Part shown: one piece after another, positions 1 to 64,000 of the stretch | Layout of the letters: each line of letters starts with the position of its first letter | Position numbering within the stretch: position 1 is the stretch's first letter | NCBI GenBank assembly: GCA_903882745.1 | Contig: CAIRYG010000005.1 | Location: 248,001 to 312,000 of the forward strand | DNA from: an uncultured Gemmatimonadota bacterium | Lineage (GTDB): Bacteria > Gemmatimonadota > Gemmatimonadetes > Gemmatimonadales > Gemmatimonadaceae | Direction: 5' to 3' | DNA: 64,000 bases | Made by a program: the position numbers and the translations under genes | The notes under the pieces: generated by a model | Told to the model about the DNA's origin: nothing | The model's input: only the letters and a program-made list of their open reading frames with translations | Database searches by the model: none

Positions 1-1750
1 GCACCATGATCCGGTGCCCCTTCTTGAACGTGTGGTGAATCTCCGGCATTTCGAAACGCAGCGAGTCGGGCTGGTTCGGCACAAACGCGACCGGCTTCTC
101 AAAACTCCGACGGAACCGCGCACGAAACGGCTCGCCGCGCACAAGCTGCTGATACCCCGCGACCTTAAACCCGGAGCTATCGCCAGGCCAGTTCGGCGCG
201 TTCTCCGGAAATTCATCAATCAGCTTCACCACAAAATCGGCGTCAGTGCCGCTCGTCGAGACATGCAACACCGGGCGCACTGCACCGCTAATTGTCACAT
301 CCTCGGTCAGCACCGCCGTCCGATACGTCACGACATCCGCGCGGGCCGATGCATACCGCTGGTCCGCGGTCATGTAGGTGCCCGGCATTCCCTGGGCCGT
401 CGGTTTCTCTGACACGGGCACCGGATTCGCAGGGTCGCTCACATATTCTGCGAAGGCTGCCGCTCCCGTGCGGCTCGCCGCGGTCGGCGCCGTGAACGCC
501 AGCCCACCACCGGGTTGGAAGTACAACGACTTCGCCTGAGCAGTCTTCGGCGGAAAGACATCATACCGATCCCACCTCTCAGCCCCGGTGCGATACACGA
601 GCACCTTCGGGAGCTTGGCGTCGGGACCGCCCTTGAGATGCTGCATCCAGAACGGAAACTCAATCGAGTCACGGAAGAAGGGCGCGGTCTTGCTCTCCCA
701 GCGCAGCGCACCGAGCGATGTCCCGTCCCCGCGCGACCACCCACCGTGCGACCAGGGGCCAATTGCAATATGATTGCCCGCATTCTTTCCCTTCGACAAC
801 TCCTCAATCGCCCGATACGTCCCCCACGGACCAAACAAATCCTCGGCGTCGTAATACCCACCCGTCTCGAGCATGGCCGGTGCAACCTTCGTGAGGTGCG
901 TGCGAATATTACGCGCCTGCCAGAACGCATCGTAGTTCGGATGCTGCATCACCAGATCCCAGAGCGGCGCCGTCTCTTTCGGGAGCCACTTTCGCGACCC
1001 CGGACCCACGGGGCCCATCTCGAGGAAGAACGTGTAGGCATCGCCCGCCATATTGGGCCGATCGTACTGCGGGTCAGGGCCAAGGCTCGGGTTCCGCGGT
1101 GTCCGCCCATAGCCCTGATAAAACGAGAAATTGGCCCCCAAGTAGAACGCGCCGTTGTGAAAGAGATCGTCCCCCTTTGCCACGTCGGTCATCGGCGCCT
1201 GGGGCGTACAGGCCTTGAGCGCAGGATGCGGGTCAATGCAGCTCGCCGTCGTGTAAAACCCCGGATACGACGTCCCGTAGATCCCGACCTTGCCGTTGTT
1301 GTGCGGAAGGTTCTGGATCAGCCAGTCGATGGTGTCGTAGGAATCACTGCTCTCGTCCACATCCTTGGGACCGGTCTTCACATCCTTGTGCGGCGTCATC
1401 TCGGTATACTCCCCTTCCGAGTTGAATCGCCCGCGTGCGTCCTGGTACACAAAAATGAATCCCGACTCCAGATATCGCGTCCCGTTCGGACCGAGTGACG
1501 TCCGGTACGCCTCCGGGCCGTACGGAGCCACGCCGTAGGGTGTACGATCCATAAGGATCGGCCACGCCTGCGTTGTGTCCTTCGGCACATAGATGGCGGT
1601 AAAGAGCTTCACGCCGTCGCGCATCGGGATGCGCACCTCAAGCTTGCGATATCGTGCCTTCACCGCCTCGGCGGCCGCTCCCGATGGCTGGGGGCGCTGG
1701 GCCTGAACAGTGGACGCGACGAACATCGCCGCCAACAACGTGCGAACCAT
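1..1750 (-). CDS. CocE/NonD-family secreted hydrolase (X-Pro dipeptidyl-peptidase-like), 3' end outside window
   Basis: Translated directly from the minus strand; the frame is open from the ATG at 1750 to the window edge, so about 583 residues are seen and the C-terminus is missing. Residues 1-18 form a signal peptide ending in QAQ. The alpha/beta-hydrolase N-terminal part has the RMRDGVKL-type strand of CocE enzymes (here PMRDGVKL), an RTPY motif and the nucleophile elbow GTSYPGF with Ser161; later come YYDAED (acid) and PWSHGGW (His). The C-terminal X-Pro dipeptidase jelly-roll domain follows and ends in FKKGHRIMVQ at the edge. The family cleaves acyl esters or N-terminal dipeptides; the substrate cannot be read here. 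It resembles the protein at 36121-37980 throughout. Its own promoter is likely at 1791-1796. Confidence 0.88.
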   Translation of the reverse strand, partial: MVRTLLAAMFVASTVQAQRPQPSGAAAEAVKARYRKLEVRIPMRDGVKLFTAIYVPKDTTQAWPILMDRTPYGVAPYGPEAYRTSLGPNGTRYLESGFIFVYQDARGRFNSEGEYTEMTPHKDVKTGPKDVDESSDSYDTIDWLIQNLPHNNGKVGIYGTSYPGFYTTASCIDPHPALKACTPQAPMTDVAKGDDLFHNGAFYLGANFSFYQGYGRTPRNPSLGPDPQYDRPNMAGDAYTFFLEMGPVGPGSRKWLPKETAPLWDLVMQHPNYDAFWQARNIRTHLTKVAPAMLETGGYYDAEDLFGPWGTYRAIEELSKGKNAGNHIAIGPWSHGGWSRGDGTSLGALRWESKTAPFFRDSIEFPFWMQHLKGGPDAKLPKVLVYRTGAERWDRYDVFPPKTAQAKSLYFQPGGGLAFTAPTAASRTGAAAFAEYVSDPANPVPVSEKPTAQGMPGTYMTADQRYASARADVVTYRTAVLTEDVTISGAVRPVLHVSTSGTDADFVVKLIDEFPENAPNWPGDSSGFKVAGYQQLVRGEPFRARFRRSFEKPVAFVPNQPDSLRFEMPEIHHTFKKGHRIMV

Positions 1751-1790
1751 GAGACGCGACACGACGAGCTCCGAGTGTACGGGACGTCGA

Positions 1791-1821
1791 ATTATACGAA
1801 ATGGTGAGCGTCGTCGCTCAC
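1791..1821 (-). promoter_or_regulatory. Candidate promoter (-10 TATAAT) with upstream inverted repeat
   Basis: On the minus strand a perfect TATAAT lies at 1796-1791, about 40 nt before the CocE start codon. No good -35 is visible. In its place sits the perfect 7-bp inverted repeat GTGAGCG-acga-CGCTCAC (1804-1821). It could be an operator or the end hairpin of the lipoprotein gene upstream. The -10 match is seen; the function is inferred. Confidence 0.5.
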
Positions 1822-1837
1822 TTCGCGCACCGAACGT

Positions 1838-2650
1838 TTAGATCGGTGGGAGCGTGATCACCACCGTCGATTCAGCGGCAAAGGCGCCGCGCAGGCGCGC
1901 ACCAGTGTCGAGCAGGGAGACCCGGATGTCGAATGCCCGCTGACGTGTGGCGCCGGCAGGGAGGTAGAGCACGGCATCGTTGGTCAGGTCAAAACGTCCG
2001 GAGCCGTTGTAGCTGTATCCAAACAGCGGCCCGGAGAGGCTCCCGGGCGTCAGCCGCGGCAGCCGCACGCGCACGCCATTTGCGCCGGTGTTCGTGGCTT
2101 TCACGACAAGGGTCAGCCACCCGATACTGCGGGCCGTGGCAAAGCTGGCCGGCTCCGTCGTTGCTTGCAGTTGCACAGTACTCGCGTCGACAAGCGGACT
2201 TGCCGGATCGACCGTTGGTACCGCTGCCAAGGCCTCGGTGGCACAGTTGGTCGCGCAGGCCACGATTCCCCCGCACTTGGTATAGAAGTACTGCGCGGGA
2301 TGCCCCGATACTGGTCCGATCAGCGAGTGGAGCATCTCGTGCCGCACAACCTGACCACTCTGCGCGGAGTCGCCGGCGAGCACCACAATGTTGCCGTTGG
2401 AGTACCAAGCGCCGTTGGCGGGGCCGCTCCCAGCAACGGCAAAGGTCGTCGTGGCGGGGACTTGATACCACTGCACGGCATTGAAATCGCCCGTCAGCCC
2501 CGAGCAATTCTGCACCACGGCCCACCAGCCCTTATAGGCAGCCGAGGCCTCAAATCGCACGGCGCCGACCGGGAGCTGCGCCGCCGGTGCCGTCGCGCTC
2601 TGACAGGCGCTAAACCAGACCGGACCAATCAGCAGGTACAGCGCGAGCAT
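1838..2650 (-). CDS. Secreted lipoprotein with HExxH motif (possible metalloprotease)
   Basis: 270 residues from the ATG at 2650. A longer frame reaches 2767 but would translate through the terminator hairpin at 2697-2736, so the inner start, directly before a lipoprotein signal (LMLALYLLIGPVWFSAC, Cys lipobox), is preferred. The mature protein has an HEMLH motif followed by SLIGPVSGH. This gives an HExxH zinc site with a nearby extra His, but with spacing different from the metzincin HExxHxxGxxH. Several Cys residues (NCSG, KCGGIVACATNC) suggest disulphides. The C-terminal 100 residues look like a beta-sandwich. I do not recognise a named family; a zinc-dependent protease or a protease-like domain is possible. 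It follows the M28 peptidase on the same strand. Confidence 0.65.
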   Translation of the reverse strand: MLALYLLIGPVWFSACQSATAPAAQLPVGAVRFEASAAYKGWWAVVQNCSGLTGDFNAVQWYQVPATTTFAVAGSGPANGAWYSNGNIVVLAGDSAQSGQVVRHEMLHSLIGPVSGHPAQYFYTKCGGIVACATNCATEALAAVPTVDPASPLVDASTVQLQATTEPASFATARSIGWLTLVVKATNTGANGVRVRLPRLTPGSLSGPLFGYSYNGSGRFDLTNDAVLYLPAGATRQRAFDIRVSLLDTGARLRGAFAAESTVVITLPPI

Positions 2651-2696
2651 CAGCCGGCGCGACAAGGGTGCGTGAGCAACGACATCCCCAATCCGA

Positions 2697-2736
2697 ACAG
2701 CAACGCCCCGAGGCAGCTGCCTCAGGGCGTTGCTGT
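2697..2736 (-). terminator. Strong hairpin between M28 peptidase and lipoprotein genes
   Basis: Perfect 12-bp arms ACAGCAACGCCC / GGGCGTTGCTGT (2697-2708 and 2725-2736) enclose a second palindrome, GAGGCAGCTGCCTC. It ends the M28 transcript and argues for the short lipoprotein start at 2650. There is no long U-run. Confidence 0.7.
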
Positions 2737-2767
2737 GACCGCGCGTCCAAGCAACGCGCGGCAGCAC

Positions 2768-4603
2768 TTACGGAACCGTCGGCTTCGGCGGCTTGGCCGG
2801 CTTGCTCCCGTTCATGCGCGGGCGCGGACCATTCCCAACTTCTTCGACCAGCTTCTCCACGTAGTTCGTGATCTTCGCATAGTGCGGGTAGTCAATGAAC
2901 TCCGGTTCGTCGGACTTCTGGTGGTAGTCGCCGTGCAATCCGGTAAAGAAGAAGGCGATCGGAACTCCGACCTTCGCGTAGTTGAAGTGGTCGCTTCGGC
3001 CATAAATGTTGTTGTAGCCGCTCCACGACAACGAATCGTCGAACTTGTAGTCCAGCTGGAGCGGGTTGGCCTGCTTGGCGTTCACCGATTTGACGGCTTC
3101 GCCGAGATCCTTGGAGTCGAAATACGAACCGACGACACCCAGGTAATCCGGACCACCGCCGGGAAGATCTTCCGCGCGCCCACGCCCAATCATATCGATG
3201 TTGAGCTGCGCCACCACTGAATCCAGCGGCACGGTCGGGTTCGCCGTGTAAAACGCCGACCCAATCAGACCACCTTCCTCACCGGTGTGCCACACAAACA
3301 GCGTTGAACGCTTCGGCTTCACCTTCATGCTCGCCATATACTCAGCAATCTCCAGCACGCCCATCGAGCCCGAGCCATCGTCGTCGGCACCGTTGTTCAC
3401 GGAGTCCATACGCGCCTTCGGAACCACCTTGCGAATGCTGTCCATGTTCACCTTGATCGTGGCCAGCTGCGCCTGCGTCAGGGCAATCATCTTGTTCTCA
3501 ATCAACATCTTGTTGCGGATGTCGTTGAACACCTTCAGCGAGTCCTTGTCCACGGGGGCCGTCGTGAAGCCCACATGGTCGTTGTGCGCGCCGATTGCCA
3601 CGTACTGATGCTTCAGCACCGGATCACTCCCGGGGAGAATCGCGACCACATTGCGCGCCCACTCCGTTGGCAGCTCCACAAAGTCGAGCGACGCCGACAC
3701 GGTGCCACCGCGCGTGCCTGGCGTCATCCCGTCGATTCCGCGTCCACCGAACAGCTCGGCGGCCGCCGCCTTCGTGACACGCAACTGCGCCTGCGGCGTG
3801 AGTTGATCGATCTGGCCATGTAGAATCGCCAACGAATCTACCGGCGCCCCCGCACCACCAGCACGACCACCCCGCCCGCCACGTCCGCCTGCCCCACCCT
3901 GAGCGGCGACGGTCGGCACATTGATTGCCACTCGCTGCGCATCCGTCAGCCCATCCAAATCAACGGTCGCCACGGCCACAGCCCCAGCAAAACGCGACGG
4001 CGCCGGCGCCGCGAACCCACCGCGTCCACCGCCACCACCTGGGCCACCACGACCACCCGCAGGCGCAGCCACCGGAGCAGCTGGGAGCACGACCACAAAC
4101 TTTCCGTTCGCCAACGCGGCGGAAATCTGCTTGGTTGTGTCACCCTGCGTGCCGCCGAAAATCACCTCGACATTGCTGATCGGCTTCGGGGCTGCACTCC
4201 CCGGCACCGCCACCCAATCCTTGTTCCACGCGAGCGGATTGCCATTGGCCGTGAGCCGCGAATGGTTCGTGTACTGCTTGGTATGGAACGGGAGCACCTG
4301 AAAATAGGTGCCGTTGTCCCCCGCTGGAATCAGCCCAAGGCGCTTCACTTCGGCGGCGATATAGGTCGTGCCCTTCATGTTGCCAATACGCCCAACCTGA
4401 CGACCGAGCATCGAGTCGTCGGCGAACTGGTAGAGGCGAATCTGGAGATCCTTCGGTGTGATCGCGGCCGAGGTCGGCGCCGCTTTCATCGTCGAAGGAT
4501 TGCCGTAGCGATTTAATTTGCCAGCCCCCTGCGCGCCCATCAGGGCGGGGGCAACGGCGAGACCGAGCAGGATGGCTCGGGTAGCAATGAACGGGGAACG
4601 CAT
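2768..4603 (-). CDS. Secreted M28-family zinc peptidase with Gly/Arg-rich linkers
   Basis: 611 residues from the ATG at 4603, chosen because the signal peptide (MRSPFIATRAILLG...GAQG) begins there. The M28 zinc core is complete: GAHNDH (first His about residue 340), GADDDGSG (bridging Asp about 407), TGEEGG (catalytic Glu and ligand Glu about 441-443), NIDMIGR, and a final His in DYHQKSDE. Between the N-terminal part and the catalytic domain there is a PA-like insertion interrupted by two Gly/Arg-rich stretches (about residues 181-200 and 236-254). Such enzymes are aminopeptidases or carboxypeptidases acting outside the cytoplasm. The Gly/Arg-rich inserts resemble those in the ankyrin protein and amidase of this window. 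Confidence 0.9.
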   Translation of the reverse strand: MRSPFIATRAILLGLAVAPALMGAQGAGKLNRYGNPSTMKAAPTSAAITPKDLQIRLYQFADDSMLGRQVGRIGNMKGTTYIAAEVKRLGLIPAGDNGTYFQVLPFHTKQYTNHSRLTANGNPLAWNKDWVAVPGSAAPKPISNVEVIFGGTQGDTTKQISAALANGKFVVVLPAAPVAAPAGGRGGPGGGGGRGGFAAPAPSRFAGAVAVATVDLDGLTDAQRVAINVPTVAAQGGAGGRGGRGGRAGGAGAPVDSLAILHGQIDQLTPQAQLRVTKAAAAELFGGRGIDGMTPGTRGGTVSASLDFVELPTEWARNVVAILPGSDPVLKHQYVAIGAHNDHVGFTTAPVDKDSLKVFNDIRNKMLIENKMIALTQAQLATIKVNMDSIRKVVPKARMDSVNNGADDDGSGSMGVLEIAEYMASMKVKPKRSTLFVWHTGEEGGLIGSAFYTANPTVPLDSVVAQLNIDMIGRGRAEDLPGGGPDYLGVVGSYFDSKDLGEAVKSVNAKQANPLQLDYKFDDSLSWSGYNNIYGRSDHFNYAKVGVPIAFFFTGLHGDYHQKSDEPEFIDYPHYAKITNYVEKLVEEVGNGPRPRMNGSKPAKPPKPTVP

Positions 4604-4705
4604 GGAGGCTCCGTCGAAAAGTGGTCGTTCCAAGTCTGGGACAACGGGACAGCGACTGCAACCGTCGTGCCTACCAGTATCATACGCGCCAGGCGGGCTG
4701 GGCGC

Positions 4706-4733
4706 TTGGAGCCGCGCCGGTACTGGCTAGTTT
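4706..4733 (+). promoter_or_regulatory. Candidate promoter for the monooxygenase gene
   Basis: TTGGAG (4706-4711), 16 nt, TAGTTT (4728-4733). Only six bases separate the -10-like box from the ATG at 4740, so the transcript would be nearly leaderless. A comparable arrangement, TAAACT six bases before an ATG, is at 60690-60695. Weak match. Confidence 0.35.
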
Positions 4734-4739
4734 CAGGGG

Positions 4740-5771
4740 ATGGAACTGGGACTCTACACCTTTGTGGAATCGGGCTGGAACGAGGCCAGCGGCACCCTGC
4801 CGCCAGCCGCCCCCCGCATGCGGGACCTCCTCGAAGAAGCCGAACTGGCCGACCAACTGGGCCTCGACGTCTTTGGCGTCGGGGAGCACCACCGCCAGGA
4901 TTTCATCGTCTCCACCCCAGCCGTGGTCCTCGCAGCCATCGCGGCCCGGACCACGCGCATTCGCCTGACAAGCGCCGTCACCGTCCTCAGTTCGGACGAC
5001 CCGGTCCGTGTCTTCCAAGAGTTCTCGACGGTCGACCTCATTTCCAATGGTCGCGCTGAAATCATGGCAGGCCGTGGCTCCTTCATCGAGTCCTTCCCGC
5101 TCTTTGGCTACGACCTCGACCAGTACAACGCCCTCTTCAGCGAGAAGCTTGACCTGCTCCTCAAGCTCCGCGACACCGACGTCATTACCTGGCACGGGCG
5201 CACACGCCCCTTCATCGACGGGCGCGGCGTCTACCCGCGGCCGGTTCAGCAGCCGCTCCCGGTCTGGATCGCGGTCGGTGGCACGCCGCAATCCGTCGTC
5301 CGCGCCGCGCAACTCGGCTTGCCGCTCTCCCTCGCCATCATCGGCGGCGCACCGGCACACTTCGTCCCGCTCGTCGAGCTCTACCGCGACTCCGCCGAAC
5401 GCGCCGGTCACGGGCGCACCCTCCCGCTCGCCATCGGCTCACACTGCTTCATCGCCGACAGCTCGCAGGAGGCTGCCTCCACCTTCTTTCCGAGCTACGC
5501 CGAGGTCATGGGGCGCATCGGCAAGGAACGCGGCTGGCCCCCTCTGTCGCGCGCGCAGTTCGACGCCCTCTGCACACCGCACGGCGCGCTCCTCGTTGGC
5601 AGCCCGCAGCAAGTGATCGACAAGATCCTCTACGAGCACGAGCTCTTCGGCAACACACGATTCATGGCGCAGATGACGGTCGGTCCGCTCCCCCACAAAG
5701 CCGTGATGCGCTCCATCGAGCTCTTCGGCACCATTGTCGCGCCCGCCGTTCGCAAAGCACTCGGTGTTTAA
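4740..5771 (+). CDS. LLM-class flavin-dependent oxidoreductase (luciferase-like)
   Basis: 343 residues, usual length for the bacterial luciferase-like family. The opening MELGLYTF strand, [10 protein letters not shown], the [18 protein letters not shown] segment and MAGRGSF are typical of the LLM TIM barrel that binds FMNH2 and oxygenates or reduces a carbonyl or aromatic substrate. The C-terminal [20 protein letters not shown] region is also standard. It is cytoplasmic, with no signal peptide. The ATG at 4740 is adjoined by CAGGGG. The next gene starts 4 nt after its stop, so the two are one operon. The exact substrate is not deducible; it looks like the subgroup typified by the Agrobacterium structure 2I7G. 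Confidence 0.88.
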
Positions 5772-5775
5772 CCCC

Positions 5776-6354
5776 ATGAACATCGTCAACGTTGGCTACA
5801 AATCCACCAACTACTTTGCCGTCGGAAGCACCGGCACGCCGCTGCTCGTGGATTGCGGGTGGCCGGGCACGATGCCTCTGCTGCTCGCGAATCTCAAACG
5901 CGTCGACATCCCGCTCTCCGCGTTTCAGTACCTCTTGGTGACGCACTTCCACCCTGACCACGCCGGTCTCGCCCAAGAACTCAAGCAGGCGGGGCTCACC
6001 CTGCTCGTGTGTGAAGGGCAGGAACCATTCATCCCGCAGCTCAAGCAGTGGATGAAGCCGGAGATGCACTTCCACGACATCACCCTCCGCGATAATCGCG
6101 CACTGCCATTCGCCGAAAGCCGCGCCTTGCTCAAGGCGATTGGGATTGACGGGCAAGTGATTGCCACGCCAGGTCACTCCGACGACAGCGTCAGCCTGAT
6201 CCTCGACAGCGGCGAAGCGTTCGTGGGCGATCTCGCCTCACCGGGCGCAGCACCTGACGAACACGCGGCCGCCGTTGCCGCGAGTTGGGAGGCAATCCGT
6301 ACGGCCGGCGGACGCACCATCTATCACGCCCACGCGCCGCTCCGCCACATCTGA
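5776..6354 (+). CDS. MBL-fold metallo-hydrolase
   Basis: 192 residues. The frame is open further upstream, but the ATG at 5776, 4 nt after the monooxygenase stop, fits the family N-terminus (NxxxVGYKSTNYF). The metal motif HxHxDH is clear as THFHPDHAG (His57, His59, Asp61, His62). It is followed by TPGHSDDS (third metal His) and the GEAFVGDL strand carrying the bridging Asp. The domain is short, so it is a minimal glyoxalase-II-like hydrolase. Likely a thioester, lactone or phosphate-ester hydrolase; the pairing with a flavin monooxygenase suggests they act on the same metabolite, which is inference. Confidence 0.88.
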   Translation: MNIVNVGYKSTNYFAVGSTGTPLLVDCGWPGTMPLLLANLKRVDIPLSAFQYLLVTHFHPDHAGLAQELKQAGLTLLVCEGQEPFIPQLKQWMKPEMHFHDITLRDNRALPFAESRALLKAIGIDGQVIATPGHSDDSVSLILDSGEAFVGDLASPGAAPDEHAAAVAASWEAIRTAGGRTIYHAHAPLRHI

Positions 6355-6372
6355 TCTCCAAACGCCCCCAAC

Positions 6373-6412
6373 GACAAAGCCCCGACGCTCGCGTGAGCAT
6401 CGGGGCTTTGTC
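6373..6412. terminator. Bidirectional terminator between convergent genes
   Basis: Arms GACAAAGCCCCGA / TCGGGGCTTTGTC (13 bp, perfect) at 6373-6385 and 6400-6412, with an inner GCTC/GAGC stem. It serves both the MBL gene (plus) and the ankyrin gene (minus). Confidence 0.85.
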
Positions 6413-6447
6413 ACAGCAGGTGCAGTCGCTGAGCAGCTATCCTAGCG

Positions 6448-8313
6448 CTAGCAGCTCTTACACTTGTGGTTATTCTTGGCGCCCAGCTTCTCAAGATGCG
6501 CCAACGTCTCAACAAAGGGCGGGATACGCTGCACCGGCCCATTCGCCATATCAGCGGTCGTCTGTCCCTTGCGCGAGACGGCCATGATATCGACCCCCTT
6601 CGACACGAGATAATCAATCAGCTGATCATCGCCACGAGCGGCAGCATGATGGATCGCGTTATAGCCGTTGAAGTCGCGGGCGTTCGGATCGAGGTGCAGG
6701 TCCTCAATCAGATACTTCACCGCGGCCATCCACGAGTCCGGCGCGTGCATGTGCGCGTTCGCGGCATAGCCTTCGCCGTACCCCACACCGCTCGCGGCGT
6801 GCAGCGGATACACCCCGGGACCGCCGGCCGGAATCGGCGGCAATCCAGACTTGTCACCAGCGGTGCTGTCGGCATCCGCGGGGCCCGCGTCGTCGCCGAG
6901 CGTGCGGCCCACCGGCTTCTCTGTCGGGATGTTCGGATCAGCGCCGTACTTGATCAGCATCTTCATGGCCGGCACGTCGAGCCCGTAGGCGGCGCGCCAG
7001 AACGGCGTTGACCCCTGCGTGTTCACGCCGAGCAAATCGAAGTTGTACGACATGTACCAGAGATGCTTCTTGAGGCGCACATTCGGATCAGCGCCAGCCT
7101 TCAGCAGCGCCTCCATGAGCTCCAAGTGGGTCGTCTGCTGTTGCTGCTGAGCGACCGGCTGCGGATACAGCGACTTCGGCGCCCACTGCACATTGATGGT
7201 CGCGTACAGCGGCGTCGCGTTGGCATCGCTCGCGAGCTTCGGGTTCGCACCCTTCGCCAAGAGCATCTTTGCCAGGTCGAACTGGCCGTTGATCGTGGCC
7301 ATAAGCAGCGGGCTGCTGTGGTCACCGGCACTCACCTGATTCACATCAGCGCCGGCATTGAGCAGCACCTCGGCGGTCTTCATATTCCCCTCGCGCACGG
7401 CGAACAGGAGCGGCGTCAGCCCACCCTTGTTCCCCACGAGGTCGCCATAGCTCGCGCCACGCGTACCGATCGCCATGCCACCGCTCGAGTCGGACGGCGA
7501 ACCGCCACGCCCACCGCGGCCACCACCACCAGCGCCACCGCCGCGCGGCCCAGTCGCCGCGATCGGCGCGGCCGCCGCCTTCTTTGCCTGAGCGCTATCC
7601 TCGGCCGTTACCGGCGCAGTACCAGCGCCGCGCCCGGCCGGAGCCGGAGGCGCCTCGGCGGCCTTCACCGCCGCCACCTTACGCGTGCGCAACGTCAACG
7701 CCGCGCGATCGAGCTTCTCGCGAGCCGGGACGTCCTCAACCTTCGACGTCAGCTTCAGGTTCGCGCCACGAGCCGCCAGCAACTCGACCGCGGCGGTACG
7801 ATCATACGCGGCGGCCCACATGATCGGCGTCTGGCCGAATGCGGTTTCCTTTGCGTCAACCGGGGCGCCCTTGTCGAGCAGCGCGGCGACAATCGCCTTA
7901 TCACCAAGCGACGCGGCAAAGTGCAGTGGTGTCGTGCCACCCGACGACGTCGCGGCCTTCACGTTGGCCCCCGCATCGAGCAATGCCTTGACCGCCGCAA
8001 CGCTTCCGCTGCGCGCCGCCAGATGCAACGGCGCATAGCTCCCATTGCGCGTCACGGCTTCGAGTCGCGCGCCAGCCGCGACCAGCATCGTCACCGTTTC
8101 GGCGTCGCCCGACATCGCGGCCCAGTGCAACGCCGTCATGCCGTCACCCTGAGCCGCGTTCACATCAGCACCCTGACGCAACAACGCCTTGAGGCGCGTC
8201 GCGTCGTGCTTCATCACCGCATCAGCGACCGGCGCGTCGACGGTCGTGATCGCCGCAGGAGCGGCGACCGCGACCAGCAACAGCGCCATCGCAATGAAAA
8301 CCGCCTTACGCAT
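6448..8313 (-). CDS. Secreted ankyrin-repeat protein, last gene of DUF1592 operon
   Basis: 621 residues with a signal peptide (MRKAVFIAMALLLVAVAAPAA). Ankyrin repeats fill most of the mature protein: a block from about residue 35 to 205 with GMTALHWAA, APLHLAA, TTPLHFAA and TPIMWAA; a Gly/Arg/Ala-rich linker at about 220-285; then further repeats (GGLTPLLFAV, SSPLLMATI, TPLYATI, STPFWRAA, YNAIHHAA). Ankyrin repeats bind proteins; export is unusual and suggests a periplasmic scaffold. The protein ends in HKCKSC, a CxxC at the extreme C-terminus that may bind metal or haem or form a disulphide. The start overlaps the DUF1552 stop by 8 bp, so the two are translated together. Confidence 0.9.
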   Translation of the reverse strand: MRKAVFIAMALLLVAVAAPAAITTVDAPVADAVMKHDATRLKALLRQGADVNAAQGDGMTALHWAAMSGDAETVTMLVAAGARLEAVTRNGSYAPLHLAARSGSVAAVKALLDAGANVKAATSSGGTTPLHFAASLGDKAIVAALLDKGAPVDAKETAFGQTPIMWAAAYDRTAAVELLAARGANLKLTSKVEDVPAREKLDRAALTLRTRKVAAVKAAEAPPAPAGRGAGTAPVTAEDSAQAKKAAAAPIAATGPRGGGAGGGGRGGRGGSPSDSSGGMAIGTRGASYGDLVGNKGGLTPLLFAVREGNMKTAEVLLNAGADVNQVSAGDHSSPLLMATINGQFDLAKMLLAKGANPKLASDANATPLYATINVQWAPKSLYPQPVAQQQQQTTHLELMEALLKAGADPNVRLKKHLWYMSYNFDLLGVNTQGSTPFWRAAYGLDVPAMKMLIKYGADPNIPTEKPVGRTLGDDAGPADADSTAGDKSGLPPIPAGGPGVYPLHAASGVGYGEGYAANAHMHAPDSWMAAVKYLIEDLHLDPNARDFNGYNAIHHAAARGDDQLIDYLVSKGVDIMAVSRKGQTTADMANGPVQRIPPFVETLAHLEKLGAKNNHKCKSC

Positions 8314-9697
8314 GAGACGAGAGGTTCAGGGTTCCGGTGCTGTCACCGAGCGTCTTCATGTCGTTCACGCCGAGCGTGTGCATCATGCTCAGCATCGCAT
8401 TCGCCATCGGGGTGCCATCCGGCGCCTTGATGTGCACGTTGCCGCCCATCCGGCCGTCGGCCTTGCCCACCACGATCAGCGGGCAACGGCGATGGCTATG
8501 CAGGTTGCTGTCGGCCATCGGCGATCCGTAAATGATCATCGTCTTGTCGAGCAGGTTGCCATCATTTTCCTGAATCGCCTTGAGCTTGTTCAGGAAGTAC
8601 GGCAACTGCGCCACATGGTACTTGTTGATCATCTGGAAGTCGCTCACGCCCTTCTTGTTGCCGCCATGGTGCGACGCCGGGTGGAACGGCTTGTCGGTGC
8701 CGCTCTCCGGGTACGTACGCGCCGATCCGTCACGGCCCATCTTGAACGAGAACACGCGCGTGATATCCGACGCAAAGGCGAGCGCCTGAATATCGAACAT
8801 CACCGCCACGTGCTCCGAGAACGAATCCGGCACACCAGCCGGCGCTTCGGGCATGTCGCGCTGTTCGCCGCTCATGTTGCGGGTTTCGATCGCCTGAATG
8901 CGGCGCTCGACTTCACGGATGTCTTCGAGATAGCGGTCGAGACGGGTGCGGTCGTCAGCACCGAGTGAGCCCTTGAGCGAGACCATCTCGCCCGCGACCC
9001 AGTCGAGAATGCTGCGACGCGACTGCCGACGCGCAAAACGCTCTTCCGTTGACCCGCCAACCCCGAACAACTTCTCGAAGGCCACGCGCGGGTCGCGAAT
9101 CACGGGCAGCGGCTCCGTGGGCGAGGCCCACGAAATGGAGTCGGTGTACACGCAGGCATAGCCGTAGGCGCATCCGCCCGCCTGGTCCACATTCTCAATG
9201 CACAGCTGCATCGAGGGGATCGGCGTGGTCTGGCCAAACTTGCGGGCGTAGATCTGGTCGATCGACTCGCCCACGTGAATGTCCGACCCTTCGGTCTGCT
9301 TCGGGTGCGACTGCGTCAGGAAGACCGCGCTCGACCGGAAGTGATCGCCGCCGATTTCCTTCGGTGCGTTCGGCTCGGCTTCACGGCAATCCGTGTTGCT
9401 GATGATGGTCAGGTAGTCGCGGAACGGCTCGAGCGGGCTCAACGCCGACGGCGAGAGATCGTACGCGCGTCCCGTGGCGGCCGGTGCCCAGTAGTTCAGC
9501 GATGCGCCGAGTTCGTTGCAACCCGCCGCGCCGTGCACCATCTCGATCGCGACCATGCGCGGCGCCTGCTGCGACGTGATCCGCCACGTCGGCTTGCCCG
9601 CCGGGAACATGGCGTCGAGGAAGGGGAGTGCGACGGTCGCACCCATTCCTTGCAGGAAGGTACGACGCGGAAGTGCCTTGCCACTGATGTACGTCAT
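8306..9697 (-). CDS. DUF1552-family exported protein
   Basis: 463 residues. The N-terminus ALPRRTFLQGMGATVALPFL is a twin-arginine signal. The rest matches DUF1552 as known from Planctomycetes, Verrucomicrobia and relatives: GGDHFRSSAVFLT, SIDQIYARKFG, FEKLFG, DRTRLDRYLEDIREVERRI, DIQALAFASDITRVFSF and ASHHGG. The biochemical role of the family is not established. Members almost always sit next to a DUF1592-type protein, as here, where the gap to the upstream gene is 21 nt. Late parts (DKTMIIYGSPMAD, HSHRRCPLIVVGK) resemble DUF1501/sulfatase-fold proteins, suggesting a metal-dependent hydrolase-like fold. Tat export suggests folding, perhaps with a cofactor, in the cytoplasm. Confidence 0.9.
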   Translation of the reverse strand: MTYISGKALPRRTFLQGMGATVALPFLDAMFPAGKPTWRITSQQAPRMVAIEMVHGAAGCNELGASLNYWAPAATGRAYDLSPSALSPLEPFRDYLTIISNTDCREAEPNAPKEIGGDHFRSSAVFLTQSHPKQTEGSDIHVGESIDQIYARKFGQTTPIPSMQLCIENVDQAGGCAYGYACVYTDSISWASPTEPLPVIRDPRVAFEKLFGVGGSTEERFARRQSRRSILDWVAGEMVSLKGSLGADDRTRLDRYLEDIREVERRIQAIETRNMSGEQRDMPEAPAGVPDSFSEHVAVMFDIQALAFASDITRVFSFKMGRDGSARTYPESGTDKPFHPASHHGGNKKGVSDFQMINKYHVAQLPYFLNKLKAIQENDGNLLDKTMIIYGSPMADSNLHSHRRCPLIVVGKADGRMGGNVHIKAPDGTPMANAMLSMMHTLGVNDMKTLGDSTGTLNLSSHA

Positions 9698-9718
9698 CGG
9701 ATTCCTCGTGCTACGGGG

Positions 9719-12175
9719 TTAGCGGGTGCCGCTGGAGTTGCGTGTCGCAGCGTCGGCGGAAACTGCCGCCGGCACGCGACGCATACGGAATGCATCGCTC
9801 GATACGATGCCCATCACAAACCGGTCAAACTTGTAGCCGCTGGGTTCAGCGTCACGCTGAATCTTGCGGATGGTCGGCTGGTCGTAGAACTCCACGCGGC
9901 GCCCGAGGGCGTATGCCATCAGGTTCTGCGTGAAGGAGCGCACGATCGGCGTGGGGTGCTTGAGCAATGCGGCACGCAGTTCCGGCAGCGACGACACCGC
10001 GGAGCCATCATACAGCTGGCCTTGCGTGTCGAGCGACGCGCCGTTCTCGCGAATGCGCCACTGGCCGGTCACATCAAAGTTGTCGAGGGCCAAGCCAATG
10101 GGGTCAATGACCTTGTGGCACGACACGCACGCCGGGTTCGCCCGGTGCATTTCCATCCGCTCACGGGTGCTGAGGAAATGTCCGTCCTTGGCCTCGCCCG
10201 TCTTTTCCAGGTCCGGCACATTCGGCGGCGGCGGTGGCGGCGGCGATCCGAGGATCACTTCCATGACCCACTTACCGCGGAGCACCGGCGACGTACGATT
10301 CGCGTGCGAGGTCAGCGTCAGAATGCTGCCCTGACCCAGGAGCCCGCTCCGGCGATTGTCGGCATACTGCACGCGACGGAAGTTGCTGCCCGTGATTCCG
10401 GGCATGCCGTAGTGCTGGGCGAGCTCGTCGTTGACGTACGTGTAGTTCGCCGTGAGCAGGTCGAGCACGCTCCGGTTCTCACGCACAATGCTCATGAAGA
10501 ACAGTTCCGTCTCGTGACGCATGGCGTCGGCGAGCTGCTGACGGAAGTTCGGAAACTGCAACGCGTCCGGATGCACCTTCTCAATGTCCTGCAGGCGCAA
10601 CCACTGGGCCGCAAATCGCGTGGAGAGGGCATCACTCCGCGGGTCGGCGAGCAACCGCGCGGCCTGGGTCCGAAGTCCTTCCGGCGTGCTCAACGCGCCA
10701 GCGCGCGCTGCGGCAATCAACTTGTCGTCCGGCGGTGTTCCCCAGATGAAGAACGACAGCCGCGACGCGAGATCGGCATCGCTCACCGCAACCCGCGACC
10801 CAGCCTTGGCGCCCTTCGGAATCTCTTCAACGCGGAAGATGAAATGCGGGCTCGACAGAATCGCCTCGAGGGAGCGGCGAACGCCGATCTCGAAGCCCCC
10901 TTCCTTGGCGCCGCGATCGTAGAACTTCATCAGCCCCGCGATGTCGTTCGCATTCAGCGCCCGACGGTACGCGGCACCACCGAGGGTCGCCACAATGCGC
11001 TCCGCACAGGGCCGCGCCTCGGCCGGCGACAGCGGCCGGCAGCTGAAAATCCGCTTGCGGCTCGGCGTGTCCGACACGCCAGTCGCGTTGAACGGCCCCG
11101 TGACGGTCACTTCACGCAGATGCGCGAGCATGGTCACGCCACTCTGCGAGCCGATCTGGGTGTCAGCGATGCTGTTCGCGATCGGCGCCAGATTGTCGTT
11201 CACCGGCCCATCAAAGGTGCGGACGAACGCCGCGGTCACACGCTGTGGGCCGGCGCGGAGCTGGATGGGCGGGGTCTTCACGTCCATCCCGGTCGGGTCG
11301 GCCTGCGACATCCCGCGATCCACGGGGACAAGCGCGACCCGCTCGCCGTTGACGGAAAACTCAATCATCTCGTCGAACGGCGCAGCGGAACCAAAGAGCT
11401 GGCCGGTTGGAATCGAGTGCATCATGGTCGACAGCACGTACTGGCCGTCGGCGGGGAAGATGTGCATCACGCTGATGCCGCCGCGCGTGCCGAACGGTGC
11501 ACCCTCCACCTGGTCCATCTGGGACGCGAGCCGCGGAATCTTGTAGGTCTTGGCGGCGCGGGTGGCCTTCGGGTCGCCCACCGCCAAGCGGCTCACTTCC
11601 GCGGCAGCGTCCATGTAGGCGTCGAGCGTCGTCGCCGAGGGGACCTGCACGTCGGAGATGTTGTCGAAGTTGTTGCTCTTGGTGTCGAGCGGCAGCCACG
11701 AGCCGGCGTCAATGTCGAGCGTGAGCAAGTCGTGCACTGACTTCTCGTACTCGGAGCGGTTCAACCGCTGGAAGCTGCGCGACCCCGGGTTCGGATTGAC
11801 CGCTGCGGAGGCGTCAATCAGCCGTTCAAGGGTCGAGGCCAAGGCCGCGAGTGTGTCACCGCCGGGCTTCTCCCATCCTGGGGGCGGCATCATTCCCGCA
11901 CGGAGCTTGGCAATGATCTTTTCGGAGAGTGCGGGCGACTTGGCCGCCGCCGCCACATCAAAAGTCTCAAGCGAGAGGTCGCCGCGACGTTTGTCGTCGT
12001 TATGGCACTCCGCGCACCGCTTCTGCACCACGGACGTGAGAGCCTCTGGGGAGACAATCAGCGCGTGCGTGACAGGTGCCCGCGCGGCGACCAGCGCCGC
12101 AGGACGCACGGCGTAGGCAACACAGACGGACGCGAGCAACAGTCCGGAAACCGTTGCAACGGTGATAGCTCTCAC
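9719..12175 (-). CDS. DUF1592/1588/1587/1595/1585 protein with two CxxCH haem motifs
   Basis: 818 residues from the GTG at 12175, chosen because a signal peptide (VRAITVATVSGLLLASVCVAYA) follows and GAGAG lies about 10 nt before it; an upstream frame to 12409 is ignored. A cytochrome-like domain carries CAECH at residues 54-58. DUF1587 (FQRLNRSEYEKSVHDLL), DUF1595, DUF1592 (SRLSFFIWGTPPD), DUF1588 (HANRTSPVLRGKWVMEVILG, then CVSCHKVIDPIG with the second haem motif) and DUF1585 (TQNLMAYALGRRVEFYD) follow in the order seen in Planctomycetes. Probably a periplasmic c-type haem protein working with DUF1552. The pathway is unknown; electron transfer or polymer breakdown are guesses. Confidence 0.9.
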   Translation of the reverse strand: MRAITVATVSGLLLASVCVAYAVRPAALVAARAPVTHALIVSPEALTSVVQKRCAECHNDDKRRGDLSLETFDVAAAAKSPALSEKIIAKLRAGMMPPPGWEKPGGDTLAALASTLERLIDASAAVNPNPGSRSFQRLNRSEYEKSVHDLLTLDIDAGSWLPLDTKSNNFDNISDVQVPSATTLDAYMDAAAEVSRLAVGDPKATRAAKTYKIPRLASQMDQVEGAPFGTRGGISVMHIFPADGQYVLSTMMHSIPTGQLFGSAAPFDEMIEFSVNGERVALVPVDRGMSQADPTGMDVKTPPIQLRAGPQRVTAAFVRTFDGPVNDNLAPIANSIADTQIGSQSGVTMLAHLREVTVTGPFNATGVSDTPSRKRIFSCRPLSPAEARPCAERIVATLGGAAYRRALNANDIAGLMKFYDRGAKEGGFEIGVRRSLEAILSSPHFIFRVEEIPKGAKAGSRVAVSDADLASRLSFFIWGTPPDDKLIAAARAGALSTPEGLRTQAARLLADPRSDALSTRFAAQWLRLQDIEKVHPDALQFPNFRQQLADAMRHETELFFMSIVRENRSVLDLLTANYTYVNDELAQHYGMPGITGSNFRRVQYADNRRSGLLGQGSILTLTSHANRTSPVLRGKWVMEVILGSPPPPPPPNVPDLEKTGEAKDGHFLSTRERMEMHRANPACVSCHKVIDPIGLALDNFDVTGQWRIRENGASLDTQGQLYDGSAVSSLPELRAALLKHPTPIVRSFTQNLMAYALGRRVEFYDQPTIRKIQRDAEPSGYKFDRFVMGIVSSDAFRMRRVPAAVSADAATRNSSGTR

Positions 12176-12289
12176 GTGATTAGCTCTCAGTTTTATGCAG
12201 ATAGTAACGCCCTTGCATCCTATAAGGGCCGCCGAGATAAACTGGGCCAGAAACCAAAGCCCCGCAAGTACTTCACCAACAGGGTAGGC

Positions 12290-12302
12290 GGGGGGGGGGG
12301 GG
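12290..12302 (+). repeat. Homopolymer of 13 G
   Basis: An uninterrupted G13 in the divergent region between the DUF1592-type gene and the HpcH/HpaI-like gene, about 85 nt before the GTG at 12388. Slippage here could change spacing between promoter elements. It could also be an assembly-length error. Confidence 0.9.
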
Positions 12303-12387
12303 CCAGACCGCCCCCTTGCCGATATTCGTCGTTGGCGCGATACTCGCCGTCGACCGAAAGTCACCATCCCTGTTTCCGGAGATTCCT

Positions 12388-13344
12388 GTGCGCGTTCGTT
12401 GGATTCCAACCCTGCTTCTGGTTACGCTTCCCGCTCTGCTAGCGTTGCATCAGGGCGCCCGTCACCTGAACCCGGTGGCCGAGCTACTGGCGCAGCATAA
12501 GCCGGTCTTCGGTCTTTATGCGCCCTCCAACCGTCGCCCCCGGGGTGATACCACCACGGTCCCGACCAAAACCGCGGCCCAGCTGGCCGCCGACGCCCTG
12601 GCGCGTACCCCCTCGGATTTCGTCTTTGACGGGGCCATGGAAGGGGACTGGGACAAGGGCTACGCCGGCTATTTGGACTTCGTCAAGGGGATGCAGGACG
12701 GCGGGACCCCGGCGCAGCGCTGGGCCCACCCCCTCGCCGTGAAAACCCATAAGATCGCCGAGAACCCGACCCTCGCCGCCGAACGCATTGGCAAGGCGCT
12801 CAATATGGGGGTCACCACCGTGATGTTCCCCGAGGTGGAGAGCGCGGTGGAGCTGAAGGCCGGGCTTGCGGCGATGCGCTTCAAGGCGCAGGGCGGCACG
12901 CGCCCTGACGTGGTGGGGAACGCCCCGGCCTACTGGGGGATGTCGGACAAGGAGTACAAGGCAAAGGCCGACCTGTATCCGCTCAATCCCAACGGCGAAC
13001 TCACGAACTGGACGATCGTCGAGAGCAAGGAAGGGCTCGCCCACGTTCGAGAGATCGCGGCGGTGCCAGGCATCGGCGTGCTGTGGCCCGGTGCGGGGAC
13101 GCTCCGCGGGGTGTTCACAACGACCGACGCCGACGGCAAGCGCACCTTCGACGAGAAGGGATGGGAAGGGGCAATCCAGCAGGTACTCGCCGCCTGCAAG
13201 GAGTTCAAGATCGCCTGCGGCTTCCCGGCAAACGCGACCGATATCGAGATGCGCATGAAGCAGGGATTCTCCGTGTTCGTCATGAACTGGGGGGACCCGG
13301 GCTTCAAGGCGGTGGAGATCGGCATGAAGGCAGGCGGTCGCTAA
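12388..13344 (+). CDS. Secreted HpcH/HpaI aldolase-like protein
   Basis: 318 residues from the GTG at 12388, which has GGAGA 5 nt upstream and starts a signal peptide (VRVRWIPTLLLVTLPALLALHQGA); an upstream ATG at 12316 is less likely. The barrel shows the order of 2-keto-3-deoxy aldolases: LGMVTTVMFPEVE-like strand (GVTTVMFPEVESA), IVESKEGLAHVREIAAVPGIGVLW and DPGFKAVEIGM. The metal-binding Glu of the (I)E strand is present as IVES. The Asp of the usual GPxDLS loop is replaced: the sequence is GAGTLRG. Cytoplasmic aldolases of this family need that Asp for Mg2+ or Mn2+. Export plus an altered metal site suggest a changed function. Confidence 0.75.
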   Translation: MRVRWIPTLLLVTLPALLALHQGARHLNPVAELLAQHKPVFGLYAPSNRRPRGDTTTVPTKTAAQLAADALARTPSDFVFDGAMEGDWDKGYAGYLDFVKGMQDGGTPAQRWAHPLAVKTHKIAENPTLAAERIGKALNMGVTTVMFPEVESAVELKAGLAAMRFKAQGGTRPDVVGNAPAYWGMSDKEYKAKADLYPLNPNGELTNWTIVESKEGLAHVREIAAVPGIGVLWPGAGTLRGVFTTTDADGKRTFDEKGWEGAIQQVLAACKEFKIACGFPANATDIEMRMKQGFSVFVMNWGDPGFKAVEIGMKAGGR

Positions 13345-13363
13345 GCTATTGTAAAATAACGAG

Positions 13364-13406
13364 ATACAAAAAAAGGGCCGCGCAGATCGCGCGGCCCTTT
13401 TTGTAT
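13364..13406. terminator. Bidirectional terminator
   Basis: Stem built from an A-run plus GGGCCGCGC / GCGCGGCCC plus a T-run, centred on AGAT. Runs of A and T on both sides give a U-tract in either direction for the convergent HpcH-like (plus) and creatininase-like (minus) genes. Confidence 0.9.
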
Positions 13407-13423
13407 CAGACGTGCGAGACCTG

Positions 13424-14278
13424 CTACTTCGCCGGCGGCGGAATCAGTCGCTGAATCTGCCGAATGCCGTATTCCATCTTCAAATCAAACATCCGTTTAC
13501 CAAGCTCGGCCGTCGAGCGTCGAGCGTCGCCGGTGATGCCGTTGTTCAGGCGCGTGGCATTCGGATCACGCGGCGCCCCTGGGGCCTGAACTGGGTCGCC
13601 CAACGCGGTCGCCACGAGCTCTTTCCGCACGCAGGCATCGGCGCACAGGTACAGCAACTCCGACGTGTCAATCAGACTCGCGTGGCCGCCGGTCGGGTAG
13701 CCGTTCTTGGCCAGCCATTCGTCAAACGCGGCCTGCCGCGGAGCGTAAATCGAATCCGCGTAAAACACATGCACGCCCTGCGGCGCGTACTTGGCGTCGA
13801 GCTTCTCCGCTACGGACTTGTAGGCGTTCGGCTGCCCACCCCCGTGGTCTCCCATCAGCACGACGTTCTTAAAACCTGTCTTGATCGCCTCTTCCGACAT
13901 GCGCTCCAGCATCGCCGAAAGCAGCTCCGGCGTGAGCCCAATCGTCCCGGGCAGCTGCGCACTCGCGCTATTCGGCGTGTAGGCAAGCACCGGCATCGCG
14001 ATCGCGTTGCCAAGCCGGACGGCGAGTTCCTTCACCGTGGCCTTCGCCATGTAGTTGTGGCCGCCATTGATGTTCTGCGGACCACGCTGTTCGGTGCCGC
14101 CCGTGTAGAACAGCGCCGTGGTCTTCCCCGCGGCAAGCGCGGCCTTCACTTCGGGCCAGGTCATGTTCTCGAACTCGACCAATGGTGCCGCCGACTTCGA
14201 TTGGGCCTGCGTCACGATCGGTGTGAGCAACAGCGTGCACAGCGCGAGTGCGATCCGACGCGCGAAAACGTTCGACAT
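13424..14278 (-). CDS. Secreted creatininase-family protein with altered metal ligands
   Basis: 284 residues with a signal peptide (ALCTLLLTPIVTQAQ). The creatininase/creatinine amidohydrolase fold is recognised by MTWPEVKAAL, GGTEQRGP, the GTIGLTPELLSAML segment, VVLMGDHGGGQP and GGHASLIDTSELLYL. In the classical enzyme the first motif reads EQHGPHLPxxxD, giving a Glu, a His and an Asp as metal ligands. Here it reads EQRGPQNINGGHN: the His is Arg and the Asp position is His. The later GDHGGG keeps the His. The family hydrolyses cyclic or linear amides with Zn or Mn; catalysis here may differ. It is monocistronic between two terminators. Confidence 0.82.
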   Translation of the reverse strand: MSNVFARRIALALCTLLLTPIVTQAQSKSAAPLVEFENMTWPEVKAALAAGKTTALFYTGGTEQRGPQNINGGHNYMAKATVKELAVRLGNAIAMPVLAYTPNSASAQLPGTIGLTPELLSAMLERMSEEAIKTGFKNVVLMGDHGGGQPNAYKSVAEKLDAKYAPQGVHVFYADSIYAPRQAAFDEWLAKNGYPTGGHASLIDTSELLYLCADACVRKELVATALGDPVQAPGAPRDPNATRLNNGITGDARRSTAELGKRMFDLKMEYGIRQIQRLIPPPAK

Positions 14279-14284
14279 GGAAAT

Positions 14285-14326
14285 CCTCAGGAAAAAGAAA
14301 CGGACGATGATTGCTCATCGTCCGTT
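14285..14326 (-). terminator. Rho-independent terminator of the SusCD operon
   Basis: Perfect 12-bp stem AACGGACGATGA / TCATCGTCCGTT (14299-14310, 14315-14326), tetraloop TTGC. Read on the minus strand it is followed by TTCTTTTTCC. It lies between the SusD stop and the creatininase-like start. Confidence 0.85.
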
Positions 14327-14351
14327 CCCTCGTGATTGAAACGACGACCTC

Positions 14352-15713
14352 TTACGCCTTGCGGTCGAGGCAACCCGTGAAGCTCGGGTTGTTCTTTTCC
14401 GTAACCGGCACGATCATGTTGACGTCGGTGCCGTAGTTGTTGCCAACGCGCACATCCACCGCGCCCGTCGGGAACACGGTTTCTGCGTCACGACCATACT
14501 GACGGACCAAGCGACGCAGATCGCCGAGGCGATGCCCGGTGAGCCACAGCCACAGCGCGCGCTCCTTGAAGAGCATGTCGACTGCGGCAGCCTGCGTGGT
14601 CGGCGACGCCGCGAGCGGCGTGATCGCAGCGGCCAAGCCGGTGGCGCGGAGCACATTGAGACGCGCGAAGACCGAATCGCGATCCGCCTGTGTTGCACCC
14701 TGCAACTTGGCTTCGGCCTCGATCAGGCGAGCCTCGATGCCGTCGGCCAAAATCACCGGCGAGTTCTGCGCCGTGTACTTCCCTTCGATCGGGAGGTTAC
14801 GGTTCGTGCCGTCAAAGCCGGTACGGGTCGTCGACGCCGTCCACGGGGCGCGGGGATCCGCTGGCGTGGTCAGGTAGGCGAGTCCGTTGGTGCCTTCGTT
14901 CGTGCCCACGGTGTACCGCGATCCGTTGACGAACGTGGCATTGTAGATGCCGTTCTGCTGACGGCCTGTCGCCACCGAGTGGAAAATGGTGTACTTGTAC
15001 GTCGTCGGCACCGCAGCCACCGCGGCCGCAGCCGCCGAGAACTGCCCCTGGTTGAGCAGGGCACGCGCCTTACCAATAGCCGCGAGGTACTTGGGGTTGG
15101 TCCCCGTGGAGAGCGTCGTGGCGGTGTCGAAGGACGCAGAAGCCGTCGTGAGCATCTGCGTGGTCGTCAACGGCAAGCCGTAGACGAACGATCCGTCAGC
15201 GGCAACGGAGCTGAACGGCACGCCAGAGCAATACGCTTCGGCAAAGAAATCCTCCATGTACCCACGCACCGCGTACATCTCGGCGAGCGAGTCCTTGGCC
15301 GCCGTGGTCGCCGGCTTCACCTTGCCCCAGGCAATGATCGACGTCGTCAAGCCAGCGCGGGCGAGATGCATGTTGTTGTACATCGTGCTCGCAGCGCCGC
15401 GCAGATTTTCATTCTGGCGACGTTCGTTCGTGAAGTAACGATCCGCGAACGTATCCACGGTCTTGATCGCGTCGCCCATGTTTTCGGTCGACACCAGGTA
15501 CCCGTCGATATTGCCCGAGAACGCGACGACGAAATCTTGATACGCACCGTTGCGCATCGTGGTCGCGCCGAGGCTGCTGTTGAGCACCGACGCCGACAGC
15601 ACGTCGGGCGTGGCCACGTTCAGGATGTCCTTGCTGCAACTGGCCAGCACCATCGCGGCTGCCAGAGCGCCGACCGGCCGAAGGGCGCGGCGCGCAGAAA
15701 ATGTATAGGTCAT
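14352..15713 (-). CDS. SusD/RagB-family outer-membrane lipoprotein
   Basis: 453 residues. The lipoprotein signal ends at LASCS, so the protein is anchored through that Cys. A SusD-like TPR scaffold follows (NMHLARAGLTTSIIAWG, AEMYAVRGYMEDFFAEAYC), and the end carries the typical RALWLWLTGHRLGDLRRLVRQYG segment and NMIVPVTEKNNP. SusD proteins cap a SusC transporter and bind glycans, peptides or other oligomers at the cell surface. The gene starts 13 nt after the SusC stop, the standard SusC-SusD order. Binding residues cannot be assigned, so the substrate is unknown. Confidence 0.92.
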   Translation of the reverse strand: MTYTFSARRALRPVGALAAAMVLASCSKDILNVATPDVLSASVLNSSLGATTMRNGAYQDFVVAFSGNIDGYLVSTENMGDAIKTVDTFADRYFTNERRQNENLRGAASTMYNNMHLARAGLTTSIIAWGKVKPATTAAKDSLAEMYAVRGYMEDFFAEAYCSGVPFSSVAADGSFVYGLPLTTTQMLTTASASFDTATTLSTGTNPKYLAAIGKARALLNQGQFSAAAAAVAAVPTTYKYTIFHSVATGRQQNGIYNATFVNGSRYTVGTNEGTNGLAYLTTPADPRAPWTASTTRTGFDGTNRNLPIEGKYTAQNSPVILADGIEARLIEAEAKLQGATQADRDSVFARLNVLRATGLAAAITPLAASPTTQAAAVDMLFKERALWLWLTGHRLGDLRRLVRQYGRDAETVFPTGAVDVRVGNNYGTDVNMIVPVTEKNNPSFTGCLDRKA

Positions 15714-15726
15714 ATGTGCGCTCGGC

Positions 15727-18700
15727 TTAGAAAGTAAAGTTCATGCGGAGCATGAACGTGCGAAGCGGCGGCGTCGAGAAGTACTCTTCGTTGCCGCGCT
15801 GGTCGCTGTTGGACTGTGCTGCTTCAGGATCGACACCGGTGTAGTTGGTCTTCACGCCGAGGTTCCGGCCGGTGAAGATCACGCTCCAGCGCTGAGCGCG
15901 CACGAGCGAGGCCCACGCCTGCGGCATTTCGTACGAGACCGACACTTCACGCCAGCGGGTGAACGCGCCGTCTTCGAACATGCCGGTGTACACGGCCTGC
16001 GTGGTGGCCAGGGCGGCCGCCTGCATCTCGAGCGGAGCGCTGATGTCATAGCGACCGCGGCAGGTGACGCCGTTCTGACACTGGTGACGCAGCGTGTTGT
16101 TGAACTTCATGAAGCCCCACTTGCTGTCGATCTGCGACGAGATGCGCAGCTTGTGGTTGAGCAGTTCGATCGACGGGGTGAACGCGAGTTCACGGGTCGG
16201 GAACGTCGTGCCCTGGTACACGGCCGTGTCGCTGAACGTCATCTCATTCAGCGTAATGATGCCGTCCTTGTTGAGATCGTTGAAGGTGTAGCTCTTGTCC
16301 CACAACCCGTACAGCGGATAGTTCGGCAGGTTGCGCTGCGTACCACGGTTACCGCTGGAGATCGGCAGGATGCCGGCGCCCAGGGTCAGCATTTTGTTCT
16401 TGTTCGTGGAGGCGGTCAGGGTGAAGTCGACCGAGAGCTGGCGGCTGTCATAGACCTTCTGGTTCCAGGTCAGCTCAAGACCGGTGTTCTGAATGCTTCC
16501 GATGTTGACGAACTGGTTGGCCAAGCCCGACACCGACGGCGCGATTTCCTTGTTGATCAAGGCATCAGTCGTCGTCTTGTCGTACGAGGTGACCTCAAGG
16601 CTCGTCTTGCCGGAGAACATGGCCAAGTCAAAACCGAACTCCTTTTCGGCCGAGTATTCCGGCTTCAGGATGCTGTTACCAAGCGAGCCGATCGACGCGC
16701 CTGGCGTGTCGCTGCCGTTGGTCAGCGTGGTCGGGCCGGCCGAGTAGTAGAGCACGGCGTCGGTGGCGCCCGGAATCTGACCGGAGGCGCCGTACGTGCC
16801 GCGCAAACGCAGCGAGGTGATGTACGACGGCTTGTGGAAGAACGACTGTTCCGAGATCAACCACGAGGCGCCGAACTTCGGATACAACACGGCGTTGAAG
16901 TTCTTACCAAAGGCACTCGCCGCATCGCGACGCACGCCAGCGGTGAGGAACAACTTATCGTTGACGGTGAAGAGCTCTTCGGCGTAGTAACCGAGGGTGC
17001 GCTTCTCCGAGAAGGTCTGCGTGCTGCTGCGCGTGGCAGCGGCCGAGACCGTCACGCCGCCCGGGGGCAGGCCAATGCCGGTGCCCTGCGTGGCGCCCGT
17101 GGCGTTGCGGATGTACTGCATGCCGATCGACGTGCTCGTCTGGAGCCAGGGGAACAGCTGGGCCTTGGCGGTGGCGCCGAGGTCAACCGTCTGCTGGTTG
17201 ATGCTGAACGCGGCGCTCGTGATGTTGCCCGAGCGCACGGTGCCGGTGTTCGGACCCTCGCCAACCTTGGAGAGGAAGAGGTCGTTACGAACCGTGTAGT
17301 CCGACCCGACGGCGGCGTGCGTCGACAGCCAATCGGTCGGATTGAACTGCGAGGTGACGCTGTTGATGAAGCGATCGATGTTCTGCGTGGTCGTCTGCGC
17401 CAGCACGTCGCCCATCATGAAGGAGCGATAGCCGCGCAGTGAGTCACCCTGCGCATCGACGAGGTCGCCGCGCCACGGGCCGCCAAGCGCATCCACCATG
17501 AGGCCGTTGCCGTTGTCTTCGTTCTGCGGCATGCGGGTCATGCTGTTCACGTACGACGACGACACCTGCATAAACCACTTCGGCGCGAGCTGCGCGGAAA
17601 GGTTCGCGCGGAGGCTGTTACGCGCCAGGGCGTTCGGCCGCATGATGTCGCTCGGCAGGGCGCTGACGCCGCGCTGCGACGTGAGGCGGGCCACTTCGTT
17701 GTTGGGCATCTTGTAGATGCCAGTCTCCTGCTCGGACTGCGCCGAGACGAAGAACTGAATCTTGTCGGTGCCGCCCGAGGCCTGGAAGTTGTAGCTCTTC
17801 CGGTCGCCGGTGCCGATGGGGGTCAGGTTCGCCATGTTCAGCACGTTGCCGTGCGAAAGCGAATCGACGGCGCAGGTCTTGGCCGAGACGGCCGAGAGCA
17901 AGCAGATCGCGGAGGTCGTGGACGGCGAGGTCTTGCCCCACAGCGACCAGAGATCCGGATACTTGGCCGTGTTGGTGATCTGGCCCATTTCCATCGTCAT
18001 GTTGTACTTGGTCTTGCCCGACTTACCACGCTTGGTGGTGATGACGATAACGCCGTTCGCGGCCTCGGTTCCGTAAAGGGTCGCGGCCGACGGTCCCTTC
18101 ACGACTTCGATGGTCTCGATTTCGGCGGGGTTGATGTCGTCGAGGCGGGACGGGCCAGAGCCGCCAACGCTCAGGCCGTTGTTCGTGGTGGCCGTGGCGC
18201 GCACACCGTCGATGACGACGATCGGGTCATTGCTCAGGGAGAACGAGTTCTGACCGCGGATGCGGATACGCGAACCAGTGCCGGTGGCGCCGGTCGACAC
18301 GACCTGAACGCTCGAGGCACGGCCGGAGAGCAGCGTGCCCATGTCCTTGATGGGGAGGTCTTCCATCTTCTCAGCGACCGAAATCTGCGTCGTGGAGTTG
18401 GCGAGTTCGACCTTGCGCTGTTGACCAGTCGCCGTGGTGACCACGGCCGACAGGGAGTACGTCGCTGCGACCATCGTGAAGTTGACGGTGGCCGTCTGGC
18501 CGGCCGCAACGGTGCTCGTGGAGCGAAGGGGCTGATAGCCCAGTCGAACGACCTGGAGCTCTACCGCGCCAGGAGTCACGCCGCGAATCGAATAAGCGCC
18601 GTCGGTACCCGTCAGGGCCGCAAGCTGCGTTCCGGTAATGGAAACACGTGCGCCAACCACCGGTGTCGCTGCCGCACCCTCGGTGACCTTACCGGCAACC

Positions 18701-18846
18701 GTGCCGGTCGTCCCCTGAGCCTGAGCGCTCTGCAACACGCTTCCGAGTAACCCGAGTCCGGCGAGCAGGCGAACACTGGCACGGCGCGTCGCCGTACCGC
18801 ATGCCGCCCATCGCCGCCGGAATGAACCTGGCGTTTCTCCCATCAT
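15727..18846 (-). CDS. SusC/RagA-family TonB-linked outer-membrane transporter
   Basis: 1039 residues from the double ATG at 18846-18841, preceded by AGGGAG; the frame extends upstream to 19074 but without protein-like sequence. After a signal peptide ending QSAQAQ there is a carboxypeptidase-regulatory-like domain (GKVTEGAAATPVVGARVSI...GYQPLRS), then the plug with the SusC signature around VVIDGVRA, DINPAEIETIEVVKGPSAATLYG and GVIVITTKRG. A 22-strand barrel follows, ending in the aromatic C-terminus RMNFTF needed for BAM insertion. It imports oligomers delivered by the SusD partner using TonB energy. Length is normal. No dedicated TonB or sigma/anti-sigma gene is next to it. Confidence 0.95.
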   Translation of the reverse strand: MMGETPGSFRRRWAACGTATRRASVRLLAGLGLLGSVLQSAQAQGTTGTVAGKVTEGAAATPVVGARVSITGTQLAALTGTDGAYSIRGVTPGAVELQVVRLGYQPLRSTSTVAAGQTATVNFTMVAATYSLSAVVTTATGQQRKVELANSTTQISVAEKMEDLPIKDMGTLLSGRASSVQVVSTGATGTGSRIRIRGQNSFSLSNDPIVVIDGVRATATTNNGLSVGGSGPSRLDDINPAEIETIEVVKGPSAATLYGTEAANGVIVITTKRGKSGKTKYNMTMEMGQITNTAKYPDLWSLWGKTSPSTTSAICLLSAVSAKTCAVDSLSHGNVLNMANLTPIGTGDRKSYNFQASGGTDKIQFFVSAQSEQETGIYKMPNNEVARLTSQRGVSALPSDIMRPNALARNSLRANLSAQLAPKWFMQVSSSYVNSMTRMPQNEDNGNGLMVDALGGPWRGDLVDAQGDSLRGYRSFMMGDVLAQTTTQNIDRFINSVTSQFNPTDWLSTHAAVGSDYTVRNDLFLSKVGEGPNTGTVRSGNITSAAFSINQQTVDLGATAKAQLFPWLQTSTSIGMQYIRNATGATQGTGIGLPPGGVTVSAAATRSSTQTFSEKRTLGYYAEELFTVNDKLFLTAGVRRDAASAFGKNFNAVLYPKFGASWLISEQSFFHKPSYITSLRLRGTYGASGQIPGATDAVLYYSAGPTTLTNGSDTPGASIGSLGNSILKPEYSAEKEFGFDLAMFSGKTSLEVTSYDKTTTDALINKEIAPSVSGLANQFVNIGSIQNTGLELTWNQKVYDSRQLSVDFTLTASTNKNKMLTLGAGILPISSGNRGTQRNLPNYPLYGLWDKSYTFNDLNKDGIITLNEMTFSDTAVYQGTTFPTRELAFTPSIELLNHKLRISSQIDSKWGFMKFNNTLRHQCQNGVTCRGRYDISAPLEMQAAALATTQAVYTGMFEDGAFTRWREVSVSYEMPQAWASLVRAQRWSVIFTGRNLGVKTNYTGVDPEAAQSNSDQRGNEEYFSTPPLRTFMLRMNFTF

Positions 18847-18880
18847 GCGCGATCTCCCTGGTAGAACTATGTTCCGGTGG

Positions 18881-18894
18881 CGATGGTGCCATCG
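18881..18894. promoter_or_regulatory. Short palindrome in the susC 5' region
   Basis: CGATGG-TG-CCATCG, 35 nt upstream of the susC start. It could be an operator or an RNA hairpin in the leader. Confidence 0.35.
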
Positions 18895-18930
18895 GCGGTG
18901 CATAACCCATAGGTATGTCACAACGGAGTA

Positions 18931-18976
18931 ACCGCTGGGCAACCCTAAAGTGTGACGAATAACCACCGCTGGGCAA
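18931..18976. repeat. 12-bp direct repeat upstream of susC
   Basis: ACCGCTGGGCAA occurs at 18931-18942 and 18965-18976, start-to-start 34 bp, about three helical turns. On the susC strand each copy begins TTGCCC, a possible -35 element. It is therefore either an activator site pair or duplicated promoter elements. The copies are seen; the role is inferred. Confidence 0.5.
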
Positions 18977-19033
18977 GTAGCGCGGCGAAATCTGTTACCG
19001 TCCGCTTGGGAGCTGGTGGGGGGGGCTAGACGG

Positions 19034-19753
19034 TTACTTGGCGTCCGGCTGTCCGTAGTAGGCCGCCGCCCCATGCTTTCGCAGGAAGTGCCGGTTCAGC
19101 AACGGTGGCGCAATCGGCTTGGTTTTCGGATTGATGGCGAGCGTCTCGGACGCCATGCGTGCGACGGTTTCGAGCACCGCCGCGGTCTCAACCGCCGCGC
19201 CGACCGACGCCCCCCAGCAGAAGCTCGCATGCGAGCGCACCAAGACTGCCGGTACCTGCAGCGGGTCGACCCCCCGAAAGCGACGCACAATCACACGCCC
19301 CGTGTTCGCTTCATAGTCGCGGGCGATCTCGCGCGCGGTCATCGCGTCGGTCACGGGAATGGAGCCGTAGAAATGGTCCGCGTGGGTTGTGCCGACGCAG
19401 GGAATCTCACGCCCCGCCTGCGCCCACGCGGTGGCGTGCGGCGAGTGCGTGTGGACGATGCCGTTCACCCCCGGGAACGCACGGTAGAGCACCAGGTGCG
19501 TTGGCAAATCCGACGACGGACGCAGCGATCCTGCCGTGACGGTGCCGTCGAGATCGCAGACCACGAGCATTTTCGCCGTGAGCTGCGCATAGGGAACACC
19601 GCTGGGCTTGATCACCACGACGCCCCGCTCGCGGTCCACGCCGCTCACATTGCCAAAGGTGAACTGCGCGAGACCGCGCGTGTAGATCTCGAGATTCGCC
19701 GCGAGCACGTCTTTCCGCAGCGCCTCAATTGTGCGTGCCATTATCTTGGTCAT
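19034..19753 (-). CDS. araD: L-ribulose-5-phosphate 4-epimerase (class II aldolase/adducin)
   Basis: 239 residues, close to the usual 231. The zinc site of the AraD branch is intact: HTHSPHATAWAQ gives His95 and His97, and a later His lies near residue 170. GTTHADHFYG is diagnostic for AraD as opposed to fuculose aldolases, and the C-terminus LNRHFLRKHGAAAYYGQ is the AraD tail. It interconverts L-ribulose-5-P and D-xylulose-5-P, linking arabinose use to the pentose phosphate pathway. The ATG at 19753 is preceded by GGGGGAAG. No araA or araB is adjacent, so the gene stands alone upstream of susC. Confidence 0.93.
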   Translation of the reverse strand: MTKIMARTIEALRKDVLAANLEIYTRGLAQFTFGNVSGVDRERGVVVIKPSGVPYAQLTAKMLVVCDLDGTVTAGSLRPSSDLPTHLVLYRAFPGVNGIVHTHSPHATAWAQAGREIPCVGTTHADHFYGSIPVTDAMTAREIARDYEANTGRVIVRRFRGVDPLQVPAVLVRSHASFCWGASVGAAVETAAVLETVARMASETLAINPKTKPIAPPLLNRHFLRKHGAAAYYGQPDAK

Positions 19754-19883
19754 CAGGACTTCCCCCGTCGCGTGGACTATCGACAGGAAGTATCACCCAT
19801 CGACGATGTGTGAGCCAGCCGTTTCCGCCGAGCCCATAAATGACACGTGTGATCTTTCCGCGCCGGCCGAGGCGTGAGGTGCC

Positions 19884-20150
19884 GTGGCCCTCGCGCTAGT
19901 TGGCCCCTGCATGGTTGTGGCACCGCTCGTTGCGGTGGGGTTCATCCTGTCTATCCCGCTCTGGCCCGTCGCAGTTGTGGTCTCGGCGTGCTGCTGGCTG
20001 CTCGCGGCCACCCTCGAGGCGCTCCTCCGTGCGGTCGGCATCCACGCTATCGACGGCTGGTGCGCGGCGACGCGTCGAGTCTTCTTCACGATACTCACCC
20101 CCTGGACCTACTTCGATGCGCCGAAGCGGGAGTCCCCACCCACCGAGTAA
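19884..20150 (+). CDS. Small membrane protein, unknown
   Basis: 88 residues from a GTG at 19884 with GAGG 5 nt upstream. Two adjoining hydrophobic stretches (LVGPCMVVAPLVAVGFIL and VAVVVSACCWLLAA) make a hairpin through the inner membrane. The C-terminal part, RRVFFTILTPWTYFDAPKRE, is basic and probably cytoplasmic. I do not recognise a family. Coding is supported by the hydrophobic pattern, the ribosome site and the lack of any better frame in this 520-nt interval between araD and the amidase. Confidence 0.5.
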   Translation: MALALVGPCMVVAPLVAVGFILSIPLWPVAVVVSACCWLLAATLEALLRAVGIHAIDGWCAATRRVFFTILTPWTYFDAPKRESPPTE

Positions 20151-20170
20151 TCCTCGGACCGGGCCGAGGC

Positions 20171-20206
20171 CCACTGGCCGTGCCCACTGGCCGTGCCCAC
20201 TGGCTC
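20171..20206. repeat. 13-bp tandem repeat before the amidase gene
   Basis: CCACTGGCCGTGC is repeated exactly at 20171-20183 and 20184-20196, with a partial third copy (CCACTGGC) from 20197. It lies in the intergenic region ahead of the amidase. Confidence 0.8.
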
Positions 20207-20279
20207 TCCGCTGCACCATTGGCGATTATCTGTGACTGTCGTTCCCCTCTTTACGCCGCGCCCGTCGCACGAGGTTTCT

Positions 20280-22145
20280 GTGTACTCTCCGGACGAACTG
20301 CTCGAACAGGCCCATCTCGATCTCGCCCGCGCCGATCACGATGAGGAGGCGACCGGCCTCGATCGCCGCCAGTTCATGTTTTACTCCCTCGTGGCGGCTG
20401 CGGCCACCACCTTTGGAGCCGACAAGCTCCGCGCCCAGGGCGCGACCGGCGCCGCGGCAATCCCAGCCGTTCCGGCTGGCGGCCGCGGTGGTGCCCAACA
20501 GGCCCAACAGGGTGCCCCGCCAATCGCGCTCGGCAATGGCGAGGCCCCCGCACTCCAGTTCCAGGCCTACCCCGGCGGCACCGGCGCGCTGATGGAGAAG
20601 CTCGCACGCGAACGCGGTCGCGCCGCCTTCGACCGTACCCCCTGGGTGGTTGAGAAGTGGACGGGCCCGGTCCCAACCAACCCCGAGGACATTGCCTTCC
20701 TCCCGGCCCACAAACTCTCCTCGCTCATCAATGAGAAAAAGATCACCTCGGTGAAGCTCACCGAGATCTACCTCGAGCGCCTCAAGCGCCTGAACCCGAC
20801 GCTCCTCTGTGCCGTCACCATCACCGAGGATCTGGCCCGCGCACAAGCGACGCAGGCCGACGCCGAGATCAAGGCCGGGAAGTACCGCGGACCACTCCAC
20901 GGTCTCCCCTATGGCGTGAAGGATCTCTTTGCGACCAAGGGAATCCCCACCACCTGGGGCGCCGCCGACTTTGCCACGCGCATCATCGACGAAGACGCCG
21001 AAGTCGTGGTGCGCCTGCGCGATGCCGGCGCCGTGCTCGTCGCCAAGCTCGCCACGGGTCTGTTTGCCCAGAACGACCAGTGGTTCCGCGGCCGGACCAA
21101 CAATCCGTGGAATCTCTCGCAGGGCTCCAGCGGTTCGTCCGCCGGCCCAGCCTCGGCGACCGCTGCCGGTTGCGTGGCCTTCAGCATCGGCACCGAAACG
21201 AGCGGCTCGATTGTGAGCCCGAGCACGCGCTGCGGTGTGAGCGCGCTCCGTCCGACCTTCGGCCGCGTGAGCCGCTCAGGTGGCATGGTGCTCGCCTGGT
21301 CGCAGGATCGCGTCGGACCCATCACGCGCTCGGTCGAAGACGCGGCGATGGTGTTCAACATCATTCACGGCTCCGACGAAAAGGACCCGTCCACGCTGAC
21401 CACACCATTCCAGTTTGATCGCAACCTGAAGCTCGCCGGCCTGCGGATCGGTGTGGATCCGAACGGTGCACCAAAGGAGTTTGTCGACAAGCTCCGCGAC
21501 CTCGGCGCCAAGACCACCGAGATCGGTGCCCGCCCCGCGGTGGGCGGTGCCGCACCGCTCGGCGGACTCAACAGCGAGTACGCCGCGGCGTTTGATGAGT
21601 ACGTGCAGCGGAAGGCAAAGGAAATCGGACTCGACCTCAACAATCTGCCCGCACCGACGCAACCCGCCGGCGGTGGACGTGGTGGTGTGGCGGCCTACGG
21701 CATGACCGCCAACCCCGACAATGCGATGGCGCCGGCCGACTGGAATCCGCGTTTTGTCTCCGGGCGCGCGATCAAGTCCATGGACTTCATCAACAATCAG
21801 CGCCGTCGTTTGATCCTCACCACCAAGTGGGGAGAGTTCATGAAAGATCTCGACATGTTTATCGCCGGTCCTTCGACCGACGTGGGAATCAATGCCCAGA
21901 CGGGACATCCCTGCGTCGTGGTGCCGTACAAGTTCGACGTGCCGGCGCAGCAGGGTGGGGGAGGCGGTGGCGGTGGACGTGGTGCCGGCGCGGCGGCTCC
22001 TGCGGCCCCAGCAACTCCGGCACTCAATCCGCAGCCAATCTGCGCCACGATCATCGGCGCGCTCTTCAACGACGACAAGATTCTGAGCGTCGCGCACCAG
22101 TTCCAGACGCATACGGACGTCGCCAGCAAGCGCCCAGCGCTCTAA
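20280..22145 (+). CDS. Tat-exported amidase-signature (AS) family amidase
   Basis: 621 residues from the GTG at 20280, which has GAGG 6 nt upstream; the frame also allows 20193 or 20232. A twin-arginine motif, DRRQFMFYSLVAAAA, near residue 30 predicts Tat export. The Ser-cisSer-Lys triad is complete: Lys in YGVKDLF, cis-Ser in GSSGSSAG and Ser in TETSGSI, with SGGMVLAWSQDRVGPITRS following. AS enzymes hydrolyse amides and aryl-amides. Gly/Arg/Ala-rich inserts are at about residues 55-75 and 590-605. A related subset is annotated Asp-tRNA/Glu-tRNA amidotransferase A, but export and the lack of partners exclude that role. Confidence 0.9.
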   Translation: MYSPDELLEQAHLDLARADHDEEATGLDRRQFMFYSLVAAAATTFGADKLRAQGATGAAAIPAVPAGGRGGAQQAQQGAPPIALGNGEAPALQFQAYPGGTGALMEKLARERGRAAFDRTPWVVEKWTGPVPTNPEDIAFLPAHKLSSLINEKKITSVKLTEIYLERLKRLNPTLLCAVTITEDLARAQATQADAEIKAGKYRGPLHGLPYGVKDLFATKGIPTTWGAADFATRIIDEDAEVVVRLRDAGAVLVAKLATGLFAQNDQWFRGRTNNPWNLSQGSSGSSAGPASATAAGCVAFSIGTETSGSIVSPSTRCGVSALRPTFGRVSRSGGMVLAWSQDRVGPITRSVEDAAMVFNIIHGSDEKDPSTLTTPFQFDRNLKLAGLRIGVDPNGAPKEFVDKLRDLGAKTTEIGARPAVGGAAPLGGLNSEYAAAFDEYVQRKAKEIGLDLNNLPAPTQPAGGGRGGVAAYGMTANPDNAMAPADWNPRFVSGRAIKSMDFINNQRRRLILTTKWGEFMKDLDMFIAGPSTDVGINAQTGHPCVVVPYKFDVPAQQGGGGGGGGRGAGAAAPAAPATPALNPQPICATIIGALFNDDKILSVAHQFQTHTDVASKRPAL

Positions 22146-22184
22146 GCGGTCTGCGCTCTAAGCGGTCTGCGCTCTAAGCGGTCC
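22137..22184. repeat. 16-bp tandem repeat x3 duplicating the stop codon in three frames
   Basis: GCGCTCTAAGCGGTCT at 22137-22152 and 22153-22168, then a copy with one change at 22169-22184. The amidase stop TAA lies in the first copy. Because 16 is not a multiple of 3, the three TAA codons (22143, 22159, 22175) fall in the three different forward frames. Confidence 0.95.
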
Positions 22185-22193
22185 GCGCGACAG

Positions 22194-22229
22194 CGAAGGG
22201 GGGCACGCCATTCGGCGTGCCCCCCTTCG
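22194..22229. terminator. Bidirectional terminator
   Basis: Perfect 16-bp stem CGAAGGGGGGCACGCC / GGCGTGCCCCCCTTCG around the loop ATTC, between the convergent amidase and plsC genes. Confidence 0.88.
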
Positions 22230-22256
22230 TAATTCCCCTGTTGTCGTGCCGGCGAA

Positions 22257-23003
22257 TCAGGCGTTCGCTGCCATCTCCGCGATCAATGCCACGCGCGCGT
22301 CGGCCATGGCAACCCGCGTGCGCTCCTTGAGCTCCATCAGATCTGCGTTCGTGAGTCCCACGGTGGGGATTGGCTCCAACACCTTCACCCAGGCCCGCGC
22401 TCGCTGAAACTTGAACGTCCCCTTCGCCATGCAATCCCGAGTTCCAGCGATCACGAGCGGCAGGATTGGCGCGCCCGTCTCAATCGCGAGCTTGAAGGCG
22501 CCATTCTTGAAGGGCAGTAGCGCCCCGTCGCGCGAACGCGTCCCCTCGGGGAAAATCATGACGCTCACGTTCTTCGCGAGCCGATCACGGGCTGAGGCAA
22601 GCGCATTCACCGCGCTTCGCTTGTCCTCGCGCACGAGTCGAATGTCCCCCGCCATCCGCATCATCCAGCCGAAGCAGGGGATGTTGAACATCGTTTCCTT
22701 GGACATCCACTTCATCTCCCACGGGAGGTGCGAGATCAAGAAAATGTCGGCGTACGACTCGTGGTTGGACACCACCACGTACGGACGGCGCGGATCGGCA
22801 ATGAACGGGCCCACCGTCTTGAAGTCCCAGAGCGGGTTCAGCTTTACGGCGGTGACCCCGACAATGCGGAGAAAACGCCCAGCTGCGTAGCGTCCCGCGT
22901 CGAACGGTGCGGTGAGGCAGAAGATCACCGCCATGACTGGCGTTCCGACCACGACGAGCGTGATGGACGACACCCACGCCCACAGATTAAGAATCGAATC
23001 CAT
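22257..23003 (-). CDS. 1-acyl-sn-glycerol-3-phosphate acyltransferase (PlsC-like)
   Basis: 248 residues from the ATG at 23003, which overlaps the TPR-gene stop by one base (TGATG). An N-terminal membrane anchor (LWAWVSSITLVVVGTPVMAVIFCL) leads to the acyltransferase domain. It carries the HX4D box as NHESYAD, FPEGTRS as the second substrate motif and PILPLVIAGTRD as block III/IV. It transfers an acyl chain to lysophosphatidic acid at the inner membrane to make phosphatidic acid. Length is typical. It is the last gene of a coupled chain that begins with the PhnA-like gene. The other acyltransferase at 57921 is of a different subtype. Confidence 0.92.
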   Translation of the reverse strand: MDSILNLWAWVSSITLVVVGTPVMAVIFCLTAPFDAGRYAAGRFLRIVGVTAVKLNPLWDFKTVGPFIADPRRPYVVVSNHESYADIFLISHLPWEMKWMSKETMFNIPCFGWMMRMAGDIRLVREDKRSAVNALASARDRLAKNVSVMIFPEGTRSRDGALLPFKNGAFKLAIETGAPILPLVIAGTRDCMAKGTFKFQRARAWVKVLEPIPTVGLTNADLMELKERTRVAMADARVALIAEMAANA

Positions 23004-23881
23004 CAGCTGCCGAGTTTCTTCCTTGCCAGCGGACGCGCGAACGCGGCTGGCGGATTGTGTGCCGTGGAGAGGTCGTATGCCTTCTGCCACAAGGCCTTTG
23101 CCTCGGCGGTCTTGCCTTGCTTTTCGTACGTCATCGCCAGCAGGGATGTCATGAACGGGTCCGTGCCGTTGCCCTGCAGGGCGAGCGCCTTCGTCAGATT
23201 CGCCTCTGCACCGGCGAGGTCACCGGTGTACAGCGCCACGTAGCCCTCGAGGTACGGAAGGAATCGTGCCTGTGCTGCGGCCATCGCCGAATCGCTCGCG
23301 AGGATTTTCCGCGCTTGGGCAATTTGCTTGGCGGCCTCGGCTGTGTTGCCGCGGCGGGCCGCGAGTCGGCCGAGGGCGTGGGTCAACCGATACTCCCAGA
23401 GCGACGTTGGGTGCGTCTTGGGCGCGGGCTCCTTGAGGCCGAGTTCCGTCCCCTTCCGATACCACGTCTCGGCGACGTCGAGGTTTCCCGCGTCAATGCA
23501 CACGCGCGCCGCCTCGTTCGCCATTTCGCCCTGCTGATAGAAGGCGTTCTGCGGTTCGGCGCTCTCGCGCGTCACCCAGTAGGCGATCACCAGTGCTTCG
23601 TACTTCACGGCGTTCGCACAATCGCCGTCGAAGGCATAGGAAATCGCCATCGCCCGCTGAGCGGCAGATTTCGCCGCGGCATCGGGCGCGTTGTCGATCT
23701 GTGCCTGGAAGATGGCGCGGGCCTTTGCCGTCTGGCCGTCGACGTCGAGGCGCGAGGCGTCGCGGGTGCTGTCGGCGCGTGGTGAGCGCGGCGCCGCTCC
23801 GCTTTGTGCGGCGAGTGGAAACGGAACCGCCGCCACGAGGCCAGCGGTGACGAGTGATCGAACGGTTCGCATACGCGCCAT
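23003..23881 (-). CDS. Secreted TPR-repeat protein
   Basis: 292 residues from the ATG at 23881, placed 8 nt after GGAG; the ATG at 23887 is too close to it. A signal peptide ends LAAQSG. Several helix pairs of TPR type follow: AKARAIFQAQIDNAPDA, NEAARVCIDAGNLDVAETWYRKG, YVALYTGDLAGAEANLTKALAL and LAMTYEKQGKTAEAKALWQKAYDL. It is likely a periplasmic scaffold. No enzymatic motif is visible, and the specific partner is unknown. It is coupled to plsC downstream and lies 18 nt from the unknown gene upstream. Confidence 0.85.
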   Translation of the reverse strand: MARMRTVRSLVTAGLVAAVPFPLAAQSGAAPRSPRADSTRDASRLDVDGQTAKARAIFQAQIDNAPDAAAKSAAQRAMAISYAFDGDCANAVKYEALVIAYWVTRESAEPQNAFYQQGEMANEAARVCIDAGNLDVAETWYRKGTELGLKEPAPKTHPTSLWEYRLTHALGRLAARRGNTAEAAKQIAQARKILASDSAMAAAQARFLPYLEGYVALYTGDLAGAEANLTKALALQGNGTDPFMTSLLAMTYEKQGKTAEAKALWQKAYDLSTAHNPPAAFARPLARKKLGS

Positions 23882-23899
23882 GGTCATTGCTCCGCGTGA

Positions 23900-24379
23900 T
23901 TACGTGTTGAGATCAACCAGCTGCTCGATGCCCGGCCAGGACGCGGCGTTGTACGTCGCGATGGTGAGCAGGTAGTGCTCACAGGCCTCGCCGAACTGCG
24001 CGCGGACGGTCGCGACGGCCTTTTTGGTATTGGCTTCGTCGCCGAACGGCGGGGTCGCGTCTTCGGCGATGTGTCCGTCCTTATGCGCCACGCCTGCGGC
24101 GTCGAGGAAGGTGATCTGGACCGCCGGCTCAAGCTCCACATACAGGTGCAGGAGCATGTCGAGCTCGTCCTGTGGCTGGAGCGCGTTGAGGCGCACGACT
24201 TCCTTGGCCAGCTTCTCTGGCGACCAGGTCATCAGCGTGACGGCGCGGAACCCACCGCCCTTTTGTGCGATGCGTGCGGCCAGCGCGGCGCGTACTTCTT
24301 TGTGTTGCTTGGCCGATGCCATGATGACGGCGATACGGCGTTCGGCGGGGAGGGCCCGCCACGGAGTCAGAGTGGCCAT
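23900..24379 (-). CDS. Conserved-looking cytoplasmic protein, unknown function
   Basis: 159 residues, no signal peptide or membrane segment. It is predicted to be mostly helical (AERRIAVIMASAKQHKEVRA, ARIAQKGGG, EKLAKEVVRLNAL, DELDMLLHLYVELEPAVQITFL). I do not recognise a family. The start ATG shares one base with the stop of the PhnA-like gene (TAATG), so the two are translationally coupled and probably act together. Confidence 0.75.
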   Translation of the reverse strand: MATLTPWRALPAERRIAVIMASAKQHKEVRAALAARIAQKGGGFRAVTLMTWSPEKLAKEVVRLNALQPQDELDMLLHLYVELEPAVQITFLDAAGVAHKDGHIAEDATPPFGDEANTKKAVATVRAQFGEACEHYLLTIATYNAASWPGIEQLVDLNT

Positions 24380-24591
24380 TAGCTCTTCTTGAGGAATTCA
24401 GTCTTCAACACCAAGCCCTTCACCTTCTCGGCGTTGCATTCGATCGTGTCGTCGGAATCGCTGACGCGGATATTCTTGATCACCGTGCCACGCTTGAGCG
24501 TGACCGACGATCCCTTCACTTTCAGGTCCTTGATCACCATCACGGTATCGCCCGTTGCAAGCACGTTGCCGTTCGAGTCGCTGGGAGGCAT
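24379..24591 (-). CDS. Short PhnA-domain protein (YjdM C-terminal domain only)
   Basis: 70 residues from the ATG at 24591. The sequence DSNGNVLATGDTVMVIKDL...KVKGSSVTLKRGT, NIRV and LKTEFLKK matches the C-terminal SH3-like domain of the E. coli PhnA/YjdM protein. The zinc-ribbon half of that protein is missing. Despite its name, PhnA is not shown to act in phosphonate breakdown; the role is unknown. It lies 80 nt after the sufS stop on the same strand, so it may be cotranscribed with the suf operon. Confidence 0.88.
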   Translation of the reverse strand: MPPSDSNGNVLATGDTVMVIKDLKVKGSSVTLKRGTVIKNIRVSDSDDTIECNAEKVKGLVLKTEFLKKS

Positions 24592-24671
24592 GACGCGTTC
24601 CGTTCCTGAGAGCACGGGACGCCGAACGCGCACCGTAGACACGCAAGTTAGGGAGTGCACGGCACTCGACG

Positions 24672-25919
24672 CTAGGCGAGTCCCATGCGATCTCGCGTGG
24701 TCAGCAGCGCGACAATCAATGCGTCCACATCATCCGCGTCGTTGTAGACGTAGAACGAGGCGCGCGTGGTGGCCGACACCTTGAGGGCGCGCATCAACGG
24801 CTGGGCGCAATGGTGGCCCGACCGGACGCAGACCCCTGCCGAGTCGAGGACCTGCGCGATGTCGTGCGGATGGACCTCGTCCAGCACAAACGACACCACT
24901 CCCGAACGTCGCTCAGGCGGAGGCCCCAACACCGTCACACCGGGTACTTCGGTCAGGCGCGCGGTGGTGTACGCGAGCAGCGCCGCCTCGTGCGCGCGCA
25001 CGCGCGACATGCCAATGCCATCGAGGTACTGCGCCGCCGCCGCGAGTCCCACGGCGCCCGCCACATTCGGCGTGCCGGCCTCGAACTTGTGCGGGAGCAC
25101 ATTCCAGGTGCTGCGCTCGTCGCCGACCAGGGCGATCATGTCGCCGCCGAACTGATACGGCGGCATCGCCTCGAGGATCTCCCGACGCACCACGAGCCCG
25201 CCAATGCCCATCGGGCCGAGCATCTTGTGCCCGCTAAAAACATAGGCGTCGACGCCAAGCGCATCCACGGCGGCATCAAAATGCGGAACACCCTGCGCGC
25301 CATCGCACACCACCAACGCGCCAGTGGTTCTCGCGATGCGCACAATCTCAGACACCGGATTGATCGTCCCGAGGGCATTCGACACCTGCCCAAACGCCAC
25401 GACCTTGGTGTTTGGGGTGCAGCACTGCGCGAGATGGTCCAGGTCCAGCACGCCACCAGGGGCCAGCTCGGCAATCACAAACTCCGCGCCCACCGCGAGC
25501 GCCAACTGCTGCCAGGGCACGAAGTTCGCGTGATGCTCCATGCGCGTGACCACAATCCGGTCGCCCGCTTTCACATTCGCCCGTCCCCACGCCGTGGCAA
25601 GGACGTTCAGGCTTTCGGTGGTCCCGCGCGTGAAAATCAGCGTATCAACGTCAGCAACGCCGAGAAACCGCGCAATCCGTTTCCGCGAGCGCTCGTAAGC
25701 CTCCGTCGACTGCGCGGAGAGTTCATAGGCCCCGCGATGCGGGTTCGCGTTGTGCTGCTCGTAATAGCTTTGCATCGCCTGCAACACCGCGCGCGGCTTC
25801 TGGGTGGTGGCGGCGCTGTCGAGATAATGCAGATGATCGCGTTCATCGAGCAGCGAAAAATCGTCGATGTTGACGATCGGTCGTTCGCAGTCCTTGCGGA
25901 GTATCGCGAGCGGGTTCAT
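24672..25919 (-). CDS. sufS: Cysteine desulfurase SufS
   Basis: 415 residues from the ATG at 25919, which overlaps the sufU stop (ATGA). Class-V aminotransferase fold with the PLP lysine in SGHKMLGPMG and the catalytic Cys in RSGHHCAQPLM. LDSAATTQKP, HANPHRGAYELS-type (NANPHRGAYELSAQ) and EHHANFVPWQ are group II (SufS) signatures. It removes sulfur from cysteine and hands it to SufU, then to the SufBCD scaffold. Its position right after sufU supports a SufS-SufU transfer pair rather than SufE. Confidence 0.96.
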   Translation of the reverse strand: MNPLAILRKDCERPIVNIDDFSLLDERDHLHYLDSAATTQKPRAVLQAMQSYYEQHNANPHRGAYELSAQSTEAYERSRKRIARFLGVADVDTLIFTRGTTESLNVLATAWGRANVKAGDRIVVTRMEHHANFVPWQQLALAVGAEFVIAELAPGGVLDLDHLAQCCTPNTKVVAFGQVSNALGTINPVSEIVRIARTTGALVVCDGAQGVPHFDAAVDALGVDAYVFSGHKMLGPMGIGGLVVRREILEAMPPYQFGGDMIALVGDERSTWNVLPHKFEAGTPNVAGAVGLAAAAQYLDGIGMSRVRAHEAALLAYTTARLTEVPGVTVLGPPPERRSGVVSFVLDEVHPHDIAQVLDSAGVCVRSGHHCAQPLMRALKVSATTRASFYVYNDADDVDALIVALLTTRDRMGLA

Positions 25920-26344
25920 GGCGCGGCGTTGTCGAGCGCCGCCTTCATGGCATGCCATCCGAGCGACGCACACTTCACGCGCAGCGGGAACTTGCTCACA
26001 CCAGAGAGCGCCTTCATCCCGCCGGTGATCCCTTCGGCGCCCTGCCCAGTGACCATCGCATGAAAGCGGTCAAAGATCGCCTGCGTTTCGGCGAGCGTCT
26101 TTCCCTTCACCGCTTGCGTCATCAACGAGGCGCTTGCCTTGCTGATCGCGCAGCCCTGCCCTTGGAAGCTCACGTCGGCCACCCGGTCACCGTCGAGCTT
26201 GATCCACACCGTCACCTGATCACCGCACAGCGGATTCAGCCCGTCCGCGTGACCGGAGGCATCCTCCATGACGCGAAAATTCTGCGGCCGACGATTGTGA
26301 TCGAGAATGATGCTCTGGTAGAGCTCTTCAAGCTCGGCGGACAT
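25916..26344 (-). CDS. sufU: SUF sulfur-relay protein SufU
   Basis: 142 residues. The three Cys motifs NPLCGD, GQGCAISKASASLM and RVKCASLGWHAM, plus Asp in CGDQ, form the Zn site characteristic of SufU. The GGMKALSGVSKFP segment is the SufU-specific insertion that separates it from IscU. It accepts persulfide from SufS. The start is 3 nt after the sufD stop and its own stop overlaps the sufS start. Confidence 0.95.
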   Translation of the reverse strand: MSAELEELYQSIILDHNRRPQNFRVMEDASGHADGLNPLCGDQVTVWIKLDGDRVADVSFQGQGCAISKASASLMTQAVKGKTLAETQAIFDRFHAMVTGQGAEGITGGMKALSGVSKFPLRVKCASLGWHAMKAALDNAAP

Positions 26345-26347
26345 AGG

Positions 26348-27658
26348 TTACCGCTGCCGCGTGTGGGTGAAATGCTCAAACACCCGTTCTTCGAGTCCGA
26401 TACGGAGCGTATCGATCTCAATTAACTCTAGTGCTTCGGCCGCAAAGGCGTAGGTCAGCAACGACCGCGCATTCTCCGCCCCAACGCCACGGCTCTTGAG
26501 GTAGAAGAGCGCCAAATGGTCGAGTTTGCCCACGGTGGCACCGTGCGTGCACTTCACGTCGTCGGCAAAGATCTCGAGCTGCGGCTTGGTGTCGACCTTG
26601 GCGGTTTCACTCAGCAGCAGCGCGTGATTGGTCTGCTTCCCGTCGGTCTTCTGCGCGATCGGATCGACATAGACCTTGCCATTGAACACGCCGTGCGACG
26701 ATCCGTCGAGGATGCCCTTGTACAGCTCGCGGCTCGCGCAGTGCGGAGCGAGATGCTCGACAAACGTCTGATGGTCCGCGTGCTGCGTGCCGTCCATCAT
26801 GTACAGCCCGTTCAGGCGCGTTTCCGCATTCTCGCCGCTGAGGCGCGTGTAGACGTTCGTGCGCGACAGCGCCGCTCCCGTGGCGAACGAAAACGAGTGA
26901 AACCTCGAGTCGCGCGCCTGCGATACCTGAATCGTCCCCACGTGGAACGCCGAGCTGCTCTCCTGCTGCACCTTGTAGTGCTGCACGACAGCATTGGGGC
27001 CCACTTCGATCTCGGCGACCGCGTTCGTGAAATAGCTCGCGCCGCCCGTGGCCACATGCGACTCGACAATCGTCACCTGCGCGAGCTCCTCCGCCACCAC
27101 CAACAGGCGCGGGAAGATCGCCCCACCCTCGGCGTGCGCATCCGCCACATGGATGATGTGGATGGGCTCGTCGATCACCGTGCCGTTCGGGACATGAATG
27201 ACCACGCCATCTTGAACGAACGCCGTGTTCATCGCCGTGAACGGCGCATCACTCCACGCGGCAAGCGTGCCGAGCCGCTCCATCACGAACTCAGGGATGG
27301 TCTTGAGCGCTTCGGCCAGCGTGAGCACCGACACCTCGGCCGGGAGCCCTGCATAGGCGGAGAGGGCGGGTTCGAAGTGCCCGTTCACAAAGACCAGGCG
27401 ATGCCAGGACGATTCACCGATCGCGAGCGCGGCGACGTCCATCGCGCTCAGTCCGGTAACGGTCTTGGCGCTGCCCATCGGACGGAACGCCTTTTCGGCG
27501 ATCGGGGTGACGCTCGTGTAGTGCCAATCCTCGTTGCGCGTCGTCGGGAACCCGAGCGTCGTGAAGCGCTCGAAGGCCGCGCGCTTGAGCTCGGGGAGCC
27601 ACGCGGCGCCCCCCGTGCTCGGCACCAGGGCTGCGAACGCATCTGCATACGTGGCCAT
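26348..27658 (-). CDS. sufD: Fe-S assembly scaffold subunit SufD
   Basis: 436 residues, normal length. The beta-helix core with NEDWHYTSV near the N-terminus, IVESHVATGG, YTRLSGENAETRLNGLYMMDG, THGATVGKLDHLALFYLKSRGV and the C-terminal ARSLLTYAFAAEAL is typical of SufD. It pairs with SufB and SufC to build the cluster-scaffold complex. The start ATG shares one base with the sufC stop. Confidence 0.96.
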   Translation of the reverse strand: MATYADAFAALVPSTGGAAWLPELKRAAFERFTTLGFPTTRNEDWHYTSVTPIAEKAFRPMGSAKTVTGLSAMDVAALAIGESSWHRLVFVNGHFEPALSAYAGLPAEVSVLTLAEALKTIPEFVMERLGTLAAWSDAPFTAMNTAFVQDGVVIHVPNGTVIDEPIHIIHVADAHAEGGAIFPRLLVVAEELAQVTIVESHVATGGASYFTNAVAEIEVGPNAVVQHYKVQQESSSAFHVGTIQVSQARDSRFHSFSFATGAALSRTNVYTRLSGENAETRLNGLYMMDGTQHADHQTFVEHLAPHCASRELYKGILDGSSHGVFNGKVYVDPIAQKTDGKQTNHALLLSETAKVDTKPQLEIFADDVKCTHGATVGKLDHLALFYLKSRGVGAENARSLLTYAFAAEALELIEIDTLRIGLEERVFEHFTHTRQR

Positions 27659-28404
27659 TACGCGGTCTCCAACACCCAGTCGTATCCCTTCGCTTCGAGC
27701 TCGAGGGCCAAATCCTTGCCGCCGCTCTTGACGATCTTGCCGCCCGCGAGCACGTGCACGAAATCCGGAACGATGTAGTTGAGCAGGCGCTGATAGTGGG
27801 TCACGACGATCGCTGCGTTGTCGGGGCGCTTGAGCGCGTTGACGCCCTCGGCCACGATGCGCAGGGCGTCGATGTCGAGGCCGGAATCCGTTTCGTCGAG
27901 GATCGCGAGCTTCGGCGCCAGCACCGCCATCTGCAGAATCTCATTGCGCTTCTTTTCGCCGCCGGAGAAGCCCGCGTTGACCGACCGCTGCAACATCGCG
28001 GGATCCATGTCGACGAGCTTGAGCTTCTCTTCCATGAGGTCCAGGAACTCCATGGGATCGACTTCGTCGAGTCCGTTGGCCCTGCGCACTTCGTTGTAGG
28101 CCGAGCGGAGGAAGTAGGCGTTGGTCACGCCCGGGATCTCCACCGGATACTGGAAGGCGAGAAAGACGCCGTGCTGCGCGCGCTCTTCGGCCTGCAGGGC
28201 GAGGAGGTCCTTGCCCGCGAAGGTGACGGAGCCGCTGGTGACGTCGTAGCCCGGATGGCCGGCAATGACCTGCGCGAGCGTGCTCTTGCCCGAGCCGTTC
28301 GGGCCCATGATCGCGTGCACTTCACCTGCGTTGACGGTGAGCGAGATCCCCTTGAGGATCTCCTTATCGCCCACGTTCGCGTGGAGGTTGTCGATGATCA
28401 GCAT
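27658..28404 (-). CDS. sufC: Fe-S assembly ATPase SufC
   Basis: 248 residues. ABC ATPase with Walker [11 protein letters not shown]-loop [14 protein letters not shown] signature [11 protein letters not shown], Walker [13 protein letters not shown] and H-switch THYQRLL. The FLAFQYP and [11 protein letters not shown] sequences are SufC-specific. It powers conformational changes in SufBD. It lies 72 nt downstream of sufB. Confidence 0.97.
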
Positions 28405-28476
28405 GTGCGGTCTTTCCTATTGGTCTCGTGGAGGGGCGTGTACCCCTCCGAATGATGGGCAGATGTCAGGTCGGCG

Positions 28477-29910
28477 TTAGCCGACCGATCCTTCGAGCGT
28501 GATGCCGAGGAGTTGTTGCGCTTCGAGTGCGAACTCCATGGGCAGTTCCTTGAACACTTCGCGGCAGAACCCGCTGACGATCAGTGAGATCGCCTGCTCG
28601 GTGCTGAGGCCACGCGCTTTGCAGTAGAAGATCTGATCTTCGCCGATCTTGCTCGTGCTGGCTTCGTGCTCGAGGGTCGCGCTGTTGTTGGCGACCTCGA
28701 TGTACGGGAAGGTGTGTGCCCCGCACTTGTTGCCCACGAGCATCGAGTCGCACTGCGTGTAGTTGCGCGCGCCGGTGGCCTTGGGAAGGATTTTCACTTG
28801 CCCGCGGTAGGAGTTTTGCCCCTCGCCGGCGGAGATCCCCTTGGAGATGATCGTGCTTTTGGTGTTGCGGCCGATGTGGATCATCTTGGTGCCCGTGTCG
28901 GCCTGCTGCTTGTTATTCACGACCGCCACCGAGTAGAACTCGCCGGTGGAGTTGTCGCCCTGCAGGATCACGCTCGGGTACTTCCAGGTGATGGCGGAGC
29001 CGGTTTCGACCTGGGTCCAGGAGATCTTGCTATTCGTCATCGCCTTGCCGCGCTTGGTGACGAAGTTGTAGATGCCACCGACGCCGTCCTTGTCGCCGGC
29101 GTACCAGTTCTGCACGGTCGAGTACTTGATGCTCGCGTTGTCGAGCGCCACGAGTTCGACCACGGCCGCGTGCAACTGGTTGGTGCTGCGCTTGGGCGCG
29201 GTGCATCCTTCGAGGTAGCTGACGTAGGCGCCTTCATCGGCGACGATCAGCGTGCGCTCGAACTGCCCCGTGTCGGCGGCGTTGATGCGGAAGTACGTGG
29301 ACAGTTCGATCGGGCAGCGCACACCCTTCGGCACGTAGCAGAAGGAGCCGTCGCTGAAGACGGCGGAGTTGAGCGCGGCAAAGAAGTTGTCGGAGTACGG
29401 GACCACCGAGCCCAGGTACTTCTGGATGAGTTCGGGGTAGTTGTGGACCGCTTCGGTGAAGGAACAGAAGACGACGCCGTGCTTGGCGAGCTCGTCCTTC
29501 ATGGTGGTGCCGACCGACACCGAGTCGAAGATCGCGTCGACGGCCACACCGGCGAGGAACTTCTGTTCGGTGAGGGAGATCCCGAGCTTGTCGTAGGTCT
29601 TGAGCAGCTCCGGGTCGACTTCGTCGAGGGACTGCAGCGGCTTCACCGACTTGGGCGCCGAGTAGTAGCGGCTCGCCTGGTAGTCGATGGCTGGGTATTT
29701 GACGTTCGGCCAGTGCGGCTCGGTCATCGTCAACCAGCGACGATAGGCCTTGAGACGCCAGTCGAGGAGCCACTGCGGTTCGTTCTTTTTTGCGGAGATC
29801 AGGCGGACGACATCTTCGCTGAGTCCCGGCGCGATGGTGTCTGCGTCGACATCGGTAACGAAGCCGTACTGATACTCTTTATTGACCAGCGCGTCGATTG
29901 AGGCGCTCAT
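28477..29910 (-). CDS. sufB: Fe-S assembly scaffold SufB
   Basis: 477 residues, usual length. Starts at the ATG at 29910 with CTGGAG 9 nt upstream. SufB signatures [59 protein letters not shown] and [18 protein letters not shown] are all present. As first gene of the operon it follows the promoter at 29943-29971. It is the main site for [4Fe-4S] assembly. Confidence 0.97.
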
Positions 29911-29942
29911 AGACTCGTACTCCAGAAGTTGCTATCCAGATA

Positions 29943-29971
29943 AAAATACTCGACTTAGCGTGTTATATCAA
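29943..29971 (-). promoter_or_regulatory. suf operon promoter with possible IscR/Rrf2-type half-site
   Basis: On the minus strand TTGATA (29971-29966), 17 nt, TATTTT (29948-29943): a strong housekeeping-type promoter 32 nt before sufB. Between the two boxes the plus strand reads ATACTCGACT (29946-29955), the left half of the IscR type-1 site ATASYYGACT. The right half is poor. The repressor assignment is inference; no rrf2/iscR gene is in the window. Confidence 0.6.
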
Positions 29972-30269
29972 CGCGACCGGCTCGAAAGTTGTGCCAGTGC
30001 GAGAGTGGGTTCGGTGCGGAAAGAGAAACATATGAGTACGAAAATAATCTAAGTTGTTTTATGATAGCTGTTTAGGCGTCGTATTCACCGCTTCACACCA
30101 CCCGACGTCGCATACAGCCGGCGGAAGACCAACATCCACCCCAGCGACTCGTGCACCAACGCGCCGCACGCGGCGCGCGGCACGTGACATATTGCCACGA
30201 CGCGGTGCGTCCGCGATTGTTCCTGCTCAGCGGCACCCTTCGCTCCAACTTCCGTTAGGACATCGGCCT
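29972..30269. other. Divergent intergenic region between suf and the membrane-protein gene
   Basis: Together with the suf promoter this gene-free stretch is about 360 nt. The first 90 nt are AT-rich (around 30030-30065). A frame on the plus strand runs through from 30054 but its translation is low-complexity Pro/Arg/Thr and lacks a ribosome site, so I do not call it coding before 30270. Nothing else recognised. Confidence 0.5.
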
Positions 30270-30851
30270 TTGCTCTTCTTCCAGGAACTCTGGGCTCCCA
30301 TCATCGCATCCGCGTGCACCGTCTTTGTGCTCGCGATCCTGTTGCGGCGTGCGCTGCATGAGCCGGAGTGGCGGCAGCTGCCGCAGCACGAGGCAGTCAA
30401 ACAGGCGCTCCGCCTCGTGCCGCCGACGCCGGGCCTCTACATGCTGCCGCACACGATCGGCCAGGACCTCGGGCGCGCCGACATGCGAGCCTCGCTCGAA
30501 CAGGGCCCGCTGGCCTACATCACCATCGCCCAAAACGGCGTCCCCTCGTCATCGGGCCGTCTGGTGGTGAGCTTCTTCGCCTATCTGGCCGTGAGCACTG
30601 TCGTGGCCTACGCCACCTGGCACGGGTTCAGCACCCTGAACTCGGGCATTCGGCACATGCCACTCGGGATTCCCTTCGCGCACGTGATGCGCGTGGTGTT
30701 TGCCATCACCGGACTGGCCTATGCGGGCGCCGCGGTCCATGAGAGTGTCTGGTTTGGTCGTCCCTGGACAAGCTTTCTGCGCACCCTCGTCGACGCGGCG
30801 CTCTACGCCCTTGCCACTGCCGTCATTTTCGCGTGGTTCTGGCCGGACTAA
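30270..30851 (+). CDS. Inner-membrane protein, unknown
   Basis: 193 residues from the TTG at 30270, with AGGA 9 nt upstream. There are about four hydrophobic segments: APIIASACTVFVLAILL near the start, then VVSFFAYLAVSTVVAYATW, HVMRVVFAITGLAYAGAAV and LVDAALYALATAVIFAWFW at the end. A conserved-looking soluble stretch (VPPTPGLYMLPHTIGQDLGRADM) follows the first segment. I do not recognise the family; no catalytic motif. It converges with the kinase gene; the two stops are 12 nt apart. Confidence 0.7.
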   Translation: MLFFQELWAPIIASACTVFVLAILLRRALHEPEWRQLPQHEAVKQALRLVPPTPGLYMLPHTIGQDLGRADMRASLEQGPLAYITIAQNGVPSSSGRLVVSFFAYLAVSTVVAYATWHGFSTLNSGIRHMPLGIPFAHVMRVVFAITGLAYAGAAVHESVWFGRPWTSFLRTLVDAALYALATAVIFAWFWPD

Positions 30852-30875
30852 CTAGCTGGCGCTTTAGCTGGCGCT
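30852..30875. repeat. 12-bp tandem duplication covering the kinase stop codon
   Basis: CTAGCTGGCGCT (30852-30863) followed by TTAGCTGGCGCT (30864-30875). On the minus strand this gives the kinase end Ser-Ala-Ser-TAA and then, in the same frame, Ser-Ala-Ser-TAG: a duplicated terminal tripeptide with a back-up stop. Confidence 0.95.
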
Positions 30876-32363
30876 GATCTCGGCCGGGAACACAATCCGG
30901 AACTTGGATCCCTTGCCGATTTCGCTCGTCACGATGATCGACATCCACATCAGCGTGCACAGGCGTCGCGAAATCGTGAGCCCAAGCCCCGTTCCGCCAA
31001 AGGCGCGCGTGGTACTGGCGTCGGCCTGCTCGAACGGATCAAAAATTCGCTCGAGTCGCTCGGGGGCAATCCCAATCCCCGAATCCTGAACCTCGACCCA
31101 CCGCGGGCTCGCGCCGTCGGCACCGACGGCCGCGCGCACCGTCACTTGTCCGCCGCGCGGCGTGAACTTGAGCGCGTTGCCAATAATGTTCATCAGCACC
31201 TGACGGAGCCGGAACGGATCGGCCATCACGTCGCCAATGGTCGCGGGCATCTCGAGCGCGAGCGTGACGCTGTCCTCGTCTGCCGTCCGCTGGAACGTGG
31301 CAATCAGCTGCTCCAAGAACGTGCCGGTGTGGATCCTCTCAGGGGCGATCTCCACCTTGCCGCTCTCGATCCGCGAGAAATCGAGGATCTCTGAAATCAG
31401 CTTGAGCAGATGGCTGCCCTGCATTTCGATTTCCCGCAGCGACGTCGCCTGGTCCGCCGTCACGGGTCCGTACAGCTGCTCCATCACGGTCTCGGCCTGT
31501 CCAAGAATGACATTGAGCGGCGTGCGGAGCTCATGGCTCATATTCGCCAAGAAGCTGCTCTTGGCGGCGTTCGACGCTTCGGCGCGCTCCTTCTGGCGCC
31601 GAAGTTCGATCGTGTATTCGGCCGACGCGGCCTCGGCTTCCTTGCGCTCGGTGATGTCCCAACCGAAGCCGAGGAGGTGGGTGATTTGACCTTGGGGATC
31701 GCGGACCGGGGCAATGTTCCGCGAGAAGAATCGAGGCTCGCCCGTGCGCGGAGTAATCGTTTCTTCGAAGGTGAGCAGTTCGCCCGTTTCCAGTACCGTG
31801 CGCAGTCTGCTTTGCCGGAGTTCGCCGACGGACGGCGGTGACCCACGATACTGCACGTACTCGACGTCGTTGCGGCCAATGATCCACTGCCGCATGGCGG
31901 GGTCGACGATGGCTCCGGGCGACACGTACACGTAGCGGAGGTCGCGATCAAAGATGGCCAGCTGCAGCACCGGCATTGCGTCGAGCACGAGGTGCAGGAA
32001 GGCCGCGCTGTCCACCGCCGACGTTGCTGCTGCGGCGAGGCCGGAAAACTCAGAGGGGCTACCGGTGAAGCGCTTGGCGGCGAACGCTAGGCGGTTCTCG
32101 TCGGCAATCCACACGAGCTCGCCGGTCACCACGAGCTGGCTCTTGATGGTGCGCACCACAATCTGCCGCCCTTCGAGCGCGCGGAGCATCGCGAGGTTCG
32201 TGATGCTCCGGTTTCCCGGCAACTCAAACAGTTGCCCGAAGTGCATCCCCACGCGCATCTCGGGGGCCGTCTTGGCCCATGCCGGACCCATGCGCAACAG
32301 ATGCCCCCCGTCGTCAATGACGACGTAATGCGGGAACAACGTGGCGAAGAGGCCGGTGCTCAT
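30864..32363 (-). CDS. Sensor histidine kinase with HNOBA-like, PAS, HisKA and HATPase domains
   Basis: 499 residues from the ATG at 32363. Residues 8-125 (FPHYVVIDDGGHLLRMG, GMHFGQLFEL, LEGRQIVVRTIKS, LVVTGELVWIADENRLAFAA) follow the order of the HNOBA domain of NO-sensing guanylate cyclases. A PAS domain spans about 126-240 (YVYVSPGAIV to GWDITERK). HisKA has His277 in MSHELRTPLN, and HATPase_c has NIIGNALKFT, DSGIGIAPE and GGTGLGLTIS. No membrane segment is seen, so it senses a cytoplasmic signal. No response regulator is adjacent. Domain calls for PAS and kinase are firm; HNOBA is from pattern only. Confidence 0.85.
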   Translation of the reverse strand: MSTGLFATLFPHYVVIDDGGHLLRMGPAWAKTAPEMRVGMHFGQLFELPGNRSITNLAMLRALEGRQIVVRTIKSQLVVTGELVWIADENRLAFAAKRFTGSPSEFSGLAAAATSAVDSAAFLHLVLDAMPVLQLAIFDRDLRYVYVSPGAIVDPAMRQWIIGRNDVEYVQYRGSPPSVGELRQSRLRTVLETGELLTFEETITPRTGEPRFFSRNIAPVRDPQGQITHLLGFGWDITERKEAEAASAEYTIELRRQKERAEASNAAKSSFLANMSHELRTPLNVILGQAETVMEQLYGPVTADQATSLREIEMQGSHLLKLISEILDFSRIESGKVEIAPERIHTGTFLEQLIATFQRTADEDSVTLALEMPATIGDVMADPFRLRQVLMNIIGNALKFTPRGGQVTVRAAVGADGASPRWVEVQDSGIGIAPERLERIFDPFEQADASTTRAFGGTGLGLTISRRLCTLMWMSIIVTSEIGKGSKFRIVFPAEISAS

Positions 32364-32412
32364 GTCGGGGTCAGAACGGGGGCTCGGGGTGACAACACAA
32401 AATATCACGAAT

Positions 32413-32442
32413 CGGGGACCACCGGCCTGGCCGATGGTCCCC
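32413..32442 (-). terminator. Hairpin between argG and the kinase gene
   Basis: GGGGACCA / TGGTCCCC arms around a CGGC/GCCG inner stem. On the minus strand it is followed by GATTCGTGATATTTTGTG. Likely end of the argG transcript. Confidence 0.6.
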
Positions 32443-32509
32443 TGCATACTCTACACTATCGGCACCTGACCGCTAGAGGTAAAGCGCAACCACTCGCAAT
32501 CACACGGTG

Positions 32510-36072
<3,563 letters not shown>

Positions 36073-36120
36073 CGTCCGTACTGCGTGTCAGTTGGAGCAC
36101 CGCTCCCCATCAACGCCGAG

Positions 36121-37980
36121 ATGACCACCGTGCCGATCCGCCTTCGTTGGTTCCGCGTCGCCGCCTCTGTCCTGTTCGCGACCGCGCTCGGCGCGCAAGC
36201 GACACCCGTTCCCGACTCGAACTACACCTTCCACGAGTCGATGGTCGTGATGCGCGACGGCACAAAACTCCACACGACGTTCTTTGTCCCGCGACGCCAA
36301 TCGGCGCCGCTCCCAATCCTCTTGAGCCGCACACCGTACGGCGCCCCTGGATCTGGCTTCTGGCCCTCGCGCTCCTACCCGGAACTCCACACCGAAGGCT
36401 TCATTTTTGCCTTTCAGGACATTCGCGGCCGCTACGGCAGCGAAGGCACCTTTGTCATGCAGCGCCCGCCGCGTCCGGTGGATGCGGGCGGCGGCAAAGC
36501 GATCGACGAAAGCACCGACGCCTACGACTCCATTGACTGGATGATCAAAGGCGGAGTTCCCAACAACAACGGACGCATTGGGATGTTTGGCGTCAGCTAT
36601 CCGGGATGGACCACCGCGATGGCCATGCTCGACCCACACCCAGCACTCAAAGCGGTGAGTCCACAAGCCTCACCAAGCGACATGTTCCTCGGCGATGACT
36701 TCCACCACAACGGCGCGTTCCGGCTCGCCTACGGACTCGAGTACGCGTGGCTCACGGAGTCGTCAAAGGAGAATGCCGACTTCAAGGTCGACATCTACGA
36801 CACCTACGAGTGGTATCTGAAACTCGGCGCGCTCTCGAACGCACAGACCGTGTTTCTCAAGGACAAGCATCTTCCCACCTGGGACGACTTCCGCGCGCAT
36901 CCAAACTACGACGCCTTTTGGCAGCGTCAGGCCATGAAGCCGTATCTCACGCGGGTCACGTTGCCAACGCTCAATGTGGCAGGCTGGTGGGATCAAGAAG
37001 ATTTCTACGGCCCCGTCACGATCTACCGTGAGCTCGAAAAGCACGACACGAAGGCCAATAACTTTCTCGTGGTCGGACCGTGGAATCACGGCGGATGGCG
37101 CGGCGGTCCAGGCAAGACACTCGGCAACATCGACTTCGGGAGCAATACCGGCGAGTACTATCGCGGCCGAATCGAGGCGCCCTTCTTTGCGCATTACCTG
37201 AAAGACGCCCCCGGCGGCGCGCCGGCAGAGGCAACGGTATTTGAGAGCGGGAGCAACAGCTGGCGCACCTTCACGGCCTGGCCGCCGAAAGAGGCATCCA
37301 CCCGCGCCCTCTACTTTGGTCCCAACGGCACGCTCAGCTTCGATCCACCCAAGGCCACCGCTGGTGCCAACGACAGCTACGTGAGTGATCCCGCCCATCC
37401 GGTGCCGTATCGTAATCGACCCATCGAGCCCACCTACGGGCGCGGCTCCACGTGGAGCACCTGGCTCACGCAAGACCAACGGTTTGTGAACGATCGTCCC
37501 GATGTCCTCACCTGGCAGACCGCTCCACTCACCGAGGATTTTGTGGTGGCCGGTGACATCACCGCACGCCTGTTCGCCACCACCACACAACACGACGCCG
37601 ATTTTGTGGTGAAGCTCATTGACGTGTATCCGGAGCAATGGGAGCCGAACTTCCGACTCGGCGGCTACGAGTTCATGGTCGCCAACGACGTGTTCCGGGC
37701 GCGCTTCCGTGAGTCATTCGAGCACCCCAAGCCGATGGTCCCCGGACAGGTGACGGCCGTGACCGTCGACCTGCACACGCAGAGCTACCGCTTCAAAAAA
37801 GGGCACCGCGTGATGGTGCAGGTGCAGAGCACGTGGTTCCCGCTCATTGATCGCAATCCGCAGGCGTGGGTCGCCAATATTTTTGAAGCGCGTGACGCGG
37901 ATTACGTGTCGGCCACCCACCGCATCTGGCGTACGGCCACGGCGGCTTCGCGGATTGAGCTCTCGACGATTGTTCCCTGA
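36121..37980 (+). CDS. CocE/NonD-family secreted hydrolase (second copy)
   Basis: 619 residues from the ATG at 36121, where the signal peptide starts (FRVAASVLFATALGAQA); a GTG at 36085 is possible. Nucleophile GVSYPGW (Ser159), acid in GWWDQED, His in WNHGG. The C-terminal jelly-roll X-Pro dipeptidase domain runs from about 370 (ALYFGPNGTLSF) with FKKGHRVMVQVQSTWFP near the end. It shares domain order and many motifs with the truncated gene at 1-1750 (MRDG, RTPYG, HPNYDAFW, DADFVVKLID, FKKGHR). The likely activity is dipeptidyl-peptidase, acyl-ester or alpha-amino-acid-ester hydrolysis in the periplasm. Confidence 0.93.
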   Translation: MTTVPIRLRWFRVAASVLFATALGAQATPVPDSNYTFHESMVVMRDGTKLHTTFFVPRRQSAPLPILLSRTPYGAPGSGFWPSRSYPELHTEGFIFAFQDIRGRYGSEGTFVMQRPPRPVDAGGGKAIDESTDAYDSIDWMIKGGVPNNNGRIGMFGVSYPGWTTAMAMLDPHPALKAVSPQASPSDMFLGDDFHHNGAFRLAYGLEYAWLTESSKENADFKVDIYDTYEWYLKLGALSNAQTVFLKDKHLPTWDDFRAHPNYDAFWQRQAMKPYLTRVTLPTLNVAGWWDQEDFYGPVTIYRELEKHDTKANNFLVVGPWNHGGWRGGPGKTLGNIDFGSNTGEYYRGRIEAPFFAHYLKDAPGGAPAEATVFESGSNSWRTFTAWPPKEASTRALYFGPNGTLSFDPPKATAGANDSYVSDPAHPVPYRNRPIEPTYGRGSTWSTWLTQDQRFVNDRPDVLTWQTAPLTEDFVVAGDITARLFATTTQHDADFVVKLIDVYPEQWEPNFRLGGYEFMVANDVFRARFRESFEHPKPMVPGQVTAVTVDLHTQSYRFKKGHRVMVQVQSTWFPLIDRNPQAWVANIFEARDADYVSATHRIWRTATAASRIELSTIVP

Positions 37981-38017
37981 TTGCGCGCGCTCGCCGGCGC
38001 GTGTCCGGTGTCGGACG

Positions 38018-38599
38018 CTAGCCGGCGAGATCCTGGCGCGTATCGATGTCGCGCAGCACACCGCGATCCTCGACGGGAATCTGCATGACCGCACCGGCCG
38101 TCGTGGCGCGTTGCGCGATCACCGCGCGCGCGCCACCGTCCGGCACCGTGAGCAACTCGCGCCAGGTGTCGCGCGCAAAATAGGCGGGATGTCCGCGCCG
38201 CTCGCCGAACTGCGGGAGCACAATCGCCGCCGCCGAGAGTCGTGCGCCATCGATCACCGCGAGCACGCTCAACAGCGTGACGAACGGATGATCTACCGGC
38301 CAGAGCAACACCCCCACACACGGGGTGTTGGAGAGCCGCGCGAGGCCAAGTCGGACACTGGCGATCTGTTCGGAGTCCGCGCGCGGGTTCACCACCACCT
38401 GCACGCCATCCGGCGCGGGAACACCAGGCGGGAGTACGGCAATCACTGGGTCGCAGCCGGCCGCGAGTGCCTGCGCGCAGACGGCATCGAGAAATCGCCG
38501 CCCATCAGGGAGCAACGCCGTGGCCTTCGGCTCACCAAATCGTGTGCCGGCGCCAGCGCCCACGATCACGGCACCTACCGGAAATGCACGCAATGCCAC
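38018..38599 (-). CDS. MocA-type molybdenum cofactor cytidylyltransferase
   Basis: 193 residues from the GTG at 38599; the frame extends upstream to 38722 but overlaps the FAD subunit gene. The NTP-binding loop GAVIVGAGAGTRFGEPKAT matches the LAAGxSxRMGxPK motif of MobA/MocA enzymes. LLWPVDHPFV corresponds to the PxDxP metal loop, and ERRGHPAYFA to the MocA-typical GHPxxF motif. MocA converts Mo-molybdopterin to the cytosine dinucleotide form used by PaoABC-type enzymes. It lies 13 nt downstream of the FAD/4Fe-4S subunit gene, in keeping with that role. Confidence 0.85.
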   Translation of the reverse strand: MALRAFPVGAVIVGAGAGTRFGEPKATALLPDGRRFLDAVCAQALAAGCDPVIAVLPPGVPAPDGVQVVVNPRADSEQIASVRLGLARLSNTPCVGVLLWPVDHPFVTLLSVLAVIDGARLSAAAIVLPQFGERRGHPAYFARDTWRELLTVPDGGARAVIAQRATTAGAVMQIPVEDRGVLRDIDTRQDLAG

Positions 38600-38612
38600 T
38601 TTGGGCTCGACG

Positions 38613-39584
38613 CTAGGCGCGCGACAGGGCGAACATCGCGTCGCGGAGGAGCGACGCCGCCTGCTGCACCTTGTACGCGTTGTGCTCCAACGGCGTGGCG
38701 TCGTACATCGCACGCTCCGCAAGCGCCATCACGCTTTCTTCGTCGAGTGCGCCGCTCGCCACATCCTCTTCGATGCTGGGGTTGACCCGCATCGGCCCGG
38801 CGGCGACACCGCCGAGGACGAGTCGTACATCACCATCGGCACGCTTGATGGCGGCGAGCGACACCAGCGCGAAATCCCACGCGCCGCGCTGCATCAGCTT
38901 GCGATACTGCTGCGTGCCACCCGCCGACGCGGCGGGGAGTTCGACGGCGACAATCCGCTCGCCCGAGGCCAGCACGGTTTCGGCATGCGGGTTGCTCGCC
39001 GCACCCGCGTAGAAACTCGCAACCGGGACGCGTCGCGCCGCGCCATCGGTGCCTTCCAGCACGGCGGTGGCCTCAAGCGCCGCCAGAGCGATGGCCGGAT
39101 CGCTGGGATGCACGGCGTGGCAGGGGCCGTCGGAGAAGATCGCGTGGTACTGGTTCTCTCCCTCGACGGCGGCGCAGGACTCACCCCCGTTCTTGAAGCA
39201 TGCGACGCCGCGCCGGAAATACCAGCAGCGGATCCGCTGCCCCAGATTCCCGCCAAGTGTGCCCATGTTGCGGAGCGCCGGCGTTCCCACGGACTCGCAG
39301 GACTCGGCGAGTGCAAGGAACCGTTCGCGCACGTCGGTGTGCGTCGCCAGATCACTCAGGCGCACCGCCGCGCCAATGCGCAGCCCGCCGTCGGGGAGTG
39401 CGGAAATCGTGTCGGACCCCGGGAGATAGCGGAGGTCCACGAACTGCGTGGGGTGGTCGATCCCCTCTTTCACCAAGGGGAGCGCATCGGTCCCGCCTGC
39501 CAGTGCGCGGGATCCGGGCTGTGCCAGTGCCGCGCGCGCGTCAGCGTCGGTCAGCGGGCGAGAATAAGTCGTGTCGTGAATCAC
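38613..39584 (-). CDS. Molybdenum hydroxylase FAD subunit with 4Fe-4S insert (PaoB/YagS-like)
   Basis: 323 residues from the GTG at 39584, which fits the family start; an ATG at 39644 would overlap the divergent gene by 7 bp. The FAD-binding fold (LAGGTDALPLVKEG, GIGAAVRLSDL-type, GTLGGNLGQR) is followed by the cysteine-rich stretch RCWYFRRGVACFKNGGESC ... GENQYHAIF, where PaoB and 4-hydroxybenzoyl-CoA reductase beta subunits bind a [4Fe-4S] cluster. It passes electrons between the 2Fe-2S subunit and FAD. Its Mo and 2Fe-2S partners are not adjacent; the only ones in the window are at 48150-50949. Confidence 0.9.
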   Translation of the reverse strand: MIHDTTYSRPLTDADARAALAQPGSRALAGGTDALPLVKEGIDHPTQFVDLRYLPGSDTISALPDGGLRIGAAVRLSDLATHTDVRERFLALAESCESVGTPALRNMGTLGGNLGQRIRCWYFRRGVACFKNGGESCAAVEGENQYHAIFSDGPCHAVHPSDPAIALAALEATAVLEGTDGAARRVPVASFYAGAASNPHAETVLASGERIVAVELPAASAGGTQQYRKLMQRGAWDFALVSLAAIKRADGDVRLVLGGVAAGPMRVNPSIEEDVASGALDEESVMALAERAMYDATPLEHNAYKVQQAASLLRDAMFALSRA

Positions 39585-39637
39585 CTGTGGAAACTGGCGC
39601 TTGGTCGGCGCGGTCGCCACTGGTAGTTTGAAACGCA

Positions 39638-40549
39638 GTGCCATCCCTTCGCCGAATCTTCCTCGCCGCGCTCGTTGCGGTCGTCATGGTGTGCGATGCC
39701 CAGGTGGCATCGGCGCAGCGCTTGGCTGACTCCCTCGCCAACCTGATCACCTTCGTCCCCGCGGGAGAGACGACCTTTCTGGCGGCCTCCCGGGGCAAGC
39801 GCCTCCTCCTCGACATCGGTCGCGTGGACGCTGAGGTCCGTCGCGATTCGGCGCGTGCCGCGGCATATCGCGAGGCCGTGGCCAAGCACTCGCCCGTCAA
39901 AGTCGGCGCGCAGTTCCGTCTGCATGCGCCCTGGGGAGAGGAAGATGTCACGGCGGGCGCAATCGATACCTGGAATGGCCGCGTTGTGCTGCGCCTTGAC
40001 GGCTCGGCGACGCTCGACTCAGCGGCAAAAGGAAAGAACCCCCTCGTGACGGTTGCAGTACTGCGCCCAGCAAAGACGCCACCCCGCACCGACAGTTGCT
40101 CGCATGCGCTTCCCGCGGCCCAGTCGCCCTTGGCGCTCCGCGTGACTGCGCTGCGCGATTCACTCGAGAAGGAACTGCGCACCGGGCCGCAGCCGATGTA
40201 TCCACGGCTCCAGAAGAAGCTCGCGGTGGCGTCGTCGCAGGTGGCCGGCTGTTTCGGCACCGGGCGCCTGGCGCTCCTCGTGAGCCTGCGCGCGGGAAAT
40301 GTCGAATGGGTGCGGGAGAAGCTGGTGCTCGTGGACACGCTCGGAAAGGCCACGCCCCTGCGGATCAGCGATTTCCGTTTTCGCGCGCATGAGTTGATCC
40401 ATGCGGTGGACGCGAACGGTGACGGCATCGACGATCTCGCGACGAAGGCGACCACGGAGCACGCGGGAGCCACAACCATTCTGGCCCTTGATCTCAAGGC
40501 GCGAAAGGCGAGCCGGCTCACGGCCGGCTTCGCGTGGGAAGATCAGTAG
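39638..40549 (+). CDS. Secreted protein of unknown function
   Basis: 303 residues from the GTG at 39638. The signal peptide is clear (IFLAALVAVVMVCDAQVASAQ). The mature part is mixed alpha/beta without a family I recognise. A Ca-binding-like loop DANGDGIDDLATK close to the C-terminus resembles FG-GAP/VCBS repeats. Two Cys residues could form a disulphide (DSCSH, VAGCFG). It is divergent from the FAD subunit gene with essentially no space, and convergent with the ChaN-like gene. Confidence 0.75.
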   Translation: MPSLRRIFLAALVAVVMVCDAQVASAQRLADSLANLITFVPAGETTFLAASRGKRLLLDIGRVDAEVRRDSARAAAYREAVAKHSPVKVGAQFRLHAPWGEEDVTAGAIDTWNGRVVLRLDGSATLDSAAKGKNPLVTVAVLRPAKTPPRTDSCSHALPAAQSPLALRVTALRDSLEKELRTGPQPMYPRLQKKLAVASSQVAGCFGTGRLALLVSLRAGNVEWVREKLVLVDTLGKATPLRISDFRFRAHELIHAVDANGDGIDDLATKATTEHAGATTILALDLKARKASRLTAGFAWEDQ

Positions 40550-40553
40550 CGCG

Positions 40554-40583
40554 GCTCTGCGCTGCTCTGCGCTGCTCTGCGCT
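40554..40583. repeat. 10-bp tandem repeat x3 between convergent genes
   Basis: GCTCTGCGCT three times in exact tandem (40554-40563, 40564-40573, 40574-40583), starting 5 nt after the plus-strand stop. Unlike the other gene-end repeats it contains no stop codon. Confidence 0.95.
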
Positions 40584-40599
40584 GTGCTGTAGCGCCGAC

Positions 40600-41601
40600 T
40601 TACTTTGGCTTGGCCGGCGCGAGGGTGAAGACCAGGTAATCACCCAGCGTGCGCTGCGAGGCAGCGTCGATGGTGTCGAGGTCGGCAACCGGCACAAAGC
40701 TCACGACCGTAACCCGTTTTCCCTCGAGCCGTTGACGGGCGCGTTCGGCGGTCCCCATGCGATAGTCGCTGTGAAACGATCCGTTGACGTGCACGACGAG
40801 CGTGCCGGCGGGGCCGTTGGTGATTGCAGAGGCAATGGCCTCGCCCATGGTTTCGTCTTTCACGCATTGCGACTGGTACATCTTCTCAACGACGACGTCG
40901 CGCTCGGCGGGTGTCTTGGGCGCGGTGGGACCATGGCCGCTCATGTCGCCCATCGTGTCAGAGAACCGGTCGTAGTACTTGTCTTTGGGGCACTGGAACT
41001 GCATCGCGGCGAGCATGCGGTCGCCGAGCGATGTGGTGTCGAACACGGCGAGTCCTGCGCGCGCAACGGCACTGGCCAAGCGACGGGGCACATTTCCCGC
41101 GATCACCGGCCACCCGCGCGACTTGGAGTACTCGACCATGGGGCGATAGTCCGTGGCGTAGCGCGGCCACGGGCGTGAGGCGGCGAGGAAATCGGCTTCG
41201 GGGATCGTGCCGGCGAGATAATCCGAGAGCGGGCGCTGTGCGTCGCGCTCGAACATCTCCATGGCGAGCACCACATGGTCGCGTCGGCGGCCAATGCCTT
41301 CGAGCGTGGCGGCTTCCAGGGCGTGGGTGATGGGGTCGTCGTGCTGTTCGCCGAGGAAGAGCACGTCGGTTCGGGCCGCGTCGACGAGCATGGTTTCGAA
41401 ATCGATGAACTGTCCGCGCTTGGTGTCATACACCCGGTGCGGAGCGTAGGCGACGCTGGCCGTGGCCAGGGGCATGTGCCCCGCGGGGAGTCCAGCGGCC
41501 GCTACGGATGCCGGGAGTGGTTGCTGCGCTTGCGCCACGGAAACAGCAATAAAAGCGCCCGATACCCCTGTTAGTAGCTTTCGTAAAGCAAATTTATGCA
41601 C
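40600..41601 (-). CDS. ChaN-family (haem-binding uptake, Tiki-like) exported protein
   Basis: 333 residues from the GTG at 41601, with AAGGA 8 nt upstream; an ATG at 41622 is possible. Signal peptide ends SVAQAQQ. The ChaN domain begins TDVLFLGEQHDDPITHALE, the GExHDxxxH motif of the family, and includes VLAMEMFERD and VIAGNVPRR, then CPKDKYYDRFSD and VVHVNGSFHSDY. ChaN proteins bind haem or are TIKI/EreA-like metallohydrolases; here there is no lipobox. It faces the Fic-like gene across an AT-rich divergent region that probably holds shared control sites. Confidence 0.85.
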   Translation of the reverse strand: MHKFALRKLLTGVSGAFIAVSVAQAQQPLPASVAAAGLPAGHMPLATASVAYAPHRVYDTKRGQFIDFETMLVDAARTDVLFLGEQHDDPITHALEAATLEGIGRRRDHVVLAMEMFERDAQRPLSDYLAGTIPEADFLAASRPWPRYATDYRPMVEYSKSRGWPVIAGNVPRRLASAVARAGLAVFDTTSLGDRMLAAMQFQCPKDKYYDRFSDTMGDMSGHGPTAPKTPAERDVVVEKMYQSQCVKDETMGEAIASAITNGPAGTLVVHVNGSFHSDYRMGTAERARQRLEGKRVTVVSFVPVADLDTIDAASQRTLGDYLVFTLAPAKPK

Positions 41602-41686
41602 TTTATTTTCCTTTTGAGTCATACTGTTTAGGGCGCATGGCGTTTTACTGTTTCGCATAAAGCAAAAATAAGTATTATTATTTCTT
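41602..41686. promoter_or_regulatory. AT-rich divergent control region
   Basis: Low-GC island in GC-rich DNA. TACTGTTT occurs at 41622-41629 and 41646-41653. AAAGCAAA occurs at 41659-41666 and again at 41585-41592 within the ChaN-like start, both preceded by TTTCG. An inverted repeat AAATAA-N6-TTATTT (41666-41671, 41678-41683) abuts the start of the Fic-like gene and could be its autoregulatory operator. Confidence 0.5.
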
Positions 41687-42679
41687 ATGAATCATATCGA
41701 GCCGGGCGAGCTTGCTATCGCAGACCTTGATATTCTAGACCGTGTCTCGCTTCGGGCGCTGGAGAACGCGACGCTAGCCATTGGCCGTCTCGACGCCCTT
41801 GGCAGGAGCGCTGAGCCTGGGGTGCAGGACGTTCTCGCGTTGCGTTGCAGCCTGGTCGCCGCTGGGGTGCCACCCACGCAGCGCCGTGAAGGAATCATCG
41901 CCATTCTCCGCGCCGATGGCGAGGGGGGTTCTGCCGCCGAGCGGCTGGCTGCGATCTGCGCCGAGGGTGCGACGCGATCGCGAGCTGGTGTGGCACCAAC
42001 GGCCCGGTGGGTACGCGCAGCGCTTGGGGAGGGGGACGACGATACCGTGCCCGACCTCGACGCGCGACTCCGTGCTATGCGACCGCCGCACCCGGCGCAT
42101 CCGTCGTATCCGGGAGTCCTGACGGCGCTCATCGCGTCTCACGCCGTTGGGGCGGCAGCGGCGGATCGGGCAGATCCGGCGGCTTCGGCGGAACCGGCGG
42201 GTGCCGGCGCTGTCGCGCTTGCGCCCGTCGCGCTTGCGCCGGTCGCGCTCTCCGCCTTGGTGCTCCACCACGCCGGATCCCTCGGCGGCACTTGGTGCGC
42301 GCTCCCGGTGTCGGCATTCCAGACCTCGCCGGCATCCGACCTCGTGGGGCTCGCGGAGTCCCTCGCGACTGCGGCGCGCGAGGCCGCGCTCGCCCTCGCG
42401 GCGGGCACGGCGGCGATGCAGGAGCATGATGACCGCGTCCGTGCGGCGTATGGGCGCGCGGCGCACGGGGCGCTTGCCGTGCTCCACGCCTTTCGTCGGT
42501 GGACAGTGCTCGAGATTCCCGCCACGGCCCGTCGGTTGCGTATTACGCGCCCCACGGTCGCCGCCGCTATCGAGCGACTCGAGGCACTGGGCCTCGTGAC
42601 GGAACTCACCGGCCGCGGGCGCGATCGCGTGTGGTGCTACGCGGCGCTCGCCGATGCCATGCTCACGGTGCCGAAGTAG
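41687..42679 (+). CDS. Fic-like protein with degenerate core and C-terminal winged helix
   Basis: 330 residues. The N-terminus (VSLRALENATLAIGRLDALGR) resembles the inhibitory helix region of class II Fic proteins. The C-terminus (IPATARRLRITRPTVAAAIERLEALGLVTELTGRGRDRVWCY) is the winged helix that ends many Fic proteins. The central Fic motif HPFxxGNGRxxR is absent: in its place is an Ala/Pro/Val-rich stretch with three VALAP-type repeats. Rhizobial DUF1612 proteins have a comparable layout. Without the catalytic motif it should not AMPylate and is more likely a DNA-binding regulator. Cytoplasmic. Family assignment is moderate. Confidence 0.55.
   Translation: MNHIEPGELAIADLDILDRVSLRALENATLAIGRLDALGRSAEPGVQDVLALRCSLVAAGVPPTQRREGIIAILRADGEGGSAAERLAAICAEGATRSRAGVAPTARWVRAALGEGDDDTVPDLDARLRAMRPPHPAHPSYPGVLTALIASHAVGAAAADRADPAASAEPAGAGAVALAPVALAPVALSALVLHHAGSLGGTWCALPVSAFQTSPASDLVGLAESLATAAREAALALAAGTAAMQEHDDRVRAAYGRAAHGALAVLHAFRRWTVLEIPATARRLRITRPTVAAAIERLEALGLVTELTGRGRDRVWCYAALADAMLTVPK
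42212..42256 (+). repeat. 15-bp in-frame tandem repeat inside the Fic-like gene
   Basis: GTCGCGCTTGCGCC(C/G) twice (42212-42226, 42227-42241) and a diverged third copy (42242-42256), coding for V-A-L-A-P units. Confidence 0.9.
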
Positions 42680-42713
42680 CGGCGACTCCTGTGCCTCCGG
42701 CGGCTCAAGTGCC

Positions 42714-43247
42714 TCACGCGGCTCCGGCGGCGCGCTCGATCAGCGCGACAATCTCGCGGACCGAACTGACGCCGCGATCCTTGACGTACCAGCGGCGTTC
42801 GTGAGCCACCCGTTCCGTGGCGTCGAGTGATGCCCATTCTCCCTGCACGAGTGCCTGGAGCTCGGCTGGGCGCGGTCCCCACCAGCCGCGCTCCACGAAC
42901 TCGTCATCGTAGACAATCACCACGGGAATCGACCGGCTCTTCCCGTTGGTGAGGTGCGCGTCGATCAGGTCGAGATTCGTGTCGCGGTCGAGAATGCGCA
43001 GGTCGAGATTCGACGCGCGTTCCGCGAGGGCGTCGATAAACGGGATCGAGCTCGCCGCGTCGATGCACCAGTCTTCACTCAGGACAACGAGGTGCAGGGC
43101 GGTGCCGGTCGATTCGACTGCGGCAACTGCCGCATCATCGACCGTGGCGCGGCGGCGCGTGAGCGTCCACAACTCCACCAGTTTCCGGGCAGCGCCGACC
43201 ATGTCATCGTAGCGCTGACCAGCGAAATAGCGCTCGCGGTTCATCAT
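42714..43247 (-). CDS. Thioredoxin-like protein with a single active-site Cys
   Basis: 177 residues from the ATG at 43247 (a GTG at 43256 is also open). The thioredoxin fold is recognised by HLVVLSEDWCIDA, LRILDRDTN and KSRSIPVVIVYDDE. The active-site motif is WCIDA, where thioredoxins have WCxxC, so only one Cys is present. This is usual for the Thioredoxin_9-type group (EPWCGDA). Cytoplasmic. It probably binds or reduces a thiol through a monothiol mechanism; partner unknown. It converges with the Fic-like gene. Confidence 0.82.
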   Translation of the reverse strand: MMNRERYFAGQRYDDMVGAARKLVELWTLTRRRATVDDAAVAAVESTGTALHLVVLSEDWCIDAASSIPFIDALAERASNLDLRILDRDTNLDLIDAHLTNGKSRSIPVVIVYDDEFVERGWWGPRPAELQALVQGEWASLDATERVAHERRWYVKDRGVSSVREIVALIERAAGAA

Positions 43248-43390
43248 AGGGATCACAGAGCCAAAGAGGGAAGCAGCTGCTTGATAATAGTTGGCTCACG
43301 GGGCAGGTCAGACAGTCGGTGAACGTCCCGCTGGCGTTCAGGGTTTCCCTCACGGCGTGACCCGAGGTCCTGCTCTGTCGTGTAGACAGT

Positions 43391-44026
43391 GTGATCCGAC
43401 GACTCTTTCTTGCCCCACTTGTGCTCGCGGCCGTGGCCTGCGCCCCCCCGCTGCGCCCACTGCCGCCAATGGCGCCACTCCCCGAGCCGCCGGCGGAGTC
43501 GCCGTTGCCGACCCTCGCAACCGCCGCCGAAGAGCCCGATGCTCCCGCGCGGTGGCGCGACCGTGATTTAGACGCCCTTCGCACTCGGGGACTCACGATC
43601 CCGGTGGAGGGTATTCCGGCGGGACAGATTGCGGACAGTTTTCTCGCCGCCCGTGATGGCGCCCGTGTCCACAACGCGGTGGACATTATGGCCCGCAAAG
43701 GAACCCCCGTGCTCTCCGCTGACGACGGGACGGTGCTGAAGGTCGGGACGAACACGCTCGGCGGCAACGTCATCTGGGCTTTTGATCCGTCGCATCGCTG
43801 GGTGTACTACTACGCGCACCTCGATCACTTCCGCCCCGGAATCCGCGAAGGACAGGCGCTCTCCCGCGGGGATGTGATCGGGTACGTGGGCACGACCGGC
43901 AATGCGCCGAAGGATGCGCCGCACCTGCACTTCCAGTTGCTGCGCCTGATTGAGGGCAAACACTACTCGGAGGGGGCGCCGATCAATCCCGTGCCCCTCT
44001 TCGTGGGCACTGCCGTCTCCCACTGA
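43391..44026 (+). CDS. M23-family peptidase (LytM domain) lipoprotein
   Basis: 211 residues from the GTG at 43391. Lipoprotein signal with VACA lipobox, then a Pro-rich linker (PPLRPLPPMAPLPEPP). The M23 domain has HNAVDIM (HxxxD zinc ligands), GTPVLSADDGTVLKVG, YYYAHLD and APHLHFQL (HxH ligand). It is a zinc endopeptidase or an EnvC-like activator of cell-wall hydrolysis; all ligands are present, so activity is expected. Envelope-anchored. Confidence 0.92.
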   Translation: MIRRLFLAPLVLAAVACAPPLRPLPPMAPLPEPPAESPLPTLATAAEEPDAPARWRDRDLDALRTRGLTIPVEGIPAGQIADSFLAARDGARVHNAVDIMARKGTPVLSADDGTVLKVGTNTLGGNVIWAFDPSHRWVYYYAHLDHFRPGIREGQALSRGDVIGYVGTTGNAPKDAPHLHFQLLRLIEGKHYSEGAPINPVPLFVGTAVSH

Positions 44027-44131
44027 GCGGGTGAGGTGGGGTCACCGGCGCCATCGGCCGATAGCCCAGAACGGTCTATCCTGATAACTTGCAGGTGAAG
44101 CGCTCCTCCCTGCTTTCCACGGCTCCGCCCA

Positions 44132-44527
44132 ATGACTGAACATCCCAGCGATACCCTCCCGGTGGTGCTGATCGTCGACGACGATCCGCAGCTTCGCGGC
44201 GTGGTCTCAATTATTCTGGGCTCGAGCGATCGAGAACTGGTCATCGCGGAAAATGTGGAGGAGGGAATGGCGGTGGTCCGTCGCCGTCCGATTGCGGCGA
44301 TTGTCGCGGACTATCAGATGCCCGGCAAAAGTGGGCTGGATTTCTTAGCCGAGCTGCGCGAGGCGGGTTACACGATGCCATTTATCTTGATGTCGGGAGA
44401 CTCGCACGCGAAAGCAGATGCCGCGGCGCGTGGGAATGCCCCGACCGCCGTGCTCACCAAGCCCGTGTCGCCGATTGAGCTGCGTCGACTGGTTGGCGAT
44501 GCGATCGCCGTCCGAGGTGCTGCGTGA
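44132..44527 (+). CDS. Single-domain response regulator (CheY-like)
   Basis: 131 residues, receiver domain only. VLIVDDDPQ supplies the acidic pocket, Asp60 in VADYQMPG is the phosphoacceptor, SGDSHAK carries the Ser/Thr switch, and Lys in LTKPVSP the conserved lysine. It has no output domain and so works by protein contacts. The stop overlaps the next gene's GTG start (GTGA). With the two kinases it forms a compact phosphorelay operon. Confidence 0.93.
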   Translation: MTEHPSDTLPVVLIVDDDPQLRGVVSIILGSSDRELVIAENVEEGMAVVRRRPIAAIVADYQMPGKSGLDFLAELREAGYTMPFILMSGDSHAKADAAARGNAPTAVLTKPVSPIELRRLVGDAIAVRGAA

Positions 44528-46050
44528 GTCCGTTCCGTGTGGGCGTGCAGTTGCTGGACCTGATTGGCGACGGCATCGTGACGTTCGATGCGTCGGAGCG
44601 CGCGATAGTGTGCTCCGAAGTCGCGGCACGGATTCTCGGCCGCCCCGCGTCGGAGATCGTGGGGAGTGCGCGTGAGCAGGTGCTCGCCCTGACCGTCGGG
44701 GTGGAATCGCAGGGCATCTCCGTGAATCTCCACCCGGTGTCGGAAGTCGGCGACGAGACCCGCTCGGTCCTACTCCTGCGCGCCGTTGATGTGAGCCTCC
44801 TCGCGGAGCGCACCTCGCTCGCGGGGCGCGTCGAAGAACGGACGCGCGCGCTGCGGGATGCGAACGCCGAACTTGAACGGGCGTCGCGCCACAAAGACGA
44901 GTTTTTGGCGGCCATGAGCCATGAGCTTCGGACGCCGCTCAACGCCATCTTGGGATTGACCGAGGCCATGCAGGAAGGACTGTTCGGCCCCGTGACAGAT
45001 CCCCAGGGACGCAGTCTTGCCGACATCGAGTCGAGCGGCCGCCATCTGCTCGCGGTGATCAACGACATCCTGGATTTGTCGAAGGTCATGGCGGGTAAGC
45101 GCGAAGTGAATGCGGCGCCTGTGGTGATTGCCGACCTGGCCGATGCGAGTTTGCGCATGGTGCGGCAGTTGGCCCTCAAGAAGCGCATCAGTATTCAACT
45201 CGACTTAGCGGGGCTCCCGGAGCAGATCGAGACGGACGAGCGGCTGGTCAAGCAGATCTTGGTGAACCTGCTCAGCAACGCGGTGAAGTTCACCTCCGAC
45301 GATGGGGTGGTGCGTTTGAACGGTTCGGTCGATGCGCGCGGCGAGCAGATCACGCTCCGTGTCACCGACACGGGGATCGGGATTTCGCCGGCCGACTTGC
45401 CGCGCATCTTCAAGCCGTTTGAGCAGATCGACGGCGGCCTGTCGCGTCGACATGCGGGAACGGGGCTTGGGCTCGCGCTCGTGTCGCGACTCAGCGAACT
45501 GCTGGGCGGTGGTGTGTATGTGGAGAGCACCGAAGGGGAGGGTAGTCGCTTCAGTCTGACCCTGCCGATCAGCCGCGCCACAACCACCGCGGCGCCCGCC
45601 GATCCTGCGGTGCCCGATGCGCGCCGCGCGTCGGTTCCTGGGATGCGTACGCCGCGGACGATCCTGCTCGCTGAGGACAACGAAGCGAATCAGCGCACTT
45701 TTGTCGGGTACCTGCAGGCGAAGGGGTACACGGTGGCGGTCGCGTGGAACGGTGAAGAGGCCATTGAGCAGGCCAAGGCGCTCAAGCCTGCGCTGATCTT
45801 GATGGACATCCAGATGCCGAAAATGGATGGACTCACGGCGATTCGGCTGCTGCGCGAGGATCCCCAGTTTGCGAACACGTCGATTGTGGCGCTGACCGCG
45901 TTGGCCATGCCGGGCGATCGTGAGCGCTGCCTGCAGGCTGGTGCGAACTTACATCTGACCAAGCCCGTGCGCCTCCGGGACCTGACCAGCGCGATCGAAG
46001 GCCAGTTTAGCGGTGGGGACCAGTCGCACCCAACACGCGGTCACGCATGA
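44524..46050 (+). CDS. Hybrid histidine kinase (PAS-HisKA-HATPase-REC)
   Basis: 508 residues from GTG at 44524. An N-terminal PAS-like domain (about 8-95) leads into a short coiled coil (ERTRALRDANAELERASRHKDEF), then HisKA with His133 in MSHELRTPLN, HATPase_c (NLLSNAVKF, DTGIGISPADL, GTGLGLALV) and a C-terminal receiver (about 380-500) with phosphoacceptor LILMDIQMPKMDG and TKPVRL. Soluble, so it senses a cytoplasmic cue. Its ends overlap both neighbours by 4 nt. Confidence 0.94.
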   Translation: MSPFRVGVQLLDLIGDGIVTFDASERAIVCSEVAARILGRPASEIVGSAREQVLALTVGVESQGISVNLHPVSEVGDETRSVLLLRAVDVSLLAERTSLAGRVEERTRALRDANAELERASRHKDEFLAAMSHELRTPLNAILGLTEAMQEGLFGPVTDPQGRSLADIESSGRHLLAVINDILDLSKVMAGKREVNAAPVVIADLADASLRMVRQLALKKRISIQLDLAGLPEQIETDERLVKQILVNLLSNAVKFTSDDGVVRLNGSVDARGEQITLRVTDTGIGISPADLPRIFKPFEQIDGGLSRRHAGTGLGLALVSRLSELLGGGVYVESTEGEGSRFSLTLPISRATTTAAPADPAVPDARRASVPGMRTPRTILLAEDNEANQRTFVGYLQAKGYTVAVAWNGEEAIEQAKALKPALILMDIQMPKMDGLTAIRLLREDPQFANTSIVALTALAMPGDRERCLQAGANLHLTKPVRLRDLTSAIEGQFSGGDQSHPTRGHA

Positions 46051-47774
46051 GCATCGCGAGTGTTGTGTTGGTGGTGGATGACGAACCGCGGAACCGTCGG
46101 CTCCTAACGGAGACCTTACGCCCCGCGGGCTACGAGCTTCGCGAAGCGGCGGATGGTTACAGTGCGCTCGAGGATGCGCGCGCGGTGCGTCCCGACCTCG
46201 TTCTGCTCGACGTCATGATGCCGGATATGGACGGCTTCGAGACGTGCCGGCAGTTCCGCGCCGACCCGGACCTGCGCGAGGTACCGATCATTCTCGTCAC
46301 CGCGCTCGACGACCGCGAATCGCGGTTGACGGGAATCGACGCGGGCGCGGACGACTTTCTCACGAAGCCGGTGGATCTCACCGAACTGCGCGCGCGTGTG
46401 CGCACGATCTGTCGCCTGAATCGCGCGCGCGCCCTCCACGAAGAGCGCGCACGCCTCTACCAGCTGACGGCGCTCTCACCGAACGCGGTCGCGGTGCTGG
46501 ATGCTTCGGGGGTCGTGGCCTATGCCAACACATTGGCGCAGCCGTTAGTCGCGGACGCGGCAATTCTTGAGCGCTTGGCGCCGATCGCCGCGCGCGCCGG
46601 CATGGGCGACCGGTTTGCAGAAGAAATTGTGGTCACGATCGGCGGAACCCCCCGCGAGTTCGACGTGGCGGTGGCGCCGGTGCCGTGGGAGGGGAAGGTC
46701 GCGGCGCAGGTAGTGCTCACCGACGTCACCGCGATGCGCGCGTGGGAACGCTCCGCCACCGAACAGCGCCGACTCGAGTCGCTCGGCCGGTTCGCATCGA
46801 GCGTCGCGCACGAGTTTGCCAGCGTGATGACGGTGATCGACATGAGTGCGGAAATGCTCATGGGGTCGGACGATCCGGCACTGCACCATATGCTCTTGGG
46901 TGAGATGCGTCACGCGATTCAACGCGGCGCAATTCTCACACGCGATATTCTCAGCTTTGGGCGTCCGCAGCCCAGCACGGCCGCGCCGCACGATGCGCGC
47001 GTCACGTTGGGCGACACCGCGCGCTTGCTGCAGCGGCTCCTGCCCAAGACGATTCAGCTGTCCACCGATATTGCCGACGAGGCGCTGCCGGTCGCGATGA
47101 GCCGCGAGCGTCTCGAGCAAGTGCTGGTGAATCTCAGCTTCAACGCCCGCGATGCCATGATGCGCGGCGGGTCGCTCACGATTCGTGCGCGCGCCGATGA
47201 TCACTGGGTCACCATCGAAATCGTCGACAGCGGCACGGGAATGGACGAAGCGACACGCCTCCGGGTGTTCGAGGCGTTTTTCACCACCAAGCCGGCCGGT
47301 GTGGGCACGGGCCTTGGGCTCTGGATCGTGAACGCCTTGGTCGACGCCGTCGGTGGGAGCGTCGACATCGAGAGCCGTCTGGATGTGGGGACCACGGTGC
47401 GCGTTCGCATTCCGTTCCTGCAGTTCTTTGCCGCCCCGACCGGGGTTGAAAGCTTGACGGGACCGCGTGGTACCGGACAGCGCGTCACGGTCGCCCTCGC
47501 CGACGACGGCGTGAGCAAGGCGCTCGCACGGCTCCTCGGTGGATTCGGCTATGAGATTGTTGGTGCGTCGGCGCCGACGGACCTGCTGATTACGGATGTC
47601 TCCCTGTCGGTCGAGGAGATGTCCGAGCGCGCCTCCGCCTGCGGACGGTTAGTGGTGCTTGGCGCCGACGGACCGGAACCATCCGCTACCTTGCGAGTGG
47701 AGCACGTGGCCGAACCGGTGCGCGGTAAGGCGGTGCTCGAAGCGATGCAACGACTCTTCACGACGGCGGACTGA
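46047..47774 (+). CDS. REC-PAS-histidine kinase with degenerate C-terminal receiver
   Basis: 575 residues, ATG overlapping the upstream stop (ATGA). Receiver domain 1-125 with Asp55 (LLDVMMPDMDG) and FLTKPVDL. A PAS domain covers about 135-230. The HisKA-type helix has His255 in SSVAHEFASVMTV, the NtrB-like form. HATPase_c has NLSFNARDAM, DSGTGMDEAT and GTGLGLWIV. The last 95 residues look like another receiver: DLLITDVSLS retains a possible Asp, but the conserved Lys is lost (VAEPVRGK). The input receiver suggests it is itself controlled by phosphorylation, probably by the neighbouring hybrid kinase. Confidence 0.92.
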   Translation: MSIASVVLVVDDEPRNRRLLTETLRPAGYELREAADGYSALEDARAVRPDLVLLDVMMPDMDGFETCRQFRADPDLREVPIILVTALDDRESRLTGIDAGADDFLTKPVDLTELRARVRTICRLNRARALHEERARLYQLTALSPNAVAVLDASGVVAYANTLAQPLVADAAILERLAPIAARAGMGDRFAEEIVVTIGGTPREFDVAVAPVPWEGKVAAQVVLTDVTAMRAWERSATEQRRLESLGRFASSVAHEFASVMTVIDMSAEMLMGSDDPALHHMLLGEMRHAIQRGAILTRDILSFGRPQPSTAAPHDARVTLGDTARLLQRLLPKTIQLSTDIADEALPVAMSRERLEQVLVNLSFNARDAMMRGGSLTIRARADDHWVTIEIVDSGTGMDEATRLRVFEAFFTTKPAGVGTGLGLWIVNALVDAVGGSVDIESRLDVGTTVRVRIPFLQFFAAPTGVESLTGPRGTGQRVTVALADDGVSKALARLLGGFGYEIVGASAPTDLLITDVSLSVEEMSERASACGRLVVLGADGPEPSATLRVEHVAEPVRGKAVLEAMQRLFTTAD

Positions 47775-48085
47775 TGGCGATGACAGGGAAGGAACGCGCG
47801 GAGCTGCGCGGCGAGTGCAATGGACTGAAAGCCACGGTGCACGTCGGGGCCCACGGCCTCACGGACGCGCTGATTGGTGCGCTCGATGACGCCCTGCGGA
47901 CGCACGAACTCGTGAAGGTGGCCATGGGAAAGCCGGTCGAGCTCCCGGCGCGCGAAGCGGCGCGGCAGTTGGCGGTGGCGGTGAACGCCGAGGTGATTCA
48001 AGTCATCGGCAAGACGACGACGCTCTACCGCTTCAATCCGGAGCTCAAGCGTAAAGAAGGAAGCCTGCCGCCCTGGAAGGGCTGA
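47774..48085 (+). CDS. yhbY: YhbY-type CRM-domain RNA-binding protein
   Basis: 103 residues. The CRM fold matches YhbY: TGKERAELRGECNGLKATVHVG, then ALIGALDDALRTHELVKV, VNAEVIQVIGKTTTLYRFNPE. E. coli YhbY associates with pre-50S ribosome particles. The ATG shares one base with the preceding kinase stop (TGATG), so it is coupled to the two-component genes, which is an odd partner. Confidence 0.93.
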   Translation: MAMTGKERAELRGECNGLKATVHVGAHGLTDALIGALDDALRTHELVKVAMGKPVELPAREAARQLAVAVNAEVIQVIGKTTTLYRFNPELKRKEGSLPPWKG

Positions 48086-48110
48086 GCAGGCTTCCGTCAC
48101 TCGGCAACGC

Positions 48111-48154
48111 TGCGCATTAGCTGCGCAGCAGCTGCGCGTTAGCTGCGCATTAGC
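48111..48154. repeat. 11-bp tandem repeat x4 across the Mo-subunit stop codon
   Basis: TGCGCATTAGC, TGCGCAGCAGC, TGCGCGTTAGC, TGCGCATTAGC, each 11 bp, at 48111-48121, 48122-48132, 48133-48143 and 48144-48154. The TTA that is the minus-strand stop of the Mo subunit (48150-48152) recurs at 48139 and 48117, in two reading frames. Confidence 0.95.
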
Positions 48155-50441
48155 GTCGTGCCGGAACCGACGCGAGTACTCGCCAGGGCGTGAGGGGAAT
48201 CTGGAACACCTCTGCGCCAATCGCGTCGGCGACCGCGGCGGCAATAGCCGGCGCCGTGGGAATCACCGGAGGTTCGGCAATACCGCGGGCACCGGTGTGG
48301 TTTGCTGCCGCGTCCGCGCCCGCTACAAAAAACGCATCGATCTGCGGCACGTCCGCCATCGTCGGAATTTTGTAGTCATGTAACGACGGATTCATGACCA
48401 TTCCAGAGCGGCGATCGAGAATCCGCTCTTCGGTGAGCGCGTAGCCCATCCCCTGCAGGATGCCCCCTTCGAGCTGACTTTCGGCGAGGGTTGGGTTGAT
48501 GATACGCCCCGCGTCGTGGGCCGCGACAATCCGCAACACTTTCACGATCCCGGTGTCGAGATGCACTTCAACTTCGGCGAACTGCACGCCGAATGTATTG
48601 ATCGCGGTGTTGGCGGGATTCGGTCCGCGGGATCCCTTGCCGTAGATCATCACGTTACCGAGTCGTTTGCACACATCGGCAAAGGTCATCGAGCGATCGG
48701 TGTCACGCACGGTAATGCGTGAGTCGCGGGCGTCGAGCATATCTGGCGTGGTGTCGAGCATGGCCGCGGCCGCTTGAAAGAGCTGCGACTGCGCGTCCAT
48801 CGCCGCCATGCGCACGGCAGGACCGACACTCGGCGTGGTCATGGATCCCCACGAGTTACCGGCGTACGGGAGATGCTCGGTGTCGCCAATGATGGCGCGC
48901 ACGTGGGCGAGTTTGGCGCCAATGGCTTCGGCGGCAATCTGCGAGAGTACGGTGCGAGCGCCCGTGCCGAGGTCTTGGGTGCCGGCGAGCACGTCAACGC
49001 TGGCGTCGGCGTTGATGCGCACGTGCGCGTACGATGGCGGTCCGCCACCCGTCGGCCAGACTTGCGCGGCCAGGCCAACGCCGCGCCGCACGCGCCCGCT
49101 CTGGGGTGCACGCGGGGTGTGCCAGCCAAAGCGTTCGGCGCCTTCCGTGTAGCAGGCGAGGAGCGCGTTGCCGCTGTACGGACGGCCTTGGCGCGGATCT
49201 TTTTTGGTGAAATTCTTTCGGCGCAGTGCCAGCGGGTCCATACGCAGCGCGGTGGCGAGGGCGTTCATAGCGCCTTCGAGACCAAAGGCCCCTTCGACGT
49301 AACCCGGGCCACGGAAGGCCTGCATGCCGCTCGCATTGATGTACGCGAACCGTTCCTCGCTGCGCACGTTGGGGCAGGCGTAGAGCTCGTGATAGATCTG
49401 CGCTGGGCCGCCTTCCCAGCCGCTAATGCCGAGTGGCACGTCGGCACTCAGTTGGATGACGGTGAGTGTGCCGTTCTTTTTGGCGCCAATGGTGACGCGT
49501 TGCACCGTGGCGGGACGGTTGCCGCTGTCGACCTGTTCGGCTTCGCGGTCGTTGAGGCAGCGCACCGCGCGGTTCATCCGCTTGGCAAAGAGCGCGGCGA
49601 CATAGGTGTGTGGCCCCGCGCCATTTTTGGCGCCGAATCCGCCTCCCATGTAGTCCTTGATGACGCGCACTTTGGACTGCGGCACGTCGAGCGCGCGGGC
49701 GACATCGCCGCGTGTGCGGAAGATGCCCTGCGTGGATTCCCACACGGTCAGGCGGTCGCCCTCCCACTCGGCGCAGGCGCCGTGCGGTTCAAGCGCCGAG
49801 TGGAGCTGGACTGGGGTGCAGAACTCTCGCGTGATGACGATGTCAGCGGCGGCGAGGCCAGCGGTGATGTCGCCGCGTTCGATGATCACCGGTGACTGCG
49901 GGGCGAAGTTACCCCCCGGCTTCACGAGCGGCGCGTCCGGAGCGGCCGCGTCATCGAAGATCGCGGCGAACGGGAGATCGTTATAGCCGATCGCAATGGC
50001 GCGTGCGGCACGCTCGGCGTTGGCGAGTGTGTCGGCGCACACGGCGGCCACCGGCTGACCGTGGTAGAAAATTTCCGTTCCGAAGAGCCGCGTCTTCGCG
50101 GGCGCATCGCCCGGACCCATGATGTCGTACACGCCCGGGAGTGCGCGCGCGGCGGAGGCATCAAACTGTGCGATGTGTCCCCGCGCCGTCTGGGCGCGGA
50201 CCATCACGGCGTGCAGCATGCCGGGACGTGTGATGTCGGCGGTGTAGCGCGCGCGGCCATTCACCTTTTCGTGCGCGTCCATGCGCGGGGCACGCGTGCC
50301 GACGATGTGCAGCGGGGTGTCGGTTGTCCACGGTGCTGGTTCGAACGCCGGGACCTCAACGATCCGTGTCTCGGTGCGTCCTTCGACTTCGACCGTGGTC
50401 GGGACGAATCCCCCAGCTTTGGGTTTGGCCTTACGCGCCAC
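48150..50441 (-). CDS. Molybdenum hydroxylase large (Mo-cofactor) subunit, xanthine dehydrogenase family
   Basis: 763 residues from the GTG at 50441 (CAGGAG 6-7 nt upstream; overlaps the 2Fe-2S gene by 11 bp). Domain I: KVNGRARYTADI. Domain II has the Mo-pterin loops: GGGFGAKNG, QAFRGPGYVEGAFGLEGAMNALA, GTQDLGTGARTVLSQIAAEA and the catalytic Glu in GIAEPPVIP. It has the length and cofactor contacts of PaoC-like aldehyde oxidoreductases. Substrates of this family are aldehydes or N-heterocycles; none can be named. No signal peptide is visible in any of the three subunits. Confidence 0.93.
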   Translation of the reverse strand: MARKAKPKAGGFVPTTVEVEGRTETRIVEVPAFEPAPWTTDTPLHIVGTRAPRMDAHEKVNGRARYTADITRPGMLHAVMVRAQTARGHIAQFDASAARALPGVYDIMGPGDAPAKTRLFGTEIFYHGQPVAAVCADTLANAERAARAIAIGYNDLPFAAIFDDAAAPDAPLVKPGGNFAPQSPVIIERGDITAGLAAADIVITREFCTPVQLHSALEPHGACAEWEGDRLTVWESTQGIFRTRGDVARALDVPQSKVRVIKDYMGGGFGAKNGAGPHTYVAALFAKRMNRAVRCLNDREAEQVDSGNRPATVQRVTIGAKKNGTLTVIQLSADVPLGISGWEGGPAQIYHELYACPNVRSEERFAYINASGMQAFRGPGYVEGAFGLEGAMNALATALRMDPLALRRKNFTKKDPRQGRPYSGNALLACYTEGAERFGWHTPRAPQSGRVRRGVGLAAQVWPTGGGPPSYAHVRINADASVDVLAGTQDLGTGARTVLSQIAAEAIGAKLAHVRAIIGDTEHLPYAGNSWGSMTTPSVGPAVRMAAMDAQSQLFQAAAAMLDTTPDMLDARDSRITVRDTDRSMTFADVCKRLGNVMIYGKGSRGPNPANTAINTFGVQFAEVEVHLDTGIVKVLRIVAAHDAGRIINPTLAESQLEGGILQGMGYALTEERILDRRSGMVMNPSLHDYKIPTMADVPQIDAFFVAGADAAANHTGARGIAEPPVIPTAPAIAAAVADAIGAEVFQIPLTPWRVLASVPARR

Positions 50442-50949
50442 GGGGCACTCCTGGCGTCGCACTCGTGGCGGACGGCTCGTGTCGCGCGGCGGCGACCGCT
50501 TGGATGGCGCGCACGATCTTCGGGTAGGTGCCACAGCGACAGAGATTGCCACTCATCGCGGCGACAATTTCGCTCTCGCTTGGCGCCGCGTGGCGCGCGA
50601 GCAAGTCGTGCGCGGCGATCAGTTGCCCTGGGGTGCAGAAGCCACACTGCGCCGCGTCGTGGGTGATGAAGGCCTGTTGCAGGTCGTTCATCGAACCATC
50701 CACACCGCCGAGTCCTTCGACCGTCGTGACGGTGGTCCCGTCACAGGCCGCGGCGAGCGTGAGGCAGGCGTAGGCGGTGCGGCCGTCGACGAGCACGGTG
50801 CAGGCGCCGCACTCCCCTCGGTCGCAGACGAGTTTCGTGCCGGTGAGCGCGAGGTCGTCGCGCAGGAGGTCAAGCAGTGTGCCTTGCGGCTCGGCGACCC
50901 GGTGGAGTCGCCCATTCACGGTCAGTTGCATAGGTAGGGAAATAGCCAT
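50431..50949 (-). CDS. Molybdenum hydroxylase 2Fe-2S subunit (PaoA/CoxS-like)
   Basis: 172 residues. The plant-ferredoxin-type cluster uses CDRGECGACTV and the later Cys in AYACL; the second, helical domain uses CGFCTPGQL and CRCGTYPKI. Eight Cys are present, enough for two [2Fe-2S] clusters. It relays electrons from Mo to FAD. An internal ATG at 50931 is an alternative start. No Tat signal is visible, unlike E. coli PaoA. Confidence 0.94.
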   Translation of the reverse strand: MAISLPMQLTVNGRLHRVAEPQGTLLDLLRDDLALTGTKLVCDRGECGACTVLVDGRTAYACLTLAAACDGTTVTTVEGLGGVDGSMNDLQQAFITHDAAQCGFCTPGQLIAAHDLLARHAAPSESEIVAAMSGNLCRCGTYPKIVRAIQAVAAARHEPSATSATPGVPRGA

Positions 50950-50986
50950 TGCGACGGTGCTCTGTCAAAGTTGGACAGGAGACGCC

Positions 50987-51015
50987 TTGTTGTAGACGCG
51001 CAAGCGCGATAATCT
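50987..51015 (+). promoter_or_regulatory. Promoter of the ferredoxin gene
   Basis: TTGTTG (50987-50992), 17 nt, TAATCT (51010-51015). It lies 45 nt before the ferredoxin ATG and inside the divergent region shared with the 2Fe-2S subunit gene. Confidence 0.65.
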
Positions 51016-51059
51016 TCGGTTCCCACTCCGTCACACAGATTCCCCGAGAGGATAGGCCG

Positions 51060-51323
51060 ATGCCGTACGTGATCACCGAGGCGTGCAAGGATACGAAGGA
51101 CAAGTCGTGCGTTGACGTGTGCCCGGTGGATTGCATCTACGAGGGGCCCGAGATGTTGTACATCCACCCGGATGAATGCATCGATTGCGGCGCCTGCGAG
51201 CCGGAGTGCCCAGTGACTGCGATTTTCCCGGAAGAAGACGTGCCGGGGAACCAGCGCCAGTTTGTGCAGATCAACCGCGACGTCTTCAAGGGCGAAAACC
51301 CGCCCAAGCGTCCGACGCGCTAA
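51060..51323 (+). CDS. 7Fe/8Fe ferredoxin (Thermus-type)
   Basis: 87 residues from the ATG at 51060, preceded by GAGAGGA. The N-terminal half has ACKDTKDKSCVDVCPVDC, and the second half CIDCGACEPECP. The first set has the wide spacing of the [3Fe-4S]/[4Fe-4S] ferredoxins of Thermus and Azotobacter. The YEGPEMLYIHPDECIDC stretch and the C-terminal EEDVPGNQ match that group. It is a low-potential electron carrier; divergent placement suggests a link with the Mo hydroxylase, which is inference. Confidence 0.93.
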   Translation: MPYVITEACKDTKDKSCVDVCPVDCIYEGPEMLYIHPDECIDCGACEPECPVTAIFPEEDVPGNQRQFVQINRDVFKGENPPKRPTR

Positions 51324-51344
51324 CTGATTGTACTGCAACAACTT

Positions 51345-51377
51345 AAGGGTCGAGGCAATGCCTCGGCCCTTTGTTTT
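51345..51377 (+). terminator. Rho-independent terminator of the ferredoxin gene
   Basis: AAGGGTCGAGGC / GCCTCGGCCCTT stem with loop AAT, followed by TGTTTTT. Confidence 0.88.
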
Positions 51378-51462
51378 TCCCGGAGCGGTGGTGTTTCGCA
51401 GGCGTTCTCGGCGGCCCCTACGCTAGATTTGGGAGGTTGTCTTTCCCCTCCATCAGGATTCA

Positions 51463-52674
51463 GTGTCTCAGTCCAGTTCCGCAGCCACCCCGACGGTTGA
51501 ATATCTCGACTCGAACGCGGACGTCTCGCGTTTCCTCGAGTCCATCGGGAGCACGCGCGAACTGGCGATCGACACCGAAGGGGCGAGCTTCCATCGCTTT
51601 ATCGATCGGATTTATCTGGTGCAGCTGTCGACGCGCACGCATCACGGCATCATTGATCCGCTGCCGATTGCGGCGCCCGACGCGCTCGGCGCATTGCTGG
51701 CCGATCAGAAGGTGGAGGTCGTGTTCCACGATGCCGACTACGATCTGCGCCTGTTGCACCAGGATTACGGATGGCGCCCGACCAACCTCTTCGACACGCG
51801 AATTGCCGCGCAGTTGCTCGGGATCCAGGCGTTTGGCCTCGCCGCACTCCTCGAGCGCGCGTATGGGTTGAAGCTCGACAAGAAGCATCAGCGCGCAGAC
51901 TGGTCGATGCGTCCGCTCACCGCGAGCATGCTCGACTACGCGGCGCTCGACACCATGCACCTGCTCGGGCTGAAGGATCAGCTTAAGGACGAGCTCGCCA
52001 AGAAGGGACGCAGCGCGTGGGGGAAAGAAGAGTTCGTGCGCCTCGAAGGGACGCGTTGGGAGCCTGAAGAGCCTGGGATGACGTATCTGAAGGTGAAGGG
52101 CGCGCGTGATCTCACACGTCGTGAGCTCGCGATTCTGCGCGAGCTGGTGCCGTGGCGCGATGCCGTGGCGTTGCAGCTCGACCGCGCGACGTTCCGTGTT
52201 GTGGCGAACGACGTGCTGATGGAGATCTCGCGGCTTGCGCCTGCCACCATGGAGGCCCTCGGGGCCATCAAGGGGATGCCACGCGGGATGATGGATCGTG
52301 CCGGGCGTGACGTGGTCGCGGCCGTGCAGCGCGGCCTTGCCGTGCCTGATGCGCAGTTGCCGAAGTTCCCGCGCGCGCCGCGCTACGACAAGGATCCCGA
52401 GTTCGACGACAAGGTTGGCCGTCTGAAGGCCGTGCGTGATGACGCAGCCAAGCGTCTTGAGCTTGACCCGGGCGTGCTGTGCTCGCGTGAGCGCATGGAG
52501 ACCATTGCGCGCGCCTTGCCGCGCACCGCGGAGGAGCTCGAGGCCATTCCTGGCATTCGGAAATGGCAGAGCGCGGAGATGGGCGCTGGCTTTATTAGCG
52601 CGCTGGAGCGGTTCAAGGCGCGGAAGGCTGAGCGTCCGGCAGGAACTGACGCCGACGAGTCGCCCTACCGGTAG
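51463..52674 (+). CDS. rnd: Ribonuclease D
   Basis: 403 residues from GTG at 51463 (AGGA 4 nt upstream). A DEDDy exonuclease: AIDTEG gives Asp37 and Glu39, FHDADYDLRLL Asp94, and MLDYAALDTMHL the Tyr and last Asp. The HRDC-like helical domains follow (TRRELAILRELVPWRDAVALQLDRA and a second repeat near 290-380). It trims 3' ends of tRNA and other small RNAs. Slightly longer than E. coli Rnd (375). A TAGATT box at 51424-51429 may be the -10. Confidence 0.94.
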   Translation: MSQSSSAATPTVEYLDSNADVSRFLESIGSTRELAIDTEGASFHRFIDRIYLVQLSTRTHHGIIDPLPIAAPDALGALLADQKVEVVFHDADYDLRLLHQDYGWRPTNLFDTRIAAQLLGIQAFGLAALLERAYGLKLDKKHQRADWSMRPLTASMLDYAALDTMHLLGLKDQLKDELAKKGRSAWGKEEFVRLEGTRWEPEEPGMTYLKVKGARDLTRRELAILRELVPWRDAVALQLDRATFRVVANDVLMEISRLAPATMEALGAIKGMPRGMMDRAGRDVVAAVQRGLAVPDAQLPKFPRAPRYDKDPEFDDKVGRLKAVRDDAAKRLELDPGVLCSRERMETIARALPRTAEELEAIPGIRKWQSAEMGAGFISALERFKARKAERPAGTDADESPYR

Positions 52675-52694
52675 CGCCAGCGCATCAAACGAAG

Positions 52695-52726
52695 AGCGGG
52701 CCGCGTCCTCATGGACGCGGCCCGCT
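52695..52726. terminator. Bidirectional terminator
   Basis: Perfect 14-bp stem AGCGGGCCGCGTCC / GGACGCGGCCCGCT with loop TCAT between the convergent rnd and DUF59 genes. Confidence 0.85.
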
Positions 52727-52745
52727 GTTGCATGCAGGATGGGCC

Positions 52746-53177
52746 TTAGAAGCCCAGGTAGGCCCGTACGCGGGGTTCGATGCGCTCCGGCGACCACATA
52801 GGCGACCAGACAAGATTCACGCTCGTAGCGCCCACACCGTCCAAGGCCTTGATGGCCTTCTCGGCGTCGCCCATCAGCTCAGGACCCGACGGGCAGGCCG
52901 GCGAGGTGAGGCTCATATCGATCTGGACGTCGTTCCCTTCAACGCGAATATCGTAGATCAGCCCGAGATCCACGATGTTCAGGTTTAGCTCGGGATCTTT
53001 GACCTTCCGGAGGGCGAGCTTGACCAGGTCGGGGGTGAGCACGCCGGCTGGACCGTCACTCGGGGCGGCGTCAGGGCTCTCGCCGTTGGCATCGGCAACC
53101 GCAGGGGTTACCGATGGATCAGCGGCTGGCGCAGTGAGCGCAGCCTGAGCGATGGGGTCGAACGCGTCGGTGTTCAT
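52746..53177 (-). CDS. MIP18/DUF59-family Fe-S assembly factor with Ala/Pro-rich extension
   Basis: 143 residues. The C-terminal 95 residues form the DUF59 fold (LRKVKDPELNLNIVDLGLIYDI, SLTSPACPSGPELMGDAEKAI, VWSPMWSPERI), with the single conserved Cys in the TSPACP loop. PaaD, SufT and MIP18 belong to this family and help to insert Fe-S clusters. The first 45 residues are Ala/Pro/Asp-rich and probably disordered. It is not in the suf operon. As the window also has several Fe-S enzymes, a targeting role is likely. Confidence 0.88.
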   Translation of the reverse strand: MNTDAFDPIAQAALTAPAADPSVTPAVADANGESPDAAPSDGPAGVLTPDLVKLALRKVKDPELNLNIVDLGLIYDIRVEGNDVQIDMSLTSPACPSGPELMGDAEKAIKALDGVGATSVNLVWSPMWSPERIEPRVRAYLGF

Positions 53178-53234
53178 GGATACCCGACAAATCTAATCGC
53201 GATGCACTTTGTTCCGCGACTAGTACGCCAAATC

Positions 53235-54653
53235 TTAGGCGTTCGGCTTCTTGGGAGCGGCCTTCTTATCGGCCGAGTGCTTGCTCGACGGTTTCTTGCT
53301 CGCCGACTTCTTGGGGGCGGGCTTCTTCTTGGCCGAGGAGGCGCTGGCCTTCGGGGCAGGCTTAGCCGAAGGCTTGGCCGAAGACTTGGCCGAGGACGTG
53401 CGGCTGCCCTTACCGCGGGGCTTTCGCGCCTTCCGCGTGGGCTTGTTCCAGTCCACGGCGAGATCAGCGCGAAATGAGGCCGGCATCGCGGCGACGGCGA
53501 GATTCTCGTCGGTCACCGAGAGGGCAGCGGCATCGCTGAGGTCCTGCCGTACGTCGGCAATCACTTTGGCCGGGCGCTTGGCCTTGGCGGCGTGCACGCG
53601 GTTCGTCAGCAGGATCACGAACATCTCGCGGTCGGGATCAATCCAGAGCGAGGTGCCGGTAAATCCGGTGTGTCCAAAGGCGCCATCGCGCAGGTAGGTG
53701 CCGGAGCCGTGCTGCCCTTCGCCGACTTCCCATCCCAGCGCCCGCGAGCCAGCGGCGCGCGCGGTGAACTGCTTGATCGTGGAATCGGCCACAATGTGCA
53801 CGCCGTTGTACGTGCCGCCATCGAGCAGCATCTGCGCAAACACGGCCAAGTCGGACGCGGTGCCAAACAGGCCAGCGTGACCCGCTACACCGCCGAGGAC
53901 AAAGGCGTTCTCGTCGTGGACTTCACCCTTGATCGGGTAGCCGCGCGGCGGGGAAACTTCAGTCGGCGCCACGCGGGCAATGACGGAATCTGCCGGGCGG
54001 AAGCCGGTGTCGTTCATGCCGAGCGGATCAAAGACACGGGCTTTGAGGAAGGTGTCGAGTCCTTCGCCGGCGATCGACTCAACGATCATGCCGAGCAGGT
54101 CGGCGCCCAGGTCGGAGTAGACGAAGCCCGTGCCCGGCTTGTACTCGAGCGGCGTGTCGTAGATCAGCGTGCGCGCTTCGTCCGGCGTGTGCGCGTGCCG
54201 CCAGAGGTCGCGGCCCGCCGGAAGTCCGCCGCGATGCATAAGCAGCTGGCGGACGGAGACGTCGTCCTTGTTGCCGCCGGTGAAGCGCGGGAGGTAGTGC
54301 GAGACTTTTTCGTCGAGGAGGAGTTTTCCCTCGTCGAACAGAATCATGCAGGCGGTCGTGGTGCCGACAACCTTCGTGAGCGAGGCGAGATCGTAAATCG
54401 TGCGATCGGGGATGACGGGCGCGCTCTCTTTGCCCCAGCTGAGCGAGCCGAATCCTTTCTGCCAGACGATCGATCCTTTGCGACCGACGACGACCGACGC
54501 GCCCGGATATCCACCAGCGGTAATGCCACGCCGGACGACACGATCAATCACTTCCAAGCGCTCGGCGGACATGCCCACGGACTTCGGCGACCGGACGGGG
54601 AGCCCGTCGCCGGAGAACGTAACTACAGCAGCCGCAAGGAGATAGCGAAGCAC
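53235..54653 (-). CDS. Serine beta-lactamase-family hydrolase with histone-H1-like C-terminal tail
   Basis: 472 residues. A weak signal peptide (LRYLLAAAVVTFSG) leads to a class-C/DD-peptidase fold: SxxK in DLASLTKVVGTTTA (about residue 91), YSDLGADLLG in the YxN position, and HTGFTGTSLW for KTG. It resembles esterases and the low-specificity beta-N-acetylglucosaminidase/CubicO group. The last 70 residues (from about 400) are made almost only of Lys, Ala, Pro and Ser, with SAKPSAKP and AKKKPAPKKS units as in histone H1 or bacterial H1-like proteins. Such a polybasic tail could bind lipopolysaccharide, peptidoglycan or nucleic acid. Confidence 0.87.
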   Translation of the reverse strand: MLRYLLAAAVVTFSGDGLPVRSPKSVGMSAERLEVIDRVVRRGITAGGYPGASVVVGRKGSIVWQKGFGSLSWGKESAPVIPDRTIYDLASLTKVVGTTTACMILFDEGKLLLDEKVSHYLPRFTGGNKDDVSVRQLLMHRGGLPAGRDLWRHAHTPDEARTLIYDTPLEYKPGTGFVYSDLGADLLGMIVESIAGEGLDTFLKARVFDPLGMNDTGFRPADSVIARVAPTEVSPPRGYPIKGEVHDENAFVLGGVAGHAGLFGTASDLAVFAQMLLDGGTYNGVHIVADSTIKQFTARAAGSRALGWEVGEGQHGSGTYLRDGAFGHTGFTGTSLWIDPDREMFVILLTNRVHAAKAKRPAKVIADVRQDLSDAAALSVTDENLAVAAMPASFRADLAVDWNKPTRKARKPRGKGSRTSSAKSSAKPSAKPAPKASASSAKKKPAPKKSASKKPSSKHSADKKAAPKKPNA

Positions 54654-54780
54654 TAGGGCCCGTGATTCGGGGAGAAAAAGCCGAACAACCAGAACCAGCA
54701 GTGACGGCGAGACTTACCGCACGGGCTCCTCTAGGTCAAGACGAGCACTACAGTAGTGATGTCACGCATGCCGCCGAGGT

Positions 54781-55602
54781 TCAGGGGCTGGGCTTTTTGA
54801 GGGTGTCGGTTGTGACGGCTCCTGGCGGCAGTTGGTAGAGCAGCACCGCTGTGGCGAGGTCGGCGGGGGCGAGTCGCGTCACACGCACGCGCGGGAACAT
54901 GACACTGGTTTCGTCGCGGGTGTGATCGAGGCCGAGGAGGTGGCCGATCTCATGGAGCGCGATTGTGCGCACCGCGCGCGCATCGTAGGGCGCGCCACTG
55001 GTGGCGTGGAGCGCGACTTCGATGTCGGCGCCGAAGATCCACCCGTGTTGATCACGCGACCAGTAGGTGCGACCGGCCGCGGCGTCTTTGAAATGGTCGA
55101 CCCATCGCAGCTTAACCTCTGCGCCGACGGAGTCGTCGGTGAAGGTGAACCGCACGGGGAGTCCAGCGGCGTCCCACGCGCGGAAGGCGTCGCGGATTTG
55201 TTGCGGGTACTGCGGCATCCAGTCGCTGACGCTGCTCGCGGGCTGGATCCACACCTGCACGGGATTTTCGGGGCGCTCAATCCAGCGCGCCACATGTCCG
55301 TTGCGGTCGCGCAGGACGTCGTCGATGTAGGTGCCTTCGGATTGGTCCGCAATGAAGCGACGGAGCGCCGCAAAGTTGGGTGCTGGGGGTGCTGGCAACG
55401 ACGAGCGTCGCATGCGCTCGAGTCCTTCGCTCGTGGCGGCTTCGTCGAGGGCAGCGACGGAATCTGCGGAGAGCAGCCATGTGGTCGGCGCTGGGTGACG
55501 GCGATGTCGCCTCATCGCGAAAACGCTCGTCATCACAGAGGTCATCGCGGCGAAAATGCCGATGAACATGAACAGCACCGCCGTCTTCCGGGCGTCCTTC
55601 AC
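54781..55602 (-). CDS. Matrixin-family metalloprotease (membrane-anchored)
   Basis: 273 residues from GTG at 55602, which overlaps the upstream stop (GTGA); the frame runs further upstream without coding character. A membrane segment (VLFMFIGIFAAMTSVMTSVF) anchors it. The catalytic domain carries HEIGHLLGLDHTRD, the full metzincin HExxHxxGxxH, with the Met-turn SVMFPR 12 residues later; DQHGWIFGADIEVALH precedes it. It is a zinc endopeptidase of the matrixin fold facing the periplasm. Last gene of a tightly overlapping operon. Confidence 0.9.
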   Translation of the reverse strand: MKDARKTAVLFMFIGIFAAMTSVMTSVFAMRRHRRHPAPTTWLLSADSVAALDEAATSEGLERMRRSSLPAPPAPNFAALRRFIADQSEGTYIDDVLRDRNGHVARWIERPENPVQVWIQPASSVSDWMPQYPQQIRDAFRAWDAAGLPVRFTFTDDSVGAEVKLRWVDHFKDAAAGRTYWSRDQHGWIFGADIEVALHATSGAPYDARAVRTIALHEIGHLLGLDHTRDETSVMFPRVRVTRLAPADLATAVLLYQLPPGAVTTDTLKKPSP

Positions 55603-56522
55603 GCGCCGCGATCCGGGGCATCGAGAAAGCCGAGCACGGTCGAGAAGAACTCGGTGGGTTGCTCGAAGAACGGCATGTGTCCTGCGTTGGCGACGAGATG
55701 CACGGTCGCGTGTGGAATCCGCGCGCCGGTTTCGTCGGCGAGTCGCGCGGGAAGCACGTCGTCGAGTCCGTGGATCAGGAGTGTCGTGGCACGAATTGAT
55801 GCGACGTCGCTCTGCCAGTCGTAGCCCTCGCGGCGCAGTCGTGCGGCGACCGCTGCGCCGGTGATGCTTCGTTCCTGCGGTGGCGCGAACATCGCGCCGA
55901 GTGCGCGATCCGCGAAGTAGGCTGGGTAAAGGGCTCGGCTGTATTCGGCGTGGAGATCGGCGTCTGCGGCGAGGAGTGCGCTCGGGTCGAGCGAGGCGAG
56001 CAAATGCCGGGGAGCGCCGGAGAGTCGAGCGACTGCATCGGGATGGAGCGAGGGAATCCATGTGCCGGTGCTTCCGACAGCGCTCGCGAGTACGAGTCGC
56101 CGTACACCGGAGAGATCGCGTGCGGCGGCGAGCATTGAGATACCGCCGCCCCACGAGTGGCCGAGCAGATCCCAGCGCGGAATGCCGAGCGCCTCGCGGA
56201 TGGCGACGACGTCACCGGCGTCGAACTCAATCCGGCTGGCGTTTGGGGCGGGTGGCACTTGGCTGGCGCCGCGGCCGCGTTGATCGAAGAGAATGACTTG
56301 CCGGGAGTGTGCGAGTGCGGCGAGCCCGGGCCAGAGGAGATTGTGACTGTAGATCATCCCGCCATTGACGCAGCAGAGCGGGAGCGTGCCCGCGACCGGC
56401 GGCGAGCTCCAGACGGCAAAGTCGAGGCCGCGCGCTTTCACGCGTGCGGCCGTGAGTCGCGGTGTGCGCGGGAGTGTGTGCTTGAACGCTTTGAAGCGCT
56501 CCCATGCGGGGGAGGTCGTCAT
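55599..56522 (-). CDS. Alpha/beta hydrolase (prolyl aminopeptidase-like)
   Basis: 307 residues from the ATG at 56522, overlapping the queG stop (ATGA). Oxyanion loop VNGGMIYSHNLLWPGLAAL, then FDQRGRGAS, nucleophile GHSWGGGI, acid HGLDDVLP, and His in NAGHMPFFEQP. The order and the DQRGRG motif are those of the S33 prolyl-aminopeptidase/proline-iminopeptidase type, but many related esterases share it. No signal peptide. Substrate unknown. Confidence 0.9.
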   Translation of the reverse strand: MTTSPAWERFKAFKHTLPRTPRLTAARVKARGLDFAVWSSPPVAGTLPLCCVNGGMIYSHNLLWPGLAALAHSRQVILFDQRGRGASQVPPAPNASRIEFDAGDVVAIREALGIPRWDLLGHSWGGGISMLAAARDLSGVRRLVLASAVGSTGTWIPSLHPDAVARLSGAPRHLLASLDPSALLAADADLHAEYSRALYPAYFADRALGAMFAPPQERSITGAAVAARLRREGYDWQSDVASIRATTLLIHGLDDVLPARLADETGARIPHATVHLVANAGHMPFFEQPTEFFSTVLGFLDAPDRGA

Positions 56523-57577
56523 GTGGGGCGGTGTCGTGTGCGGATTTGTTCGACGGCCCATGCGGCGTGCTCGCGCACGAGCGGCTCGGGATCGTGTGCG
56601 GCGGCCTGCTCGAGCACGCCGAGTGCCGAGGGGTCGCCGCGGTTGCCGAGTACGACGGCGGCGTTCCGCGCGAGGCCACGGCGCTTGGTGCGTGTGATGG
56701 CCGACTTGCCGAACCGAGCGCGCCAGGCGGGCGCGTCGAGTGCGAGGAGTTCGGCCGGGTCTGGTCGCACCCGATCGTCGGCAGGGCGTAGGGCCATGTC
56801 GGTCAGTGGGCGCGAGAACTTGTGATTCCAGGGGCACACCTCTTGGCAGATGTCGCAGCCGTAGAGGTGGTCGTCGAGCGCGGGGCGGAGCGGCTCGGGA
56901 ATCGCGCCTTTGAGTTCGATGGTGAGGTACGAAATACAGCGCGTCGCGTCGAGCACGTGCGGCGCGGTGAAGGCCTGCGTGGGGCAGTGGTCGAGGCACC
57001 GGGTGCAGGTTCCGCAGTGATCGGCGGTGAACGGTGCGTCGGGGGTGAGCTCGAGGTCGCAGAAGAGCGCGCCGATAAAAAAGAACGACCCCAGCTGCGG
57101 GTGGATCAGCAGGGTGTTCTTCCCGAACCAGCCAAGTCCGGCGCGGCGCGCGAGGTCACGCTCGAGCACAGGGCCGGTGTCGACGAACGCGCGAGTGGTG
57201 GCACCGGTGTGTGCGGTGAGCCAGGCACCGAGTTCGTCGAGTTTGTCCCACATGACGCGGTGGTAGTCATCGCCGCGCGCGTAGCGGGCGATCGTGCCGT
57301 CGGGCTGCGTGCCGTCGTAGTTGAGCGCGACCACAACCGCGCTCTGCATGCCCGGCACTGGGTGTCGAGAATCGGCGCGGAGCTCGGCCCCCCGTTCGAG
57401 ATACTGCATCTCGCCGGCGTGGCCGGCGACGAGCCAATCGGAGAAGTGCTTGTAGGTGTCGGCCGGGCCGAGTGCGGTGAGGCCGACCAAATCAAAGCCC
57501 AGTCCAAAGGCTTGGGCCTTGAGGAGTGGTTCGATGGGGCGCTCGATGGGGCGCGCTGCCGGCCCCGCGCTGCTCAC
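56519..57577 (-). CDS. queG: Epoxyqueuosine reductase QueG
   Basis: 352 residues from GTG at 57577, overlapping the preceding small gene's stop (GTGA). FDLVGLTALG and YHRVMWDKLDELGAWL are in the N-terminal B12-binding domain. The [4Fe-4S] clusters use CGTCTRCLDHCPTQA and GCDICQEVCPWN. A C-terminal HEAT-like repeat (LGVLEQAAAHDPEPLVREHAAWAV) completes it. It reduces epoxyqueuosine to queuosine in tRNA with cobalamin. Length is near the E. coli enzyme (379). Confidence 0.96.
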   Translation of the reverse strand: MSSAGPAARPIERPIEPLLKAQAFGLGFDLVGLTALGPADTYKHFSDWLVAGHAGEMQYLERGAELRADSRHPVPGMQSAVVVALNYDGTQPDGTIARYARGDDYHRVMWDKLDELGAWLTAHTGATTRAFVDTGPVLERDLARRAGLGWFGKNTLLIHPQLGSFFFIGALFCDLELTPDAPFTADHCGTCTRCLDHCPTQAFTAPHVLDATRCISYLTIELKGAIPEPLRPALDDHLYGCDICQEVCPWNHKFSRPLTDMALRPADDRVRPDPAELLALDAPAWRARFGKSAITRTKRRGLARNAAVVLGNRGDPSALGVLEQAAAHDPEPLVREHAAWAVEQIRTRHRPT

Positions 57578-57909
57578 GGCGCGCGTGCGGCCCAGCGGGC
57601 GTAGCGGACGATGTCCTCGAGCGGGGGTACCGCGTCGTGGTCGCCGTACGCGGTATGCATCCGCCACCGCACGTAGGTCTGGTCCGGCAGCGGGAGGAAG
57701 GGGAACCGCGCGTACCATCCGCGCGACCGGAACCGCCAGGCAGTGCGCAGGAGCGCAACGCCAAGCGTAGGGTCGGTGATCGCGCGGAACGCGAGACGGA
57801 GCGAGAGGGAGAGCCACGGCATGTCCGAATAAAGATGGTGCCACGGCGACTCCCCTTCAATCACCTGGCCGATGTCAAACCCCTCGCGCTGGGCGTGTCC
57901 GCAACCCAC
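57574..57909 (-). CDS. Small protein of unknown function upstream of queG
   Basis: 111 residues if started at the GTG at 57909; the exact start is uncertain because the frame runs to 57939, across the divergent acyltransferase start. The stop overlaps the queG start. The sequence (SPWHHLYSDMPWLSLSLRLAF, GWYARFPFLPLPDQTYVRWRMHTAYGD) is rich in aromatic and basic residues and non-repetitive, consistent with a real protein. I do not recognise a family. Confidence 0.6.
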   Translation of the reverse strand: MGCGHAQREGFDIGQVIEGESPWHHLYSDMPWLSLSLRLAFRAITDPTLGVALLRTAWRFRSRGWYARFPFLPLPDQTYVRWRMHTAYGDHDAVPPLEDIVRYARWAARAP

Positions 57910-57920
57910 ATTGGCGGGAT

Positions 57921-59237
57921 ATGCGGCTGTATAAGGCAATGCCGGCGCTCAGCGCGCTCGCGACCCGCTCGTACTATCGGCTGACCGTTAGCGGAACACT
58001 CCCGCCGACGGGGCCGGTGTTGATTGTCGCGAATCACTCCAACTCGCTGCTGGATCCGGCTTTTGTGGTGGTCGCGGCGCGTCGGACGGTGCGGTTCATG
58101 GCCAAGCACACGCTGTTCACGCACAAGCAAATCGGATGGCTGGTTGCCGGGGTGGGGTCGGTGCCGGTGTATCGTGCGATGGACAATCCCAAGGAAGTGG
58201 GGCGGAATTTTGACTCGCTCCGCGACGTGAACGCCGCGATCGCGCGGGGTGATGCGGTGGGGATTTTTCCCGAGGGAACCAGCCACAGCGCCTCGCGCCT
58301 GCAGCCGCTCAAAACGGGCGCGGCACGGATCGCGCTCGGAGCGGCACAACTCACCGGGGGGAGTTTCCCGATCGTCCCCATTGGACTCGTCTTTCGGGAC
58401 CGTCGCTCGTTCCGGAGCTCGGCGCGCGTGATCGTTGGCGAGAGCTGCGCGTGGGCCGATTTGGCCGGCTGTGGCCCGCAGGACAAAGTGGCGGTTCGCG
58501 AGCTCACACGCCGGATCGAGCAATCGATGCTCGCCGTCACGCTGAATCTTCGCAGCTGGGCCGACGAGCAGCTCGTCCGATGCGCCGAGCGCGTGTGGAC
58601 GGCGGAGTTCGGAACGGCGTCAGACGGACCATCGGAAATCGAGCGACTCCAAATGGCGACCGATGCGCTCGCGCTGCTCCGCATGGGAGAGCGCGAGGAC
58701 TGGCGCACGGTCGCCCGCGAGTTGCGCGCGCATGACCGGATGCTGGCGCGACTCGGCCTGACCCCCATGTCCTTGCGTGACACGGTCACGGGCGAGGACG
58801 TTGTGTCATGGGTGCTGCGCCGCGCGCTGTTGTTGCCGATGTTCCCCTTGGCGCTGATCGCGTTTGTGCTCTTTCGTGCGCCGCGCGAGGTGACGGGGGT
58901 GCTGTCGGATCGGCTCGCGGTGGTGGAAGGAGAGGACACGGTTCCGACGTATCGCGTGATTCTGGGCGCCGTGATTTTCTTGCTCTGGTTTGCGCTGTTG
59001 GCGATGGGCACCGGGGCGTGGTTCGGCTGGAAAGTCGGGGTGTCCGTGTTTGCTGCCTTGCCGTTGTTCGGGTTCCTCGCGCTCTGGATTTCCGATTCCC
59101 AACGCATCTCGTGGACCGAGGCGCGACGCTATGTGGTGGTGCGCACCAACCGCACACGTGTGGCGGCGATGCGGGTACGCCAACGCGCGCTGGCCGAGAA
59201 ATTAAGCCAGCTGTTCACACACCGGATGCCGGTGTAG
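57921..59237 (+). CDS. Lysophospholipid/glycerol-3-phosphate acyltransferase with C-terminal membrane domain
   Basis: 438 residues. Acyltransferase domain with VANHSNSLLDPAF (His and Asp of the NHxNxLxDP form), FPEGTSHS and PIVPIGLVFRD. The central 150 residues are soluble helices. A C-terminal pair of membrane segments follows (LLLPMFPLALIAFVLF, VILGAVIFLLWFALLAMGTGAW, VSVFAALPLFGFLALWI). This domain order is that of Gpt2p/DHAP-acyltransferase-like bacterial proteins. It acylates glycerol-3-phosphate or a lysolipid at the inner membrane. Divergent from the queG operon; ends 12 nt from the phosphodiesterase gene. Confidence 0.9.
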   Translation: MRLYKAMPALSALATRSYYRLTVSGTLPPTGPVLIVANHSNSLLDPAFVVVAARRTVRFMAKHTLFTHKQIGWLVAGVGSVPVYRAMDNPKEVGRNFDSLRDVNAAIARGDAVGIFPEGTSHSASRLQPLKTGAARIALGAAQLTGGSFPIVPIGLVFRDRRSFRSSARVIVGESCAWADLAGCGPQDKVAVRELTRRIEQSMLAVTLNLRSWADEQLVRCAERVWTAEFGTASDGPSEIERLQMATDALALLRMGEREDWRTVARELRAHDRMLARLGLTPMSLRDTVTGEDVVSWVLRRALLLPMFPLALIAFVLFRAPREVTGVLSDRLAVVEGEDTVPTYRVILGAVIFLLWFALLAMGTGAWFGWKVGVSVFAALPLFGFLALWISDSQRISWTEARRYVVVRTNRTRVAAMRVRQRALAEKLSQLFTHRMPV

Positions 59238-59249
59238 GTCAGCCGTCGG

Positions 59250-60680
59250 TCAGTAAAACGACTGTCCGTCGAGGCCGTCAGGAACGGGCAATCCCAGTGC
59301 GCTGAGGGCGCTGGGCATGACGTCCACGGTGCGCAGGGGACGTCGCGCAATCGGGTGATTCGTGACCAGCGGCACCAACATGTGCTCGCGAAGGAGCGCG
59401 CCGTGCGTCGAGCGATGTGGGATCGGCTCCCAGCGGCTGCGCAGATCCCAGTCGCGCGCCGCAGAAATCACGAGGTCGCCGGCGCGTGGTGTGGCGGCAA
59501 GCGCCGCGAGCTGCACGAGCGCGTCGGGGTAGTCGCTCGACGATGTCACGTCCCACGCGTCCTGCGCGTCGAGTGCGTGCTGCTCACCGATGCCGAGCGG
59601 ATCACCATCGATTGGGTGATAGGAGTAACGCCCGTTCGCTGCCGACACGCGCGCGGTTCCACGTGTGCGCGTGCGAATCTCGCAGCCCTGTGCATCGATG
59701 GGGAGCAGGAGGAGGTCGACACTGGGGCGGTCGAGCAGCCGCTCTGCCATCCACTGCCACTTGGCGGTGAGAGCGGGCCAGCCCAATCGTGCGCGCGGGC
59801 GGTCGGCGAGGCCGACGTAGAGGTGGGCCATGGCATTGCCGCTGACCATCACGGCCACGTCAGGGCGGCGCCCATACACCCACGGATGCGCGAGGACGCG
59901 CGGGCCCCAGTCGGCGACGACCTGTGCGAGGTCTTCGTGCTGATGCACGGGTGAATGGCCGTGATCGCTCACAATCCAGAGATGCATGCGATCCCAGCGG
60001 CCAGCGCGTTCGGCATCGGCGCGGAGCGCGGCTACCGTGTCATCCACCGTGCGGAGGGCGGCGCGCACCGATGGGGCGTCGTGCCCATCGGCATGTGAGG
60101 ACTTGTCGGGTCCCGTGAAGGCGCAAAAGGCGAACGGGGTGCAGTCGCGCGCGATGCGGTGGGCGGCTTCGTCGCCGAGTTCGCGGTCAATCTGGTGCCA
60201 GCGGGCCACGTCCCCGCGGAGGTGGGTGCCGAGGAGGGAGAGCAGGAATCCGGCGGAGCGGCCCAGTCGCTCGGAGGGCAGGAGGCCGCGATTGAAGCAG
60301 GCGAGGGAGCCGACATTCCCACCCGAGTGGGTAAAAATCGTGTCGGCGTGCGGGGCAACATCGTCGTCGATGCTGAGGCCGCCGATTCCCACGTAGCTGC
60401 GTGCGCCGTGCGGCCAGGAACGGGTCTTGCGGGCCCGGTCGAACCAGCGCAGGGCTGGGAGGCCGATAGGCCCCGGGTGCCGTCCGTGCAGAAAGGGGGT
60501 GTAGGCTGGCCCGGTTACTGAGGGGAACACCGAGGTTATCGTGTGCGAGCTTCCCTCGCGCCGCATGCTGGCGATTGCAGGGAGTTCGCCCGCATCGACA
60601 GCGGCAGCGAGGGTGTCCGGGCGGGCCCCGTCGGCCAGCAGGACCACGACACTGGGGGAGCGCGGGTCGCGGAGAGTCAC
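59250..60680 (-). CDS. Alkaline-phosphatase-superfamily phosphodiesterase (NPP-like)
   Basis: 476 residues. ADGARPD (metal Asp), SVFPSVTGPAYTPFLHG (Thr nucleophile), FTGPDKSSHADGHD (metal Asp and His), VSDHGHSP (metal Asp/His) and RSTHGALLREHMLVPL (last metal His) give the two-zinc site of the nucleotide pyrophosphatase/phosphodiesterase group. No signal peptide is visible, so it may be cytoplasmic, unlike most NPPs. It cleaves a phosphodiester or phosphomonoester; substrate unknown. It is divergent from the LOG gene. Confidence 0.9.
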   Translation of the reverse strand: MTLRDPRSPSVVVLLADGARPDTLAAAVDAGELPAIASMRREGSSHTITSVFPSVTGPAYTPFLHGRHPGPIGLPALRWFDRARKTRSWPHGARSYVGIGGLSIDDDVAPHADTIFTHSGGNVGSLACFNRGLLPSERLGRSAGFLLSLLGTHLRGDVARWHQIDRELGDEAAHRIARDCTPFAFCAFTGPDKSSHADGHDAPSVRAALRTVDDTVAALRADAERAGRWDRMHLWIVSDHGHSPVHQHEDLAQVVADWGPRVLAHPWVYGRRPDVAVMVSGNAMAHLYVGLADRPRARLGWPALTAKWQWMAERLLDRPSVDLLLLPIDAQGCEIRTRTRGTARVSAANGRYSYHPIDGDPLGIGEQHALDAQDAWDVTSSSDYPDALVQLAALAATPRAGDLVISAARDWDLRSRWEPIPHRSTHGALLREHMLVPLVTNHPIARRPLRTVDVMPSALSALGLPVPDGLDGQSFY

Positions 60681-60689
60681 GACTCAAGG

Positions 60690-60695
60690 TAAACT
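60690..60695 (+). promoter_or_regulatory. Possible -10 box, near-leaderless LOG gene
   Basis: TAAACT six bases before the ATG at 60702. No -35 is visible and there is no ribosome site, which would fit leaderless translation. Confidence 0.35.
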
Positions 60696-60701
60696 GCGGG
60701 A

Positions 60702-61655
60702 ATGGCATCCCGTAAACGACCCGCGGCCCCTCGTCCCCCTGCCCCCACAACGCGCGCACGGAGTGGTACGGGGAAGAAGGTGGACATTGCGCTTCGGACG
60801 AGCGCTGAGCTCCGGGCGGTGGAGGGGGTGCGCGAGCGGATCGAAGCCGGCAACCAGGCGGCAGGGCGCGCGAGCCGCTCAGTGACGCGTGTGCCGGCGC
60901 CGGAGCCGCGCGCCGTCGACGACGCGATTCGCGACAGCGTTGATGCGTTCCTGACCGAGGATGCGAAGCTACTGCAGGGTGATCACCACCCCGACGACTT
61001 TACGCGCACCGATCCCTGGCGTGTGATGCGGATTCAGGGGGAGTTCATCGAAGGGATCGACAAGCTGGCCAAAATCGGTCCCGCGGTCACGGTCTTCGGG
61101 TCGGCGCGCACCCCTCCAGATGACCCGCAGTATCTGGCCGCCGAAATCCTCGGAGGGCTGCTCGCCAAGCACGGGCTGGCCACGATGACCGGCGCCGGGC
61201 CGGGGATCATGGAAGCGGCCAACAAGGGGGCGCAGCGGGCTGGGGGACGGTCGGTGGGGTGCAATATCGAGCTGCCGTTCGAGCAGGGCGCGAACCCATT
61301 TTGCGACACCTTGGTGCACTTCCGTTACTTCTTTGTGCGCAAGACGATGTTCATCAAGTACAGCACGGCATTTGTTATCTTTCCGGGAGGGTTCGGCACC
61401 CTCGATGAGTTCTTCGAGGCGGTGACGTTGATTCAAACCGGGAAGATTTCGCAGTTCCCTGTGATCCTGTTCGGCCGGCACTACTGGGCCGGACTCCTGC
61501 GATGGATGCACTCACGAGTCCTCGGCGAGAAGAAGATCTCTCCCGGTGATCTCGACTTGCTGGTGGTGACCGACGATCCACACGAAGCCGTCGAAGTGAT
61601 TGTGGCGGCGCATACGGCACAACAGGAACAGGCCCGATTGCGGGCGGAGCGATAG
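60702..61655 (+). CDS. LOG-family (TIGR00730-type) protein with basic N-terminal extension
   Basis: 317 residues. The Rossmann domain (about 105-310) has VFGSARTPPDD, MTGAGPGIMEAANKGA, and PGGFGTLDEFFEAVTLIQTGK: the nucleotide-binding and PGGxGTxxE active-site motifs of LONELY GUY proteins. LOGs hydrolyse nucleoside 5'-monophosphates such as cytokinin ribotides; many are mis-annotated lysine decarboxylases. The first 85 residues are Arg/Ala/Pro-rich and probably disordered. Three bases separate its stop from the deoxyhypusine-synthase start. Confidence 0.92.
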   Translation: MASRKRPAAPRPPAPTTRARSGTGKKVDIALRTSAELRAVEGVRERIEAGNQAAGRASRSVTRVPAPEPRAVDDAIRDSVDAFLTEDAKLLQGDHHPDDFTRTDPWRVMRIQGEFIEGIDKLAKIGPAVTVFGSARTPPDDPQYLAAEILGGLLAKHGLATMTGAGPGIMEAANKGAQRAGGRSVGCNIELPFEQGANPFCDTLVHFRYFFVRKTMFIKYSTAFVIFPGGFGTLDEFFEAVTLIQTGKISQFPVILFGRHYWAGLLRWMHSRVLGEKKISPGDLDLLVVTDDPHEAVEVIVAAHTAQQEQARLRAER

Positions 61656-61658
61656 ACG

Positions 61659-62906
<1,248 letters not shown>

Positions 62907-62958
62907 GCGTCCTCAGCGCCCGGAGACGGGCGTCGGCAGGGGTCAGCAACTGCGCAGT

Positions 62959-62980
62959 CACAGCCCGGCCACAGCCCGGC
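62959..62980. repeat. 11-bp tandem duplication
   Basis: CACAGCCCGGC at 62959-62969 and 62970-62980, in the region between the deoxyhypusine-synthase homologue and greA. Confidence 0.85.
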
Positions 62981-62982
62981 AA

Positions 62983-63011
62983 TTGCCCGACAGGCCGTTT
63001 TGCGCTATGCT
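62983..63011 (+). promoter_or_regulatory. greA promoter
   Basis: TTGCCC (62983-62988), 17 nt, TATGCT (63006-63011), giving a transcription start near 63018 and a leader of about 80 nt that includes the hairpin at 63027-63053. Confidence 0.7.
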
Positions 63012-63026
63012 TTACCCAGAGACCTA

Positions 63027-63060
63027 AGCGCCCGGCCCGCACGGCCGGGCGCTGGCTTTT
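63027..63060 (+). terminator. Intrinsic terminator in the greA leader (attenuator candidate) or end of the upstream operon
   Basis: Perfect 11-bp stem AGCGCCCGGCC / GGCCGGGCGCT, loop CGCAC, followed by GGCTTTTT. It lies between the promoter and the greA ribosome site (GGAGG near 63081-63085). It can end the upstream transcript, and also can cut greA initiation short. Confidence 0.8.
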
Positions 63061-63097
63061 TCCTGTACCAACCGGTGTCCACCGGAGGCGGTTTCCG

Positions 63098-63583
63098 ATG
63101 ATTGAAGCACTCAAGCTGAAGCTGGGCGAGGAAGTCGCCAAGCTGAGCTACGAATTGAATGTCACCCTCCCCTCCGAGATTCGTCGGGCCGTGGAGATGG
63201 GTGATCTACGCGAGAACTCCGAGTACAAGGCCGCGCTCGAGCGGCAGCAGCTGGTGCAGGCCCGTCTCGGGCAGCTGACCATGCGCCTGAGCAAGCTTGC
63301 GACCATCGATATTGCGCAGATCCCGACCGACCGCGTGGGCCTCGGATCGAAGATCATTGTCGAGGACACCGAGACAAAAGAGCGGGAGACGTACCATCTC
63401 GTGTTCGGCGATTCGGTGGATTTCGAGGATGGGCATGTGACGATGTCGTCGCCGATTGGTCGTGCGCTACTCAATAAGGCCGTGGGGGAAGTGGTCCTCC
63501 TCAAACTGCCGGCCCGCACACGCAAGCTGGTGGTGATTGACCTCATCACGATTCATGTCGCCACCCCGGTGGATCTCGACTAA
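63098..63583 (+). CDS. greA: Transcript-cleavage factor GreA
   Basis: 161 residues (E. coli 158). The N-terminal coiled coil has the acidic tip GDLRENSEY that enters the RNA polymerase secondary channel. The C-terminal FKBP-like domain has GSKIIVEDTETKERETYHLVFGD, SPIGRALLNKAVGEVVLLK. It rescues backtracked polymerase by stimulating cleavage of the nascent RNA. The leader structure suggests regulation by attenuation. Confidence 0.95.
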   Translation: MIEALKLKLGEEVAKLSYELNVTLPSEIRRAVEMGDLRENSEYKAALERQQLVQARLGQLTMRLSKLATIDIAQIPTDRVGLGSKIIVEDTETKERETYHLVFGDSVDFEDGHVTMSSPIGRALLNKAVGEVVLLKLPARTRKLVVIDLITIHVATPVDLD

Positions 63584-63592
63584 CCCTGCTGT

Positions 63593-64000
63593 TCACGGGT
63601 CAATCGTGAACAGCCGGTCGACCTCGGTCGCATAGTCCACGACGGCCTGCCCGCAACGGGCCGCATCCCAGTTGAAGAGGTCTCCGAGGCGCCGGGCTAC
63701 GCTCGGCGCCTCGTTGCGTCCGTGGTCGCGGGTGTCGAAGGCGGTACTGGTGCGCCGCACGAGGATGTCCGCCACGGTGCAGGCGAACTCTTCGCCGACG
63801 GGTGGGAGGGGAAGGTCTGCGGTTCGGCAGGCGGAGCGCGGTTCCCCCAGCGCTCGTTGCACCGCATCGGTGACCTGCGCGGCCATGGCGCGGTAGGTGG
63901 TGAGCTTCCCGCCAGTGATCTGAATCACGCCTGCGGGCCCCGTGGCAATCGCATGTTCACGACTCGCCTGCGCTGTAGGGGCTGACGTGTCGGTGGCGAT
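63593..64000 (-). CDS. glpD: Glycerol-3-phosphate dehydrogenase GlpD, C-terminal part (5' end outside window)
   Basis: The frame is open from the right edge to the stop at 63593: 135 residues. SREHAIATGPAGVIQITGGKLTTYRAMAAQVTDAV is the C-terminal FAD-contact region (GGKxTTYR) of aerobic GlpD. The following helical C-terminal domain (EEFACTVADILVRRTSTAFD) matches as well. It oxidises glycerol-3-phosphate at the membrane and feeds electrons to quinone. Only the C-terminus is visible. Confidence 0.88.
   Translation of the reverse strand: MATDTSAPTAQASREHAIATGPAGVIQITGGKLTTYRAMAAQVTDAVQRALGEPRSACRTADLPLPPVGEEFACTVADILVRRTSTAFDTRDHGRNEAPSVARRLGDLFNWDAARCGQAVVDYATEVDRLFTIDP

Follow-up and report, generated by a model that had tools for sequence, protein, structure and literature searches.

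Several phyla are rich in DUF1552 proteins and in proteins built from PSCyt and PSD domains, and we know of no function assigned to either.

In the PSCyt/PSD proteins of Verrucomicrobia and Planctomycetes the domain set is the same as in CYT, the large protein of the locus described here, and it has been noted that PSCyt3 genes usually adjoin one gene of an unknown family and that some PSCyt genes carry carbohydrate-binding modules (CBMs; He et al. 2017, PMC5615132). The main text of that paper mentions no ankyrin partner, whereas the present locus has a conserved third gene, which encodes an exported ankyrin protein. By domain content only, the closest experimentally studied proteins to CYT are Cbp2D of Cellvibrio japonicus and the Teredinibacter proteins TERTU_2913 and TERTU_3803 with their X183/X132 make-up (PMC10916295). 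The X183 haem domain of Cbp2D is able to reduce LPMOs (PMC8981238), and normal growth on insoluble cellulose requires Cbp2D (PMC12542752). These X183-DUF1587-X132 proteins have in common with CYT the DUF1587 domain, separate CxxCH c-type haem domains, a carbohydrate-binding part and export, whereas CBM2, FN3 and a YceI-like domain are features of Cbp2D itself. In the available portions of the three sources (PMC8981238, PMC12542752, PMC10916295) no DUF1552 or ankyrin partner of Cbp2D is described.

Ankyrin proteins encoded beside a haem enzyme are reported to raise the activity of that enzyme or to promote its loading with haem (PMC4178425, PMC10294975). In the couples AnkB/KatB of Pseudomonas and Cj1386/KatA of Campylobacter the ankyrin protein serves the haem enzyme and is needed for its full activity, AnkB being periplasmic. 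An exported ankyrin protein is also encoded beside a haem protein here, but the partner of AnkB and Cj1386 is a catalase, whereas in the present locus it is a putative two-haem c-type protein together with a DUF1552 protein, with no catalase domain, and the ankyrin protein differs from AnkB and Cj1386 in its 621 amino acids and its CxxC end. A further analogous arrangement is the DUF1800-DUF1501 couple, found for example beside bacterial chitin synthases (PMC5122149). Like the DUF1592/DUF1552 couple it pairs an uncharacterised helical protein with a partner exported by Tat; the DUF1800 protein, however, lacks a haem motif and the couple lacks an ankyrin protein. The literature searched yielded no paper covering both DUF1552 and DUF1592. 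The DUF1592/DUF1552 couple is already known; a conserved ankyrin third member with a C-terminal CxxC is undescribed in the searched literature.

The window analysed is a stretch of 64,000 nucleotides from an uncultured Gemmatimonadota bacterium, in which three genes termed CYT, HX and ANK follow one another on the minus strand with the following features:

9719..12175, minus strand: CYT, 818 aa, GTG start; PSCyt1-DUF1587-CBM-like-DUF1595-DUF1592-DUF1588-DUF1585, putative exported two-haem protein
12002..12016, minus strand: first CxxCH, CYT residues 54-58, unchanged in 43/43 homologues
11090..11563, minus strand: CBM6/35/36-like beta-sandwich, CYT residues 205-362, from predicted structure (VIA-align Z 10.1 to 8)
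10115..10129, minus strand: second CxxCH, CYT residues 683-687, unchanged in 43/43 homologues
8306..9697, minus strand: HX, 463 aa; DUF1552 protein with Tat-type signal and predicted alkaline-phosphatase-superfamily fold
9662..9667, minus strand: twin arginine, HX residues 11-12; R11 and R12 invariant in 45/45 homologues
9341..9343, minus strand: HX His119, invariant; at the sulfatase nucleophile position as matched by eye
8666..8683, minus strand: HxxSHH motif, HX residues 339-344
8306..8313, minus strand: overlap of HX stop and ANK start, 8 bp, ATGCGTAA; the same -8 in L002, L014, L018, L028, L030 and L045
6448..8313, minus strand: ANK, 621 aa; ankyrin protein with Sec-type export signal
6451..6462, minus strand: C-terminal CxxC of ANK (C618, C621), invariant in 44/44 aligned sequences and 59/59 trios

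Only 21 bp separate CYT from HX, and the HX-ANK distance is -8 bp. The first-pass annotation had described the reading frames, their order and overlap, the export signals and the haem motifs, and ORF coordinates, Pfam and alignments agree with it on all of these. The Pfam domains of CYT are PSCyt1, PSD3 (DUF1587), PSD5 (DUF1595), PSD4 (DUF1592), PSCyt3 (DUF1588) and PSD2 (DUF1585); the last five exceed the curated cut-offs, which fits PSCyt/PSD proteins of the PSCyt3 type. HX is an HXXSHH protein (DUF1552, PF07586; E 7e-85; score 285.8 bits, cut-off 30), and ankyrin repeats were detected by Pfam in ANK alone among the three. The genome of about 3 Mb also encodes TatC (E 2e-53) and cytochrome c assembly proteins (Ccm machinery). 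A search of it for further DUF1552 or DUF1592 genes found none besides those of the trio, which is single-copy. The near-identical relative L002 (99%) is a Gemmatimonadetes MAG, and the placement of the genome in Gemmatimonadota is based on it.

From its motifs CYT may be taken to bind haem. Its structural model (mean pLDDT 81.6) places a beta-sandwich at residues 205-362, between DUF1587 and DUF1595 and between the two haem sites, which has CBM36, CBM35 and CBM6 modules as its best structure matches over the Z range listed above. TNF/C1q-like domains share this fold at similar Z, a TNF-family domain reaching about 8, and Pfam gave no CBM match in CYT; residues 205-362 are predicted to form a CBM6/35/36-like domain. 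PDB sequence searches found no significant match to either CYT or HX, and no solved X183 chain related to the first haem domain of CYT at E <= 10.

For HX an AlphaFold model of moderate confidence was obtained from 45 sequences (mean pLDDT 67.6, pTM 0.77). The best 50 matches listed belong to the alkaline phosphatase superfamily only (NPPs, sulfatases, MCR, YejM; Z 13.8 to 12.3), the top match superimposing with 4.4 A over 247 residues, at a sequence identity to the superfamily of 7-13%. Foldseek alone gave weak matches (best E 8e-3), and sulfatase/AlkP matches in a viral structure library were likewise weak. By this model HX has the alkaline-phosphatase-superfamily fold shared by NPPs, sulfatases and MCR, but the Ser, Thr or Cys nucleophile usual in that superfamily is not apparent in HX. 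As regards the two-metal site of that superfamily, HX has several conserved His and Asp residues: across Gemmatimonadota, phage, Alphaproteobacteria and Planctomyces sequences H119, H339 and H400 never vary, and H343, H344, H296, H422 and D302 hardly do. When the sulfatase motif CxPSRxxLLTG is aligned by eye with H119-FRSSAVFLTQ, a histidine comes to lie at the nucleophile position, so His119 would occupy this position and offers a lead. HX meets Tat-substrate criteria by sequence, having a twin-arginine motif (PRRTFLQG) in a genome with TatC; as a regular expression for this motif proved too strict (33/59 trios), the alignment was used (45/45). Tat export is consistent with HX being folded, probably around a metal, in the cytoplasm.

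The same genome contains a DUF1800-DUF1501 couple (L094:56-2634; C2, about 236 kb), analogous in that one of its two proteins is of the Tat type, in which SRSHFDAQDY resembles by eye GGDHFRSSAV of DUF1552. Profile comparison, weak in that it used one sequence each, found no relation of HX or of CYT to these DUF1501 and DUF1800 proteins.

ANK begins with a hydrophobic stretch, MRKAVFIAMALLLVAVAAPAA, and ends in KNNHKCKSC. C618 and C621 of this terminus are the only cysteines in the protein, no CxxCH is present in it, and the CxxC is invariant in an alignment with a mean column identity of 54%. The role of ANK can be read in two ways, as a scaffold of a CYT-HX complex or as a maturation factor of CYT. 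The first-pass annotation contained neither this invariant CxxC nor the AlkP-type fold of HX nor the CBM-like domain of CYT.

A scan of GTDB contigs yielded 78 related loci, the relatives being Gemmatimonadota-type, with 97 DUF1552 genes. With adjacency defined as an ankyrin gene of the ANK family at most 600 bp downstream of DUF1552, ANK lies directly 3' of 89 of these genes; six others are too near a contig end and two are exceptions (L072, L075), giving 89/91 assessable cases. CYT is upstream of HX in 87/97, or 87/95 when two cases cut by contig ends are set aside. The check for a conserved three-gene order suggested by the first-pass annotation is thereby answered in its favour within Gemmatimonadota. 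The HX-ANK gap has a median of 46 bp, and ten pairs overlap. HX stands solitary in L072, and in L044 a CYT-ANK pair is found with no HX between. Many loci hold two tandem trios.

Genome distribution was examined in a sample of 150 genomes drawn across the phylum, with family ANK at E <= 1e-60 and the genome lists compared by eye. DUF1552 is present in 55 of these (1-12 copies), and family ANK occurs in exactly the same 55. Comparison of coordinates placed an ankyrin gene adjacent to 110 of 150 DUF1552 genes among the matches listed, and when eight seemingly ankyrin-less HX genes were inspected individually an adjacent ankyrin gene was found for all eight. In two of them (L097, L098) it is divergently transcribed upstream of CYT. 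Diverged paralogues have their ankyrin gene relocated to the opposite flank of CYT, where it is still adjacent. The arrangements in L097 and L098, together with L044, favour a link of ANK to CYT.

Whole CYT-HX-ANK trios are tandemly duplicated in L042, L048, L051, L052, L056, L059, L063 and L068, and some members of the class, with genomes of 2-5 Mb, carry up to 12 DUF1552 copies.

Pairwise distances of CYT, HX and ANK in 59 non-redundant trios correlate at 0.86-0.90, a value partly explained by species history. Upon swapping ANK between tandem paralogous trios the correlation fell in 8/8 loci, strongly in five, so the trios have been inherited as units. The CYT-HX-ANK gene order is far beyond chance, and the three genes have been co-selected in Gemmatimonadota. 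That they are made together, as claimed at first pass, has strong support from the conserved order, the identical genome distribution, the co-duplication and the adjacency kept after rearrangement.

Clustering of the neighbours of the related loci revealed no fourth gene that most loci share in the same orientation, and no glycan-degradation gene as a consistent neighbour of the trio. SusD, TonB receptors, a HupE/UreJ-cytochrome protein and PQQ dehydrogenases each recur in 8-18 loci only. The HupE/UreJ and cytochrome-CBB3 protein of 1043 aa (L011:4551-7679, with homologues in 14 loci) is encoded two to four genes downstream of ANK, always in the same orientation (20/20).

Outside Gemmatimonadota a search of a plasmid collection found DUF1552 in 15 records. 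A plasmid of Novosphingobium sp. KACC 22771 carries CYT-HX-ANK in identical order, its ankyrin protein having a signal-like N-terminus and no CxxC. A plasmid of Planctomyces sp. SH-PL62 (L092:3477-8081) has the arrangement DUF1587-DUF1592-DUF1552-DUF1080, DUF1080 being the 3-keto-disaccharide hydrolase family of Pfam, and in Sphingobium sp. TomTYG74 (L093:6307-9823) a CYT lacking PSCyt1 is followed by HX and a glyoxalase-family gene. With DUF1080 or a glyoxalase-family gene in third place elsewhere, the ankyrin protein is a lineage-typical rather than a universal partner: over the records examined the CYT/HX couple is general, the third gene lineage-dependent.

DUF1552 with a Tat-type N-terminus is also found alone on contigs of T4-like phages in IMG/VR (L086, L087-L089, L090, L109, L110, L111/L112). 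In L087-L089 the genes of the sliding clamp and the clamp loader are a few kb away from it, in L109 those of a major head protein and a head maturation protease are close by, and in L110 and L111/L112 it stands among tail-fibre genes. In L086 two DUF1552 copies flank a gene resembling an A-type Fe-S carrier (L086:11356-11676), which corresponds to PHROG 17776 of unknown function; given this resemblance in sequence, the neighbour is a possible hint that DUF1552 contains a metal cluster. The aligned phage HX proteins keep at least one R of the twin arginine and the three invariant histidines. Neither DUF1592 nor family ANK was found on the phage DUF1552 records, which are possibly fragments; INPHARED phages gave no match to DUF1552, and PHROGs contained no family for it. 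HX alone in phages and CYT-ANK without HX in L044 indicate that the subunits may act partly alone.

As the trio is kept together in almost all Gemmatimonadota copies examined, it very likely represents one unit outside the cytoplasm. For CYT, HX and ANK as a joint functional unit confidence is high, with support from the tandem duplication of whole trios, the swap test and the Novosphingobium trio. The best overall explanation, put forward tentatively and at somewhat short of even confidence, is a glycan-binding, electron-carrying CYT with a catalytic HX and ANK as assembly partner. CYT would be exported via Sec and receive two covalent haems, hold the substrate by its CBM-like domain and carry electrons. 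HX would be folded before Tat export, probably around a metal while still in the cytoplasm, and act as a metal-dependent catalytic subunit on an alkaline-phosphatase/sulfatase fold with a histidine replacing the Ser/Thr/Cys nucleophile; a catalytic role of HX is reasonably probable. ANK could be a dedicated exported partner docking to CYT and/or HX, its C-terminal cysteine pair helping to assemble them or to set their redox state. Such a system would probably process a glycan or glycoconjugate, by oxidation or by ester-type chemistry, and pass electrons on towards the respiratory chain. The DUF1080 gene in third position in Planctomyces also speaks for this overall reading; against it speak the moderate confidence of the HX model with its weak Foldseek matches, the sharing of the CBM-like fold with TNF/C1q-like domains, the phage HX genes and L044, and the inconsistency of glycan-degradation genes as neighbours. 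The CBM-like domain, the Cbp2D precedents and the remark of He et al. on CBMs point to a glycan-type substrate as a best guess and no more, a possibility to be held with some reserve. The periplasmic redox assembly proposed in the first-pass annotation stays plausible, being compatible with the export signals of all three proteins, with the pair of haem motifs and with the genes for cytochrome maturation; the physical complex of the three proteins that it included is something we infer, and is somewhat favoured.

Alternatively, ANK might be a maturation factor rather than a subunit, delivering haem to CYT or stabilising it as ankyrin proteins do for catalases. This is unlikely but deserves serious weight: ankyrins beside haem enzymes are reported to promote their activity or their loading with haem (PMC4178425, PMC10294975), and ANK stays with CYT where HX is missing (L044) or where ANK lies on the far side of CYT (L097, L098), but it is normally the Ccm machinery, present in the genome, that attaches covalent c-type haem, the tight or overlapping spacing is usually with HX and not with CYT, and the only two cysteines of ANK are both in CxxC, leaving no CxxCH. 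Rather unlikely, too, is that HX is an envelope enzyme sufficient in itself, acting on surface glycans as a hydrolase or transferase of the AlkP type, with CYT and ANK modulating or anchoring it instead of joining it in a redox enzyme. Such independence would suit the predicted superfamily fold, the solitary HX of L072 and the phage contigs where HX alone keeps its Tat motif and invariant histidines; it is at odds with the presence of CYT upstream in 87/95 assessable bacterial cases and with a classical nucleophile not being apparent. A respiratory or peroxide-detoxifying system, in which CYT would resemble two-haem peroxidases and the ankyrin protein would follow the catalase pattern (PMC10294975), is improbable: the motifs do predict two c-type haems, but neither CYT nor HX has a Pfam peroxidase or catalase domain, and no such fold appeared among the structure matches, which cover mainly CYT residues 202-365. 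A merely incidental position of the ankyrin gene can be dismissed almost entirely, since, common as ankyrin genes are in these genomes (first-look candidates from few to more than 100 per genome), it is one specific family that is adjacent in 89/91 assessable cases, with identical genome distribution and adjacency after rearrangement, and the rarity of ankyrin genes next to DUF1552 that the first-pass annotation had named as grounds for calling the third gene incidental is not what was found.

Beyond the preferred reading of a glycan-binding CYT, a catalytic HX and an assembly partner ANK, it is conceivable, as a speculation of low probability, that the trio represents an undescribed class of envelope oxidoreductase, in which an AlkP-fold HX would serve as a metal redox enzyme with histidine for the nucleophile, connected electronically to a two-haem CYT that would bind glycan, and an ankyrin protein with its cysteine pair would take care of assembly; phages would then have taken the catalytic subunit, perhaps for remodelling the host surface.

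With a compact single-copy trio, a predicted fold for HX, a CBM-like domain in CYT and a third partner at hand, the function of these domains has now become testable. The trio gives clear predictions for haem and metal and a defined cysteine pair, and the single-gene copies in phages provide a second, smaller handle on the function of DUF1552.
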